This document shows positions 1-64,000 of a stretch of DNA of 64,000 nucleotides, piece after piece. A program made the translations under genes and the position numbers. The notes under the pieces were generated by a model. The model was not told the DNA's origin. It was given only the letters and a program-made list of their open reading frames with translations, and made no database searches. This stretch comes from Bacteroidales bacterium (GTDB lineage: Bacteria > Bacteroidota > Bacteroidia > Bacteroidales > VadinHA17), in assembly GCA_025454755.1 (NCBI GenBank), contig JALONV010000009.1, forward strand, positions 17,789-81,788. The letters run 5' to 3'. The stretch's first letter is position 1; each line of letters opens with the position of its first letter.

Positions 1-52
1 TTGTTAATTTTTGTTAATTTTATCTTGTTAAAACCTACCTGATTAACCCGGC

Positions 53-1168
53 ATGGATCTCACCCGCAAGATTCGCACCATGTTGATGGAGCAGCGCCTT
101 ATGTTTGTATACAGAGGCATTGTAACAAATGATAATTCCATACCCCTGCTGATGCTTCTTGAAAAAGAGATGGAGACCGCTGAATTCGGATTTGTAGGCC
201 GTAAAAGACTTTTTATGTTTGTTCTGGAGAGCCTTCAGAATGTTTCACGACACAGCAACGGGACGGTTCATTCAAATATGTCGCTGGTTGTCTATTCCAA
301 GCAAAGTGGAGGTTATACCGTTACGACCGGGAATGTCATTTCCACTGCCAATATAGAAGATCTTAAGAAGCGCCTCGATGAGATAAACAACCTGGCCACC
401 GATGAGATCAGGAATGTGTACAGGCAAATGCTGAGTAATTCAGAATTCAGCAGTAAGGGCGGCGCCGGGCTGGGCCTTATTGAAATGGCCAAGAAAACAG
501 GAAACAAACTCGATTATGACTTCCTGAAGCTCGACGATCAGAACTCATACTTTATCCTGAGCAAAACTGTTGATTCTGAAGGAACCGGTGTTCATTTCAG
601 TAACAACGAAAAACCTTTTCACGGGAAGGCCGTGTCACAACTCGAAAGAATCATGGCAGATAACAATATCTATCTTCTCTGGTCGGGACATATTACTCCG
701 GATGTCGGAAAAGAGGTTATTTCATTTACCGAGACGAAGCTCTCTGAAGATGATATTGAAGCAAACCTGAGAAGGAGGGTATTCAGCATTCTTGTCGAGA
801 TAATAGAGAATGTGGCAAAATACAGTCCGGGGAAGGAGGCTGAAGAGAAATTCGGAATGCCTGTGGCAATGATAAGGTTTGAGAATAAAACATACTCTCT
901 TACAACAGGCAACCTTATCCTTAATGAAAAAGTCGCTCATCTGAAGGAAAAACTCGAACTGATCAATCAGTACGACAAAATAGGACTCAAGGAATTATTC
1001 AGGAAATCTCTTTCAGGCCAGACAATAAATTCTGAAAGCACCGGCAACATGGGTTTGATAGATATGGCAAGAAAATCAGGGAGCAAGCTGGCATACGAAT
1101 TTGAAGAAATAAACGACCAGTTTTCCTATTACACCCTTACCGTTAAGGTTGAGGATAGACCTCTTTAA
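53..1168 (+). CDS. SiaB-like (DUF6272) protein kinase with two tandem GHKL-like modules
   Basis: ORF 371 aa; two repeated halves with N-box-like (ESLQNVSRHSNG / EIIENVAKYSPG) and G-box-like (GAGLGLIEMAKKTG / TGNMGLIDMARKSG) motifs. Confidence 0.65.
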   Translation: MDLTRKIRTMLMEQRLMFVYRGIVTNDNSIPLLMLLEKEMETAEFGFVGRKRLFMFVLESLQNVSRHSNGTVHSNMSLVVYSKQSGGYTVTTGNVISTANIEDLKKRLDEINNLATDEIRNVYRQMLSNSEFSSKGGAGLGLIEMAKKTGNKLDYDFLKLDDQNSYFILSKTVDSEGTGVHFSNNEKPFHGKAVSQLERIMADNNIYLLWSGHITPDVGKEVISFTETKLSEDDIEANLRRRVFSILVEIIENVAKYSPGKEAEEKFGMPVAMIRFENKTYSLTTGNLILNEKVAHLKEKLELINQYDKIGLKELFRKSLSGQTINSESTGNMGLIDMARKSGSKLAYEFEEINDQFSYYTLTVKVEDRPL

Positions 1169-1911
1169 TCAAAAATTATGAGATTCAGGGTATTGCCATC
1201 CCATTCGGCATAACTGCTGTGTTTTATCCAGTCACCGAGAAAAATAATTTCTCCATCCTCTTTCATTTGGTATGTCATTGCCATGTGTCGATGTCCGAAA
1301 ACGAAATAATCCATTTTTTCCTTTGCTGAAACAGATGAAGCGTACCTGATCAGATCCTCTTTATCTTCTCCCAGAAAATCAAGCGAAATGCCTTTTCCAA
1401 GTCTCGAGCTGAGAGACCATTTGTGCCCGATACCAACACCGATTGAGGGATGAAGTGCTGAATAGAGAATCCTGAGAGGTCTGTTGTGGAATATCCACAG
1501 GAGTATCTTATAACCAACGCTTTTCGATCCGAGTCCCTCACCATGGGCCAGATGAAATTTCTTCCCGTTAAAGGAAGTTGTCAGCGGACCGGTATGCACA
1601 ATGATCCCGCACTCTTTTGTAAGATAATCGCCAACCCACATGTCATGATTTCCGGTAAAGAAATGGACCGGAATGCCTGAATCGGTAATTGAAGCAACCT
1701 TACCCAGGAATCTCGTAAATCCGCGCGGAACGACGAGTTTGTACTCCCACCAGAAATCAAAAATATCGCCCATCAGGTAAATCTCTTCAGCTTCCCCGGC
1801 AACCGTGTCGAGCCAACCGACAATTTTCTTCTCCCGCTCAATAGGTGAGGTGCCTGCGCTGAGGCCAAGATGAAAATCGGATGCAAAAAATATTTTTCCG
1901 GGATGGGCCAT
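1165..1911 (-). CDS. lpxH: UDP-2,3-diacylglucosamine diphosphatase-like metallophosphoesterase
   Basis: ASDFHLG, GDIFDFWWEY, GNHDMW and FGHRH motifs of LpxH-type calcineurin-like phosphoesterases. Confidence 0.8.
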   Translation of the reverse strand: MAHPGKIFFASDFHLGLSAGTSPIEREKKIVGWLDTVAGEAEEIYLMGDIFDFWWEYKLVVPRGFTRFLGKVASITDSGIPVHFFTGNHDMWVGDYLTKECGIIVHTGPLTTSFNGKKFHLAHGEGLGSKSVGYKILLWIFHNRPLRILYSALHPSIGVGIGHKWSLSSRLGKGISLDFLGEDKEDLIRYASSVSAKEKMDYFVFGHRHMAMTYQMKEDGEIIFLGDWIKHSSYAEWDGNTLNLIIFD

Positions 1912-1919
1912 GCCTGTTA

Positions 1920-3080
1920 TCAGTTGTTGAGTAATTGTAAAAGTCTAAGCTGAAGCGCTTTTCCGTGAAGGTTTGATTCAATGATATTTCCTTTCGGATC
2001 GAACAGGTAATTGGCAGGAACGGATTTTACATTGAACAGCAATGCATTTCTTGGATTTTCCGGATCATCTTCCCTCGTGCTTATCCATGGAAGCTCATCG
2101 AACTTTACTGCAGCCTTCCATTTTGCCTCATCGGTATCGAGACTGATCTGGTATATCTCGAATCCCTTTTTATTGTAGATTTTATAAAACTCTTTCAACT
2201 GCAAATTTTCAGCAATACAATCCCTTGATTCTGACGACCAGAAAGCCAGCAGGACATATTTCCCCCTCAGGGATGACAGAGCTACGATCCTGCCGTTTAT
2301 ATCCTTCAATACCGGATCAAGCTTTGTTTCAGGAAGATTCTCAACCAGCTGATTCAGCTTTATGGCATTCAATTCCCTTATTCCCTCCTCCAAAGATTTA
2401 ACCAGCGCTTTTGTATGTCTTGAGTCTGGATAATAACGTGTTAGTGAATCAGAAGCGATTTTCAGATACTGAAGATCATATTTGTCATAAAGCACATAAG
2501 TCTTGTCATTCAGTTTCTGGTAGAGAGCTTTTATCGTGGCAAGGGATGTGATATTTTTGACCACAAATTCAATATTGAAACGTCTTTGAGCCTTTGCAAT
2601 AGCCAGAGCTTCCTGTGAAAGCTTTTCCTGGACAGCAGCCGCTTCCGGTTCCGTGGATGCTTTTTTGAACAGTATATCGAGCGAGTCCAGCTTTCGCCTG
2701 GTATCAAGCAGTTTATAATCAAGTGTCTGAACCAGTTCAGAACCCTCAGAACCTTCAACAGCATAATTCAGATAGAGATTTTCATCAGCAAATGTCAGGT
2801 TTATTTTCTCCCCGGGTTCTGCAAGAAGAGTCATAAAATTGGTCGGAGAGAAACCTGCCTGGTAGAAATCGGGTTCTGTAGCTTTTATCCTGATCCTGAA
2901 TCTTCCATTACTGCTGATCTTTGCTGAATCGATGAATTCTATGCTATTGATATCAACTTTAGTTATAGTAATATATTCATGAGTGTGGTCCTTTATTGTC
3001 CCATTTACAGTAAACGAATCATTCTTCCTGCATCCGGAAAGGATGGCAAGAGGGATTAGAAGGAGCAGTATTTTTTTCAT
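1920..3080 (-). CDS. DUF4369/TlpA-like thioredoxin-fold lipoprotein, degenerate active site
   Basis: Lipoprotein signal (LLLIPLAILSGCRKN); TlpA fold around VLLAFWSSESRDCIAENLQLKEFY but no CxxC. Confidence 0.75.
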   Translation of the reverse strand: MKKILLLLIPLAILSGCRKNDSFTVNGTIKDHTHEYITITKVDINSIEFIDSAKISSNGRFRIRIKATEPDFYQAGFSPTNFMTLLAEPGEKINLTFADENLYLNYAVEGSEGSELVQTLDYKLLDTRRKLDSLDILFKKASTEPEAAAVQEKLSQEALAIAKAQRRFNIEFVVKNITSLATIKALYQKLNDKTYVLYDKYDLQYLKIASDSLTRYYPDSRHTKALVKSLEEGIRELNAIKLNQLVENLPETKLDPVLKDINGRIVALSSLRGKYVLLAFWSSESRDCIAENLQLKEFYKIYNKKGFEIYQISLDTDEAKWKAAVKFDELPWISTREDDPENPRNALLFNVKSVPANYLFDPKGNIIESNLHGKALQLRLLQLLNN

Positions 3081-3118
3081 CAGCTAATTATTAAAAGCAG
3101 AGCTATGTATCTGATTTT

Positions 3119-4288
3119 TCAATTTTTGAACAGTTCGGCAAGTTTTCTCTGCAGCATTTCGCCTCGCAGGTTGGACGCAATCACACGGCCTTCCCTGTCG
3201 AGAAGAAAATTATTTGGTATTTGCTCCAGCTTATATAACGGTACAACCACCGATTGCCAGTATTTAAGATCGCTTACATGTATCCATCTGTCCAGATTAT
3301 CTTCCCGGATACCTTTGATCCAGGCTTCTTTCGTCTTGTCGAGCGATACCTGGTAGATCTGGAATCCACGGTTATGATATTTATCGTATGCATCGACAAG
3401 ATTCGGATTCTCATCCCTGCAGGGTTTGCACCATGCTGCCCAGAAATCCAGCAAAACAATATTTCCTCTCGTTGAGGAGAGCTTAACCGTATCACCCTCT
3501 GTATCAGGCAAGGCGATCTCAGGCGCCTGAACACTCTCATATAGCACAGGAGATCTTAGCTTTTGGGCTTCTATTTCTGATTTCAGTCCCTGGACCTGTT
3601 CATGAAGTGATTTTACCGGTTCATAATCAGGATATAAGCGGGAAAGCGAAGAGTCAACCTTAATGAAATATTCGATATCTTTTTCAGGATGAAGTATATA
3701 CTCGCCGGGAGCCACCTGCTGGTACAGGGCAACCAGGCTGACAAGAGAATTCAGGTTATTATCAATATATTCCTTTGTATACCTGTTCAGATCGTCAATC
3801 TGGATCTGTGCCAGGCTGTCGAGCCTGTCCATTACCACCGCCAGCTGGTCGGCTCCAAGGTTCTGGATGTAAACGTCATAAAGCTTCTTCAGCTGGTTGA
3901 TTGTTTTCAGAAGGCGCTTGTTATATTCGTTCATCAGCTCAGTGCCCTTTGATCCGGTAATTGATGCAGGATAATTGAGTGAATCCTGGTATGATTTTAC
4001 AGTTATGTTCTGTCCGGGTTCCAGGAGCATTGTAAGGAAATTAGTCTCATCTGTCTTTATAAGGTAAAATGAGGGATACTCTATCTTCCTTCTGAATAAA
4101 AATGTACCATCTTCCTCAATAATTGCCGAGTCGACTGTTATAAGTTCAGTGGACCTGAGTTCATCGAGATATAGAAATACCCCGTTTGCGGGAGCTAAAA
4201 GTTTGCCGTTAATCTCAATATTGTTATTTTTACAGCCTGCAGCAATCAGGGCAGTCAATAACAAGAAAGTGGCTATTTTAATCATCAA
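3119..4288 (-). CDS. DUF4369/TlpA family thiol-disulfide oxidoreductase lipoprotein
   Basis: Lipoprotein signal (LIAAGCKNN); VLLDFWAAWCKPCRDENPNLV with canonical WCxPC. Confidence 0.85.
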   Translation of the reverse strand: MMIKIATFLLLTALIAAGCKNNNIEINGKLLAPANGVFLYLDELRSTELITVDSAIIEEDGTFLFRRKIEYPSFYLIKTDETNFLTMLLEPGQNITVKSYQDSLNYPASITGSKGTELMNEYNKRLLKTINQLKKLYDVYIQNLGADQLAVVMDRLDSLAQIQIDDLNRYTKEYIDNNLNSLVSLVALYQQVAPGEYILHPEKDIEYFIKVDSSLSRLYPDYEPVKSLHEQVQGLKSEIEAQKLRSPVLYESVQAPEIALPDTEGDTVKLSSTRGNIVLLDFWAAWCKPCRDENPNLVDAYDKYHNRGFQIYQVSLDKTKEAWIKGIREDNLDRWIHVSDLKYWQSVVVPLYKLEQIPNNFLLDREGRVIASNLRGEMLQRKLAELFKN

Positions 4289-4328
4289 TCAGCAGGTTAA
4301 TTAGTACTCTTTTAAAATTATTGAACTG

Positions 4329-4336
4329 CAAAGTTA
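4329..4336 (-). promoter_or_regulatory. Bacteroidetes -7 box (TAACTTTG) upstream of the TlpA gene pair
   Basis: Exact TAnnTTTG on the minus strand about 40 bp upstream of the start at 4288. Confidence 0.5.
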
Positions 4337-4464
4337 TTCATTTTTTTCACCGGCAGGCATGAGGGAAAAACTATTAATTTTTTTCCCCTTGTGCAGAGGG
4401 TTTGCAATGTTGGAGAAAAAATGTTATCTTAAAAGACTTTTTTGTTAATACAAATTGTAATTAT

Positions 4465-6411
4465 ATGAGTTACATCAAGTTCGAAAAAGGACAAATTGTA
4501 AACCTGGAATATTCACTGGGAAGGGAAATGCTCCGGACAAACAGGGCCGGAACATATGCTTCCACAACAATTGTAGAATGTAATACCCGCAAATACCACG
4601 GATTGCTTATTTGTCCTGTCGATGAGCTTGGCGGAGGCAGATTTGTGCTGCTCTCCTCTCTTGATGTCACAGTAATTAATGAAAACCAGAGCTTTAACAT
4701 AGGGATCAGAAAATATAAAGGAGACTATTTCAGCCCCAAGGGACATAAATATCTTGAGGACTTTGCAACAGAGATCATACCGATGCGTATATTCCGGGTG
4801 GGCAATGTACTGCTGAAAATGGAACGACTCCTTGTTCATTATGAGGAACAGCTGATTGTAAGATATACAGTTCTTGAAGCCAGCGAAAAGATGAAACTGC
4901 AGTTAAGGCCCTTTCTGGCTTTCCGCAGCATCCATGAGCTTACTCATGCAAATCTTTCCGCAAATACCAAGATAGAGCCGGTAAAGAACGGTATACGGTC
5001 GAAACTGTATGACGGATTCCCTTATCTGAACATGCAATTTTCAACAAAAGCCGAATTTGTTCATGTTCCCGACTGGTACCTCGGCGTTGAATATCTGGAG
5101 GAGCAAAGAAGGGGCTACGACTATTCAGAAGATCTCTTTACTCCGGGTTTCTTTGAACTGGAAGCAAAGAAAGGCGATGAAATCATATTCTCTGCTTCCA
5201 CAAAAGAGGAGAGCCCTGCAGGCTTAAAAGCTAAATTCGAAAAGAATATTACAGGAAAAATCCCACGCGACAATTTTGTCGATTGCCTGAGGAATGCCGC
5301 CCAGCAGTTTGTTGAAAAAAGGGGAGGCGATACGCTTATTATTGCAGGCTATCCATGGTTCGGAGCCTGGGGACGGGATACATTCATCTCACTGCCGGGC
5401 ATTGCACTCGCGCGCCGCAAACTTGACCTTTATGGTGATGTTCTTGACACACAGGTAAAAAGAATGAAGGACGGATTGTTCCCGAATATGGGAACAGCCG
5501 GTCATTATGCATTCAATTCCGTTGATGCTCCGCTCTGGTTTTTCTGGGCACTCCAGCAATATGTGCTGAATGGCGGAAAGGATTGCATCAAACGCTATGG
5601 GGAAGCTGCAAAATCTGTCCTTAATGCCTATAAAAACGGAACAGCCTATAATATACATGTGAGGGAAAATGGTCTGGTATATGCCGATGCCCCGGGTAAA
5701 TCTCTTACATGGATGGATGCCGTTGTCAACGGAGTTCCTGTTACACCGCGACGCGGATATGCAGTTGAAATAAATGCCCTCTGGTATAATGCCGTATGTT
5801 TTACCATTGAAATGGCAAAATCGGAAAAAGACAAACAGTTTATTAAGGAATATGACTATCTGCCGGAACTCATTAAAAAATCCTTTCTTGACTTGTTCTG
5901 GGATGAGAAAAAAGGATACCTGGCCGATTATGTAAATGATCAGGAGGGAAAGAACTTCTTTAAGAGACCCAATATGGTAATTGCCGTTTCACTTCCCTGG
6001 TCTATGCTCGATAAGGAACAGATGAAAAAAGTTCTTGATGTTGCTGATAAAGAACTTGTGACGCCAAGAGGACTCAGAACTCTTTCTCCGGGCCATAAAT
6101 TATACAAAGGTATCTATTACGGGAACCAGGAGGCCAGGGATAATGCGTATCATCAGGGTACGGTGTGGCCCTGGTTGTTTGGACCTTTCTGCGAAGGATG
6201 GCTGAAAGTTTATGGCAAACAGGGAGTTCAGAAAGTGAGGAACCTGATATTCGGACTCGAAGAATGTATGAGTGAACATGGTGTCAGCACGTTGTCAGAA
6301 ATACACGACGGTGATCCGCCTCATGCACCCCGCGGAGCAATCTCACAGGCATGGAGTGTTGGCGAGGTGCTGAGGATCATAGAGTTGCTGGGGAACGATT
6401 ATTCTAATTAG
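4465..6411 (+). CDS. Glycogen debranching enzyme (amylo-alpha-1,6-glucosidase)
   Basis: GYPWFGAWGRDTFISLPG and the C-terminal GDE region (NQEARDNAYHQGTVWPWLFGPF); ATG at 4465 preferred over ORF start 4402. Confidence 0.9.
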   Translation: MSYIKFEKGQIVNLEYSLGREMLRTNRAGTYASTTIVECNTRKYHGLLICPVDELGGGRFVLLSSLDVTVINENQSFNIGIRKYKGDYFSPKGHKYLEDFATEIIPMRIFRVGNVLLKMERLLVHYEEQLIVRYTVLEASEKMKLQLRPFLAFRSIHELTHANLSANTKIEPVKNGIRSKLYDGFPYLNMQFSTKAEFVHVPDWYLGVEYLEEQRRGYDYSEDLFTPGFFELEAKKGDEIIFSASTKEESPAGLKAKFEKNITGKIPRDNFVDCLRNAAQQFVEKRGGDTLIIAGYPWFGAWGRDTFISLPGIALARRKLDLYGDVLDTQVKRMKDGLFPNMGTAGHYAFNSVDAPLWFFWALQQYVLNGGKDCIKRYGEAAKSVLNAYKNGTAYNIHVRENGLVYADAPGKSLTWMDAVVNGVPVTPRRGYAVEINALWYNAVCFTIEMAKSEKDKQFIKEYDYLPELIKKSFLDLFWDEKKGYLADYVNDQEGKNFFKRPNMVIAVSLPWSMLDKEQMKKVLDVADKELVTPRGLRTLSPGHKLYKGIYYGNQEARDNAYHQGTVWPWLFGPFCEGWLKVYGKQGVQKVRNLIFGLEECMSEHGVSTLSEIHDGDPPHAPRGAISQAWSVGEVLRIIELLGNDYSN

Positions 6412-6426
6412 TTAAAGAGGCAGGAT

Positions 6427-7719
6427 ATGCGTGTGTTAATGTTCGGATGGGAATTTCCGCCTCATATCTCAGGCGGATTGGGGACGGCAAGTTACGGCCT
6501 TACAAAGGGTATGACCACACTCGATGACCTGGAGGTGATATTCGTAGTGCCTAAAACATGGGGCGATGAAGATCAGAGTGTTGTCAGGCTGATCGGTGCC
6601 AATAAAGTGCCAGTTGCATTCAAACATATCTATTACAAGGGTATCAGAAGGCCAATTGAAAAAATTGAAGTCTCCTCTAAAATCATACCATATACCGATC
6701 CGGAAGATTTTTGGAAAGTCACAAGATCAGAAGTAACAGGGCACAAATTATATATCCAGACTAACAGAAAAGGCATGGTGGATTTCTCCGGCAGGTATGA
6801 CAGCAACCTGCTGGATGAGATCTATAAATATTCGATTGTCGCATCTGTCATTGCCGAAGAGAATGAATTTGATGTCATCCATGCCCATGATTGGCTTGCA
6901 TATCCCGCAGGGATAGCAGCCATGGAGGTTTCAGGCAAGCCGCTTGTGATCCATGTTCATGCTACTGACTTTGACAGAAGCGGAGGAAATGTCAATCCCG
7001 ACGTATACCGTATTGAAAAACAGGGCATGGATGCCGCATCCAAAATAATCACGGTAAGCAACCTGACAAGGGATATAGTCATAAACAAGTACGGGATACA
7101 TCCCGACAAGGTTGAAACAGTATATAATGCCGTTGAACCTGTCAATTTCACAGAGGATATTGTTGTAAACAAGGGTTTTGATGAAAAGGTGGTCACATTT
7201 CTCGGCAGGATAACCCTGCAAAAGGGACCGGAATATTTTATTGAGGCTGCATATAAAGTCCTCAAGGTGATGAAGAATGTAAGATTCGTAATGGCCGGTT
7301 CCGGCGATATGATGGAGAGGATGATGAGAAGAGCCGCCTCACTCAGGATAACAGACCGGTTTCATTTCACCGGATTCCTGAAGGGAAAAGATGTCTTTAC
7401 CATGCTGACAATGAGCGATGTTTATATAATGCCATCTGTGTCAGAACCTTTTGGCATCTCTCCCCTCGAAGCCATGCAGTCAAATGTGCCTGTCATTATT
7501 AGTAAGCAATCGGGAGTGGCTGAGATACTCACTCATGCAGTGAAGACCGATTTCTGGGATATTGATGCGATGGCAGATGCTATCTATGGCATATTGAACT
7601 ATCCGGCGCTGTCAAACATGTTCATAAAGAATGGCAAGGAAGAGGTTATAAGGCTGAAATGGGACAACTCGGCAAGACATGTAAAAGATATTTACGAAAG
7701 AGTCATTTGGCATAAATAA
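6427..7719 (+). CDS. GT4-type glycosyltransferase (glycogen synthase-like)
   Basis: MRVLMFGWEFPPHISGGLGTASYGL N-terminus; C-terminal SEPFGISPLEAMQSNVPVIIS. Confidence 0.85.
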   Translation: MRVLMFGWEFPPHISGGLGTASYGLTKGMTTLDDLEVIFVVPKTWGDEDQSVVRLIGANKVPVAFKHIYYKGIRRPIEKIEVSSKIIPYTDPEDFWKVTRSEVTGHKLYIQTNRKGMVDFSGRYDSNLLDEIYKYSIVASVIAEENEFDVIHAHDWLAYPAGIAAMEVSGKPLVIHVHATDFDRSGGNVNPDVYRIEKQGMDAASKIITVSNLTRDIVINKYGIHPDKVETVYNAVEPVNFTEDIVVNKGFDEKVVTFLGRITLQKGPEYFIEAAYKVLKVMKNVRFVMAGSGDMMERMMRRAASLRITDRFHFTGFLKGKDVFTMLTMSDVYIMPSVSEPFGISPLEAMQSNVPVIISKQSGVAEILTHAVKTDFWDIDAMADAIYGILNYPALSNMFIKNGKEEVIRLKWDNSARHVKDIYERVIWHK

Positions 7720-7728
7720 GAATAAATC

Positions 7729-9273
7729 ATGAGTGCAGCAGGCAAAAAAGCAGTATGCTTATATTTTCAGGTTCATCAGCCTTTCAGGCTTAAACGGTAC
7801 AGGTTTTTCGACCTGGGACATGATCATTACTATTATGATGACTTTTCAAATGAATCGATCTTGAGAAAAGTGGCGGATAAATGCTATCTTCCTGCCAACA
7901 AGATTATCCTTGACCTGATCCAGAAACATAAGGGTAAATTCAAAGTCACTTTTTCTCTTACAGGAATAGTAATAAACCAGTTCAGGCTTTATGCCCCTGA
8001 AGTCCTTGAATCTTTCAAACAGCTTGCTGAAACCGGCATGGTTGAGTTCCTTGCCGAAACCGATTCGCACTCTCTCTCATCTCTCAAAAACAAAGCCGAA
8101 TTTGAACGACAGGTAGAGATACACCGTGAGATGATGCGCCAGTTTCTTGGCGTTGAGACAACATCCTTCAGGAATACAGAACTGATCTATTCCGACCAGA
8201 TTGGATCATGGGTAGCCGATATGGGCTTCAAATCAATGCTTACAGAAGGAGCAAAGCATGTTCTTGGATGGAAGAGCCCCAATTACCTGTATTGCAATGC
8301 CATAAATCCCCGTCTTAAAGTTTTGCTCAGAAACTTTGTGCTGAGCGATGATATTGCTTTCAGGTTTTCGAATAAGCAGTGGAGCGCATGGCCACTGACT
8401 GCTGATAAATATGCCTCATGGCTCAATAAGCTTGCGCCTAAAAGTGAACTGATAAATGTTTTTCTCGACTACGAGACTTTTGGCGAACATAACTGGAAAG
8501 AGACAGGTATATTCGATTTTCTCCAGCATCTGCCGGGGGCTATTTTGAAAAAAACACCATACAAGTTCATGACTCCCACGGAAGTTGCCGATTCTCTTCA
8601 GCCTGTTTCTGCAATAAGTATCCCTTCTCCCATATCATGGGCCGATGAAGAAAGGGATATAACGGCATGGCTGGGCAACGAACTTCAGGTTGCGGCGCTC
8701 GATAAGCTTTACGAATTGTCCGACAGGGTGTTTAAATGCAATGATAAACTGATGAATAAAGACTGGGAATACCTTCAGTCGAGCGATCATTTTTATTATA
8801 TGGCAACCAAGTTCTTCTCTGATGGCGCTATCCACGCTTATTTCAATCCTTATGATACTCCCTATGATGCCTTTATGAACTATATGAACATATTGAGCGA
8901 TTTTGAAATAAGAGTTAAAAGATGCTTCCCGATAACAAGCGAGCAGGAACATATATTGAGACTTGAAAACATTATTAAGGAGAAAGATATTGTCATAGAA
9001 AAACAAACCGCTGAAATACAGAAGCTTACCGGTAAAACGGAGAAAACTGTCAAGCGCGGTCGTCCGGCCGCCAGGAAGGAAAATCAGCCTTCCCTTAAAG
9101 AGCTTGCAGCCAAATTGGCTGAAACAAGCCTTAAGAAAGCTCCGGCAAGAAAGAAAACGGCAACTTCGAAAAGCAAATCAAAAACAACAAAAACTGCTGC
9201 AAAAAAAACTGCAACAAAGAAAACAACTGCAGGCAAAACTGTAAAAAGAGTCAGCAGGACAAAAATAAAGTAA
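7729..9273 (+). CDS. GH57 family alpha-amylase-like glycoside hydrolase with Lys/Ala-rich C-terminal tail
   Basis: YFQVHQPFRL, SFRNTELIYSD and FLDYETFGEH motifs of GH57; basic C-terminal extension. Confidence 0.88.
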   Translation: MSAAGKKAVCLYFQVHQPFRLKRYRFFDLGHDHYYYDDFSNESILRKVADKCYLPANKIILDLIQKHKGKFKVTFSLTGIVINQFRLYAPEVLESFKQLAETGMVEFLAETDSHSLSSLKNKAEFERQVEIHREMMRQFLGVETTSFRNTELIYSDQIGSWVADMGFKSMLTEGAKHVLGWKSPNYLYCNAINPRLKVLLRNFVLSDDIAFRFSNKQWSAWPLTADKYASWLNKLAPKSELINVFLDYETFGEHNWKETGIFDFLQHLPGAILKKTPYKFMTPTEVADSLQPVSAISIPSPISWADEERDITAWLGNELQVAALDKLYELSDRVFKCNDKLMNKDWEYLQSSDHFYYMATKFFSDGAIHAYFNPYDTPYDAFMNYMNILSDFEIRVKRCFPITSEQEHILRLENIIKEKDIVIEKQTAEIQKLTGKTEKTVKRGRPAARKENQPSLKELAAKLAETSLKKAPARKKTATSKSKSKTTKTAAKKTATKKTTAGKTVKRVSRTKIK

Positions 9274-9306
9274 CATCTAGAAATCAATATTAATCATATT
9301 CTTAAA

Positions 9307-12300
9307 ATGAAGGTTGAATTTATTTTCGAAACCAGCTGGGAAGTCTGCAATAAAGTCGGCGGAATCCATACTGTAATCTCAACAAAAGTCCTGAACATTG
9401 TAGATGAACTTGGCGATAATTACATACTTATTGGCCCGGATGTTTGGAGGGAAGATGTAAAGAATCCGGAATTCATCCCTGATGAATCGCTCTTTGTGGA
9501 ATGGAAAGCAAGAGCTGCTTCTGAAGGTCTGAGGGTGAAAACAGGGCGATGGAATATTGCCGGAAAACCAATCGTGATGCTGATTGATTTTACTCCGTAT
9601 TTTGGTCAGCAGAATGAGATATTCGCAAAATTCTGGGAGACTTACAAGCTCGACAGCATCTCCGGTCAGTGGGATTATGTTGAACCTGCTCTTTTCGGAT
9701 ATGCCGCCGGTAAACTGATCGAAAGCTTCACATCATTTTACCATGATCATCATAACATTGTTGCTCAGTTCCATGAATGGATGACCGGCATAGGTATTCT
9801 TTACCTGAAAAAGCAGGCGCCATGGATATCTACATCATTTACAACTCATGCTACTGTTTTGGGTCGTTGCGTCGCAGGAAATAACAGACCTCTGTACGGG
9901 AAGATGAAAGAATATGTCCCCTCACAGGTTGCACGCGAGTTCAATGTTATTGCAAAACAGTCACTGGAAAAAATCTCTGCAGCCGAAGCAGATGTCTTCA
10001 CTGCGGTGAGCCAGCTAACCGGAAAGGAATGCAGCCACTTTCTCGGAAAGGACGTAGATATTGTCACTCCAAATGGTTTTGAAGATTCATTTGTACCTCC
10101 GTCCGATGTCTTTGAGGAAAGAAGACATACTGCAAGAGCGAAACTTAAGAATGTGGCAGAAGCAATTCTTGGTTATAAGCTTCCTGATGACTGTGTCCTG
10201 ATTGCAAACAGCGGCCGGTATGAATTCAGGAACAAGGGGGTTGATATTTTCATTGATTCCCTCGGAGAAATGAATAAAAAGGAAAAACTTAACAAACAGT
10301 GCGTTGCATTCATTCTGATGCCGGCATATCATAAAGGTCCGCGCCAGGACGTAGCTGACATACTTTATAATAACGGACCGGCAAATGGCGGCGACAAATA
10401 TCTTACCCACAGCCTTCATTATCCTTCAACCGATCCCGTACTGAACAGGATAAACGCCAATAATCTTCATAACGACGAAAAATCACAGGTCAAGGTTATT
10501 TTTGCCCCTTCCTACCTGAATGGAAATGATGGTATATTCAATATGCCATATTACGACCTTCTCATTGGATTCGACCTCTCTGTATTTCCATCCTATTATG
10601 AACCATGGGGATATACACCACTGGAAAGCCTGATGTTCTCGATACCCACCGTGACAACATCACTTTCGGGTTTCGGCCTCTGGGTAAGGGATTATTTCCA
10701 GAATCCGGGGAACGGCATTGCTATAGTTGAAAGGACTGATAACAACGAAAATAAAGTTATCAGCGAAATAAGGCAATTTATGGCTATGTTCGTCGGCCTT
10801 AATGAAAATGAGATCAGGGAGGCAAGAGCTAAAGCTCATGAGATCTCACGTATTGCAATGTGGGACAGTCTGGTTCAGCATTATTTCACCGCCTATGATA
10901 TGGCCCTTGAAAAGAGCGGTGAGAGAAGAGAAGAACCCCGTGAGTTTGTCGGATTCGTTGAGGCTCCGGGTGTGCCTGTACGCAAACCGCACCAGGTACC
11001 CGTATGGAAAGACATTTATGTTCAGAGCGACGTTCCTGAAAAACTCGCTTCTCTCAAGGAGCTTTCCAATAATCTGTGGTGGTCGTGGAACACTGAAGCA
11101 GAATTGTTGTTCAAGCGGATGGATCCGTCGCTTTGGGAGGAGGTAAAGCATAATCCAAAGTTGCTGTTAGAGAAGATAGATTATAAGAGACTCCTCGTCC
11201 TTGAGGATGATGAGGAATTTGTCGCCGACCTCGAAAAAGTAACCGGCAAATTCAGAGAATACATAAACCGTACTGACGATCCTGAAAAACCAACCATTGC
11301 ATATTTCAGCATGGAGTTCGGGATACATCCCTGCCTGAAGATATATTCCGGCGGATTGGGAATTCTGGCAGGTGACTACCTTAAGGAAGCAAGTGATTCA
11401 AACATTCATATTATCGGTATCGGACTTCTTTACCGGTTCGGCTATTTCAGACAAAAGCTGGGACCAAAGGGAGAACAGCTTGCCATTTATGAGGCTGAAG
11501 AATTCTCAAGACTACCGATTAATCCTGTGAAGGATGAAAAAGGTAACCACATGTCGGTCAGCATGGTATGGCCGGGAAGAACGGTGAAGATACGTGTATG
11601 GGAGGCCAAAGTAGGCAAGGTGAGCCTTGTACTTCTTGACACCGATTTTGATGATAATACTCCCGAGGACCGTACTGTTACACACCATCTTTATGGAGGT
11701 GATATTGAAAACAGACTACGGCAGGAGCTTATTCTGGGTATCGGTGGTATTCGGGCGATGGTTGCAATGGGACTGAAACCTGATGTATACCACAGCAATG
11801 AAGGCCATTCCGCATTTATCAGCCTTGAAAGACTCAGGACTATGATTGAGGAGCACCATCTCACCTTCAGCCAGGCACTTGAAGCTGTCAGAGCTTCAAC
11901 TCTTTTCACAACACATACACCGGTGCCGGCCGGGCATGATGCCTTTGAAGAAGATTTACTGAGAAAATATATCAGTCATTATCATAGCCGCCTGAATATT
12001 ACATGGGATGAGCTTATGGCCCTGGGCCGTTGCGAGACCGACATGGACAGGAAATTTAACATGAGCTACCTTGCCACACGGATGTCGCAGGAAGTCAATG
12101 GAGTAAGCAAACTTCACGGAGAAGTAAGCCAGGGAATGTTCAACAAACTTTGGCCCGGTTATCTCAAGGAAGAGCTTTTCATCGACTACGTCACCAACGG
12201 AGTTCACCATCCTACCTGGACTGCACCGGAATGGAAAGAAGTTTATAAGGAGATCACCGGAAGCGATAGTTTCGACCAGACGAACAGGGATCTCTGGGAA

Positions 12301-13530
12301 AAACTCTATAATGTCGAAGACAAAAGGATCTATGATATAAAGAGCGGACTTAAAAAGGTTCTTTTTGAGAATATCAGAAAAAGACTTCAGACCGACATGA
12401 TGCAAAGGCATGTGAGTCCCAGGACACTGATGAACATCAGCAGTCATCTCGATGAGAAAGCGCTTACAATAGGCTTTGCCCGGCGTTTTGCAACATATAA
12501 AAGAGCGACACTGATCTTCAGGGATCTTGACAGGCTTGCCCGCATTGTGAACAATCCCGAGAAACCCGTTCAGTTCATTTTTGCAGGAAAGGCTCATCCG
12601 CATGACGGAGGAGGCCAGGACCTGATAAGAAGGATTCTCGAAATTTCACAGATGCCTCAGTTTACCGGCAAGGTCATTTTCCTGGAAAATTATGATATCG
12701 AACTTGCCAAATACCTGGTGAGAGGTGTGGATATATGGCTCAATACACCGACAAGGCCTTTGGAAGCATCAGGCACAAGCGGTGAAAAAGCAGTGATGAA
12801 CGGGACAATACATTTCAGCGTTCTCGATGGCTGGTGGGTTGAAGGTTACAGAGCTTATGCAGGCTGGGCGCTTCCGAAGAAGAAATCATTTGAAAACCAG
12901 GATCTTCAGGATGATGTAGACGCAGAGACGATCTATAACATGCTCGAATTTGAAATAATCCCGGCTTATTATTCATTTGACAACCAGGGCGTTCCCGTAG
13001 AATGGGTCAGCCTTATCAAGAACACCATGATCAAGATCGCTCCTGAGTTTACGATGAAACGCCAGCTCGACGATTACTGCGAAAAATATTACTACAAGCT
13101 GTTTACACGTAGTAAATATCTCATTGCCAACAATTTTGACAAGGCAAAAGAGATGGCTGTATGGAAGAAGACAATGAAAGATGAGTGGGATAACATAGAG
13201 GTACTGAATTACAGCTTTGAGAAACCCGGCGAAAATATTTATCATTCAGGCCATGATTATAAAGCTGAAATAGCACTACATGTCCACAAAATACCAAAGG
13301 AAAATGTAGGTGTCGAGTTTATCATCACTCATATGAGCAAGGAGGGCGAGCATGAGTTTGTGGCAAGCAATGAATTTGTACTTGTAAGCAGCAGGAGCGG
13401 GAAATGCCTGTACAGGGCAAACCTGGTTCCGGAAAAAGCAGGCACATTCTTCTATGGCATAAGGATATACCCCAAACATAAGGATCTTCCGCACAAGCAG
13501 GATTTCTATCTGCTGCGCTGGATCGATTAA
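9307..13530 (+). CDS. Fused GT3-type glycogen synthase / alpha-glucan phosphorylase (GT35)
   Basis: N-terminal FETSWEVCNKVGGIHTVISTK (eukaryotic-type GT3); C-terminal NNLWWSWNTEAELLF (DUF3417), YFSMEFGIHPCLKIYSGGLGILAGDYLKEASD and the PLP region EASGTSGEKAVMNGTIHFSVLDGWWVEGY. Confidence 0.9.
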   Translation: MKVEFIFETSWEVCNKVGGIHTVISTKVLNIVDELGDNYILIGPDVWREDVKNPEFIPDESLFVEWKARAASEGLRVKTGRWNIAGKPIVMLIDFTPYFGQQNEIFAKFWETYKLDSISGQWDYVEPALFGYAAGKLIESFTSFYHDHHNIVAQFHEWMTGIGILYLKKQAPWISTSFTTHATVLGRCVAGNNRPLYGKMKEYVPSQVAREFNVIAKQSLEKISAAEADVFTAVSQLTGKECSHFLGKDVDIVTPNGFEDSFVPPSDVFEERRHTARAKLKNVAEAILGYKLPDDCVLIANSGRYEFRNKGVDIFIDSLGEMNKKEKLNKQCVAFILMPAYHKGPRQDVADILYNNGPANGGDKYLTHSLHYPSTDPVLNRINANNLHNDEKSQVKVIFAPSYLNGNDGIFNMPYYDLLIGFDLSVFPSYYEPWGYTPLESLMFSIPTVTTSLSGFGLWVRDYFQNPGNGIAIVERTDNNENKVISEIRQFMAMFVGLNENEIREARAKAHEISRIAMWDSLVQHYFTAYDMALEKSGERREEPREFVGFVEAPGVPVRKPHQVPVWKDIYVQSDVPEKLASLKELSNNLWWSWNTEAELLFKRMDPSLWEEVKHNPKLLLEKIDYKRLLVLEDDEEFVADLEKVTGKFREYINRTDDPEKPTIAYFSMEFGIHPCLKIYSGGLGILAGDYLKEASDSNIHIIGIGLLYRFGYFRQKLGPKGEQLAIYEAEEFSRLPINPVKDEKGNHMSVSMVWPGRTVKIRVWEAKVGKVSLVLLDTDFDDNTPEDRTVTHHLYGGDIENRLRQELILGIGGIRAMVAMGLKPDVYHSNEGHSAFISLERLRTMIEEHHLTFSQALEAVRASTLFTTHTPVPAGHDAFEEDLLRKYISHYHSRLNITWDELMALGRCETDMDRKFNMSYLATRMSQEVNGVSKLHGEVSQGMFNKLWPGYLKEELFIDYVTNGVHHPTWTAPEWKEVYKEITGSDSFDQTNRDLWEKLYNVEDKRIYDIKSGLKKVLFENIRKRLQTDMMQRHVSPRTLMNISSHLDEKALTIGFARRFATYKRATLIFRDLDRLARIVNNPEKPVQFIFAGKAHPHDGGGQDLIRRILEISQMPQFTGKVIFLENYDIELAKYLVRGVDIWLNTPTRPLEASGTSGEKAVMNGTIHFSVLDGWWVEGYRAYAGWALPKKKSFENQDLQDDVDAETIYNMLEFEIIPAYYSFDNQGVPVEWVSLIKNTMIKIAPEFTMKRQLDDYCEKYYYKLFTRSKYLIANNFDKAKEMAVWKKTMKDEWDNIEVLNYSFEKPGENIYHSGHDYKAEIALHVHKIPKENVGVEFIITHMSKEGEHEFVASNEFVLVSSRSGKCLYRANLVPEKAGTFFYGIRIYPKHKDLPHKQDFYLLRWID

Positions 13531-15560
13531 ATATCGGTTGCTTTCCTGATAGCCTCCCTTTTGAATACAATGGCTGTTCTTGAAGGCAGGTACAAATAGA
13601 GCTGGAAGGGAACATTCAATGTTGTCCTTTCTGCTTTTCTGACAGATGTATATACTGATCTTCTGTCTATACGGTCGAATCCTCCAAATTCGGGATTATC
13701 GGAATCAATGATCATACTGAATTTTCCCTTAACTGGTATTCCATAGTCGGTAAATGAGCGGGTTGGATTGAAGTTGAAAACGAAAAGCAGATCGCCTCTT
13801 GTGAAAGCAATGATCTTGTCATTGCTGTTCTCTGTTAATCTTCCGATATAAAGGTCGTCGAGTATCCTGTAATTATGCTGAAGTGCAGTCATTTGCCTGT
13901 CGAACCTGGCAAGGAACTGGTATTTGAGATCATTGTTTTCCAGGAGCTGCCATTGCCTGAGCGCATATTTGTAACTCCAGTTGTTTCCTTCACGGGGAAA
14001 ATCAATCCACTCGGGATGCCCGAACTCGTTTCCCATGAAATTCAGATAACCACCGCCTGCAGTGCTGAAAGTCAGGAGGCGGATCATTTTATGAAGAGCA
14101 ATGCCACGGTCGATATTAAAGCTGTGGTGTGATTTTGTCATACCGGTGTACATCTCGGCATCTATCATTCTGAAAATAAGTGTCTTGTCTCCGACGAGTG
14201 CCTGGTCGTGCGATTCACAGTACGAAATTATTTTTTCTTCAGGGCGGTGCTGTGTAAGCTCATGCATCAGATGTCCCATATCCCAGTTCTCATCCATGGT
14301 CTCCTTGATAAGTTTGATCCAGAAGTCGGGAACGCCCATAGAAAGCCTGTAATCAAACCCATAACCCCTTTTTGATGTTTCTGCTGCAAGACCAGGCATT
14401 CCGCTCATCTCTTCCGCGACAGTAATTGAATGTGGCCTGAATTCATGGATCATTTTATTAGCCAGGTAGAGGTATACAAGCGCATCAACATCCTGCCCTG
14501 CGTCAAAATATTCACCATAGGAAGTAAAATTCTTTCCCAGTCCATGGTCATAATAGATCATACTGGTAATGCCATCGAACCGGAATCCGTCAAACTTATA
14601 TTCTTCCAGCCAGTAGCGGCAGTTGGATAACAGGAAATGTATCACACTATCCTTGCCATAGTCGAAGCAGAGCGAATCCCATGCTATATGATTTCTGCGA
14701 TTTCCCGTGTGGAAATACTGGCCGGGAGAACCATCGAAAAGACCCAGTCCCTCGTTCACATTCTTGACGGAATGGGAATGAACAAGATCCATGATGACCC
14801 GCAGGCCCGCCTTATGTGCGTTGTCAATCAGCTCTTTAAGCTCTTCGGGTGTCCCGAAGCGCGATGAGGCTGCAAAGAAATTGGCAACGTGATATCCGAA
14901 TGATCCATATAAAGGGTGTTCCTGGACGGCCATCAGCTGGATTGTATTATAACCTGCCCTGGCAATTATGGGAATAATATTATCAGTGAATTCCCTGTAC
15001 GTCCCTGTTTTCTCCAGAGGAGTGGCCATACCTACATGAGCCTCATATATCACCGGGGTTGTTGCTTCTGAAACAAAAGTTTCAATTTGCCATTTATAGG
15101 ATTTTTCAGGAATCCAGACCTGGGCGGAGAAGATCTTAGTCCTGTCGTCCTGAACCACACGGTTTGCATAGGAAGGGATACGCTCTCCCTTACCGCCATG
15201 CCAGTGAACACTAAGCTTGTACAGGTCGCCATGGTTCATCGCCTGAATCGGGAATATTATTTCCCAATCGCCATGCTGATTGATCCTGGTCATCCTGAAC
15301 TCAGGCTTCTCCTTCCAACCCGTAAATGTTCCTTTCAGGAAGATATCAGTTGCATTAGGCGCATGCTCCCTGAAGATCCAATTGTCTTTGTCCCTGTGAA
15401 GGCCGTAATAGAAATGTCCCATGGCAAATCCGGAGAGAGTTCCACTGCCGGCAAGCTGCCTTTCTTTCTGATGACATTTGCTTATCCGTTCATCAATTAT
15501 TTCTGTGAATGGTTTCAGCCAGGGATCGACAGTATAAAATTTTGCAGCACCAGTCTTCAT
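13527..15560 (-). CDS. glgB: 1,4-alpha-glucan branching enzyme (eukaryotic-like GH13_8 type)
   Basis: VIYEAHVGMA, VIMDLVHSHSVKN, FDGFRFDGITSMIYYDHGL, VAEEMSGMP, NFMGNEFGHPEWIDFPR. Confidence 0.9.
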   Translation of the reverse strand: MKTGAAKFYTVDPWLKPFTEIIDERISKCHQKERQLAGSGTLSGFAMGHFYYGLHRDKDNWIFREHAPNATDIFLKGTFTGWKEKPEFRMTRINQHGDWEIIFPIQAMNHGDLYKLSVHWHGGKGERIPSYANRVVQDDRTKIFSAQVWIPEKSYKWQIETFVSEATTPVIYEAHVGMATPLEKTGTYREFTDNIIPIIARAGYNTIQLMAVQEHPLYGSFGYHVANFFAASSRFGTPEELKELIDNAHKAGLRVIMDLVHSHSVKNVNEGLGLFDGSPGQYFHTGNRRNHIAWDSLCFDYGKDSVIHFLLSNCRYWLEEYKFDGFRFDGITSMIYYDHGLGKNFTSYGEYFDAGQDVDALVYLYLANKMIHEFRPHSITVAEEMSGMPGLAAETSKRGYGFDYRLSMGVPDFWIKLIKETMDENWDMGHLMHELTQHRPEEKIISYCESHDQALVGDKTLIFRMIDAEMYTGMTKSHHSFNIDRGIALHKMIRLLTFSTAGGGYLNFMGNEFGHPEWIDFPREGNNWSYKYALRQWQLLENNDLKYQFLARFDRQMTALQHNYRILDDLYIGRLTENSNDKIIAFTRGDLLFVFNFNPTRSFTDYGIPVKGKFSMIIDSDNPEFGGFDRIDRRSVYTSVRKAERTTLNVPFQLYLYLPSRTAIVFKREAIRKATDI

Positions 15561-15655
15561 GGATTGGATATATTAGCATAAAAATACAAAAACTAAATCA
15601 TAATTAACTGCCATATTGCAATGCTTTGCTAATTTTGCGGCGATATATTCCATGT

Positions 15656-16585
15656 ATGGAAATTCACGAAGGATACTATAACCTGGATCTGAAAAAGCCT
15701 GTCGTCACCATGGGTATTTTCGATGGTGTCCATCGAGGACACAGGATTCTTCTTGATACACTTGTGAATTGCGCTGCTGCTTCAGGAGGTGAATCCGTCG
15801 TTATCACTTTTGACCCGCATCCGCGGCTGGTGTTGGACAAGAACAAAAAGAAACTGTCATTCCTTTCTGATATGGATGAGAAAAGACAACTTCTTGAAAA
15901 AGCACATGTCAATCATCTGATTATTATCAGTTTCACTCCCGCATTCAGCAGAATGACTGCCAACGATTTCGTCAGGAAAGTGCTTGCCGAAAAAGTAAAA
16001 ACCAGGTACCTTATTATCGGCCATGACCATCATTTCGGATACCATGGCGAAGGTAATTTTGATACTGTCAATAAATGCGCGTCCTCGATGGGATTTGTTG
16101 TCGAACAGTTACGGGGACTTAAGTCCAGGGAAGGTGTCATCAGCTCATCACTCATACGCGAAGCTCTGCTGACTGGAAACCTTGATAATGCAAACAAATG
16201 GCTTGGATACTGTTATTCGCTTAAGGGACAAGTTGTTAAGGGAAGAGGAATCGGAAGGAAACTGGGATTTCCCACAGCAAACCTTAAACCATGCTACAGA
16301 TATAAACTAATTCCTGCCGACGGTGTTTATGCTGTGGAAGTAAAAGTGAATAATGAAATAAAACCGGGTATGCTGAGCATTGGTACAAATCCAACAGTAA
16401 GCAAAGAACCCGGAAGGAGATCGGTAGAAGTAAATATTTTTGATTTCGGGAGAGATATTTACGGGATGGAAATTGAGGTAATGTTCAGATATCGCCTGCG
16501 CAACGAGATCAGATTTGAGACTGTCGGACAGCTTTCTCTGCAAATGCAGCAGGACAGGGCGGTGGCTCTCACCCTTCTGGTATGA
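15656..16585 (+). CDS. ribF: Bifunctional riboflavin kinase/FAD synthetase
   Basis: VTMGIFDGVHRGHRILL, GHDHHFGYHGEGN, GRGIGRKLGFPTANL; ATG at 15656 preferred over 15626. Confidence 0.9.
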   Translation: MEIHEGYYNLDLKKPVVTMGIFDGVHRGHRILLDTLVNCAAASGGESVVITFDPHPRLVLDKNKKKLSFLSDMDEKRQLLEKAHVNHLIIISFTPAFSRMTANDFVRKVLAEKVKTRYLIIGHDHHFGYHGEGNFDTVNKCASSMGFVVEQLRGLKSREGVISSSLIREALLTGNLDNANKWLGYCYSLKGQVVKGRGIGRKLGFPTANLKPCYRYKLIPADGVYAVEVKVNNEIKPGMLSIGTNPTVSKEPGRRSVEVNIFDFGRDIYGMEIEVMFRYRLRNEIRFETVGQLSLQMQQDRAVALTLLV

Positions 16586-16606
16586 ACAACAACCGGTATA
16601 TTTTGT

Positions 16607-16614
16607 TAAATTTG
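16607..16614 (+). promoter_or_regulatory. Bacteroidetes -7 box (TAAATTTG) upstream of ahcY
   Basis: Exact TAnnTTTG, 21 bp upstream of the ATG at 16636. Confidence 0.5.
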
Positions 16615-16635
16615 CAGGCTTAACATGAAATAAAG

Positions 16636-18051
16636 ATGACATTAGTAAAGGAAAAAATGGAATATAAAGTAAAAGATATCTCCCTTTCCGATTTTGGAAG
16701 AAAGGAGATAAAAATAGCTGAAAAGGAGATGCCTGGACTTCTGGCAATAAGGAAGAAATATGCAGCTGAAAAGCCGCTTAAGGGAGCACGGATCACGGGT
16801 TCTCTTCATATGACAATCCAGACTGCCGTTCTGATTGAGACTCTGAAAGAACTTGGAGCTGACGTTCGCTGGGCAAGCTGCAATATTTTTTCGACTCAGG
16901 ATCATGCCGCCGCCGCGATAGCAAAAGCCGGAATCCCTGTATTTGCATGGAAAGGAGAGTCCCTTGAAGAGTACTGGTGGTGCACTGCGCAGGCGCTTTC
17001 ATTTCCGGAAGGCAAAGGCCCGAATCTCATTGTTGATGATGGCGGTGATGCATCTCTTCTTGTTCATCTTGGCTATAAGGCGGAAAATGATCCTTCGATT
17101 CTCGAAAAGAAACCATCCAGCCGCGAAGAAGCAATTATCTTTTCAACCCTTAAAAATATCCTTGCAGACGAACCGGGCAAATGGCATCGTGCAGTTGCTG
17201 AACTCAAAGGCATTTCGGAAGAGACAACAACGGGTGTTCACAGGCTTTACCAGATGCTCGACAACAATGAGTTGCTGGTGCCGGCAATAAATGTTAACGA
17301 TTCGGTAACAAAATCCAAGTTCGATAATCTTTATGGTTGCCGCGAATCACTTGCCGACGGAATAAAAAGAGCCACTGATGTGATGATTGCAGGCAAAATT
17401 GTTGTAGTCTGCGGTTATGGCGATGTAGGCAAGGGCTGTGCAAAATCGATGAGAGCTTACGGGGCAAGGGTGATAATCACAGAGATCGATCCGATCTGTG
17501 CTCTCCAGGCATCCATGGAAGGCTTTGAGGTAAAAACTATTGAAGATACACTGGATGAGGGAAATATTTTTGTCACCGCAACCGGTAACCGTGATATAAT
17601 AACTGTTGAGCACATGAAGAAAATGAAGGACCAGGCTATCGTTTGCAATATTGGTCACTTCGACAACGAGATACAGGTTGATGGATTGAATGATTTCAAA
17701 GGCATCAATAAAATTAATATCAAGCCGCAGGTTGACCAGTATGTATTCCCTGACGGGCATGCTGTTTTTATTCTTGCAGAGGGCAGGCTTGTGAACCTGG
17801 GTTGTGCCACGGGTCATCCTTCATTTGTGATGAGCAACTCATTCAGTAACCAGACTCTTGCACAGATCGATCTTTGGAAAAAAGATTATAAGATCGGCGT
17901 TTACAGGCTTCCCAAATATCTTGATGAGGAGGTCGCAAGGCTTCATCTTGGCCAGCTTGGAGTAAAGCTTACGCAGCTTACGAAAGAACAGGCTGATTAT
18001 ATTGGTGTACCGAAGGAGGGACCTTATAAACCGGAGCATTACCGATATTAA
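16636..18051 (+). CDS. ahcY: Adenosylhomocysteinase
   Basis: [39 protein letters not shown]-terminal YKPEHYRY. Confidence 0.97.
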
Positions 18052-18521
18052 TAATTCTGAACAGTCAGGTATCTGCCATTCAGAATAGTTCTATAGTTTT
18101 TCAACGGGTATCTGCCAGGACCTGATGCAGGAGTCCCGGATGCGGCAAGTGCATATGTAGTATTGCATTTTGGGCATCTGGCGATCGTAAAATCAATAAT
18201 TACTTTTACGCTCTGTCCGTTATCGACATATTCATGAGGGCAGGTCCTGTCATATGCATAATATCCATCAGCACCGGAAAATATTATTATGCCATTCCCA
18301 TTATATCCGCCTGCATACCTGGCATAATCGATCCTTTGATCGCCTGCATCAACTGTATCAGATCCAACCAGATTGTAAATGTTCGGAAAATCCAGAAGAT
18401 CTATGGTGAAGTCGACATACTCATACGGTATCACATCATTTTTATTCTTTTCGCATGAAATCAGCAGAGAAGTAATTACCAGTATAAGGAAAAAATATTT
18501 TAATTTTGGGCTTGTGGGCAT
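18048..18521 (-). CDS. Rieske-like lipoprotein
   Basis: Lipobox ([13 protein letters not shown]); RTCPHEY ... [30 protein letters not shown] resembles a Rieske fold with CxH/CxxC; start at the ATG encoding [11 protein letters not shown] preferred over 18578. Confidence 0.65.
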
Positions 18522-18601
18522 TTCCGGTTTAATTTTCGGTAAAATTAGCATTACCGGTGGAAATGTAACGAAAAACAATATGTGTTTATTTTAATTATCT
18601 T

Positions 18602-18994
18602 ATGATGAACAGACTCGCTATCAGAAAAATCCTTGTTTTATCATTTAGCTTCTTTATCACTATTACATTTTGCGAAAGCCGATCATATGGCCGTACAATA
18701 GTTACAGGCCATTTGATTAGCATGTCAGACATGCCGGTTCAACAAAAGAAGTCAAAAGTAAGTAGACCCAAATCAGCCAGGAAAGTACAGAAGGAAGCGG
18801 ATAAGAAAGAAAAAAAGCAGGATAAGGATTATGCAAAGTTCGTAAAGGAGAATCAGAAAAGGTCGATTGAGATACAAACGCCTGAGGTTAAGGCCCGTAT
18901 GAAGCAGAACGTTAAAAATGCCAATGCAAACTACAAGGCAAAAAAGAAGAACAATGCTTCCAGGACAAAACAGGCCGGGAAAAAATACAGGTAA
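18602..18994 (+). CDS. Small secreted Lys-rich hypothetical protein
   Basis: ORF 130 aa, N-terminal signal-like segment followed by a highly basic, low-complexity mature region. Confidence 0.5.
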   Translation: MMNRLAIRKILVLSFSFFITITFCESRSYGRTIVTGHLISMSDMPVQQKKSKVSRPKSARKVQKEADKKEKKQDKDYAKFVKENQKRSIEIQTPEVKARMKQNVKNANANYKAKKKNNASRTKQAGKKYR

Positions 18995-19043
18995 AGACAA
19001 ATAAAAAAATATGATTTTGTAAACATCTTATTTTCAGGTTTTT

Positions 19044-19075
19044 TTTGGATTTATTTTAAGAATTTATTATATTTG
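19044..19075 (+). promoter_or_regulatory. Bacteroidetes sigma-A type promoter of greA (TTTG-N20-TATATTTG)
   Basis: TTTG at 19044-19047 and TATATTTG at 19068-19075, 20 bp spacing. Confidence 0.7.
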
Positions 19076-19079
19076 TCTT

Positions 19080-19119
19080 ATGAAGAGTTCCGGAAACCCC
19101 GGAATTCTTCATGTTTTTT
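19080..19119 (+). terminator. Intrinsic-terminator-like hairpin in the greA leader
   Basis: ATGAAGAGTTCCGG-aaacc-CCGGAATTCTTCAT (14 bp, one G-U) followed by GTTTTTT. Confidence 0.75.
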
Positions 19120-19135
19120 AATATAACAGCTTACC

Positions 19136-19609
19136 ATGCCGGAGGTTTTATACAATACGGAAGAGGGTCTTCAGAAGTTGAAAGACGAACTTGAACAGCT
19201 CAGGGCTGTTGAAAGACCTATGATAGCAAGGATGTTATCCGATGCAAGGGCTCAGGGCGACCTGACCGAGAATGCCGAATATGCTGCTGCAAAAGAGGCA
19301 CAGGCTATGCTTGAGGCAAAGATTGCAAAGCTTGAAGATCTTATTGCCAGGTCAAGGATTATTGACGAATCTAAAATTGACACCAAAACGGTAAGAATAC
19401 TTAACAAGGTCAGGATCCGGAACAAGGTGAATAACACTGTAATGGAGTACCAGCTTGTCCCGGAAAGCGAAGCTAACCTGAAACTGGGCAAAATTGCCGT
19501 TAGTTCACCTATTGCCCAGGGACTCATTGGCAGGAAAGTAGGAGAGGTGGTGGAGATAAAAGTCCCGTCAGGCATTATTCCTTTTGAGATTGTTTCTATC
19601 TCACTATAG
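19136..19609 (+). CDS. greA: Transcription elongation factor GreA
   Basis: LYNTEEGLQKLKDELEQL, ARAQGDLTENAEYAAAKEAQ, SPIAQGLIGRKVGEVVEIKVP. Confidence 0.95.
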   Translation: MPEVLYNTEEGLQKLKDELEQLRAVERPMIARMLSDARAQGDLTENAEYAAAKEAQAMLEAKIAKLEDLIARSRIIDESKIDTKTVRILNKVRIRNKVNNTVMEYQLVPESEANLKLGKIAVSSPIAQGLIGRKVGEVVEIKVPSGIIPFEIVSISL

Positions 19610-19627
19610 TTATTTGATATTAGTCAT

Positions 19628-20026
19628 ATGGCATCTGTTTTTACAAGGATCATCAATGGGGAAATACCTTGTTATAAGGTGGCTGAAGATGACAGGTATT
19701 TTGCATTTCTCGATATCAATCCGCTGAGAGAAGGCCATACTCTTGTTGTGCCCAAACAGGAAACTGATTACATTTTTGATCTTGACGACGACACGCTTTC
19801 AGGAATGATCATGTTCTCGAAAAAAGTCGCCGCTGCAATCAGCGCAGCAATACCCTGTGCCAGGATCGGAGTGGCTATTCTGGGCCTTGAGATTCCGCAT
19901 GCACATATTCACCTGGTGCCTATGAATTCAATGGAGGATGTGAATTTCAAGAATCCAAAGCTGAAACTTACTCCGGAAGAATTCAAAGCAATAGCAGAAA
20001 AAATCAGTTCGAAAATAATACTATAG
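19628..20026 (+). CDS. HIT family hydrolase
   Basis: FTRIINGEIPCYKVAEDD, HTLVVPK, and a C-terminal HAHIHLVP motif. Confidence 0.92.
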   Translation: MASVFTRIINGEIPCYKVAEDDRYFAFLDINPLREGHTLVVPKQETDYIFDLDDDTLSGMIMFSKKVAAAISAAIPCARIGVAILGLEIPHAHIHLVPMNSMEDVNFKNPKLKLTPEEFKAIAEKISSKIIL

Positions 20027-20062
20027 ATACTTCGTTGCACAAATTGAACTACATTTCAAGCT

Positions 20063-20274
20063 GAGGAGATTCCTCACTTCACTTCGTTCCGTTCGGAATG
20101 ACATCGAATTTTTAAAGAGAAGGGGACAGAAGCGGCGATTCGCAGGCTGATTTATTATAGATCAAATTTTCTTGCGAATAGCCGCTTCTGTCCTATGATC
20201 CTAAAAGAGCTACTGTCATTTCGAGCGCTTTGGGCACCGAAGCTTTAGCGAAGGTGACCAGCGAGAAATCTCCT
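20063..20274. repeat. Nested inverted-repeat intergenic element
   Basis: Inner arms GGACAGAAGCGGCGATTCGCA (20124-20144) and TGCGAATAGCCGCTTCTGTCC (20173-20193), 20/21 complementary; outer imperfect arms GAGGAGATTCCTCAC...GGAATGACA and TGTCATTTCGAGCG...GCGAGAAATCTCC. Confidence 0.8.
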
Positions 20275-20387
20275 TAATTCATAAGGAGTTATCCATTATA
20301 CGATTGCTTTTTTATAAGCAATTTCAAAAAAACATGGAGGTGGTTCTTTCAAATTTCTTATCTTTATATAATAATTCAGCTCGCTGC

Positions 20388-21089
20388 ATGAGTTATCTTT
20401 ATGATCTCTGGGACGATGTCATCAGTCTCCTCTTTCCGAGGCTTTGCTATGCCTGTGGAAATCATCTTCTCAGGAATGAAAACCTTATATGCACGGAATG
20501 TTATGTTCTCATTCCGCGGACAAATTATCACCTTGAAGAAGATAATCCGGTTGCACGTCTCTTCTGGGGTCGCTGCAGGATCGAAAAGGCTGCGGCATTC
20601 TCCTTCTATAACAGGGACAGCAGGTTAAGGAGGTTGATTCATAATCTTAAATACAAGGGGATCAAGGAGATAGGTTATGAGCTGGGGACGATTTATGGCA
20701 ACACTCTTTTAGGGACGGAATTCTTAAAGGATATTGATCTTATAATCCCTGTTCCTCTTCATCCTTCAAAAAAACGGATAAGAGGCTTTAACCAGAGCGA
20801 CATTATAGCCTGTGGATTCTCAGAAGCGACAGGATTGCCTGTAGGAACAGGCATTCTGGAAAGAGTGGCTCTGTCCGATACACAGACTAAAAAGTCGAGA
20901 TATGACAGATGGGTGAATGTGGAAGGGATCTTCAAGGTTGCAGATCCCGGGAATCTTATTGGCAAACATGTCCTGGTTATTGACGATGTCATTACTACAG
21001 GATCTACCCTGGAATCGTGTGCTGTCGAGCTTCTTAAAGCTGAAGCGGTAAAAGTAAGTGTTGCTGCAATTGCAGTTGCTGTAGTCTGA
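20388..21089 (+). CDS. comF: ComF family phosphoribosyltransferase-like protein
   Basis: Zn-finger CYACGNHLLRNENLICTEC, NLKYKG, VPLHPSKKRIRGFNQSD, VLVIDDVITTGST. Confidence 0.88.
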   Translation: MSYLYDLWDDVISLLFPRLCYACGNHLLRNENLICTECYVLIPRTNYHLEEDNPVARLFWGRCRIEKAAAFSFYNRDSRLRRLIHNLKYKGIKEIGYELGTIYGNTLLGTEFLKDIDLIIPVPLHPSKKRIRGFNQSDIIACGFSEATGLPVGTGILERVALSDTQTKKSRYDRWVNVEGIFKVADPGNLIGKHVLVIDDVITTGSTLESCAVELLKAEAVKVSVAAIAVAVV

Positions 21090-21098
21090 AGGATTTTT

Positions 21099-21659
21099 CT
21101 ATTTAATCCTTCCCGGATTCTTTTTCATAAAATCTTTCCACCCTGAATAGGCTTTTTCAGAAGAAGGGTTATTTGACTGGTAAAAATGACACAAAGCAGC
21201 TGCAAGACCATCGGTGGCATCGAGCTTCATATCCGATTTTCTGAACTTCAGAATGTTCATCAGCATTGCAGCAACCTGCTCCTTTGATGCCGCGCCCTGT
21301 CCCGTGATCGACATCTTTATTTTTCTCGGTGCATATTCGAAGATAGGGACAGAACGTGTAAGCGCGGCTGCAATAGCGGCGCCCTGAGCTCTGCCCAGCT
21401 TAAGCATCGACTGTACATTCTTGCCATAGAATGGGGCTTCAATTGCCAGCTCATCGGGATGATATTCATCAATGATACCGATTGTCCTGTCGAATATATG
21501 CTTGAGCTTGATATAATGATCGCCTGATTTTGAGAGATCTATAAGACCAATAGTTATCAATTCAGGTTTTGAGCCGACAGCCCTGATCACGCCATACCCG
21601 GTAATGTTTGTTCCGGGATCAATTCCCAGGATGATCCTCTCTTTTGGTTTCCTCTTCAA
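21099..21659 (-). CDS. ruvC: Crossover junction endodeoxyribonuclease RuvC
   Basis: ILGIDPGTNITGYGVI, LAIEAPFYGKNVQSMLKLGRAQGAAIAAA, DATDGLAAALCH. Confidence 0.95.
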   Translation of the reverse strand: MKRKPKERIILGIDPGTNITGYGVIRAVGSKPELITIGLIDLSKSGDHYIKLKHIFDRTIGIIDEYHPDELAIEAPFYGKNVQSMLKLGRAQGAAIAAALTRSVPIFEYAPRKIKMSITGQGAASKEQVAAMLMNILKFRKSDMKLDATDGLAAALCHFYQSNNPSSEKAYSGWKDFMKKNPGRIK

Positions 21660-21688
21660 TTTTTTGATATCTAAACTATTCTTTAATA

Positions 21689-21696
21689 CAAAGATA
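21689..21696 (-). promoter_or_regulatory. Bacteroidetes -7 box (TATCTTTG) upstream of ruvC
   Basis: Exact TAnnTTTG on the minus strand, 30 bp upstream of the ruvC start. Confidence 0.5.
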
Positions 21697-21702
21697 ACAA
21701 AA

Positions 21703-22593
21703 TTACATCCTGCCTTGTTTGCGGTTCTGAAGCCATATACCTGCTATTATAAGCAGTAAACCCAAAGGTGTGGTATAATAAACCGGCTCGTGAAGAATGA
21801 AGTGCACAAAAATGAGTGAAAGAAAAGGAGCAAGATATACAAGATTGCTCACCTTATCGGTTGTTTCTGCCATCTGAAGCGCTTTAAGCCAGAACAAAAA
21901 TGTAATGCCCATCTCAAAGAGTCCTATATAAACTGCGGCAAGCAATCCTTTCGTACCGGTTCCGGATACCTGCCATTCTTTTGTAATCAGCAAAGCAATA
22001 ATCAGATACAGGTAGCCAAAAAGGAAATTCAGGAATAGTTTTATTACTTCATCCCTTTTATCTCTGACATTAAGGATAAAATAGAGAGCCCAGAACAAAG
22101 AGCTGCCTGTCGCCAGCATTACTCCCCTGACATCTGCATGTCCGGTTTTGAGAAGATTACCCTGCGAAGAGATTACATATACCCCTATAAAACTTATAAA
22201 CAGGGCTATGAAGCTTCTGGTTTTTATTTTCTGCCGGAGAATCGGAACAGAAAGGAAAACCAGGATTATAGGCCAGATCATATTAAGGGGTTGTGCAATC
22301 TGAGCAGGAAGAAGAGTATAGGCATTCAGAAGAATAATATAATAGATGAATGGATTGATTAAACCCAGAAGGGCAGATCCCAGCAATTCTTTCCACGAAT
22401 TTTTGAAAAGCAGATAAGTTTTCTTTTCTGCTATTATGATGGCAAGCAATACGGAAGCGGATGTGCCTGATGCGATAGCCAGGATAGGCAGAATGCCAAG
22501 TTCCTTCAGACTAATCTTGAATGCGGTAGGTACTGTAGCCCAGAGGAGTATGGCAAGGAGGGCATAGATATATGATTTACGTCTCTTATCCAT
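21703..22593 (-). CDS. EamA/DMT family transporter
   Basis: Approximately 10 hydrophobic segments; MDKRRKSYIYALLAILLWATVPTAFKISL start at 22593 (ORF start 22788 reads through a repeat and into serS). Confidence 0.85.
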   Translation of the reverse strand: MDKRRKSYIYALLAILLWATVPTAFKISLKELGILPILAIASGTSASVLLAIIIAEKKTYLLFKNSWKELLGSALLGLINPFIYYIILLNAYTLLPAQIAQPLNMIWPIILVFLSVPILRQKIKTRSFIALFISFIGVYVISSQGNLLKTGHADVRGVMLATGSSLFWALYFILNVRDKRDEVIKLFLNFLFGYLYLIIALLITKEWQVSGTGTKGLLAAVYIGLFEMGITFLFWLKALQMAETTDKVSNLVYLAPFLSLIFVHFILHEPVYYTTPLGLLLIIAGIWLQNRKQGRM

Positions 22594-22602
22594 AATTCGG
22601 TG

Positions 22603-22694
22603 ACCCCCCTGCCCCCCTGAAGGGGGGTTATAGACCCACCTAAATATCTTGATTAGTAATGGGTTTGAACCCCCCTTTAGGGGGGATGGGGGGT
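22603..22694. repeat. GC-rich inverted-repeat element (copy A)
   Basis: ACCCCCCTGCCCCCCTGAAGGGGGGTTA ... GAACCCCCCTTTAGGGGGGATGGGGGGTA, arms nearly complementary, between serS stop and the DMT gene. Confidence 0.8.
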
Positions 22695-22696
22695 AT

Positions 22697-23971
22697 TCAA
22701 TCAATAAATTCAAATCCGGTATACGGCACCAACACCTCCGGCACTTTGATTCCGTTTTCGGTCTGATTGTTTTCGAGTATAGCAGCAACGATCCTTGGAA
22801 GAGCCAGTGCGCTCCCGTTAAGTGTATGGACGAGACGGGTCTGCTTGTCGCCCTTTTCCTTGTACCTGCATTTCAGCCTGTTTGACTGGAACGATTCAAA
22901 ATTGGAAGTTGAGCTTACCTCCAGCCATCTTTTCTGTGCTCCCGACCATACTTCGAAATCGTAGGTAAGCGCTGAAGTAAACGACATATCACCTCCGCAG
23001 AGCCTCATTATGCGGTATGGAAGTCCAAGCTTGGCAATGAGTCCTTCCACATGGCTGACCATTTCCCCGAGAGACTCATAGGAATGGTCAGGATGTGCTA
23101 TCTGCACTATCTCAACTTTATCGAACTGGTGAAGCCTGTTGAGTCCCCTGACATGTGCGCCCCAGGATCCTGCTTCTCTTCTGAAGCATGGAGTGTAGCC
23201 TACGTTTTTTATTGGCAGCTCGTCGGCGCTGAGAATCACATCCCTGTAAATATTCGTTATCGGCACTTCAGCCGTGGGGATAAGATAAAAATTGTCGATG
23301 CCCACATGGTACATCTGGCCTTCCTTATCAGGCAGCTGACCGGTTCCAAAACCTGAGTCCTCATTCACCATTATCGGAGGCATAACTTCCCTGTATCCTG
23401 CTTTCCCTCCCTCATCGAGGAAAAAGTTGATCAGCGCTCTTTCAAGTTTTGCACCTTTGCCCTTATATACAGGAAAGCCGGCACCTGTAAGTTTTATTCC
23501 GAGGTCGAAGTCGATGATATCATATTTTTTAATGAGATCCCAGTGGGGGAGTGCAGTTTCGGGAAGAACCGGAATTTTTCCTCCTTCACGAACTTTTACG
23601 TTATCGTCTGCACCATGACCCGGAGCAACGGATTCATTAGGCAGATTGGGCAGCTTAACGATCTCATTCTTCAGCTCATTATCTAAAGGGATAAGCTTAT
23701 CGGAGAGTGCCTTTATTTCTTCTTTCAGCTTGTAGGTTTTCTCCTTGGCAGCCTCAGCCTCATTTTTCTTTCCCTCCTTCATCAGGGAACCGATCTCTTT
23801 GGAGATCCTGTTCATTTCTCCCTGCATCTGGTCTGCACGTGTTTGAATGTCGCGTCGTTCGGTATCGAGTGATATTATTTTGTCGAGAATTTCCTTTGCG
23901 TCAAAGTTCTTTACTTTTAAGCGTTCGCTGATGAAATCCTTTTTTTCACGGATCAGGCTGATGGTAAGCAT
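22697..23971 (-). CDS. serS: Seryl-tRNA synthetase
   Basis: MLTISLIREKKDFISERL, FRREAGSWGAHVRGLNRLHQFDKVE, TLNGSALALPRIVAAILENNQ. Confidence 0.97.
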   Translation of the reverse strand: MLTISLIREKKDFISERLKVKNFDAKEILDKIISLDTERRDIQTRADQMQGEMNRISKEIGSLMKEGKKNEAEAAKEKTYKLKEEIKALSDKLIPLDNELKNEIVKLPNLPNESVAPGHGADDNVKVREGGKIPVLPETALPHWDLIKKYDIIDFDLGIKLTGAGFPVYKGKGAKLERALINFFLDEGGKAGYREVMPPIMVNEDSGFGTGQLPDKEGQMYHVGIDNFYLIPTAEVPITNIYRDVILSADELPIKNVGYTPCFRREAGSWGAHVRGLNRLHQFDKVEIVQIAHPDHSYESLGEMVSHVEGLIAKLGLPYRIMRLCGGDMSFTSALTYDFEVWSGAQKRWLEVSSTSNFESFQSNRLKCRYKEKGDKQTRLVHTLNGSALALPRIVAAILENNQTENGIKVPEVLVPYTGFEFID

Positions 23972-24026
23972 AGTATAAAAATTATTAATAAAAAAGCAGG
24001 CTTCAGTAAGCCTGCCGTATATGTGG

Positions 24027-24287
24027 CTACTCGCTTACCGGCTTCACCGATACATAAGACCTGTTATCTTTTCTTTTCCTGAATTCAACTTCTCCGTCGG
24101 CAAGAGCAAAGAGTGTATGATCTTTTCCAAGTCCAACGTTCAGACCCGGATTATGCTTTGTACCGCGCTGGCGGACAATGATATTCCCGGCTTTGGCGAT
24201 CTGACCGCCGAAGAGCTTAACGCCCAATCGCTTGCTTTGGGAATCGCGACCGTTGCGTGAACTGCCTGCTCCTTTCTTGTGTGCCAT
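24027..24287 (-). CDS. rpmA: 50S ribosomal protein L27
   Basis: [29 protein letters not shown]. Confidence 0.97.
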
Positions 24288-24324
24288 AATTATTAATATT
24301 TAAATGTATTCAGATTTTGGTTTT

Positions 24325-24831
24325 TTATTTGCCTGATTTTTTTGTTTCAGACTTTTTTGTTGCCGGTTTCTTTTCAGCCGGTTTTTTTGTCGCTGTTTTC
24401 TTTGCAGCAGCTTCAGGTTTTTTTGCAGCCGGTTTTTTAGCTTCAGCTTTCTTTTCTTTTACAGGTTCGTCGGCTACCGGTGCGGCTTCTTTCTTTGGTG
24501 ACTGTTTCTTTGATGATGTTTTGCCGTTAATGCTTATAATTTCAACCTGCGTGAAGTTCTGGCGATGCCCGTTTTTTACCCTGTATCCTTTTTTTCTTTT
24601 CTTCTTGAAGACAATGACTTTCTGCCCTCTTACCTTTTCAATGACTTTTGCCTGAACTGATGCATCCTTTACGGTAGGTTCCCCGACAGTTACTTTACCA
24701 TCTTCCTCGATTAAGAGGACATGATCAAAATCAATTTTCTTGCCATCCTCAACATCAAGCCGATGAACAAAAATCTTCTTCCCCTCTTCTACTTTGAATT
24801 GCTGACCTGCAATTTCTACGATTGCGTACAT
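24325..24831 (-). CDS. rplU: 50S ribosomal protein L21 with Lys/Ala/Pro-rich C-terminal extension
   Basis: MYAIVEIAGQQFKVEEGKKIFVHRL, KKRKKGYRVKNGHRQNFTQVEI; ~65 aa basic tail. Confidence 0.95.
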   Translation of the reverse strand: MYAIVEIAGQQFKVEEGKKIFVHRLDVEDGKKIDFDHVLLIEEDGKVTVGEPTVKDASVQAKVIEKVRGQKVIVFKKKRKKGYRVKNGHRQNFTQVEIISINGKTSSKKQSPKKEAAPVADEPVKEKKAEAKKPAAKKPEAAAKKTATKKPAEKKPATKKSETKKSGK

Positions 24832-24923
24832 TTTATTCTCTGTTATGTTACTCCGTGAGGCGTATCCGGCTCTTCGTCAGATAACTTTCTTTGGCCCCGG
24901 CGGATTTCTTTCAATTTGGACTG

Positions 24924-24953
24924 CAAAGATATATAAAATAGATTATTAACAAA
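24924..24953 (-). promoter_or_regulatory. Promoter of rplU-rpmA (TTTG-N18-TATCTTTG)
   Basis: Minus strand TTTG (24953-24950) and TATCTTTG (24931-24924). Confidence 0.7.
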
Positions 24954-25005
24954 CCACTTAGGATAATTTTTTTGAATCAAACTGTCATGCTACCTCTATA
25001 ATAGC

Positions 25006-25013
25006 TATATTTG
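25006..25013 (+). promoter_or_regulatory. Bacteroidetes -7 box (TATATTTG) upstream of the bifunctional nuclease gene
   Basis: Exact TAnnTTTG, 49 bp upstream of the ATG. Confidence 0.45.
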
Positions 25014-25062
25014 TTGAACACAGCAGGAGAGCCTGAATAATATCTGCGCATAATTAGTTGAT

Positions 25063-25656
25063 ATGAAACGAGTTAAACTTAAGGTAATGGGGATGTCTTA
25101 CAGCCAGACTCAGTCGGGAGCATATGCGCTGCTTCTGATAGAGGAGAATGGCGAAAGACGCATCCCAATAATAATCGGAGGTTTCGAAGCTCAGGCTATT
25201 GTCATAAAACTCGAAAATCTGGAGCCACCAAGGCCTCTTACACATGACCTTTTCAAGAAATTTGCCGATCAGTTTAATATTACTGTAACCGAAGTGATGA
25301 TCCATAAGCTTGAAGATGGCGTTTTCTTTTCAAGGCTGGTTTGCAATGATGGTAAAAATGAATATTCTATCGACAGCAGAACATCCGATGCAGTTGCCAT
25401 CGCACTTAGGTTCGCCTGCCCCATCTACATTTCCGAAGAAATTCTTGAGAAGGCTCAGCTTACAAACAGCCCCACGGATGCAGATGTAACTGCCACGAAT
25501 GAGGCCGATATTAAATATGAGCCAAACGGCAGATATGAAACTTTTACTGATGAAGAACTTTATAAAATGATCGATGATGCGGTGAAGACAGAAGACTACG
25601 AACGTGCTGCAGCAATCAGGGATGAAATCGATAAAAGAAAAAAGAAAAAAAGGTAA
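25063..25656 (+). CDS. Bifunctional nuclease (DUF151/BFN) family protein with C-terminal UVR motif
   Basis: RRIPIIIGGFEAQAIVIKLE, SIDSRTSDAVAIALR; C-terminal DDAVKTEDYERAAAIRDEIDKR (UvrB/C-like). Confidence 0.88.
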   Translation: MKRVKLKVMGMSYSQTQSGAYALLLIEENGERRIPIIIGGFEAQAIVIKLENLEPPRPLTHDLFKKFADQFNITVTEVMIHKLEDGVFFSRLVCNDGKNEYSIDSRTSDAVAIALRFACPIYISEEILEKAQLTNSPTDADVTATNEADIKYEPNGRYETFTDEELYKMIDDAVKTEDYERAAAIRDEIDKRKKKKR

Positions 25657-25741
25657 CCTCTGTTTCAGAATGCTTAAAGATACCGCTTATCAAAACAGGC
25701 TGCTCCAAAGCATTAATCATAATTACAATTAATTCTTAAAG

Positions 25742-27688
25742 ATGAAACGGATTATTTCAGGAATTCTTCTCCTGTTTGTTTTTACAACATATTCTTTTAC
25801 AAAGGACTACAAACTTTTTTCACCTGACGGGAAAATATTGGTAACCATAAAGGCAGGTCCGGGATTTGTGTGGTCAGCCGCTTATAACGGAAAAAGTATT
25901 ATATCTTCTGCTGAGGGAGGAATGATTCTTGGGACCGGAGCTATACCTGGAGAAACTGAAATGGTAAAAAAAGCGGTTTATAGCACTATCAACCAGGAGC
26001 TTATTCCTGTTGCACCCAATAAGAGATCGAAAATTACTGATAACTGCAATACGCTGTTAATTAGTTTTAGATCAGGCATTAACGTTCAGTTCAGAGCTTA
26101 TAACGATGGTGTGGCATACAGGTTTGAGACTTCTTTCAGAAATGACATTATTGTAAAAGATGAAGTCACCGGCATTGAATTTCCTCCAGGCTCATTTTCA
26201 TGGTATCCTCTTGAAGAGAGCTTCATGTCGCATAATGAAAGAGTTTACAGGTATTGTTCTCTCGACACTCTTGGCGAGAACCACCTTGCAAGCCTTCCCG
26301 CTCTGTTCGTTGCAAATGGCATCAATGTTCTGCTTACGGAATCAGACATTTCTGATTATCCCGGGATGTGGCTCAGCGACACAGGTCCCGGAAAGGTGAA
26401 GGGAGTACATCCATTTTATCCTGCTGAAGAAAAACTGCAAGGCGACAGGGATCTGGTCGTCACGAAGACGAAGGATTATATTGCTTCCACAAAAGGAGCC
26501 AGAACATTTCCATGGAGGGTTTTTGTGATCGCAGAGAAAGACGGACAGCTGATTGAAAGCGACCTGGTGTACAAGCTTGCCGCTCCATGCAAAATCAACG
26601 ATACAAAGTGGATAAAACCCGGTCAGGTTGCATGGGACTGGTGGAATGCCAATAATATATATGGTGTTAATTTCAGGGCCGGTATAAATACTGAAACGTA
26701 TAAATATTATATCGATTTCGCATCATCGAACGGTATCGAATATGTGATCCTTGATGAAGGGTGGTATAAAAAAGGAACTGTCCTGGAGTCGATACCTGAA
26801 ATTGATATGCCGGAGCTTTGCAGATATGGGGAAAGCAAAAATGTAGGCGTTATACTCTGGGTCGTATGGAAAACATTCTGGGACAAAATTGATGACGCAG
26901 TTGCCTTATATGAAAAATGGGGCGTAAAGGGTGTAAAAGTTGACTTCATGCAAAGAGATGACCAGCCTTTGGTCAACTTTTACCACGAAGCAATGCAGAA
27001 AACTGCAGAACATCATCTGCTTATCGATTTTCACGGAGCCTATAAGCCTGACGGAGCAGGTCGTACATGGCCTAATGCGCTTACGAGAGAAGGAGTAAAA
27101 GGACTGGAAAACAGCAAATGGAGCAAGGATATTACTCCCGATCACAATCTCATGCTTCCTTTTATCAGGATGGTTGCAGGTCCGATGGATTATACACCCG
27201 GCGCCATGCTGAACTTTGAGAAGAATAATTTCACCCCAATTTTCAATCGTCCCGGAAGCCAGGGTACCAGGGTGCATCAAATGGCACTTTATGTGATCTT
27301 TGAAAGCCCGCTTCAAATGCTCGCAGACTCTCCGACTAACTATATGAAGGAGCAGGAGTGCACAGACTTTCTTGTGAAAATTCCGGTTGTATGGGACGAC
27401 ACCAGGGTGCTCGATGCGAAGATCGGAGATTACCTGCTTATTGCACGCAAATCAGGGGATGACTGGTTTGTGGGAGCATTGACCGACTGGACAGCACGTG
27501 AGATGGAACTTGATCTGTCATTCCTGCCGGCTGGGAATTATTCCATTGAAATATTCAGGGATGGAATAAATGCCGACCGGCATGCACAGGATTACAAGCA
27601 TGTTACACAGGAAGTCAGGGCAGGAGAAAAGATAAAAATAGATATGGTTTCGGGCGGTGGATGGGTAGCAAAAATATCTCCGGAATAA
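25742..27688 (+). CDS. GH97 family glycoside hydrolase (alpha-glucosidase/SusB-like)
   Basis: Signal peptide; AWDWWNANNIYGVNF, YVILDEGWY, GVKGVKVDFMQRDDQ, LLIDFHGAYKPDGAGRTWPNALTREGVKGLE. Confidence 0.92.
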   Translation: MKRIISGILLLFVFTTYSFTKDYKLFSPDGKILVTIKAGPGFVWSAAYNGKSIISSAEGGMILGTGAIPGETEMVKKAVYSTINQELIPVAPNKRSKITDNCNTLLISFRSGINVQFRAYNDGVAYRFETSFRNDIIVKDEVTGIEFPPGSFSWYPLEESFMSHNERVYRYCSLDTLGENHLASLPALFVANGINVLLTESDISDYPGMWLSDTGPGKVKGVHPFYPAEEKLQGDRDLVVTKTKDYIASTKGARTFPWRVFVIAEKDGQLIESDLVYKLAAPCKINDTKWIKPGQVAWDWWNANNIYGVNFRAGINTETYKYYIDFASSNGIEYVILDEGWYKKGTVLESIPEIDMPELCRYGESKNVGVILWVVWKTFWDKIDDAVALYEKWGVKGVKVDFMQRDDQPLVNFYHEAMQKTAEHHLLIDFHGAYKPDGAGRTWPNALTREGVKGLENSKWSKDITPDHNLMLPFIRMVAGPMDYTPGAMLNFEKNNFTPIFNRPGSQGTRVHQMALYVIFESPLQMLADSPTNYMKEQECTDFLVKIPVVWDDTRVLDAKIGDYLLIARKSGDDWFVGALTDWTAREMELDLSFLPAGNYSIEIFRDGINADRHAQDYKHVTQEVRAGEKIKIDMVSGGGWVAKISPE

Positions 27689-27708
27689 TAGTTTTTATTC
27701 TGATTTGA

Positions 27709-28503
27709 ATGAAGCAATATCTCGATCTTCTTGATCATGTAATCAGGCATGGTATACATAAAGAGGACCGGACAGGCACCGGGACCATCAGTGTTTTCGG
27801 TTACCAGATGAGGTTTAACCTTGAAGCGGGTTTTCCTCTGCTGACCACCAAGAAACTCCATGTGAAATCGATAATTCATGAGCTGCTCTGGTTTATAGCC
27901 GGGGATACCAACCTCAAATACCTGAATGACAATGAAGTAAGTATCTGGAACGAATGGGCAGACAATGACGGCAATCTTGGGCCGATATATGGATATCAGT
28001 GGCGATCATGGCCGGCAGCCGATGGCAGAAAAATCGACCAGATCTCAGAGGTGATCAGCAGCATAAAGAAGTCGCCTGACTCAAGGCGACATATTGTAAG
28101 CACCTGGAATGTAGGTGAACTTGAAAAAATGGCACTTCCTCCATGCCATGTTATGTTCCAGTTTTATGTGGCAGGAGGTAGACTTTCATGTCAGCTCTAC
28201 CAGAGAAGCTGTGATCTCTTCATTGGAGTGCCCTTCAATATTGCATCATATTCCCTTCTTACACTGATGGTTGCACAGGTAACAGGACTTAAACCGGGAG
28301 ATTTTATCCACACCCTCGGTGACGCTCACATCTACCTGAACCATATTGAGCAGGTAAAGCTTCAGCTCACTAGAGAACCATATCCTTTGCCAAAAATGAA
28401 AATTAATCCCAAAGTTGATGATATTTTAAAATTCAGGTTCGGGGATTTCGAGCTGACTAATTATGTGTCACACCCTCATATTAAAGGAGAAATATCGGTA
28501 TAA
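27709..28503 (+). CDS. thyA: Thymidylate synthase
   Basis: [49 protein letters not shown]. Confidence 0.98.
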
Positions 28504-28508
28504 AATCA

Positions 28509-29003
28509 ATGTCTATGATCTCAATAATTGTCGCTGTTTCAGAAGACCTGGGTATCGGAAAGAACAATGATCTTTTATGGCACCTGCCTGAAGATATGAA
28601 AAGGTTCAAGAGGCTTACCACAGGCAATACTGTGATTATGGGGAAGCGAACATGGGAGTCGCTCCCGAAAAGGCCTCTTCCGGGGAGGAAAAATGTAGTG
28701 ATCACCGATATTCCCCACGAAAACTTTGAGGGAGCAGTAGCGGCATATTCCATTGATGATGCAGTAGCCAAATGCAAAGGAGACAATGAGATATTCATCA
28801 TGGGGGGAGGCAGTATCTACAGACAGTTCATGCCGCTGGCCGACAGGCTTTATATTACACATGTGCATAAAAGTCAGGACGCAGATGTATATTTCCCGAA
28901 GATCGACCCTGAAATCTGGGAAGTAGTTGAGAAAGAAGAATTTAAGGAAGAAGGTGAGGGGATACCGTATACCTATGTAATATACGAACGGAAGAAAACC
29001 TGA
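28509..29003 (+). CDS. folA: Dihydrofolate reductase
   Basis: SIIVAVSEDLGIGKNNDLLWHLPEDMKRFK, VIMGKRTWESLPKRPLPGRKNVVI. Confidence 0.97.
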   Translation: MSMISIIVAVSEDLGIGKNNDLLWHLPEDMKRFKRLTTGNTVIMGKRTWESLPKRPLPGRKNVVITDIPHENFEGAVAAYSIDDAVAKCKGDNEIFIMGGGSIYRQFMPLADRLYITHVHKSQDADVYFPKIDPEIWEVVEKEEFKEEGEGIPYTYVIYERKKT

Positions 29004-29111
29004 TAGAGACTGAAAAATATCCCTGAAAAAAACCTGTTTCCGATTAAACCTTTTAATGCGACTATCATCTAAATGGTTGTTGATCGGAATTATTCACTTA
29101 AAATATGATTT

Positions 29112-29951
29112 ATGAAAACAAAGATTTTCTTAATGATTGCAGCACTTGCAATATTTTCATTTACATCATGCGACAAGCAGTCAGACATCGACCAGACAAG
29201 CATTGACCTGGCCAATGATGATGCAGTAAGCGATGCGATTTATGAAGATGTATTCAGCTCTGTCGATAATGCCGACATTATTCTTGATAACTACATGAAG
29301 AGCGGCTATGCAAAATCTGCAGTCGCCGATTCTTGTCCTCTTGTAACAATCGATCATCCCGATGATGCGAAATGGCCGAAAACGATCACAATTGATTTCG
29401 GAACGCTGTGCACTGGATTATATGACAACACCAGGTCAGGAAAAATAATCACTGTCGTAACTGGCCCGAGGCTTCAGCAAGGATCCAAGAAAACCGTCAC
29501 ATTCGATAACTATTATGTCAACGGAATCAAAGTTGAAGGCACAAAAGTGATTGAAAACATGGGTTACAATAACAACCAAAACATGGTTTTTACAGCTACA
29601 CTCACAGGCGGCAAACTTACCCTTGTTAATGGCAGAACAATTGAACGTTCATTCACCCATGAGCGTGAATGGATTGCCGGGTTGCTGACAAAGTACATTT
29701 GGGATGACGAATGTTTCATTACCGGAACAGCAAATGGCATTACATTAAAAGGAGTAAGTTTTACCAATACCATCACCTCTGCGCTTCACTGGAAACGTGT
29801 ATGCAGGTTTATTGTAAGTGGTGTTGTAAAAATCGAAAGGGAAGGACTTGAACCTGTTGTACTGAACTATGGCGAAGGTGAATGTGATGCTAAAGCAACT
29901 CTTACCATGGGCGATCAGACAAAAGAGATACTGCTTAAATACCACAGGTAA
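29112..29951 (+). CDS. Uncharacterised lipoprotein
   Basis: Lipobox (IFSFTSCDKQ); conserved-looking CPLVTIDHPDDAKWPKTITIDFGTLCTG and TFDNYYVNGIKVEGTKVIEN segments. Confidence 0.75.
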   Translation: MKTKIFLMIAALAIFSFTSCDKQSDIDQTSIDLANDDAVSDAIYEDVFSSVDNADIILDNYMKSGYAKSAVADSCPLVTIDHPDDAKWPKTITIDFGTLCTGLYDNTRSGKIITVVTGPRLQQGSKKTVTFDNYYVNGIKVEGTKVIENMGYNNNQNMVFTATLTGGKLTLVNGRTIERSFTHEREWIAGLLTKYIWDDECFITGTANGITLKGVSFTNTITSALHWKRVCRFIVSGVVKIEREGLEPVVLNYGEGECDAKATLTMGDQTKEILLKYHR

Positions 29952-29965
29952 TATTAGTGCAAAAT

Positions 29966-29997
29966 AAGGGGGTTGAAATTTCAGCCCCCTTTTTTTA
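29966..29997. terminator. Bidirectional intrinsic terminator
   Basis: AAGGGGGTTGAAA-TT-TCAGCCCCCTT followed by a T-run, between convergent genes. Confidence 0.85.
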
Positions 29998-31212
29998 TGA
30001 TACCCTGAGCACCTTCATATCTATTCTTTCGAGCTTGCTGTTCGCATAGTCGAGTGTAATTGTCAGCTCATCTTTGCCTATCGAAGGCATATCGAACATA
30101 GCATCGAGCATAATGGTTTCGCATATCGATCTGAGTCCGCGTGCACCAAGCTTGAACTCGACAGCTTTATCCACAATAAAATCCAGCACGCCGTCAGCAA
30201 AGGTAAGTTCGATGTTGTCCATCCTGAAAAGCTTTACATATTGCTTGACAAGTGCATTTTTTGGTTCGGTAAGGATAGCCCTGAGAGCTTTTTTATCAAG
30301 CGGATCAAGATGGGTCACTACCGGCAGCCTTCCTATGATCTCGGGGATCATTCCATAAGCCCGCAGATCCTGCGGTGCTATATATTTCAGAAGATTATCC
30401 TTGTCGACCTTTTCCCTGTTCTTTGATGCTCCATATCCTACAATCTGGGTATTAAGCCGTTGTGCGATTTTCTTTTCAATGCCGACAAAAGCCCCGCCGC
30501 ATATAAATAGGATATTCTTGGTATCGACAGGTATCATCTTTTGTTCGGGATGCTTTCGTCCGCCCTGTGGAGGCACATTAACTATCGATCCTTCAAGGAG
30601 TTTCAGCAATCCCTGCTGTACACCCTCTCCGGATACATCGCGTGTTATGGAAGGATTATCGCCCTCTTTCCTTGCAATTTTGTCGATCTCGTCGATGAAT
30701 ACAATGCCTTTTTCGGCTGCCTTTACGTCATAATCGGCGTTCTGCAGAAGACGTGTGAGAAGGCTTTCTATATCTTCGCCGACATAACCGGCTTCGGTAA
30801 GCACCGTCGCGTCGACTATGGTGAAGGGGACGTGCAGCATTTTTGCAACAGTTCTGGCCAGAAGGGTTTTCCCCGTTCCTGTTTCTCCTGCCAGAATTAT
30901 ATTCGATTTTTCGATCTCGATATCCTCGGGATCAGGTTTCTGCATCAGCCTTTTATAATGGTTATATACGGCTACGGATATAACCTTCTTGGCCATATCC
31001 TGTCCGATAACATACTGGTCGAGGAAATTCTTTATCTCGGTGGGTTTAAGAAGATTAATTGTGTCGAATGACACATTCTTTTTAGTACCGAGCTCTTCAT
31101 TCATTATGCCATAGGCCTGTTCAATGCAATGGTCGCATATATGGCCCTCGAGACCAGCTATCAGTATGTTGGCCTCTTTTTTTGTCCTGCCGCAAAATGA
31201 ACACTTATCCAT
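29995..31212 (-). CDS. clpX: ATP-dependent Clp protease ATP-binding subunit ClpX
   Basis: [11 protein letters not shown]...CDHC zinc finger, [39 protein letters not shown]. Confidence 0.98.
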
Positions 31213-31214
31213 TT

Positions 31215-31898
31215 TTATTTATGATCGTTTCTTACAAGGATCTCATCAATCATGCCGTAATCCTTTGCTTCCTGTGATGTCATCCAGTGATCCCTGTCGG
31301 AATCTTTTTCGACTTTTTCAACGGGATTACCCGAGTGGAGAGCAATGATCTCATAAAGTTCCCTTTTGATTTTCATGATCTCGCGTGCCTGGATTTCAAT
31401 ATCTGAAGCCTGACCTTCAACGCCGCCCATAGGCTGGTGGATCATTATGCGTGAATGTTTCAGTGCTGATCTTTTTCCCTTCGTGCCCGCTGTAAGGAGG
31501 ACAGCTCCCATTGAAGCGGCCATCCCGGTGCAGATGGTTGCAATGTCGGAAGAGATATACTGCATTGTATCGTATATGCCAAGTCCTGCATTGACAGATC
31601 CTCCCGGTGTATTGAAATAGATCTGGATATCTTTACCGGGGTCTGAAGAATCGAGGTACAGAAGCTGTGCCTGAACGATGTTTGCAACATAATCGTCAAT
31701 CGGAAGGCCGAGGAAAATAATCCTGTCCATCATCAGCCTTGAGAAGACGTCCATGGATGCTACATTTAACTGTCGTTCCTCTATGATTGTAGGAGATATA
31801 TAGGCGTCGGCAATTATGGAAGAGTACCTGTGAAGGGAGAGGCTGCTTATTCCGCGCCTGCTTCGTGCAAATCTGCCAAAATCGTCAATAATATTCAT
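31215..31898 (-). CDS. clpP: ATP-dependent Clp protease proteolytic subunit
   Basis: [35 protein letters not shown] (Ser and His of the triad). Confidence 0.97.
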
Positions 31899-31923
31899 TT
31901 CACTCTGTTTTAGGATTAAGGAT

Positions 31924-31931
31924 CAAAGATA
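31924..31931 (-). promoter_or_regulatory. Bacteroidetes -7 box (TATCTTTG) upstream of clpP
   Basis: Exact TAnnTTTG on the minus strand, 26 bp upstream of the start. Confidence 0.5.
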
Positions 31932-31963
31932 TGAAAATTATAAATATGATCGTAATCAGCTGA

Positions 31964-33316
31964 TTACGATTCAAAAAGCTTGTTGAACTCTTCCGCGGTA
32001 ATCTTTTTGTCCTCTGTTTTTACAATCTCTTTCAGCTTCACCAGAACTTTATCTTCCAGGATCTTATCGGCAATTCTTTTAGCATCGTCTTCTCTCTTGA
32101 GGGTCTCTTTTGCATAATTTCCTATCTGCTCATCGGTAGCATAAAATAGCCCGTACTGCCTGAACTGGTACCTTGTAATATTCTCAGCCTCTTTCTGAAG
32201 CTCCTCTTCACTGATCTTCATTTCATTATCTTTTGCGACCTTATTCCTTATCAGCTGCCATTTCAGGTCCTGCCTGAAGCTGTCGAATTCTTTTTCTATC
32301 TGTTCGCCGGTAGTGTTCTCGTTAACCTTAAGGAGCCATTTTTTCAGGAAATTTTCAGGAAGGCTGAATTCGGTATTATCCAGGATGAGCTTCTTGATAT
32401 CCTGCATCAGTTTGAAATCGCTTTCGCGATTTAGACTGGCAGCTATTTCCTCTTCGATCTTCTTCATGAATTCCTCTTCAGAGTTTACCACTCCTTCGCC
32501 GTAGATCCTGTTAAAAAGCTCCTGGTTAAGATCAGCACCGTGGAACCTTGATATTTCTCCTATGGTAAACCTGAATTTGCCTTCGAGTCCTTCAACTTCC
32601 TCTTTCTTCCTGCCAAGCAGACCTGCAATCTCAGAATCATTCGGGAATGCCTTTTTTATATCAAAATCGATCGATTCATTTTCCTTTTTTCCAATGAAAT
32701 CCTTCTTTATTTCTTCGTCTTTGATGATATCGACTGCGAGAGTTGCCTTTTCATTTGTGATGCCATTGGTTTTTGGATTGCCCTGATCATCGAGAGCTTC
32801 AATCTTTCCCTTCAGGATATCCTTATCTTCGGCAATCTCCTCCTTTTTAAATTCACCATAACGGCGGGTATAGTTGGCCAGATAGTCATTTTTCATTTTT
32901 TCGTCGATGGTTATCTCATACAGATTGACCTTGTTTTTTTTGCCAAGGGTTATTGTAATTGCAGGTGCAAGTCCCAGTTCAAATGAGAAGTTGAAGTCAT
33001 CCTGTTTTTCAAAATCGATCTTTTCCTGTTCATCAGATTTCGGGAGCGGATCTCCAAGAATTTCGATCTTTTCATCGGCGATGTATTTATGTATATTCTC
33101 GCTGACTGTTTTATTTATCTCATCAACCTTTACAGCAAAGCCATACATTTTTCTGATCAGGTCAATAGGCACCATGCCCGGACGGAATCCCTTGATATTG
33201 GCTTTTTTACGATAGTCTCTAAGCACTTTCTCGACTTTCTCCAGGTAATCATTTTTTTCGATCCTCACTTTCAGAACTGCATTCAGATCATCGATGTTTT
33301 CTCTTGTGATATTCAT
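31964..33316 (-). CDS. tig: Trigger factor
   Basis: MNITRENIDDLNAVLKVRIEKNDY, KANIKGFRPGMVPIDLIRKMYG; start at 33316 (the longer ORF reads through a tRNA). Confidence 0.93.
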   Translation of the reverse strand: MNITRENIDDLNAVLKVRIEKNDYLEKVEKVLRDYRKKANIKGFRPGMVPIDLIRKMYGFAVKVDEINKTVSENIHKYIADEKIEILGDPLPKSDEQEKIDFEKQDDFNFSFELGLAPAITITLGKKNKVNLYEITIDEKMKNDYLANYTRRYGEFKKEEIAEDKDILKGKIEALDDQGNPKTNGITNEKATLAVDIIKDEEIKKDFIGKKENESIDFDIKKAFPNDSEIAGLLGRKKEEVEGLEGKFRFTIGEISRFHGADLNQELFNRIYGEGVVNSEEEFMKKIEEEIAASLNRESDFKLMQDIKKLILDNTEFSLPENFLKKWLLKVNENTTGEQIEKEFDSFRQDLKWQLIRNKVAKDNEMKISEEELQKEAENITRYQFRQYGLFYATDEQIGNYAKETLKREDDAKRIADKILEDKVLVKLKEIVKTEDKKITAEEFNKLFES

Positions 33317-33391
33317 ATTTCTGTTTTTGATTTTATTTAAAAAAACCGCCAACTCACATTTTGCTGAGGTTATGGGCGGTTTTCGTTGTTG

Positions 33392-33474
33392 TGCGGATGA
33401 AGGGACTCGAACCCCCACGTCATTAAGACACAAGATCCTAAGTCTTGCTCGGCTACCAATTACGACACATCCGC
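33392..33474 (-). tRNA. tRNA-Leu (anticodon UAG)
   Basis: GCGGATGTGTCG...CAAGA-CTTAGGA-TCTTG...GGGGGTTCGAGTCCCTTCATCCGCA; 7-bp acceptor stem, long variable arm, no encoded CCA. Confidence 0.93.
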
Positions 33475-33526
33475 GTAAAACCGGTGCGAAAGTACAGAAT
33501 TTTATTGTTTTAACAAAGAGGAGCGG

Positions 33527-34252
33527 CTATCTGCGGAGCTCAAAGTTCTTTCCGAGGTACACCGTTCTGACATGTTCGTCTTCAGCCAGCTGTTTTGAGG
33601 TGCCGGATTTAAGTATTTTTCCTTCGAACAGCAGGTAAGCGCGATCGGTGATTGACAGGGTTTCGTGGACATTATGATCAGTGATCAGTATCCCGATGTT
33701 CTTATTCTTCAGGTGCGATACGATACTCTGGATATCCTCAACGGCAATGGGATCGACTCCTGCAAAGGGTTCGTCGAGAAGTATAAATTTAGGTTTAAGG
33801 GCAAGGGCTCTTGCTATTTCGGTTCTTCTTCTTTCGCCGCCTGAAAGCTGTATCCCTTTGCTTTTTCTGATCTTCTGCAGGCCGAATTCCTGAAGAAGGT
33901 TTTCCATCCTTTCTGTCTGTTCTTTTTTCGGGAAACCCGACATTTCAAGCACTGCCTTCAGGTTATCTTCAACCGACAGGTTCCTGAATACTGAAGCCTC
34001 CTGGGCCAGGTATCCGATGCCCTTGCGGGCACGCTTGTAAACAGGCAGGGTGGTGATATCCTCATCATCAAGGAATATCTTTCCTTCCTTTGGCCTTATC
34101 AAACCAACAATCATGTAGAAAGAAGTCGTCTTTCCGGCGCCATTCGGCCCAAGCAGACCTACTATTTCTCCCTGCTCAACATCAATAGAAACATGGTCGA
34201 CAACAGTTCTGTTGTGATATCTTTTAACCAGGTTTTCAGTGTAAAGTTTCAT
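33527..34252 (-). CDS. lptB: LPS export ABC transporter ATP-binding protein
   Basis: [76 protein letters not shown]. Confidence 0.95.
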
Positions 34253-34260
34253 GGGAAATA

Positions 34261-35160
34261 TTATTTTGTTACTGCCGACTTTTCAGTCTTTTCCTCATTG
34301 CTCATGAACTCGTCATGTTTTTTCTGCTTCGATCTCATTACTCCTGCCGAAATGAAAATACTTATCTCATAAAGCACAAGCAGCGGAATAGCTACCAGCA
34401 TTTGTGAGAAAACATCGGGAGGAGTGATTATCGCCGCCATGATGAAAATAACGACAATAGCATGCTTTCTGTATTTTCTCATAAAAGCCGGCGTAATGAT
34501 CCCTATCTTTGTGAGAAAAAATGCGATTATCGGAAGCTCAAAAACTATACCTGTCGCAAAGCAGACCGAAGTGAGCGTGCCAATGTAGGATCTTATATTA
34601 ATTTGATTGAGTACATTAGGGCTCACCTGGTAAGAGGTAAGGAAATGAATCGAAAGAGGTGCAAGTAAAAAGTATCCGAAGAGAACTCCCGTGAAAAACA
34701 GCAAAGTAGAAGCAAGAACCGCCCCTCTTGCGTGTTTTGCCTCGTTGGAATGCAGGGCAGGTCTGAAAAAAGCCCAGAATTCCCTTATTACGAAAGGAAA
34801 AGCAAGAATTAATCCGGATACCAGTGCTACAATAATGTGGGTCGTGATCTGACCAGCCATCTTAATGCTTATCAGCTGAAATGGGTTCCCTGTGTTTATA
34901 CAGAGGATATCAGGATTCCTGGTAATTCCGACGGAAGCCAGGTAGTTTCCAAACTGACAAAACAAACGGTTCGTAATAAAATCAGATTGGGAAGGCGCAA
35001 TTAAAATCGTGTCGAAGAGCAGAGATTTAAAGCAGAATGCCACTATCATGAAAGACACAATTGCCACCAGTGATCTTATTATATGCCACCTTAGTTCCTC
35101 GAGATGTTCCAGAAATGACATCTCTGCTTCCCCTTTCCTGCTCTTCCATTTAAACGCCAT
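34261..35160 (-). CDS. tatC: Sec-independent protein translocase TatC
   Basis: [38 protein letters not shown]; multiple TM segments; [17 protein letters not shown]. Confidence 0.95.
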
Positions 35161-35368
35161 CTGTAGCCACCTGTTTTGAAATTCAGCGTGTAAAGATGAT
35201 AAATCTTACAATTCAAAACAACAACAGCATCATGTAATGTTCTATTTATGGGGAACAATTGTGTTAATTATTTATTAAAACTAGCAATTGATAAGTAAAA
35301 TTATTAATTTAGATAAACTGTTGAAATGAATAAACTGATATACAGATGTTTATTCTATAAAGAATTGA

Positions 35369-37549
35369 ATGGTAAGTGACAAGACGACACATGATTACCT
35401 GAAAAGGTATTTCGGATTCGACACCTTCAAGGGAAACCAGGAACATATCATTAGAAATGTCCTGGAAGGGAGAGATACGTTTGTACTTATGCCCACAGGC
35501 GGAGGCAAATCGCTTTGCTATCAGCTTCCTGCAGTGATGGGAGAAGGGACTGCAATCGTGATCTCTCCGCTGATAGCCCTCATGAAAAACCAGGTTGATG
35601 CCATGCGTAACTTCAGCACCAACGACGACGTGGCCCATTTCCTTAATTCATCTCTCACCAAAACAGAAATAGCAAGAGTAAAGAAGGATGTTCTCGACCA
35701 TCAGACAAAATTGCTTTATGTTGCCCCCGAATCGCTTACCAAAGAGGAAAATATAGATTTTCTCAAGAATATTAAGGTGTCGTTTTATGCTGTCGATGAG
35801 GCGCACTGCATATCGGAATGGGGGCATGATTTCAGACCCGAATACAGGCGCATAAGGCCGATAATTGATACTATCGGCCGTTCTCCGATAATTGCTCTCA
35901 CGGCAACGGCAACACCAAAAGTTCAACATGATATCCAGAAAAACCTGGGCATCCTTGAAGCAGATGTCTTCAAGTCGTCATTCAACAGGCCAAACCTGTA
36001 TTATGAAGTGAAATCGAAGCAGGACGTCACAAAAGAGATCATAAAATACATTAAGAATAATTCAGGAAAATCGGGGATCATCTATTGCCTGAGCCGCAAG
36101 AAGGTTGAAGAGATGGCTGAGGTTCTGAAAGTAAATGGCATCAAGGCGCTACCATATCATGCCGGCATGGATTCCTCAACACGGACACAGAATCAGGACA
36201 AGTTCCTCATGGAAGAGGCGGATGTGATTGTAGCCACCATTGCTTTCGGGATGGGGATTGACAAACCCGATGTGCGATTCGTGATCCATTACGACATACC
36301 GAAGAGCCTGGAAGGCTATTACCAGGAAACCGGGCGTGCCGGCCGTGACGGAGGGGAAGGCAACTGTATTGCCTATTACAGCTATAACGATATTGTCAAG
36401 CTTGAGAAATTCATGCAGGGAAAACCTATTGCCGAACAGGAAATAGGGAAACAACTACTTCTTGAAACGGTATCATATGCTGAGTCTTCAGTATGCAGGA
36501 GGAGACTGCTCCTTCATTATTTTGGCGAAGAGTATCCGAAAGACAATTGCGAAGCATGTGATAACTGCCTCCATCCCAAGGAGCAGTTCGAAGGCAGTGA
36601 AGCAGTTGTCAACGTTCTGGAAACGATTCTTGCAGTCAAGGAAAAATTCAAGGCCGATCATATTGCACATATTCTTTCAGGCAAAGTCACATCAGCAATA
36701 AAGTCGTATAAACATAACAAGCTTGAATATTTCGGAATCGGGGAGGATAAGGATGAGAAATTCTGGAACATGGTCATCAGGCAGGCCCTGATAGCAAAAT
36801 TCCTCACCAAGGACATTGAGAATTATGGCCTGCTGAAGGTAACGGAAAAAGGGATGGAATTCATTGAAAAGCCATCCTCATTAATGCTTGCAGAAGATCA
36901 TGATTATGCAGATACTGCAGACGAAGAGAATGCTTTCGGCGCCAAGACTGCCGCTGTCGACGAGGAGCTCTTCAGCATATTGAAAGATCTGCGGAAGAAA
37001 ATTTCAAAGCAAAAAGATGTGCCTCCATTTGTGATCTTCCAGGATCCTTCACTGGAGGATATGGCTATACAGTATCCGATTACCCTCGACGAACTGCAGA
37101 ATATTTCGGGTGTAGGTGCCGGCAAAGCACAACGTTACGGAAAGGAATTCGTGGATATAATCAAAAAATATGTCGAGGAAAAAGAGATAATAAGGCCTCT
37201 CGATATGGTGGTCAAGTCGGTGGTGAACAAATCAGGGATAAAGGTTTACATTATCCAGAGCATCGATATGAAGCGGCCGCTGGAGGATATTGCAGAGGCC
37301 AAGGGACTGGAGATCGGGGAGGTTATTTCAGAAGTTGAGGCGATAGTGAATTCAGGAACCCGCCTGAATCTTGATTATTATATAAATACGGTTATTGATG
37401 AAGATCGTCAGCATGACATATTTTCCTATTTCAGGGAAGAGGCCCAGACCGATTCACTGGAAGAGGCTATCAAAGAGCTGGGCAATGAATTTGAAGAAGA
37501 GGAGATAAGGCTGATGAGGATCAAGTTCCTGTCGGAGATGGGGAACTAA
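35369..37549 (+). CDS. recQ: ATP-dependent DNA helicase RecQ
   Basis: FKGNQEHIIRNVLEGRDTFVLMPTGGGKSLCYQLPA, DEAHCISEWGHDFRPEY, QETGRAGRDGGEG; RQC and HRDC-like regions. Confidence 0.97.
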   Translation: MVSDKTTHDYLKRYFGFDTFKGNQEHIIRNVLEGRDTFVLMPTGGGKSLCYQLPAVMGEGTAIVISPLIALMKNQVDAMRNFSTNDDVAHFLNSSLTKTEIARVKKDVLDHQTKLLYVAPESLTKEENIDFLKNIKVSFYAVDEAHCISEWGHDFRPEYRRIRPIIDTIGRSPIIALTATATPKVQHDIQKNLGILEADVFKSSFNRPNLYYEVKSKQDVTKEIIKYIKNNSGKSGIIYCLSRKKVEEMAEVLKVNGIKALPYHAGMDSSTRTQNQDKFLMEEADVIVATIAFGMGIDKPDVRFVIHYDIPKSLEGYYQETGRAGRDGGEGNCIAYYSYNDIVKLEKFMQGKPIAEQEIGKQLLLETVSYAESSVCRRRLLLHYFGEEYPKDNCEACDNCLHPKEQFEGSEAVVNVLETILAVKEKFKADHIAHILSGKVTSAIKSYKHNKLEYFGIGEDKDEKFWNMVIRQALIAKFLTKDIENYGLLKVTEKGMEFIEKPSSLMLAEDHDYADTADEENAFGAKTAAVDEELFSILKDLRKKISKQKDVPPFVIFQDPSLEDMAIQYPITLDELQNISGVGAGKAQRYGKEFVDIIKKYVEEKEIIRPLDMVVKSVVNKSGIKVYIIQSIDMKRPLEDIAEAKGLEIGEVISEVEAIVNSGTRLNLDYYINTVIDEDRQHDIFSYFREEAQTDSLEEAIKELGNEFEEEEIRLMRIKFLSEMGN

Positions 37550-37598
37550 ACGGCGCAAAGGCTCAACGGCGGAGGGGCATAAAGGCTTTTACAAAATA

Positions 37599-38681
37599 TT
37601 ACCAGCGGTTTCCACTGTAAACTGCTTTCGAAACAACCCTTAATATATAATAAGTATATAAGAACTGCGAAGGTATAAACCACCGCATCAGTTTTTTTCT
37701 TCCGTATCTGGAGGTTGTGTTTCGAAGGATCAAATAATCCGGGATCGACTTTAATCCAAATGCAACAAGAAATACCAGCAGGAAAACAGGATAAAAGATC
37801 CCTGCCACAAGCAACGCCGTTAACATTAAAATTGTAACAAATGTTACAAATGCAAGAAGGACAGTTAAGCTGTCGCTATACGATCCGGCCTTGGATATCC
37901 ATCGTGCCCTCTGGCTTATAAATGACGACCAGGTCTCCGATGTACAGGTCGTTACAAGAGCATCGGTTGATTCAAGCCAAATGATCTTACTGCTCTTATT
38001 CTCCTTCAGGTTGTGAAGAAGGAAAATATCATCGCCGCTGACTTTATCTTCATGCAGATCGAGGGAGTGGTTTTTATAAGCCTCCTTTGTATATGCCAGG
38101 TTAGCTCCGTTGCACATTACGGGATCTCCTATAGCTGCAGTTCCGGCAGTGACTCCCTGCAAACTCAGGAATTCAAGTTCCTGGAATCGCTGAAAAAATC
38201 CTCTGTCTCCTTTTAAGGCAACCGGCCCGATTATCATGTCAGGTTTATTTTCGGAGTAGTATGAAACAATTGTCTTTAACCAGTTTTTGCCCGGTCTGCA
38301 GTCAGCATCTGTCGTAACCACAAGTTCTCCTGAGCCGACACCGATGCCTGATTTAATTGCAATTTTTTTCCCTGTCCCTGGGTTTTTGATGACTTTCAGA
38401 TTCCTGATTCCGCCATAGTCTGATGCTATGTTAAATGTTGAGTCGGTGGAATTGTCATCAATTATGATCAGTTCAAGCTTATCGGGATTATAATCCTGCG
38501 AAGCAATACCTGAAAGGAGTGAAGTAATGTTCTTTTCTTCATTGCGGCATGCAACTATCACTGAAACAGAAATATCCGGTGTTGATTGTGGTTTAAAGGA
38601 TTTGATCCTGACAAGACCTGCGTATATCCTGATCAGGATATACAGATAAGGAAGAAGTAATATCAAGGCAAGCCATTGCAT
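37599..38681 (-). CDS. GT2-family glycosyltransferase, membrane anchored
   Basis: SVIVACRNEEKNITSLLSGI, TTDADCRPGKNW, SQRARWISKAG (Q..RW); C-terminal TM helices. Confidence 0.88.
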   Translation of the reverse strand: MQWLALILLLPYLYILIRIYAGLVRIKSFKPQSTPDISVSVIVACRNEEKNITSLLSGIASQDYNPDKLELIIIDDNSTDSTFNIASDYGGIRNLKVIKNPGTGKKIAIKSGIGVGSGELVVTTDADCRPGKNWLKTIVSYYSENKPDMIIGPVALKGDRGFFQRFQELEFLSLQGVTAGTAAIGDPVMCNGANLAYTKEAYKNHSLDLHEDKVSGDDIFLLHNLKENKSSKIIWLESTDALVTTCTSETWSSFISQRARWISKAGSYSDSLTVLLAFVTFVTILMLTALLVAGIFYPVFLLVFLVAFGLKSIPDYLILRNTTSRYGRKKLMRWFIPSQFLYTYYILRVVSKAVYSGNRW

Positions 38682-38684
38682 AGA

Positions 38685-39134
38685 TCATTTCCTCATCCAT
38701 TCATAAAAGTTGTAATGTTCTGAACTCATTCCCAGTGCCTCGTAGGTCTTCTGCGCTCTTATGTTTTTTGTTTCAACATAAAGTCTCAGTCCGGCAATAT
38801 CCTGTTCTTCGGCCAGCTGTCTGATATGATTGTACATTTTCCTGAATACTCCCTTTCTGCGGAATTCAGGTACGACATAAACTGACTGAAACCACCATAC
38901 GCTGCAATTACGCCAGTCGCTCCATTCAAAGGTAATGAGCAGGGAAGCAATTATGCGGCTATTGTCTTCAGCCACATAATATTGACCGCGGGAATGGTCT
39001 TCAAAAACTGCCTGAACGCCCTCCGTTACTATTTCAGGTATAAGCTTCATCTCTTCTGTTTCCCATGCCATTTTCAGCTGGAAATCGATGATCGATGTAG
39101 CATCTGTTGATTTTGCTTTACGGATAAAGATCAT
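38685..39134 (-). CDS. GNAT family N-acetyltransferase
   Basis: VYVVPEFRRKGVFRKMYNHI acetyl-CoA binding motif; C-terminal NIRAQKTYEALGM. Confidence 0.9.
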   Translation of the reverse strand: MIFIRKAKSTDATSIIDFQLKMAWETEEMKLIPEIVTEGVQAVFEDHSRGQYYVAEDNSRIIASLLITFEWSDWRNCSVWWFQSVYVVPEFRRKGVFRKMYNHIRQLAEEQDIAGLRLYVETKNIRAQKTYEALGMSSEHYNFYEWMRK

Positions 39135-39216
39135 ATATTAATATTTTAAAATCTCTTTTTAACCACGGATTACACGGGTCTCACGGAAATGTCACGGAGA
39201 AATATCTCCCCATTTT

Positions 39217-39384
39217 GCCCTCACACCCTCTCGCCCTCACGCCCTCTCGCCCTCACGCCCTCTCGCCCTCACGCCCTCTCGCCCTCACGCCCTCACGCCC
39301 TCACGCCCTCACACCCTCTCGCCCTCACGCCCTCACGCCCTCTCGCCCTCACACCCTCTCGCCCTCACGCCCTCTCGCCCTCAT
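39217..39384. repeat. 21-unit 8-bp tandem repeat (GCCCTCAC / GCCCTCTC / ACCCTCTC)
   Basis: 168 bp parsed as exactly 21 in-phase 8-mers; every unit contains CCC (GGG on the minus strand). Confidence 0.97.
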
Positions 39385-39386
39385 TC

Positions 39387-42300
39387 TTATTTATATTCAT
39401 CCCAGCTTTTAATCGCCAACTGATCCTCGCTCATCCTGCAGAAGGCAAGGATAAAGGCGCTGGCGAGCCGGGCATTTGTTATCAGAGGAACATTAAAATC
39501 GACTGCGCTCCTGCGGATCGAATAATCGTTGTTGAGCTCTGCATCGGAAAGATCTTTCGGGATATTTACCACCAGATCAACTTCGCGGGACTTTATAAGC
39601 TCAATTGTGTTGGGCGATTTATCTTCGTCAGGCCAGTATGCCACTTCGGCTTCGACACCCGCATTCTGAAGGAATTGCTGAGTTCCTCTTGTGGCATAGA
39701 GCTTATGTCCCCTGTCCCTTAATGCTTTTGCGCTGTTGAGAAGTTCCACCTTGGAACGTGCTGGCCCTGTTGAAAGAAGGATGCTTTTTTTTGGCACCCT
39801 GTATCCGACCGAGAACATAGCCTTCAGAATTGCCTCATAAAATCCTTCACCTATGCACCCCACTTCTCCTGTAGATGACATATCAACACCGAGGACGGGA
39901 TCGGCCTTTGCAAGTCGCGAAAAGCTGAATTGCGGCGCCTTCACGCCAACATAGTCAAGCTCAAAAACCGACTTATGCGGTTTCTCTGCCGGCATGCCAA
40001 GCATTACTTTTGTCGCAAGTTCTATCAGATTGGATTTAAGAACTTTAGAAACGAAAGGCATGCTCCGGCTTGCCCGAAGATTACACTCAATCACTTTTAT
40101 ATCATTATCCCTTGCCAGGTACTGGATATTGAACGGACCGGTAATGTTAAGCTCTTTTGCGATCTGACGCGAGATACGCTTTATACGCCTTACGGTCTCA
40201 AAATAGATCTTCTGGGGCGGGAAAACTATAGTTGCATCGCCTGAATGAACGCCTGCAAACTCGACATGTTCGCTAATTGCATAGGCAAGGATTTCTCCTT
40301 CACGTGCTACGGCATCAACCTCAATCTCTTTTGCATTTTCAATGAATTCGGAGACAACCACAGGGTACTGTTTTGAAACCTTGGCAGCAAGCTCGAGGTA
40401 ATGAGTAAGCTCACTCTTGTTGGATACCACGTTCATTGCGGCACCGGAGAGAACATATGAAGGACGTATAAGAACCGGAAAGCCTATCCTGTCGACAAAC
40501 TCAAAGATATCTTCTATTGCGGAGAGCTCTTTCCAGCGTGGCTGGTCGACTGAGAGATTGTCGAGCATCTTTGAGAATTTATGCCTGTTCTCAGCCCTGT
40601 CTATCGAGAGAGGCGATGTGCCCAGCACCGGAACATTCTCCCTGAAGAGCCTCAATGCAAGGTTGTTGGGGATCTGTCCGCCAACCGAAACAATAACTCC
40701 ACCGGGATTTTCCAGGTCGATAATGTCAAGCACCCTTTCGAATGTGAGCTCATCGAAATAGAGCCTGTCGCATGTGTCATAATCGGTGCTGACAGTTTCC
40801 GGATTGTAGTTGATCATTATTGCCCTGAGTCCTTGTTTCCTGATCGTCTCAATTGCATTTACCGAGCACCAGTCGAATTCAACACTGGAACCTATTCTGT
40901 ATGCCCCTGAGCCTAGAACGATTATCGATTTCTTGTCTTTCTCAAATCTGATATCATGTTCGGTGCCGCTGTAAGTCAGGTACAGATAATTGGTCACAGC
41001 AGGATATTCGGCTGCAAGGGTGTCTATCTGTTTCACATAAGGGACGATGCCCAGCATTTTTCTATGCTCCCTTACTTTTAAAAGATCTTCGTTGATATTT
41101 GCCGGACCTGATCCCATCACATGCCTGGCTATCTGGAAGTCGCTGAATCCGTTTACTTTAGAATGAGCCAGAAGATCAGCAGGAATAGTATTAAGGGATT
41201 TGTACTTACATAATTCATCCTTTATATTTATTATATTCCTGAGCTTGAAAAGGAACCATTTATCAATTTTAGTCAATTCATGGATCCTGTCGACAGAGAT
41301 GCCTTTATCCAGGGCTTCAGCTATGGAAAAGATCCTCATGTCGGTGGGTTCTGCAAGCTCTTCTTCGATCTCCCTGAATTTCAATTCCCTGTTGCCGGTG
41401 AATCCGTGCATGCCCTGTCCGATCATCCTGAGACCCTTCTGGATAGCCTCTTCGAAATTTCTTCCTATGGACATCACCTCTCCGACACTTTTCATGCTGC
41501 TTCCAATTGCATGTGATACACCTTCGAATTTGTTAAGGTCCCAGCGTGGTATTTTGCATACTATATAATCAAGTGCCGGTTCGAAGCATGCAGTAGTGGT
41601 TTTTGTGACCGAGTTCTTCAGTTCATGGAGGCCATAACCTATGCCGAGCTTTGCAGCAATGAAAGCAAGAGGATAGCCGGTTGCTTTAGATGCCAGCGCA
41701 CTCGACCGGGAAAGCCTTGCATTGACTTCAATGACCCGGTACTCTGCCGAATCGGGAGAGAGGGCATACTGAACATTGCATTCTCCGACAATGCCAATAT
41801 GCCTGATGATCCTTATTGAGAGTTCCCTCAGTTCATGGTATTCACTATTCGTAAGAGTCTGAGAAGGAGCAACGACGATGCTCTCGCCGGTATGAATACC
41901 CAGAGGATCGAAGTTTTCCATGTTACACACGGTGATGCAATTGTCATATTTATCGCGAACCACCTCGTATTCAACCTCTTTCCATCCTTTGAGAGATTCT
42001 TCAACAAGTATCTGGTCAGTATAGGAGAATGCTTTTGCAGCCAGTGTTTTAAGTTCAATTATGTCTGAAGCAAATCCGCTTCCCTGGCCTCCAAGAGTGT
42101 ATGCAGCCCTTATGATCACCGGGAAACCCAGATTTTTTGCAGCTTCGAGTGCTTCGTCAACACCCTGAGCGGCAATGCTTCGGGGCGTTTTTATATTTAT
42201 CTGGTCAAGTTTTTTTACAAAAAGCTTGCGATCCTCAGTGTCCATAATTGCAGCGACAGGTGTCCCCAGCACCTTCACTTTGTATTTTTCAAATACACCT

Positions 42301-42608
42301 GCCCTGAATAACTCTGTGCCACAGTTCAAAGCTGTCTGTCCGCCAAAGGAGAGAAGAATGCCATCAGGTCTCTCTTTTTCTATGATTTTTTCAACATAAT
42401 AAGGAGTGACCGGAAGAAAGTATATTCTGCCAGCAAGTTCCTCGGAAGTTTGTACTGTAGCGATATTAGGATTAATAAGGACTGTTTTTATTCCCTCCTC
42501 TTTCAGGGCTTTAAGAGCCTGTGATCCTGAATAATCGAATTCTCCGGCTTCACCTATTTTGAGAGCTCCGGATCCCAGGATCACCACCTTTTTTAACTTA
42601 TCTGTCAT
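39387..42608 (-). CDS. carB: Carbamoyl-phosphate synthase large subunit
   Basis: KVVILGSGALKIGEAGEFDYSGSQALKALKEEG, duplicated ATP-grasp halves, C-terminal MGS-like domain. Confidence 0.97.
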   Translation of the reverse strand: MTDKLKKVVILGSGALKIGEAGEFDYSGSQALKALKEEGIKTVLINPNIATVQTSEELAGRIYFLPVTPYYVEKIIEKERPDGILLSFGGQTALNCGTELFRAGVFEKYKVKVLGTPVAAIMDTEDRKLFVKKLDQINIKTPRSIAAQGVDEALEAAKNLGFPVIIRAAYTLGGQGSGFASDIIELKTLAAKAFSYTDQILVEESLKGWKEVEYEVVRDKYDNCITVCNMENFDPLGIHTGESIVVAPSQTLTNSEYHELRELSIRIIRHIGIVGECNVQYALSPDSAEYRVIEVNARLSRSSALASKATGYPLAFIAAKLGIGYGLHELKNSVTKTTTACFEPALDYIVCKIPRWDLNKFEGVSHAIGSSMKSVGEVMSIGRNFEEAIQKGLRMIGQGMHGFTGNRELKFREIEEELAEPTDMRIFSIAEALDKGISVDRIHELTKIDKWFLFKLRNIINIKDELCKYKSLNTIPADLLAHSKVNGFSDFQIARHVMGSGPANINEDLLKVREHRKMLGIVPYVKQIDTLAAEYPAVTNYLYLTYSGTEHDIRFEKDKKSIIVLGSGAYRIGSSVEFDWCSVNAIETIRKQGLRAIMINYNPETVSTDYDTCDRLYFDELTFERVLDIIDLENPGGVIVSVGGQIPNNLALRLFRENVPVLGTSPLSIDRAENRHKFSKMLDNLSVDQPRWKELSAIEDIFEFVDRIGFPVLIRPSYVLSGAAMNVVSNKSELTHYLELAAKVSKQYPVVVSEFIENAKEIEVDAVAREGEILAYAISEHVEFAGVHSGDATIVFPPQKIYFETVRRIKRISRQIAKELNITGPFNIQYLARDNDIKVIECNLRASRSMPFVSKVLKSNLIELATKVMLGMPAEKPHKSVFELDYVGVKAPQFSFSRLAKADPVLGVDMSSTGEVGCIGEGFYEAILKAMFSVGYRVPKKSILLSTGPARSKVELLNSAKALRDRGHKLYATRGTQQFLQNAGVEAEVAYWPDEDKSPNTIELIKSREVDLVVNIPKDLSDAELNNDYSIRRSAVDFNVPLITNARLASAFILAFCRMSEDQLAIKSWDEYK

Positions 42609-42670
42609 CTGCAGGATTTGGTGTCAAAAATAGCACAAATATTTTATCGTGACTTGCAATTAATAAAAAA

Positions 42671-42705
42671 TGAATATATTTGCAAAATAAATGAATAAAT
42701 ATGCA
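42671..42705 (+). promoter_or_regulatory. Paired ARG-box-like operator overlapping the argR -7 box and start codon
   Basis: TGAATATATTTGCA (42671-42684) and TGAATAAATATGCA (42692-42705), start-to-start 21 bp; TATATTTG -7 box at 42675-42682. Confidence 0.7.
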
Positions 42706-43180
42706 AAAAGCAAAAAGACTTCCTGCAATTGAAAAGATTATTACCGGGGAGATCATTTCATCTCAGGAAGCACTTCTTAAGAAGCTCAGGTCAAAAGGGA
42801 TAGCCTGCACTCAGGCAACATTATCCCGAGACCTGCGGCAGCTTGGGGCCGGCAGGATTTCTGACGGCCAGGGAGGCTATAAGTATGCCCTGCCGGAAAG
42901 TCCGGCAGATCTCCAGCCGGATTATAGCAGATTACAGATGCTCCCGGTAATACGGGATCTTGTCGACGCAAAAGGCTTGCTGGTAATAAGGACACTTCCC
43001 GGAAATGCAAACAATACGGCAATCTATATAGATAACACATTAAGATTTGAAATTGCCGGAACAATTGCAGGTGATGATACAATACTGGTGATACCACGCG
43101 ACGGAATCACAAACAACCAGGTTCATACATGCCTGGAACTGATTTTACCGGGATTACATGAAAAGATAAAAGGTAAATAA
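42701..43180 (+). CDS. argR: Arginine repressor
   Basis: IISSQEALLKKLRSKGIACTQATLSRDLRQLG, C-terminal GTIAGDDTILVIPRD. Confidence 0.95.
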   Translation: MQKAKRLPAIEKIITGEIISSQEALLKKLRSKGIACTQATLSRDLRQLGAGRISDGQGGYKYALPESPADLQPDYSRLQMLPVIRDLVDAKGLLVIRTLPGNANNTAIYIDNTLRFEIAGTIAGDDTILVIPRDGITNNQVHTCLELILPGLHEKIKGK

Positions 43181-43189
43181 GAGACCAGA

Positions 43190-43277
43190 TACCCCCTTTC
43201 CTTTTTTTCTCAAGGGGGACCCCTTCCCCCGTGGGGGAAAGCCTGCCCCGCTTCGGCGGGGGCTGGGATGGGGGTAT
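43190..43277. repeat. GC-rich multi-hairpin intergenic element (copy B)
   Basis: TACCCCC...GGGGGTA outer arms, with internal CTTCCCCC-GT-GGGGGAAAG and GCCCCGC-TTC-GGCGGGGGC hairpins. Confidence 0.7.
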
Positions 43278-43319
43278 TAAGAAATAAGAAAGTAACAATT
43301 TAAACAAAAATTTAAAAAG

Positions 43320-44552
43320 ATGAAAGAAAAAGTAGTGCTGGCATACAGTGGGGGGCTTGATACTTCAGTGATTCTCAAATGGCTTATCGACAAGGACTAT
43401 GATGTGATAGCATTCATTGCAGACGTTGGCCAGAAGGAGAATTTTGAAGAGTGCAGAAAGAAAGCTCTGGCATTGGGAGCAACAAAAGTCATTATCGCCG
43501 ACCTGAAGAGGGAGTTCGTTGAAGATTATGTTCTCAAGGCAATAATGGCAAATGCCATCTATGAAGACAGGTACCTGCTGGGTACGGCACTCGCAAGGCC
43601 TCTGATTGCAAAGAAACAGATTGAGGCTGCCAAACAGGAAGGTGCACTTGCTGTGGCACACGGAGCAACCGGAAAAGGCAACGACCAGGTTAGATTCGAG
43701 CTCTGCTATTATGCACTTATGCCTGGTGTGAAAGTGATATCTCCATGGAAAGACAAGGAGTTCCTTGCACAGTTCAAGGGGCGGACCGACCTTCTGAAAT
43801 ATGCAGCTGAAAAGAATATTCCGGTTAAAGCAAGCATTGATAAGCCTTACAGTGAAGATGATAACCTCATGCATATCAGTCACGAAGCCGGTATACTTGA
43901 AGATCCCATGTACACTCTCCAGAAAAGCATGCTCGAGAAAATGGTAATGCCGCAGGATGCACCCGACATTGAAACAAGAATTGTGATACATTTTAAGAAC
44001 GGGCTTCCGGTAAAGCTTATAAATAAGGAAGACGGTACTCTTAAGGAAGATGCATATGATATGTATGTATATCTGAATGAACTGGCTGGTAAGAATGGCA
44101 TAGGCCTGCTCGACATGGTCGAGAACAGATTCGTGGGCATTAAATCGAGAGGCGTTTATGAAACACCGGCTGCAACTGTTCTTCACATTGCCCACAAGGA
44201 TATCGAAGGTATCGCAATGGACCGTGAAGTAATGAGACTCGTAAACATGCTCACCCCGAAATTTGCAGAAATAATCTATAATGGTTTCTGGTTCAGCCCT
44301 GAAATGGACTTCCTTATGGCCGCAATCGGAAAGAGCCAGGAACTGATCGATGGGAGTGTTCATCTGTGCCTCTATAAGGGAAATGTGATTGTGGAGGGAC
44401 GCGAATCGCCTTCTTCATTGTATAACAAGAAGCTTTCGAGCATGGATATTGAAGGGGGCTTTGATCAGACCGACAGCAGGGGATTCATCAGGATCAATGC
44501 AATAAGACTTATGGCTCACAGGGCAATTGTGGAAGAGAGTAAGGAAAGGTAG
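43320..44552 (+). CDS. argG: Argininosuccinate synthase
   Basis: [37 protein letters not shown]. Confidence 0.97.
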
Positions 44553-44558
44553 ATAACT

Positions 44559-44672
44559 AGCCCCCCAACCCCCCTAAAGGGGGGCTAATACTCATCTAAT
44601 TATGTAAAAAACAAGCTTTTAACACTTAATTAATCCCCCTTTAGGGGGAAGGACGCGAAGCGACCAGGGGGC
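44559..44672. repeat. GC-rich inverted-repeat element (copy C)
   Basis: AGCCCCCCAACCCCCCTAAAGGGGGGCT ... AATCCCCCTTTAGGGGGAAGGACGCGAAGCGACCAGGGGGC. Confidence 0.75.
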
Positions 44673-44710
44673 ATTATAATGGAATTGGATTTATAATTTA
44701 ATATATCGTT

Positions 44711-46051
44711 ATGAAACTCTGGGAAAAAGGTATCAATCCCGAACCTGCAATAATCGAGTTTACTGCGGGCAAAGACAGGAAAACAGATCTTCATCTTACA
44801 AAATGGGACATTGTCGGATCAATGGCTCATGTGATAATGCTTAATGATGTGGGACTTATCCTGGAAGAGGAGAGAAATGACATGCTTAAAGCGCTTCATT
44901 CCCTTTTCGTATGGGATGAAGAAGGGAGCCTGGTTATCGAGAAGGATGTGGAGGATATCCATTCCCAGATCGAAAAAGAGATGGCATCAATCCTGGGAAC
45001 AACCGGCAAGAAGATCCATACAGGAAGGTCGAGGAACGACCAGGTTCTTGTCGACATCAGGCTTTATACAAGGGAAGAGATCGACAAGCTCGCAGATCTT
45101 ATAAACAGTCTTTTTACACGATTGCAGTCGCTCAGCGACCAGTATAAGGATGTACTTCTGCCCGGCTACACACATATGCAGCCGGCAATGGTTTCATCCT
45201 TTGGATTATGGTTTGGTGCTTATGCCGAATGTTTGTCCGACGACCTGCTGCTTCTTTCAACAGCAAGGGCACTGAATAATAAAAATCCTCTCGGAACAGC
45301 AGCCGGCTTCGGAACCACACTGCCATTAAACAGAAAACTGACATCGGAGCTGCTTGAATTTGATGATCTTCTTTACAACTCTGCTTACGCCAGCCTGAGC
45401 AGGGGCAAGGTGGAAATGGCCATTGCTTCTGCGCTGGCCTCAGTAGCCCAGACACTTTCGAGATTCTCAATGGATATCTGCCTGTATATGACTGCGGAAT
45501 TCAGGTTCATCGACTTCCCCGACGAATACATCACGGGATCCAGCATAATGCCACAGAAAAGAAATCCGGATGTTTTCGAACTTATCAGGGGCAGATCAAA
45601 TGTGATCCAGACTCTGCCGAATGAAATAGCAATGCTGACATCAAATCTTCCTTCAGGCTATAACCGTGATCTTCAGCTGCTTAAACAGGTTGTCTTTGAT
45701 TCCTTCGACGAGATGAAAGAATGCATTGAGATCATGCTGTTAATGCTGAATAACATTAAGGTGAAAAAAAACATTGCCGAAAATCCACTCTACAACACGA
45801 TTTTCAGCACCGAAGAAGTTAACAGGCTCGTAAAGCAGGGCATACCATTCAGGGATGCCTATAAGGCAGTTTCAGAAATGGTAAAGGGTTCATCTTTCTC
45901 CAGGACATCGGTTAATGATTATGTTCATGAGGGAAGTATCGGCAATCTGTGCAACGAAGAGATTGCTGCCATCTTTAATGAAAGGATGAAATTCTTCAAG
46001 AATAAGTCAGCTGCAGAAATGGCTGAGAAGATGATGGGGTATGTTAAATAG
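44711..46051 (+). CDS. argH: Argininosuccinate lyase
   Basis: HTGRSRNDQVLVDIRLY, LPGYTHMQPAMVSSFG, TGSSIMPQKRNPDVFELIRG. Confidence 0.97.
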   Translation: MKLWEKGINPEPAIIEFTAGKDRKTDLHLTKWDIVGSMAHVIMLNDVGLILEEERNDMLKALHSLFVWDEEGSLVIEKDVEDIHSQIEKEMASILGTTGKKIHTGRSRNDQVLVDIRLYTREEIDKLADLINSLFTRLQSLSDQYKDVLLPGYTHMQPAMVSSFGLWFGAYAECLSDDLLLLSTARALNNKNPLGTAAGFGTTLPLNRKLTSELLEFDDLLYNSAYASLSRGKVEMAIASALASVAQTLSRFSMDICLYMTAEFRFIDFPDEYITGSSIMPQKRNPDVFELIRGRSNVIQTLPNEIAMLTSNLPSGYNRDLQLLKQVVFDSFDEMKECIEIMLLMLNNIKVKKNIAENPLYNTIFSTEEVNRLVKQGIPFRDAYKAVSEMVKGSSFSRTSVNDYVHEGSIGNLCNEEIAAIFNERMKFFKNKSAAEMAEKMMGYVK

Positions 46052-46052
46052 A

Positions 46053-46102
46053 CAACCCCCCCTTTTAGGGGGCGAGCCACGCGTCAGCGTGGCTGGGGGT
46101 TT
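46053..46102. repeat. GC-rich inverted-repeat element (copy D), convergent terminator-like
   Basis: CAACCCCCCCTTTTAGGGGGC-GAGCCACGC-GTCA-GCGTGGCTGGGGGTTTATT between argH and carA. Confidence 0.75.
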
Positions 46103-47177
46103 ATTGCCTTTTAATATTCTCAATAAATTCATCAAACAAATAATCCGTATCAGTCGGACCACCAGAGGCTTCAGGATGAAACTGTGTTGAGAAGAAAGGT
46201 TTTGTCTTATGTTTCATCCCTTCATTTGTCTTGTCATTTATGTTTATGAAAAGAGGATCCCACTCCTTGCCAAGAGTTGTATTATCGACTGCAAAACCAT
46301 GGTTCTGTGAAGTGATGTATGCTTTATTGGTCCCAACCTGGATAACAGGCTGGTTATGGCTGCGATGACCGTATTTGAGCTTGTAGGTATCAGCGCCGGA
46401 AGCAAGGGCCATAAGCTGGTTTCCCAGACAAATACCGAAGACAGGCTTTTCTTTTTCAAAGGAGTTCCTGATGTTTTCAATTGTTGCCATGCACATCTTC
46501 GGATCGCCGGGACCGTTTGAAAGAAAGAGCCCGTCAAACTCTTCCCGGTGATAATCATAATCCCATGGAACCCTTATAATGGTGGTATCCCGCTTCAGGA
46601 GGTTCCTTATAATATTGTATTTAACACCGCAGTCGACAAGCACGATTCTGTATTTCCCGTTTCCGTAAGTCTTCTTTTCGCGGGTGCTGACTTCGGCAAC
46701 CAGGTTTACCTTGTTGGGATCGTAGAAAGAAACCTCTTCTCCTTCAGGTTCAACTTTGCCAAGCATCGCTCCCTTTTCACGAATTCTTTTGGTGAGCGCC
46801 CGTGTATCGATTCCATATACTCCGGGGACCTTGTTCCTTTTAAGCCATTCGTCAAGACTTTCGGTTGCGTTCCAGTGGCTGTACTCGAAAGAATAATCTG
46901 ATACTATAAGTGCTGAAATATGTATAGAGGATGATTCATAGAACCGGTAAAGATCATTTTCCTCACTTTTTGCAGGTGCTCCATAATTGCCCACCAGCGG
47001 ATAGGTAAGACAAAGTATCTGTCCGCGGTATGAAGGATCAGTGAGACTTTCAGGGTAGCCGGTCATAGCCGTATTGAATACAACCTCGCCTGCTACAGCC
47101 ACAGTTGCGCCAAATGATTTTCCATAGTAGACTGTTCCGTCTTCAAGTGTCAGCTTAACCTTGATCTTTTCTTTCAT
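46101..47177 (-). CDS. carA: Carbamoyl-phosphate synthase small subunit
   Basis: LTLEDGTVYYGKSFGA, FLSNGPGDPKMC, PVFGICLGNQLMALASGADTYKLKYGHRSHNQPV. Confidence 0.97.
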   Translation of the reverse strand: MKEKIKVKLTLEDGTVYYGKSFGATVAVAGEVVFNTAMTGYPESLTDPSYRGQILCLTYPLVGNYGAPAKSEENDLYRFYESSSIHISALIVSDYSFEYSHWNATESLDEWLKRNKVPGVYGIDTRALTKRIREKGAMLGKVEPEGEEVSFYDPNKVNLVAEVSTREKKTYGNGKYRIVLVDCGVKYNIIRNLLKRDTTIIRVPWDYDYHREEFDGLFLSNGPGDPKMCMATIENIRNSFEKEKPVFGICLGNQLMALASGADTYKLKYGHRSHNQPVIQVGTNKAYITSQNHGFAVDNTTLGKEWDPLFININDKTNEGMKHKTKPFFSTQFHPEASGGPTDTDYLFDEFIENIKRQ

Positions 47178-47236
47178 AAGTTCATAGTTCTGAATTCGAA
47201 TGCTTTGCCATCCATAGCTTTAGCGAAGGATGGTTC

Positions 47237-48418
47237 TTACTTCTTTCTTATCTGTATTACAGCGTTTTCTATCTGTTCCATTGCCCTTGATATTGTGGCA
47301 CGTGGTGCTCCAAGGTTCATCCTCATGAAGCCTTCTCCTCCGGGACCGAATGCTGAACCTTCATTCAATCCTACACCTGCCCTGTGAACAAAAAAATCCT
47401 GCAATTCTTTTCCTGTCATTCCGAGTTTCCTGCAGTCAAGCCATATCATATAAGTTGCTTCCGGTTTCACGGGAATTATTTCAGGAATATGATCATTGCA
47501 GTATTTCTGAACATATTCCACATTTCCCTTTAAATATTCCATAAGTTCATCGACCCATTCATGACCAGAGGTATAGGCAGCCGTTGATGCGGCGTTGCCG
47601 AATATGTTCCCGTTACCAACGTGCAGGTCGTCTATCTTCTTGTTGAAATATTTTCTCAGCACCGGATTGGGAATGATGACTGAAGATGTTGAAAGTCCTG
47701 CAAGATTGAATGTTTTGCTTGGTGCAATGCAGGTAACGGTGATGTCGGCTATTTCTTCAGATATACCGGCTATGGGGATATGTTTAAAGCCCGGGAGGAT
47801 AAGATCGCAGTGGATCTCATCGGAAAGTATCAGTATTTTATTCTTCAGGCATATTTCAGACAGGCTATTTAATTCTTCAGATGTCCATGCCCGGCCCACA
47901 GGATTATGAGGATTCGAAATGATGATCATTTTTGTGTTTTCAGAGACCGACGTCCTGAGGGATTCGAAGTCCATAGTCCAGGTGCCCTCTTTTTCAATGA
48001 GTGGATTAAAAACAATAGTGCGGCCATGGTTTTCTATTGCAGAGAAAAATGGAGTATATACCGGCGGTTGAACTATAACCGAATCACCCGGGCGGGTAAA
48101 AGAAAGCGTACACAGGTTAAGCGCCGGGACAATCCCCGGGCAGAAGCTTATCCATCCTTTTTCGACCTGCCATTTGTGCCTGACCGACAGCCATTTAACT
48201 ATTGAATTGAAATAGTCTGATGCACGGAATGAGTAACCATATAATTCATGTTCTGCGCATTCACGGATCTTGCTGACAATGAACTCAGGTGTCTTGAAAT
48301 CCATATCTGCCACCCACATAGGAATGACATCTCTTCTGCCAAATGTCTCCTCTCTAAGGTCATATTTGATACAGTCTGTGCCTTCTCGTTGAGCAGCTTC
48401 ATCAAAATTCCATCTCAT
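47237..48418 (-). CDS. MalY/PatB-type PLP-dependent aminotransferase/C-S lyase
   Basis: VIPMWVADMDFKTPEFI, ISNPHNPVGRAWTSEEL, APSKTFNLAGLSTSSVIIPN; start at 48418 preferred because of the -7 box at 48445-48452. Confidence 0.88.
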   Translation of the reverse strand: MRWNFDEAAQREGTDCIKYDLREETFGRRDVIPMWVADMDFKTPEFIVSKIRECAEHELYGYSFRASDYFNSIVKWLSVRHKWQVEKGWISFCPGIVPALNLCTLSFTRPGDSVIVQPPVYTPFFSAIENHGRTIVFNPLIEKEGTWTMDFESLRTSVSENTKMIIISNPHNPVGRAWTSEELNSLSEICLKNKILILSDEIHCDLILPGFKHIPIAGISEEIADITVTCIAPSKTFNLAGLSTSSVIIPNPVLRKYFNKKIDDLHVGNGNIFGNAASTAAYTSGHEWVDELMEYLKGNVEYVQKYCNDHIPEIIPVKPEATYMIWLDCRKLGMTGKELQDFFVHRAGVGLNEGSAFGPGGEGFMRMNLGAPRATISRAMEQIENAVIQIRKK

Positions 48419-48444
48419 GGAAATTGGGATCATTTCAGGGGCTC

Positions 48445-48452
48445 AAAGATAA
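48445..48452 (-). promoter_or_regulatory. Bacteroidetes -7 box (TATCTTTG) upstream of the MalY-type gene
   Basis: Exact TAnnTTTG on the minus strand. Confidence 0.5.
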
Positions 48453-48548
48453 GAAGAAGTATTTTGGATGCTACCGCCCTATTTTCAATATATTTTATTA
48501 TTTTTATCCGCAGTTTTGATAATTGATTATAATTTAAAAAGAGCGGGT

Positions 48549-49370
48549 ATGAAAAAGGCAGTTGCATTATTGATAATTCCAACACTCCTGATTGGTTTTT
48601 CCGGATTAACCGGGTGCAAAAATAAATCAGAAAAGAAAGAACAGAAGAAAGTTGAACTTGAACAGGTTGGTACCATAGAGGAAAAGATCGAAGAGAATGT
48701 ATACCCTCTGCCTACTTCAGCGGAAGTCATTAAAATGCTTACAGAACTTGAAGTCGGGTATCAGTTTGGAATTTCAAATTCTGTTGAAAATGTAACCAAG
48801 TACATCAGCAGCAGTTCAAGAGCGATAAATATGGGAGTTTTCGGAGCTGATTTAAGTTATTGTACAATATATAATATTAATCAGGAAGTGATTAATTATC
48901 TTAATGCAATCAGGACTCTGGCCAATGAGCTTAACATGTCGAAGATCTATGATGAAACGCTTTATGAGAAGATCAAGGCCAACTTCGACAATAAGGATGA
49001 GCTTGTCAAAGTACTGACAGATGCTTTCAACCAGACATATAACTACCTTGCAGAAAATGAACAGCAGAATCTCGCATTACTTGTAGTAGGCGGAGCCTGG
49101 GTCGAAGGGATGTACCTTACATGCAATGTATCAGAAGCAGCTTACCAGGTGGCAGGAATCTCAAAAAACCTTCTTGAGCAGAAGAAATCTTTTGAACTGT
49201 ACCTGGAATTAACAAAGCCATATGAAACTGATCCCAATGTTGCTGAATTTGTCAAAAAGCTTGATCCTGTTAAGAAAGTCTATGAAGGATTGGGAACAAG
49301 CCTGACAATGAATAATATAATGGATATCACGAAAGCCATTAATGAAGTTAGAACACAGATAGTACAGTAA
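48549..49370 (+). CDS. Uncharacterised helical lipoprotein
   Basis: MKKAVALLIIPTLLIGFSGLTGCKNK lipobox; ATG at 48549 with upstream AAAGAGCGGGT. Confidence 0.75.
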   Translation: MKKAVALLIIPTLLIGFSGLTGCKNKSEKKEQKKVELEQVGTIEEKIEENVYPLPTSAEVIKMLTELEVGYQFGISNSVENVTKYISSSSRAINMGVFGADLSYCTIYNINQEVINYLNAIRTLANELNMSKIYDETLYEKIKANFDNKDELVKVLTDAFNQTYNYLAENEQQNLALLVVGGAWVEGMYLTCNVSEAAYQVAGISKNLLEQKKSFELYLELTKPYETDPNVAEFVKKLDPVKKVYEGLGTSLTMNNIMDITKAINEVRTQIVQ

Positions 49371-49387
49371 TTTAAATAAGCATACAT

Positions 49388-49521
49388 GAGGGTGTCTCAA
49401 AAGCCTGATTCTTGCCCCCTGTCCCGCCTAAGCGGGATTCTTTAAATATCAGAGAATCAGGATGTTCCGCCTTGCGGAATTTAGGGGCAATAAAAAAGAG
49501 AGGGGCTTTTGAGACAGCCTC
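49388..49521. mobile_element. MITE-like element with 18-bp terminal inverted repeats
   Basis: GAGGGTGTCTCAAAAGCC (49388-49405) versus GGCTTTTGAGACAGCCTC (49504-49521), 17/18; internal nested hairpins; no coding capacity. Confidence 0.7.
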
Positions 49522-49541
49522 TTTTTTTATAAGTTGTTGAT

Positions 49542-52500
49542 ATGAGGGAATCAGTTTTATTAGCGCTGATCCATATTTTCGCAATTGTATCTACCGTAAA
49601 TCCTGCTGGTATTACATCGCGCGGACGAAAAATACTTCGCAGCTATCTCAGACGGTATCTCAACAGAGAGCTTGAGGAAGAATACTATGCTCTTTTTGAG
49701 AACAACCTTGAGTTCTATTCAAATGAACTCAAAAGAGTCGATCGTGCGGAACTGGCCGATGAAGATTCCCTGATCTCCTTCCAGATCACAAATATATGCA
49801 GGCAGATAAAGAAAGGCCTGTTTATCGATGAGCGGATGCTGGTGTTTCTCCAGCTGATGGAGTTTGCCTTTGAGGATGGAATGATCTCCGAGCAGGAAAA
49901 AACAATTGTCGACATTGTCGCCAGGACATTCAGTATCGCAAAAAAGGAATATGATAATGCCTACGCATTCATGATCGACAGGGCATTTGACCATATATCG
50001 CCCGATTGCGTCCTGATAATCGAGAGTGATGAACCGGATTCATCAGGAGCAGCAGCTTATAAAAATTATGAACACTGGAGGCATATCCGGATAAAAGGAT
50101 TCAAAGGACAGCTTATGGTGCTTCATATCGAAAGCACCGCTACACTGCTTCTGACCTATGACGGTCCGCTTGCACTTTATTTCAAGGGAAGGGATTTAAT
50201 CGCATGCCGGCCTTACCTGCTTGAACGTGGCGTTAATATTAAAGGGATAGGCATCGAGCCTATCTATTATTCGAAAATCTATAAAAAATTTGTCTCAAGG
50301 AATTTCCCCGAGAAGGTGGTCTTTGAAGGGCACGATATAGAATACATGTTCAGGAATTCCGATAACGGAGTCAGAAAAATGAACTTCAGGGTAGAATCAG
50401 GTAACATGATTGGAATTATGGGCGGCAGCGGCGTAGGTAAAACTACAATGCTGAACCTTCTCCATGGCAAGATAAAGCCCACTACCGGGAACCTGTATAT
50501 TAACGGATACGATATTAATTCAAATGCCGGAGAGATAAAAGGCCTCATAGGGTATGTGCCTCAGGATGATATGCTGATTGAAGAGCTTACCGTTTACCAG
50601 AATCTTTATTTCAATGCACGTCTCTGTTTTGGTGAATATACAGAGGAACAACTTAACAATACTGTCGATAAAGTCCTTGCAGATCTTGACCTTTTTGACA
50701 TAAAGGATCTGCAGGTCGGGGACATTATGAATAAAAAAGTAAGCGGAGGCCAGCGCAAGAGGCTGAATATTGGCCTTGAGCTTATGAGAGAACCGGTAGT
50801 GCTATTCATAGACGAACCCACCTCAGGGCTGTCATCATTTGATTCCGAGAAGGTTATGGTATTGCTGAAAAATCAGGCTCTCAGCGGAAAGCTTGTATTT
50901 GCAAATATTCACCAGCCCTCTTCGGATATACTTAAGATGTTCGACAAGCTCTGGATTCTCGACAAGGGAGGCTATATGATCTATGATGGCGATCCCGTAG
51001 AAGCACTTGTGTATTTCAAGACAGAAACATCACAGGCCAATGCAGCTGAAAGTGAATGCCCTAACTGCGGTAACATTGAGACGGAAAATATACTCCATAT
51101 TGTTGAGGTCAAGGTGATTGACAACGAAGGATTGCCAGGGAAGGAGAGACAGGTTAGCCCCAGGGAGTGGTACGATAAGTATAAGAAAAAAATGATGCCT
51201 GCATCTTTGCCCTCACCCGGGGAATTACCCGTATCTCAAAGCAATTTTAAAGTTCCCGATAAATCAGGCCAGATAAGGACATTCATTAAGCGAAACCTCA
51301 CACGGAAGCTGGCCGACAAGCAATATATGGTAATAAATTTGCTTGAAGCGCCTCTCCTGGCTCTGATCCTGGGATATATCTCAAAGTACAGCGAAGACGG
51401 GAAATACCTCTTCTCAACAAATATTAACTATCCGGTTTTTCTGTTCATGTCGATAATTGTGGCACTTTTCATAGGACTTACGGTGAGCGCTGAAGAGATA
51501 TACAGGGACAGGAAAATCCTTGAGAGAGAGAAGTTTTTGAGTCTGAGCCGTTTAAGTTACCTGCTTTCCAAGATAAATTTCCTGTTTGCATTATCGGCTA
51601 TACAAACATTATCATTCGTAATCGTAGCCAGCCTGATACTGGAGGTGCGGGGAATGCTCTTTCAGCAATGGCTTATTCTTTTTTCGGTAGCCTGCTTTGG
51701 CAATATACTTGGATTGAATATATCTGCAGGTATGCGTTCTGCAGTCAGCATATATATACTTATTCCATTACTGCTGGTTCCTCAGCTGATCCTTGGAGGT
51801 GCCATGATCAAGTTTGATGACCTGCACAAGTCATTTACAAGGAAAATATATGTTCCGGTTATAGGAGATATTATGGCAACGCGCTGGGCATATGAAGCTC
51901 TGAGTGTGGAACAGTTCAGAGCCAATGGTTTTGAGAAACCATTTTTCATGTACGACATGAAACTCTCCCAGGCTGAGTGGAACTACTCTTTTCTTATTCC
52001 GACACTTAAGGTTAAGGTTGATGAATGTTTAGCTGCGGGGAAAGAACCTGAATACAGGGAATTTTCGGAAAACAACTTCGTAAAACTGAATTATCATTTA
52101 AAGGACCTTTCCGAAAAGACAGGAATTAAAACCGGGCCATGGATGAAGGAACTTAATTATTCCAGCTTCAGTGATGTGACGGGAGATAATGCAAAGACAT
52201 ATCTCGACAGTGTGAGAACATGGCTAAGAAAGGAGACAAGGATATGGACCGCACGGCGCGATTCAGTTTATGAAGTAAAAACCTCTCAGACAGGGGAAGG
52301 TAAATTTCTGCGGCTCCGGGAGAGCGATTATAATGACCGCCTGGCAGATTATGTTCTTAATCGTTTGGCTACAAGCAAGATATACGAGTCTAACAGAAGG
52401 CTTATACAAAAAGCCGATCCGATATTTATGCCCCCGGGATCAAAATACGGAAGAGCACATTTTTATGCACCCTATAAGCTCCTGGGGAATCTAAAAATAG

Positions 52501-52655
52501 GCACTCTTATCTTCAATGCGACAATTATATGGCTTATGACCATGGGACTTTTCGTAACGTTATATTATAATGTTCTGAAACGTTTCATCATCTGGCTCGG
52601 GAAGTTCAAGCTGCCCATCTGGAGAAAATTCGGCAGAGAGCTCCTTCAGATTTAG
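49542..52655 (+). CDS. ABCG-like ABC transporter (fused ATPase/permease) with N-terminal TerB-like region
   Basis: GIMGGSGVGKTTMLNLLHG, VSGGQRKRLNIGLELMREPVVLFIDEPTSGLSSFDSEKV, then ABC-2 type TM domain. Confidence 0.88.
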   Translation: MRESVLLALIHIFAIVSTVNPAGITSRGRKILRSYLRRYLNRELEEEYYALFENNLEFYSNELKRVDRAELADEDSLISFQITNICRQIKKGLFIDERMLVFLQLMEFAFEDGMISEQEKTIVDIVARTFSIAKKEYDNAYAFMIDRAFDHISPDCVLIIESDEPDSSGAAAYKNYEHWRHIRIKGFKGQLMVLHIESTATLLLTYDGPLALYFKGRDLIACRPYLLERGVNIKGIGIEPIYYSKIYKKFVSRNFPEKVVFEGHDIEYMFRNSDNGVRKMNFRVESGNMIGIMGGSGVGKTTMLNLLHGKIKPTTGNLYINGYDINSNAGEIKGLIGYVPQDDMLIEELTVYQNLYFNARLCFGEYTEEQLNNTVDKVLADLDLFDIKDLQVGDIMNKKVSGGQRKRLNIGLELMREPVVLFIDEPTSGLSSFDSEKVMVLLKNQALSGKLVFANIHQPSSDILKMFDKLWILDKGGYMIYDGDPVEALVYFKTETSQANAAESECPNCGNIETENILHIVEVKVIDNEGLPGKERQVSPREWYDKYKKKMMPASLPSPGELPVSQSNFKVPDKSGQIRTFIKRNLTRKLADKQYMVINLLEAPLLALILGYISKYSEDGKYLFSTNINYPVFLFMSIIVALFIGLTVSAEEIYRDRKILEREKFLSLSRLSYLLSKINFLFALSAIQTLSFVIVASLILEVRGMLFQQWLILFSVACFGNILGLNISAGMRSAVSIYILIPLLLVPQLILGGAMIKFDDLHKSFTRKIYVPVIGDIMATRWAYEALSVEQFRANGFEKPFFMYDMKLSQAEWNYSFLIPTLKVKVDECLAAGKEPEYREFSENNFVKLNYHLKDLSEKTGIKTGPWMKELNYSSFSDVTGDNAKTYLDSVRTWLRKETRIWTARRDSVYEVKTSQTGEGKFLRLRESDYNDRLADYVLNRLATSKIYESNRRLIQKADPIFMPPGSKYGRAHFYAPYKLLGNLKIGTLIFNATIIWLMTMGLFVTLYYNVLKRFIIWLGKFKLPIWRKFGRELLQI

Positions 52656-52679
52656 AAAACTGAGCATAACAGAAGATCA

Positions 52680-53462
52680 ATGAGCAGAGTACAGGCAAAG
52701 AAAAATCTCGGACAACATTTTCTGAAAGACAGGAGCACAGCTTCAAGGATCGCATCCTCACTTACGGGAGAAGGATACGGATCGGTTTTAGAGATTGGCC
52801 CGGGGACCGGCATTCTTACCGGATTTCTGATTGACAGGAATTTTCACGATTTCAGGGTTATTGAAATAGATAATGAATCGGTTCATTTCCTGAGAGAAAA
52901 CTTCCCTGCGATCAAAGAAATTATCAGAGGCGATTTCCTTACAATGGACCTGGGAAGAAAATTTACCGGGAAGCTTGCAGTGATTGGCAATTTTCCGTAT
53001 AACATCTCAACACAGATCCTTTTCAGGGTGCTTGAGAACAGGGATAAAGTTGTTGAGGTTTGCGGGATGTTCCAGAAAGAGGTGGCAGAAAGGATCTGTG
53101 CATCGCCGGGCAATAAGATTTATGGTATTATAAGTGTCCTCCTGCAGGCTTATTACGATACGGAATATCTGTTTACTGTGCCGGAACATGTTTTTTCGCC
53201 TCCTCCTAAAGTTAAGTCAGGAGTTATAAGGTTAAGGAGAAACAGCATAGTGGACCTCGGATGCAGTGAAGCGCTCTTTTCCAGGGTTGTAAAGGCAGGT
53301 TTTAACCAGAGAAGAAAGACTTTACGGAACTCAATAAGATCGGCATTTAACCTGAAGAGGGAAGATTACAGGGATTTTGGGTTGAGGCCCGAGCAACTAT
53401 CTGTCGAACAGTTTGTTGAACTTACAAACTGGGTTGAAGAGAACCGTATTCTAAGTGAATGA
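52680..53462 (+). CDS. rsmA: 16S rRNA dimethyladenosine transferase RsmA/KsgA
   Basis: KKNLGQHFLKDRSTASRIASSL, VLEIGPGTGILTGFL, GNFPYNISTQILFRVLE. Confidence 0.96.
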   Translation: MSRVQAKKNLGQHFLKDRSTASRIASSLTGEGYGSVLEIGPGTGILTGFLIDRNFHDFRVIEIDNESVHFLRENFPAIKEIIRGDFLTMDLGRKFTGKLAVIGNFPYNISTQILFRVLENRDKVVEVCGMFQKEVAERICASPGNKIYGIISVLLQAYYDTEYLFTVPEHVFSPPPKVKSGVIRLRRNSIVDLGCSEALFSRVVKAGFNQRRKTLRNSIRSAFNLKREDYRDFGLRPEQLSVEQFVELTNWVEENRILSE

Positions 53463-54701
53463 ATAACCTATGGCATCGACCGGATTCATCTTTGCAGCTG
53501 CATAGGCAGGTGCATACCCGGCGACTATCCCTATTACTCCGGAGATAACAACTGCCACAATAGTATTTCCAAATGTCAGGTACATATTCAATTCCCAGAG
53601 ATAGTTTACAAACAGGGTTGCAATGAATATCAGGAATACTCCAAGCAAACCACCGATTATTGAAAGCAACACTGATTCAGCCAGGAACTGAAAAAGAATG
53701 AATGTGCGTTTTGCCCCAAGCGCCTTCTGAATACCTATTATATTAGTTCTTTCTCTAACTGATACGAACATTATATTTGCTATGCCGAATCCTCCAACAA
53801 GGATTGCGAATCCGCCTATCAGCCATCCGACTATATTTATAATACTGAAAACGTTTTCAAATCCCTGGGAGATCATGCTTGCCTTGTTAACCGAGAAATT
53901 GGATATTTCATCCGGACGAATTCTTCTGGCTGCCCTTAAGACCATTGTGACATCATCAGTCAGTTCCTGTACAGGAACGTTTTTCTTTGCCTTAATCATT
54001 ATAATGGAATTCAGGAAACGACTTCTCATATTTATGAAGTTACGGCCAAAATTATAAGGGATGGCAGTTCCTTCATCCATGCCACTGTCGCTTATGCCTC
54101 CTTTTCCCTCCTTCTTGAAAACTCCGATTACATTTGTCTTGTTGCCTCCAATGGTAATCTGTTTTCCGATGGGATCAGCCTTATCAAACAACCGGTTGGC
54201 TACCTCACATCCGATGATTGCCACATTTTTTCCTGAGGCTGACTCTTCAGGAGAGAAATATCTTCCTTTTTCTATTTCAAATGATCTCAGATTCTCGAAT
54301 TCGTGAGTCACTGCTATAAGTGCCGCATCATTAGCCTGATTCTTCCTGTATTTTATGTTTTGGGGAGTATAGACATAAAAACAGGCAGCTTCTGCCTTTG
54401 TGGATTTATCCAGAACAGCCTCATAATCCTTCGTAGAGATTGCAGGCCATTTGATTATATCCCACCATGCAAGGTTGGGATCAAACGACCAGGGCCACTT
54501 CTGAACATAGATTACGTTTTCGCCGAGCGTGGCTATGGAATCACGAACAGCTTTGCCCATCCAGTCTATCACTGTGAATACAGAGATGATTGAAAAAATG
54601 CCGATAGTTATTCCGAAAAGCGACAGGAAAGTCCTTAATTTATTGACTACTACTGATTTAATTGCGAAAATAAAACTCTCTTTTAACAGTCTGAAAAACA
54701 T
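53451..54701 (-). CDS. MacB-type ABC transporter permease
   Basis: FAIKSVVVNKLRTFLSLFGITIGIFSIISV N-terminus, periplasmic MacB_PCD-like region, C-terminal FtsX-like TMs; start at 54701 preferred over 54734. Confidence 0.88.
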   Translation of the reverse strand: MFFRLLKESFIFAIKSVVVNKLRTFLSLFGITIGIFSIISVFTVIDWMGKAVRDSIATLGENVIYVQKWPWSFDPNLAWWDIIKWPAISTKDYEAVLDKSTKAEAACFYVYTPQNIKYRKNQANDAALIAVTHEFENLRSFEIEKGRYFSPEESASGKNVAIIGCEVANRLFDKADPIGKQITIGGNKTNVIGVFKKEGKGGISDSGMDEGTAIPYNFGRNFINMRSRFLNSIIMIKAKKNVPVQELTDDVTMVLRAARRIRPDEISNFSVNKASMISQGFENVFSIINIVGWLIGGFAILVGGFGIANIMFVSVRERTNIIGIQKALGAKRTFILFQFLAESVLLSIIGGLLGVFLIFIATLFVNYLWELNMYLTFGNTIVAVVISGVIGIVAGYAPAYAAAKMNPVDAIGYSFT

Positions 54702-54731
54702 TTTCTTAAATATAAAATCAAATCTGAGGAC

Positions 54732-54739
54732 CAAAGATA
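54732..54739 (-). promoter_or_regulatory. Bacteroidetes -7 box (TATCTTTG) upstream of the MacB-type permease
   Basis: Exact TAnnTTTG on the minus strand, overlapping the ORF-track start codon. Confidence 0.5.
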
Positions 54740-54875
54740 AGAAAAATCACACGCCGGAACCTTAAAAATTTCTTAATTGCCCGCCTGCTGATAATCATAT
54801 TTTTAAAATATTGGGGATAACAAAAAAATATATACTTTTAATCGCCTGAAAAACCTGTCCGAAAATCTTATAAAT

Positions 54876-56405
54876 GTGGCCATGAGTGAGAGGAAAATAA
54901 AGAGTGCTTTGATATCCGTCTTTTATAAGGACGGCCTGGATGAAATTGTAAAAACACTTCACAGCCTGAATGTTAAGATATGGTCTACCGGCGGAACTTT
55001 CACCTTTATTCACGAACTGGGAATACCTGCAGAAAAAGTTGAAGACCTTACCACCTATCCTTCAATTTTAGGAGGAAGGGTGAAAACACTTCATCCGCTG
55101 GTTATGGGTGGCATACTTGCCAGACGTGAAAACGCTGAGGATATGAAACAGGTCGGGCAATATAAAATCCCTGAGATAGATCTGGTGATTGTTGATCTGT
55201 ATCCGTTTGAGCAGACTGTAAAAATGGTGACAGATGAAGATGAAATAATTGAGAAAATCGATATTGGAGGTATATCACTTATAAGAGCAGCCGCAAAAAA
55301 CTATAATGATGTACTCATTATTTCGGGCAGAGAACAATATCCTGCATTGCTCAGCCTGCTCAGGGAAAAGATAGGCTTGACAACTTTGCAGGAAAGAAGG
55401 CTTTTCGCCGCGGAAGCATTCATGACATCTTCAAATTACGACACTACAATTTTTAAATATTTCAACAGGGAAGCCGGGATCACTGCTTTCAGGGAAAGCA
55501 TAAATGATTCATACCAGCTGAGATATGGAGAGAATCCTCATCAGAAGGGGATATTTTACGGAGATCCCGGTCAGCTTTTTGAGAAGCTTCACGGGAAAGA
55601 AATATCATACAATAATCTTTTAGATCTCGAATCAGCACTGAACCTGATAGATGAGTTTTCCGAAACAACTGTCATCATCATCAAGCATAATAATGCATGC
55701 GGCGTTGCTTCAAGGAAAAGCCTTACTGAAGCATGGAAGGATGCCCTTGCATGTGATCCGGTGTCGGCATATGGCGGGGTAATTGTAACAAATGTTACAA
55801 TTGATGAGGCTTCTGCTGCAGAGATAGACAAGATCTTTTTTGAAATAATAATTGCACCTGATTTCACTGAAAAAGCGCTTGAAATTCTTAAGCAGAAAAA
55901 GAACAGAATCATACTGAAGAGGAAAGCGGAAATAAAAAGCCAGTATAATTTCAGGGCACTGCTTAACGGAGTTCTCTGGCAGGAACGCGATAACAGCACC
56001 GAAACAGGTAAAGATATGAAACCAGTTACCACCAGAAGTCCGGAACCTTCAGAAGTTGACGATCTTGTTTTTGCCAATATAATTGTCAAGCACAGCAAAT
56101 CCAATGCTATTGTACTAGCAAAGAACAAACAACTTTGTGCCAGCGGCATAGGGCAAACTTCGCGTGTTGACGCATTGAAACAGGCAATAGAAAAAGCAAC
56201 CTCCTTCGGTTTTGATCTGAAAGGTGCAGTAATGGCATCCGATGCATTTTTCCCTTTTGCCGATTGTGTAGAAATAGCGCATAAGGCAGGTTTAAGTGCA
56301 GTGGTTGAGCCAGGCGGATCAGTGCGCGACAAGGATTCGATAGATTACTGTTCGGCAAATGGTGTGGCTATGGTATTTACAGGAGTGAGACATTTTAAAC
56401 ATTAA
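54876..56405 (+). CDS. purH: Bifunctional AICAR formyltransferase/IMP cyclohydrolase
   Basis: ALISVFYKDGLDEIVKTLHSLNVKIWSTGGT, GGRVKTLHPLVMGGIL, LRYGENPHQKG, KHNNACGVA. Confidence 0.96.
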   Translation: MAMSERKIKSALISVFYKDGLDEIVKTLHSLNVKIWSTGGTFTFIHELGIPAEKVEDLTTYPSILGGRVKTLHPLVMGGILARRENAEDMKQVGQYKIPEIDLVIVDLYPFEQTVKMVTDEDEIIEKIDIGGISLIRAAAKNYNDVLIISGREQYPALLSLLREKIGLTTLQERRLFAAEAFMTSSNYDTTIFKYFNREAGITAFRESINDSYQLRYGENPHQKGIFYGDPGQLFEKLHGKEISYNNLLDLESALNLIDEFSETTVIIIKHNNACGVASRKSLTEAWKDALACDPVSAYGGVIVTNVTIDEASAAEIDKIFFEIIIAPDFTEKALEILKQKKNRIILKRKAEIKSQYNFRALLNGVLWQERDNSTETGKDMKPVTTRSPEPSEVDDLVFANIIVKHSKSNAIVLAKNKQLCASGIGQTSRVDALKQAIEKATSFGFDLKGAVMASDAFFPFADCVEIAHKAGLSAVVEPGGSVRDKDSIDYCSANGVAMVFTGVRHFKH

Positions 56406-56427
56406 TAAACATAATTCATAATATTCA

Positions 56428-57450
56428 ATGGGACTATTTTCATTTTTAACGCAGGAGATAGCTATCGATCTGGGGACGGCCAATACTATTATCATTCATA
56501 ACGACAAGATAGTTGTTGATGAGCCATCAATAGTTGCAATTGACAGGAATACCGGGAAGCTGATAGCAATAGGGGAACAGGCAAGGCAGATGCATGGAAA
56601 GACGCATGAGAACATAAAAACGATCAGGCCATTGCATGATGGTGTGATTGCCGACTTCAATGCTGCAGAGCTTATGATAAGAGGTATGATCAAAATGATA
56701 AACAAGGGTCCGCAGCTATTTGCACCATCACTGAAAATAGTAGTGGGCATTCCGTCAGGAAGCACAGAGGTGGAGATACGTGCAGTCCGGGATTCCTCTG
56801 AGCACGCAGGCGGCCGTGATGTATATATGATACATGAGCCAATGGCTGCTGCCATCGGTATAGGACTTGACGTTGAAGCTCCTGAAGGTTCAATGGTTAT
56901 AGATATTGGCGGAGGAACAACCGAAATAGCTGTTATTGCACTGGGCGGTATTGTATGCAACAAATCAATAAGGATCGCAGGTGACGGATTTACTTCTGAT
57001 ATCCAGGCATATATGAGGCATCAGCATAATATCAAGATCGGAGAAAGAACTGCTGAAGATATCAAGATAGGAGTGGGGGCCGCAATTCCCGATATTGACA
57101 ATCCTCCGCCCGATTATATTGTGAGAGGTCCGAATATAATGACCGCCCTTCCAATTGAGATACCCGTTTCTTACCAGGAGATTGCATACTGTCTCGATAA
57201 ATCGCTGTCAAAAGTAGAGGCTGCACTACTGAGCGTGCTGGAACAGACACCTCCCGAACTTTATGCCGACATTGTTAACAAGGGAATTTATATGGCCGGG
57301 GGAGGTTCGCTGCTGAGAGGCCTGGCGAAAAGGTTTACCGATAAGATAAACATTAATTTCAATTTAGTGGAAGATCCGCTCCATGCTGTTGCGCGCGGTA
57401 CGGGAGTGGCACTTAAGAATGTCGATAAGTTTCCGTTCCTCATGAGATAA
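56428..57450 (+). CDS. mreB: Rod shape-determining protein MreB
   Basis: EIAIDLGTANTIIIHNDKIVVDEPSIVAID, VIDIGGGTTEIAVIALGGIV. Confidence 0.98.
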   Translation: MGLFSFLTQEIAIDLGTANTIIIHNDKIVVDEPSIVAIDRNTGKLIAIGEQARQMHGKTHENIKTIRPLHDGVIADFNAAELMIRGMIKMINKGPQLFAPSLKIVVGIPSGSTEVEIRAVRDSSEHAGGRDVYMIHEPMAAAIGIGLDVEAPEGSMVIDIGGGTTEIAVIALGGIVCNKSIRIAGDGFTSDIQAYMRHQHNIKIGERTAEDIKIGVGAAIPDIDNPPPDYIVRGPNIMTALPIEIPVSYQEIAYCLDKSLSKVEAALLSVLEQTPPELYADIVNKGIYMAGGGSLLRGLAKRFTDKININFNLVEDPLHAVARGTGVALKNVDKFPFLMR

Positions 57451-57463
57451 CATATCTGTGTGA

Positions 57464-58285
57464 ATGAGAAATCTGCTGAACTTTCTGGCAAAGTATAATC
57501 ACCTGATAATATTTCTTGTGCTTGAAGGGATTGCACTTTACCTGCTGAGCACGGGCAATAATTATCATAATTCCCGTGTTGTAAAAGGCTTCAGGGGATT
57601 GGCTGCCGGAATTGAAAAGCGTGTGAGCAATGCAACATCATATTTCCATCTCAGGGAGATAAGCCAGGCTCAGGCGAGGGAAAATGTTTCGTTGAGAACA
57701 ACGATCGAACGGCTTTCAGGGAAAGAAAACCAGCTTTTTTTTTCAGTAACCGACACAATACGTCATCAGCAATATACCTATTCCTCTGCCGGGGTGGTAA
57801 ATAACACTGTTAACAGGCAGAAGAATTTCTTCACAATTAATAAAGGGAAACTACAGGGCATATCTGTCGATATGGCGGTAGCTTCCGGAGATTGTGTTGC
57901 CGGTGTAATTGTCGGCTCTTCAAATAATTTTTCAATTGCCATGTCTCTCCTGAACCTCGATTTCAGGTTGAGTGTCAGGCTAAAATCAAACGGTTATTTC
58001 GGCTCATTAAGCTGGGACGGCAGTGATCCTCGTCATGCCATTTTAAGTGAGATACCTCAGCATGTCACTTTCGGAATCGGAGACACAATTGAAACTACCG
58101 GCTTTTCTGCAGTCTTCCCTGAAGGCTTAGTGATAGGAACCGTAAGCGATTTTGAAAAAAGCGGAGGGGATTTTTACAGGATAACGGTGGCGCTTGGAAC
58201 TGATTTCAAAAGACTGCGTTTTGTCAATGTCATTGGCAATCTGAGAAAAGAAGAACAACTTGAACTTGAAAAACAATTTCAATGA
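57464..58285 (+). CDS. mreC: Rod shape-determining protein MreC
   Basis: Position after mreB; N-terminal TM, coiled coil, GDCVAGVIVGSSNNFSIAMSLLNLDFRLSVRL. Confidence 0.93.
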   Translation: MRNLLNFLAKYNHLIIFLVLEGIALYLLSTGNNYHNSRVVKGFRGLAAGIEKRVSNATSYFHLREISQAQARENVSLRTTIERLSGKENQLFFSVTDTIRHQQYTYSSAGVVNNTVNRQKNFFTINKGKLQGISVDMAVASGDCVAGVIVGSSNNFSIAMSLLNLDFRLSVRLKSNGYFGSLSWDGSDPRHAILSEIPQHVTFGIGDTIETTGFSAVFPEGLVIGTVSDFEKSGGDFYRITVALGTDFKRLRFVNVIGNLRKEEQLELEKQFQ

Positions 58286-58788
58286 TCAACAGGATCTTAA
58301 GATTCGGACTGATATTCATTCTGCTCTTCCTGCTTCAGGTTCTGCTGTTTAACAATATTAAGTTCAGCGGATATGTAAATCCGTTTGTCTATATAATGTT
58401 CATTTTGCTGCTTCCGGTAGAAATGCCTTCATGGCTTTTACTGATACTCTCATTCTTTACGGGACTTACAATGGATTTTTTCTCCGGCACTCCGGGAATG
58501 CATACCTCAGCAACAGTATTGGCGGGATTTATGCGTCCTTATGTCCTGAGATTCACATCTCCCAGAGATGGATATGAACCAGGCTCTGATCCTTCAATGC
58601 TGGCATACAGCTTCAGGTGGTTCCTCATATATGCTTCAATAATTGTTGTGATTCACCATCTTGCCCTGTTCTATCTTGAGGTTTTCAGGTTCACTGATTT
58701 TTTTAAAACCTTGTTGAGGATAATTTTAAGCTCCCTCTTTTCAATATCTTTTATTATTCTCCTGGAATACATAAGGAAGGGGAAATAA
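58282..58788 (+). CDS. mreD: Rod shape-determining protein MreD
   Basis: Position and TM topology; GLTMDFFSGTPGMHTSATVLAGFMRPYVL. Confidence 0.9.
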   Translation: MINRILRFGLIFILLFLLQVLLFNNIKFSGYVNPFVYIMFILLLPVEMPSWLLLILSFFTGLTMDFFSGTPGMHTSATVLAGFMRPYVLRFTSPRDGYEPGSDPSMLAYSFRWFLIYASIIVVIHHLALFYLEVFRFTDFFKTLLRIILSSLFSISFIILLEYIRKGK

Positions 58789-58798
58789 TATACCGGCT

Positions 58799-60655
58799 AT
58801 GAAAGATGCTTTCACCAACAGAAAATACTTAATCATCACTTTTATAGTGCTGGTGGGTCTTGCACTGATAATCAGGCTCTTTTTTATACAGGTGATTGAA
58901 GAAACCTACAGACTGTCTGCAGATAATAATGTTCTGAGATATGTAACCCAGTACCCTGCCCGCGGACTCATTTATGACCGAAACGCAAAGCTGATAGTGT
59001 CAAACCAGGCTGCATACGACCTGATGGTAGTTCCGGCTCAGACCGGTAAAATGGATACGGCATTGTTTTGCAAAGAGCTTGATATAACGATGAATTTCTT
59101 TAAAGAAAGGCTGAGAGCTGCAAAAAATTATAACCGCAAATCTCCATCGATATTCCTTAAGCAAATGTCTGCCGAAACATATGCAAAGTTTCAGGAAAAG
59201 ATCTTCATGTATCCCGGATTCTATGTTCAGCCAAGGACCTTGCGCAAGTATTCAAGGCCGGTGGCAGCACATCTGCTGGGATATATAAGTGAGGTGGATG
59301 AAGCACTTATTAAAAAGGATCCTTATTACAAGATGGGTGATTATATAGGCAAACTAGGTATTGAAGAGGCTTATGAAAAAGAGCTGCGGGGAACACGCGG
59401 GGTAAAGATCTTTATGGTGGATGTATTCAGCCGGGTAAAAGGCTCTTATGCTGATGGAGCTATGGATACACTCGCAGTACAGGGATCTGATATCATATCG
59501 GGGATCGATTATGACCTGCAGGAATATGGTGAGAAGCTCATGCAGAACAAAACCGGTAGCATTGTAGCCATAGAACCGGAAACAGGAGAAATTCTGGCTC
59601 TTGTCTCAGCTCCGAATTATGACCCGTCCCTTCTTGTAGGGAGGATCAGGTCAGAGAATTTTGCAAATCTCCAGGCCGATACTGCACTGAAGCCCCTCTT
59701 TAACAGGGCGTTCATGGCATCGTACCCTCCAGGATCGACATTCAAACCTGTCAATGGACTGATCGCCCTGCAGGAAAAGGTTATTGTTCCTTCAACAGAG
59801 TTCGGGTGCAGCAATGGCTATCATGTCGGATCGCTTACTGTAGCATGTCATTCACACAGTTCACCACTCAACCTGAAGGAAGCAATTGCCAATTCATGCA
59901 ACTCCTATTTCTGTCAGGCATATAGAAGGATTCTCGAGAATCCGCGTTATGGTTCTGTAGCAGAGGCATATGACAAGTGGAAAAGCTATCTTGATGAATT
60001 CGGTTTCGGCAAAAAGCTGGGTACGGAATTCTCAAATGAGCTTAACGGGATATTAAAGTCATCAGCTTATTTTGACAGCTATCACAAAAAAGGAGGATGG
60101 AAGGCTCTGACTGTCATTTCAATGGCTATCGGACAGGGTGAGTTGGGAACAACGCCCCTGCAGATGGCAAACATGACAGCAGCCATCGCAAACAGGGGGT
60201 ATTATTATATACCTCACATTGTCAGATCCATTGGCAATGATAAAAAGATAGATCCTAAATTCAGGGAAAAACATGTTATAAGCATTGACTCCCCGAATTT
60301 TGAAGCAGTCATTCAGGGAATGGAGGCAGTAGTAAATGGCGGCCCCGGGGGAACGGCACGAAGTGTCGCAATGAGCGATATTATAATCTGCGGCAAGACT
60401 GGAACAGCCGAGAATCCTTTTGGTGAAGATCATTCGGTATTTATCGCATTTGCTCCCAGGGACAATCCGAAAATAGCAATAGCAGCCTATGTTGAGAATG
60501 CCGGCTTCGGAGCAACCTATGCAGCTCCGGTGGCAAGCCTGATGATAGAAAAATATCTTAAGAATGAAATTGCCGCAAACAGAAAATGGCTGGAAGACAG
60601 AGTATTTAATTTAAACCTGATCGACTCGATACCGGAACTTGAAACGGAGCATTAA
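58799..60655 (+). CDS. mrdA: Penicillin-binding protein 2
   Basis: PARGLIYDRNAKLIVSNQAAYDL, SYPPGSTFKPVNGL (SxxK), SCNSYF (SxN), CGKTGTAEN (KTGT). Confidence 0.97.
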   Translation: MKDAFTNRKYLIITFIVLVGLALIIRLFFIQVIEETYRLSADNNVLRYVTQYPARGLIYDRNAKLIVSNQAAYDLMVVPAQTGKMDTALFCKELDITMNFFKERLRAAKNYNRKSPSIFLKQMSAETYAKFQEKIFMYPGFYVQPRTLRKYSRPVAAHLLGYISEVDEALIKKDPYYKMGDYIGKLGIEEAYEKELRGTRGVKIFMVDVFSRVKGSYADGAMDTLAVQGSDIISGIDYDLQEYGEKLMQNKTGSIVAIEPETGEILALVSAPNYDPSLLVGRIRSENFANLQADTALKPLFNRAFMASYPPGSTFKPVNGLIALQEKVIVPSTEFGCSNGYHVGSLTVACHSHSSPLNLKEAIANSCNSYFCQAYRRILENPRYGSVAEAYDKWKSYLDEFGFGKKLGTEFSNELNGILKSSAYFDSYHKKGGWKALTVISMAIGQGELGTTPLQMANMTAAIANRGYYYIPHIVRSIGNDKKIDPKFREKHVISIDSPNFEAVIQGMEAVVNGGPGGTARSVAMSDIIICGKTGTAENPFGEDHSVFIAFAPRDNPKIAIAAYVENAGFGATYAAPVASLMIEKYLKNEIAANRKWLEDRVFNLNLIDSIPELETEH

Positions 60656-62063
60656 CATATGGAGAGATATTGACAAGATTACGATCTTGTTGTTCCTGCT
60701 GATGATGATCATGGGCTGGTTCAATATCTATGCTGCGGTTTATAACGAAGAGCATACAAAAATAATTGATCTGTCGCAGAGGTACGGCAAACAGTTCATC
60801 TGGATACTTGCCACACTTGTTCTTGCAACTTTCGTGGTAATAGTCGACAGCAGATTCTATGTTTTTTTCGCTTATTTCATTTATGCCGGATTGATGATCC
60901 TGCTGGCGCTTGTACTGGTTCTCGGAAAAGAAATAAATGGGGCAAGGTCATGGTTCGAATTTGGCAACATCAGCCTCCAGCCATCTGAGTTCGCCAAGTT
61001 TGGTACAGCTCTCGCCCTTGCAGGTTACCTCAATAATAAAAGGCAGGAGCTTAGAAAATTCAACATTTTTCTGCCAGCTGCAGGAATAATGCTCCTGCCG
61101 GCATTGCTTACTGCTCTTCAGCCCGATATGGGATCGACAATAGTGTTTTTTGCATTTTTCATTGTACTCTACAGGGAAGGGATGAGCCCATTCATCTTTA
61201 TTTCCGGTATACTTATGGTCATTCTGTTTTTCCTCACGCTTCTTGTTGATAATTTTTATCTCGAGGCTGGATTGGTAGCTGCAGCCACTCTTCTTTCATG
61301 GTTTACAGTAAAAAACCTGAAAGCCTGGCTTGCAGGTCTGGGAATCCTGATAATTATTGGAGGAACATTGTTTACACTTGACCACTATGTGTTCAAAACC
61401 ATGGGTTATGAGCTTATACTCCTGATAACCATTGTTCTTGCAGGCATTATTTACGCTTACTATATATATAGCAGGAAAGCGTTGGCTTTCCTGGTAATTT
61501 ACCTTTTTCTTCTTGGCACTGTTTTATACGTGAACACTGTTGATTTTGCATTCAACCATGTTCTTAAACCTCATCAGAAAGAGAGGGTGGAGATAATGCT
61601 GGGATTCAAATCCGATCCTCATGGTAAAGGGTATAATGTGAACCAATCAATAATTTCGATAGGATCGGGAGGTTTTAGCGGTAAGGGATATCTTCAGGGA
61701 ACTCAGACGAAATTTAAATTTGTTCCTGCCCAAAGCACCGATTTTATATTTTGCACGGTAGGTGAAGAGTGGGGATTCCTGGGTTCACTGACCGTAATAG
61801 GATTATATGTTTTTCTGCTGCTAAGGCTTATCAGGCTTGCAGAACGGCAGCGATCAATGTTTTCCAGGGTTTATGGATATGGCGTAGTCTCGATACTGTT
61901 CACACATTTCTTTATTAATATAGGTATGTCCATAGGGCTCGTACCTGTCATAGGAATACCTCTTCCGTTTTTCAGCTATGGCGGAAGCTCCCTGTGGGGC
62001 TTTACAATTTTGCTGTTTATTTTTCTGAGGCTTGATGCGAGCCGTTCTGAATACCTTGTTTGA
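60639..62063 (+). CDS. rodA: Rod shape-determining protein RodA (SEDS glycosyltransferase)
   Basis: SLQPSEFAKFGTALALAGYL, LQPDMGSTIVFFAF, C-terminal GIPLPFFSYGGSSLWGF. Confidence 0.96.
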   Translation: MKRSINIWRDIDKITILLFLLMMIMGWFNIYAAVYNEEHTKIIDLSQRYGKQFIWILATLVLATFVVIVDSRFYVFFAYFIYAGLMILLALVLVLGKEINGARSWFEFGNISLQPSEFAKFGTALALAGYLNNKRQELRKFNIFLPAAGIMLLPALLTALQPDMGSTIVFFAFFIVLYREGMSPFIFISGILMVILFFLTLLVDNFYLEAGLVAAATLLSWFTVKNLKAWLAGLGILIIIGGTLFTLDHYVFKTMGYELILLITIVLAGIIYAYYIYSRKALAFLVIYLFLLGTVLYVNTVDFAFNHVLKPHQKERVEIMLGFKSDPHGKGYNVNQSIISIGSGGFSGKGYLQGTQTKFKFVPAQSTDFIFCTVGEEWGFLGSLTVIGLYVFLLLRLIRLAERQRSMFSRVYGYGVVSILFTHFFINIGMSIGLVPVIGIPLPFFSYGGSSLWGFTILLFIFLRLDASRSEYLV

Positions 62064-62675
62064 TCAGAAAGGCACAGTTATCCTGTGCGATATCTCTATG
62101 CCGAAATCTTTTTCCACATAATCGATGAGCTGCGGGAAGAACTCCATGAAATCTTCCTGAAGCGGGTAATAATTCTTTTTCAATTCCCTCATGGCGAACC
62201 TTGTCTCTCTAGGCAGAGTGGTTCGCTTGCTCAATGTCTTGAAAACATGACGAATACCATTTAGGGTCTGATATGATTCTATCCAGTTGTTAATTATGAA
62301 AAATGGCATCATCTCTTTTACTTCTCTGGGAAGGATCTCATAGTTGTTGACAAGTGCACGGTAGAAATTATAAGTCACACTTTCAAGAGGCCTTCTCGAA
62401 AACATATTCCATTCCCTGGTGAGGAAATGATCATATATTATATCGGTTATTACTCCTGAATATTTATGATATTTCCTTGAGAAGAAGATTTTACTGCGGT
62501 GAACAACAGGATGCCGGTCTGTGAATCCATCTATATGGCGATGGAGAATAATACCCTTGCGAACAAGATCCGGGTAATTAAGATAATCCCGCCCTTTTAC
62601 ATAATCGCCTATGTAATTGCCTATAATGATCTTATCAGAGTCACCTGAAAGATATATGTGGGCGAGAACGTTCAT
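62064..62675 (-). CDS. ACP phosphodiesterase (AcpH/DUF479 family)
   Basis: MNVLAHIYLSGDSDKIIIGNYIGDYVKG, GIILHRHIDGFTDRHPVVHRSK, YDHFLTREW. Confidence 0.9.
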   Translation of the reverse strand: MNVLAHIYLSGDSDKIIIGNYIGDYVKGRDYLNYPDLVRKGIILHRHIDGFTDRHPVVHRSKIFFSRKYHKYSGVITDIIYDHFLTREWNMFSRRPLESVTYNFYRALVNNYEILPREVKEMMPFFIINNWIESYQTLNGIRHVFKTLSKRTTLPRETRFAMRELKKNYYPLQEDFMEFFPQLIDYVEKDFGIEISHRITVPF

Positions 62676-62795
62676 AAGATTAAAAAATCCCTTTAAACAC
62701 GCGGAATTTCGGTATGCAAATTATACATTTGTTGGTTCATTTTAAAATGATTTTTGTTCACTGCATCAATTAATTATTAATAACAAGGAGGATCT

Positions 62796-64000
62796 ATGAC
62801 CAGGAAGAATGTCGTAATCATTGGGGCGGCAGGAAGGGATTTTCATAACTTCAATACCTGCTTCAGGGATAATGGGAATTATAACGTGGTTGCTTTTACA
62901 GCAGCTCAGATTCCGGATATCGATGGAAGAAGATACCCGAAAGAGCTGGCAGGCAAACTCTATCCCAAGGGAATCCCCATCTACCCCGAACAGAATCTTC
63001 CTGATATTATAACGAAATTCAAGGTTGATGATTGTGTCTTCTCATACAGCGACGTTACCTATCAGAAGGTGATGTCGGTAAGCGCCATCGTAAATTCCGC
63101 CGGAGCAAATTTTGTACTTCTCGGGCCTTCAGATACAATGGTAAAGAGCACAAAGCCTGTGATAGCGGTCGGAGCCATCAGGACTGGCTGCGGAAAAAGC
63201 CAGACCTCAAGAAGGGTCATTGAACTGCTGATGGCAAAAGGACTAAAGGTGGTTGCGGTGCGTCACCCAATGCCTTATGGTGATCTTAATGCACAGAAGG
63301 TTCAAAGGTTTGCAGTACTGAAGGATCTTGAGAAACACAACTGCACCGTAGAGGAGATGGAAGAATATGAGCCTCATGTTGTGCGTGGCAATGTAATTTA
63401 TGCAGGCGTCGATTACGAAGCGATCCTTCGCAAAGCAGAAAAGGACCCTTCCGGTTGCGACGTGATATTATGGGATGGAGGCAATAACGATTTTCCGTTC
63501 TATAAGCCTGACTTGATGATCACTGTTACTGATCCGCACAGGGCTGGCCATGAGCTAAGATACTATCCGGGCGAAGTGACACTGAGGCTGGCAGATGTTG
63601 TGGTTATCAACAAGATGGACAGTTCAGCTCCTGAAGATATCCAGACAGTTCGTGAAAGTATTGAAAAGGTAAATCCAAAATCAATTGTCGTGGATGGGGC
63701 ATCACCAATCAAGGTTGACGATCCTTCACTGATAAAGGGAAAGAAGGTTCTCGTTGTGGAAGACGGCCCAACTCTTACCCATGGTGAAATGAAGCTGGGG
63801 GCTGGTGTAATTGCCGCACGCAAGTTCGGAGCGTCGGAACTGGTTGATCCAAGGCCATATACAGTAGGCAGACTCAGCGAAACATTCAGACTTTATCCGA
63901 ATATAGGAACTCTTCTTCCTGCAATGGGATATGGAGAACAGCAACTTCACGACCTCGAAGAAACGATCAATAATACTAAATGCGACAGCGTGATAATTGC
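62796..64000 (+). CDS. Cyclic 2,3-diphosphoglycerate synthetase-like P-loop protein (3' truncated by window edge)
   Basis: Open frame from ATG 62796 (GGAG upstream) to window end, absent from the ORF track; translates as MTRKNVVIIGAAGRDFHNFNTCFRDNGNYNVVAFTAAQIPDIDGRRYP... with P-loop-like VGAIRTGCGKSQTSRRV and VVINKMDSS. Confidence 0.75.
   Translation, partial: MTRKNVVIIGAAGRDFHNFNTCFRDNGNYNVVAFTAAQIPDIDGRRYPKELAGKLYPKGIPIYPEQNLPDIITKFKVDDCVFSYSDVTYQKVMSVSAIVNSAGANFVLLGPSDTMVKSTKPVIAVGAIRTGCGKSQTSRRVIELLMAKGLKVVAVRHPMPYGDLNAQKVQRFAVLKDLEKHNCTVEEMEEYEPHVVRGNVIYAGVDYEAILRKAEKDPSGCDVILWDGGNNDFPFYKPDLMITVTDPHRAGHELRYYPGEVTLRLADVVVINKMDSSAPEDIQTVRESIEKVNPKSIVVDGASPIKVDDPSLIKGKKVLVVEDGPTLTHGEMKLGAGVIAARKFGASELVDPRPYTVGRLSETFRLYPNIGTLLPAMGYGEQQLHDLEETINNTKCDSVII

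Follow-up and report, generated by a model that had tools for sequence, protein, structure and literature searches.

The greA gene of this Bacteroidales bacterium, which lies in a window of 64,000 nucleotides (the whole stretch of DNA analysed), is preceded by a terminator-like hairpin abutting its predicted promoter, and the best explanation, which we regard as quite probable, is that of an intrinsic attenuator situated in the leader of greA itself. Probably, many polymerases would stop after about 40 bases, and the supply of GreA would be set by the fraction passing this point.

The greA leader and its genomic neighbourhood

The elements of the locus are the following.

19044-19047, plus strand: -33 element TTTG, recognised in the sequence and separated by a 20-nt spacer from the -7 box (consensus in PMC7366714)
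19068-19075, plus strand: -7 box TATATTTG (TAnnTTTG), recognised in the sequence, with the register given in PMC9723704
19080-19093, plus strand: 5' arm of the hairpin, ATGAAGAGTTCCGG, with the conserved core GAAGAGTTCCGG (sequence, fold and family alignment)
19094-19098, plus strand: hairpin loop AAACC (sequence)
19099-19112, plus strand: 3' arm of the hairpin, CCGGAATTCTTCAT (sequence and family alignment)
19114-19119, plus strand: T-run of six T preceded by G19113, the predicted termination zone of an RNA of about 35-40 nt
19136-19609, plus strand: greA, 157 aa (Pfam PF03449 GreA_GreB_N, 1e-25; PF01272 GreA_GreB, 2e-20)

Inspection of the sequence gives a 14-bp stem with a 5-nt loop and a single G-U pair at G19087-T19105, and 16 nt between the end of the T-run and the greA ATG at 19136. 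A sequence-only reading of the window had described the promoter TTTG-N20-TATATTTG (19044-19075), the stem at 19080-19112, the GTTTTTT and the 16-nt gap, all of which are exact to the base, and had called the hairpin terminator-like. The fold agrees with this description: the leader RNA reaches -22.7 kcal/mol, against -7.7 (sd 2.2) in shuffled sequences, none of which was equally stable (0 of 200), and this z of -6.7 excludes a chance origin of the hairpin. A stable, G+C-containing hairpin with a T-run immediately after it is what defines an intrinsic (Rho-independent) terminator, here predicted from sequence, and it sits between the inferred greA promoter and the start codon, as a leader attenuator does. 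Over 9 kb, terminator-like sites total 9 for 8.2 expected by chance, the greA leader site being the strongest of them, so that the argument is carried by stem strength and conservation rather than by the mere presence of such a site. A search of positions 18800-19700 with the Rfam 15 covariance models gave no match up to E = 1.

The start site of greA was taken from the promoter consensus. The Bacteroidetes consensus includes a -33 TTTG (PMC7366714), and in a flavobacterium transcriptome study the sigma-A box TAnnTTTG occupies -12 to -5 (PMC9723704); this published register puts G19075 at -5, and +1 would thus be A19080, with which the stem begins. Of the 73 hairpin leaders of the own family, nearly all have an exact -7 box 1-7 nt 5' of the stem, 0.04 per leader being expected in shuffled leaders; the 102 leaders from families elsewhere in the class gave 71 boxes at distances of -4 to 25 nt. 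The earlier proposal that transcription starts at the hairpin base is borne out by this register and by the box spacing kept in the family, and a product of about 40 nt is indeed what the inferred +1 and the position of the T-run predict. The 16-nt gap, as had also been argued, leaves no room for a second promoter between the T-run and the ATG.

From its sequence, the product of 19136-19609 is firmly identified as GreA, a factor that rescues transcription, with the catalytic acids D42 and E45 present within GDLTENAEY. A second, distant Gre-like gene of the same genome (29% identity) has no such leader hairpin. The upstream gene 18602-18994, co-oriented with greA and ending 85 nt from the stem, encodes a small protein, rich in lysine and hydrophobic at its N-terminus, for which Pfam gave no match; the place directly 5' of greA is taken in related loci by either of two different conserved gene families, which form clusters of 40 and 52 loci. 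On the other side, a gene coding for a HIT-domain protein (19628-20026) begins 18 nt past the greA stop codon and may therefore share the attenuated transcript. Dispersed repeat pieces, matched 25 times in the own genome, lie in the intergenic region 3' of the HIT-domain gene (20060-20290), together with a long, imperfect inverted repeat whose arms (20090-20153 and 20164-20227) are 70% complementary.

Conservation and covariation of the hairpin

The greA loci compared were drawn from public genomes and from samples at the level of family, class and phylum. The 130 nt 5' of each greA were analysed with a hairpin finder (a stem of at least 7 pairs with no more than one small defect, an energy of -8 kcal/mol or lower, and 5 or more T among 8), which also detects E. 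coli GraL, and the controls were neighbouring Bacteroidota genes whose upstream sequence is 80 nt or longer. In the own family, hairpin and T-run are present in 73 of 76 distinct greA leaders, compared with 4 of 123 neighbouring genes. Leaders from other families of the class were positive in 102 of 114 cases, further Bacteroidota loci in 29 of 36, and other classes in 18 of 20. Taken over all Bacteroidota sampled, 222 of 246 greA leaders carry the element, against 16 of 344 neighbouring genes, and Markov-shuffled greA leaders were positive in 8 of 252 cases. The Fisher test of greA leaders against controls gives p of about 1e-111, computed without correction for relatedness, on counts that come from related, non-independent genomes in a sampling that spans many families. 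By hand tally, at least one positive leader occurs in 52 of 58 families within the class and in 18 of 19 outside it; negative leaders (about 10%) include several in family f6 and both members of f17, a family outside the class. This phylum-wide distribution implies that the greA leader hairpin is old in Bacteroidota.

Specificity within the own genome was assessed by pattern and model searches. The pattern GAGTTCC-N3-16-GGNATTC has 5 matches there, compared with 3 for a reversed control, and only the match at greA has a long paired stem. Of 25 genomes from the same genus, 24 have a match of the covariance model R1 at the greA leader, as do several further families of the order, and there is one strong match per genome. 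A dispersed repeat was rejected on these grounds, the pattern being effectively unique in the own genome. Four weak R1 matches away from greA (E 0.002-0.01) look like generic terminators. One hairpin with a weak R1 match away from greA, AAAGCTTTCCGG...CCGGGAAGCTTTTTTTT, is common to two related genomes (G000:C147:28077-28116, L310, and L311), and with an ATG within about 20 nt downstream it is possibly another leader terminator.

The sequence-only reading had looked to conservation and covariation of the stem in related greA leaders, and both are found. In an alignment of 55 distinct leaders, all of the own-family type, pairing in the 13-pair stem amounts to 90.9%, and 29 cells are changed on both sides against 12.1 in shuffles (0 of 500 reaching this number); sliding the stem register lowers nearly every pairing measure. 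The outer core pair alternates between G-C (27 leaders) and A-U (21 leaders). Other positions hardly vary: ATTCTT in the 3' arm is invariant in all 55 aligned leaders, GAGTTCC is almost fixed, and the G19087-U19105 wobble is kept in 54 of the 55, though A-U is one step away. The distance from GAGTTCC to ATTC, for its part, varies from 9 to 16 nt among leaders. As judged from the alignment, such a near-fixed family sequence is more than a plain terminator would need.

Further families within the order and class share a related form, AAAGAGTCCCG...CGGGATTCTTT, and elsewhere the same position is occupied by hairpins of unrelated sequence, such as CAACGCC...GGCGTTG and GCAAGACTATG...CATAGTCTTG. 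The T-run directly 3' of the stem is retained across families, even with an unrelated stem sequence. On these comparisons, the general constraint is on position, pairing and T-run, and that on sequence is lineage-specific. Separate conserved greA leader hairpins are also seen in other families (L138, L140 and L144; L148 and L150), for example AAAGTAACGGTCTC...GTGACCGTTACTTTG, which suggests a lineage-specific sequence constraint within each.

Weighing of alternative readings

The hairpin could be an ordinary terminator of the co-oriented gene 18602-18994, whose end lies 85 nt from the stem, the promoter-like sequence being incidental. This reading, which the sequence-only account had named as its own refutation along with a lack of conservation, was rejected and is very unlikely, since the hairpin tracks greA whatever the upstream gene. 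In own-family loci the same hairpin stands 5' of greA behind two unrelated upstream gene families, and where the nearest upstream ORF is divergent from greA it is still found in 17 of 25 loci with the strict finder. Moreover, an exact -7 box lies at a fixed distance 5' of the stem, and a greA promoter cannot fit in the 16 nt past the T-run. To judge from these loci, the hairpin is conserved with greA, independently of the upstream gene. An element belonging to greA might instead be a 5'-terminal hairpin stabilising the mRNA or shaping its translation. A 14-bp stem at +1 is suited to 5'-end protection, and greA leaders are AT-rich, so the T-run could be just a part of such a leader; however, its retention after stems of unrelated sequence in different families, and the rarity of the combination of hairpin and T-run in neighbouring genes (16 of 344), make this role improbable.

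The near-fixed family sequence, placed at +1 to +33, is also what would be expected of a conserved dyad serving as DNA operator for a repressor at the start site. We hold this to be exceedingly improbable and disfavour it, since the arm spacing is variable (9-16 nt between GAGTTCC and ATTC), the arms covary, the fixed G-U spoils DNA symmetry but leaves RNA pairing intact, and other families differ in sequence yet retain the hairpin. Somewhat less remote, albeit still unlikely, is that the main product is the RNA of about 40 nt itself, a trans-acting small RNA using the greA promoter, with secondary effects on greA. Sequence fixation beyond pairing needs is in favour of such an RNA, and E. coli GraL has been reported to act in trans too (PMC2965389, PMC6829880). 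Nevertheless, the conserved letters sit in a stable stem, with no free seed, and between families it is the structure that stays and the sequence that changes.

Proposed mechanism and relation to known greA leaders

In the preferred reading of an attenuator in the leader of greA, transcription would begin at about A19080, and the first 33 nt or so of RNA would form the strong hairpin, followed by the U-run (+35 to +40). Many young polymerases would terminate there and release an RNA of about 40 nt, and greA, perhaps together with the HIT-domain gene, would be transcribed by read-through complexes only. We infer that this termination, with its short RNA, takes place in vivo. Since the stem begins at the predicted +1, its 5' arm has no RNA ahead of it with which to pair in a classical antiterminator. 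A 13-codon frame running through the hairpin starts with an ATG at the predicted +1 (19080-19121; MKSSGNPGILHVF). Attenuation by a leader peptide was rejected, because this short ORF is not conserved in relatives: an ATG is there in only 27 of 73 family leaders, with inconsistent lengths. In view of the missing room for an antiterminator and of the unconserved leader peptide, read-through would most likely depend on polymerase state, for which GreA itself, NusA/NusG and nucleotide levels are candidate inputs. If that state includes GreA, the leader would act as a GreA homeostat. Feedback by GreA on its own leader is the least certain part of this scheme, perhaps slightly short of an even chance; it is made plausible by D42 and E45, the catalytic acids needed for autoregulation in E. 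coli. Bolder, and in our opinion rather doubtful, is the idea of an ancient, phylum-wide GreA homeostat, in which the +1 hairpin would be read by polymerase and GreA without antiterminator RNA, the family-specific hairpin sequence (G-U wobble, ATTCTT) would be recognised, and an abundant RNA of about 40 nt would be released.

With regard to known systems, GreA of E. coli makes termination in its own leader more frequent, for which its catalytic acids are required, and this feedback depends on both the sequence and the structure of the leader (PMC6829880); the same source refers to Potrykus 2010 for the GraL/greA leader terminator. The locus described here resembles GraL in that the greA leader holds, near the promoter, a predicted intrinsic terminator from which a short RNA is expected, and in the intact catalytic acids of GreA, and both leaders are detected by the same finder. 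In contrast, the GraL hairpin extends from +19 to +48 with the AUG at +150, whereas here the hairpin starts at about +1 and the AUG lies at about +57. The E. coli segment from +1 to +18, needed for full feedback, has no counterpart; the arrangement typical of GraL, a terminator at +19 to +48 behind a 5' segment, is thus absent, no sequence similarity was noticed, and the promoter class differs. Leaders of greA/rnk with terminators have been predicted in Proteobacteria, bacilli and clostridia, Bacteroidetes not being named (PMC2965389). They likewise place a terminator in the leader of a greA orthologue, but show a clear antiterminator alternative, for which the stem from +1 leaves no RNA here. 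The structured 5' leaders of Flavobacterium psychrophilum (PMC9723704) are comparable in being conserved in Bacteroidetes without an Rfam match; the section describing them names pheA, hisG, ftsY, acsA, alaS and rimP, and greA is not among these. In the literature searched, consisting of main texts with few subscription papers among them, we found no report of a greA leader or terminator for Bacteroidetes. We file the putative Bacteroidota start-site terminator as a variety of greA-leader attenuation, since gene and principle are the same, with differences in placement, absence of an antiterminator, promoter class and sequence.

Regulation of greA through a leader terminator was already known from experiments in E. 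coli, and predicted for Firmicutes and other Proteobacteria. Its predicted occurrence in nearly every sampled Bacteroidota family, at +1 and with unrelated sequence, suggests a general selection for attenuating the level of GreA. A minimal terminator devoid of antiterminator would offer a test system for the effect of a cleavage factor on a very young elongation complex, and its natural variants make testable a question raised in E. coli, namely, how GreA increases termination.
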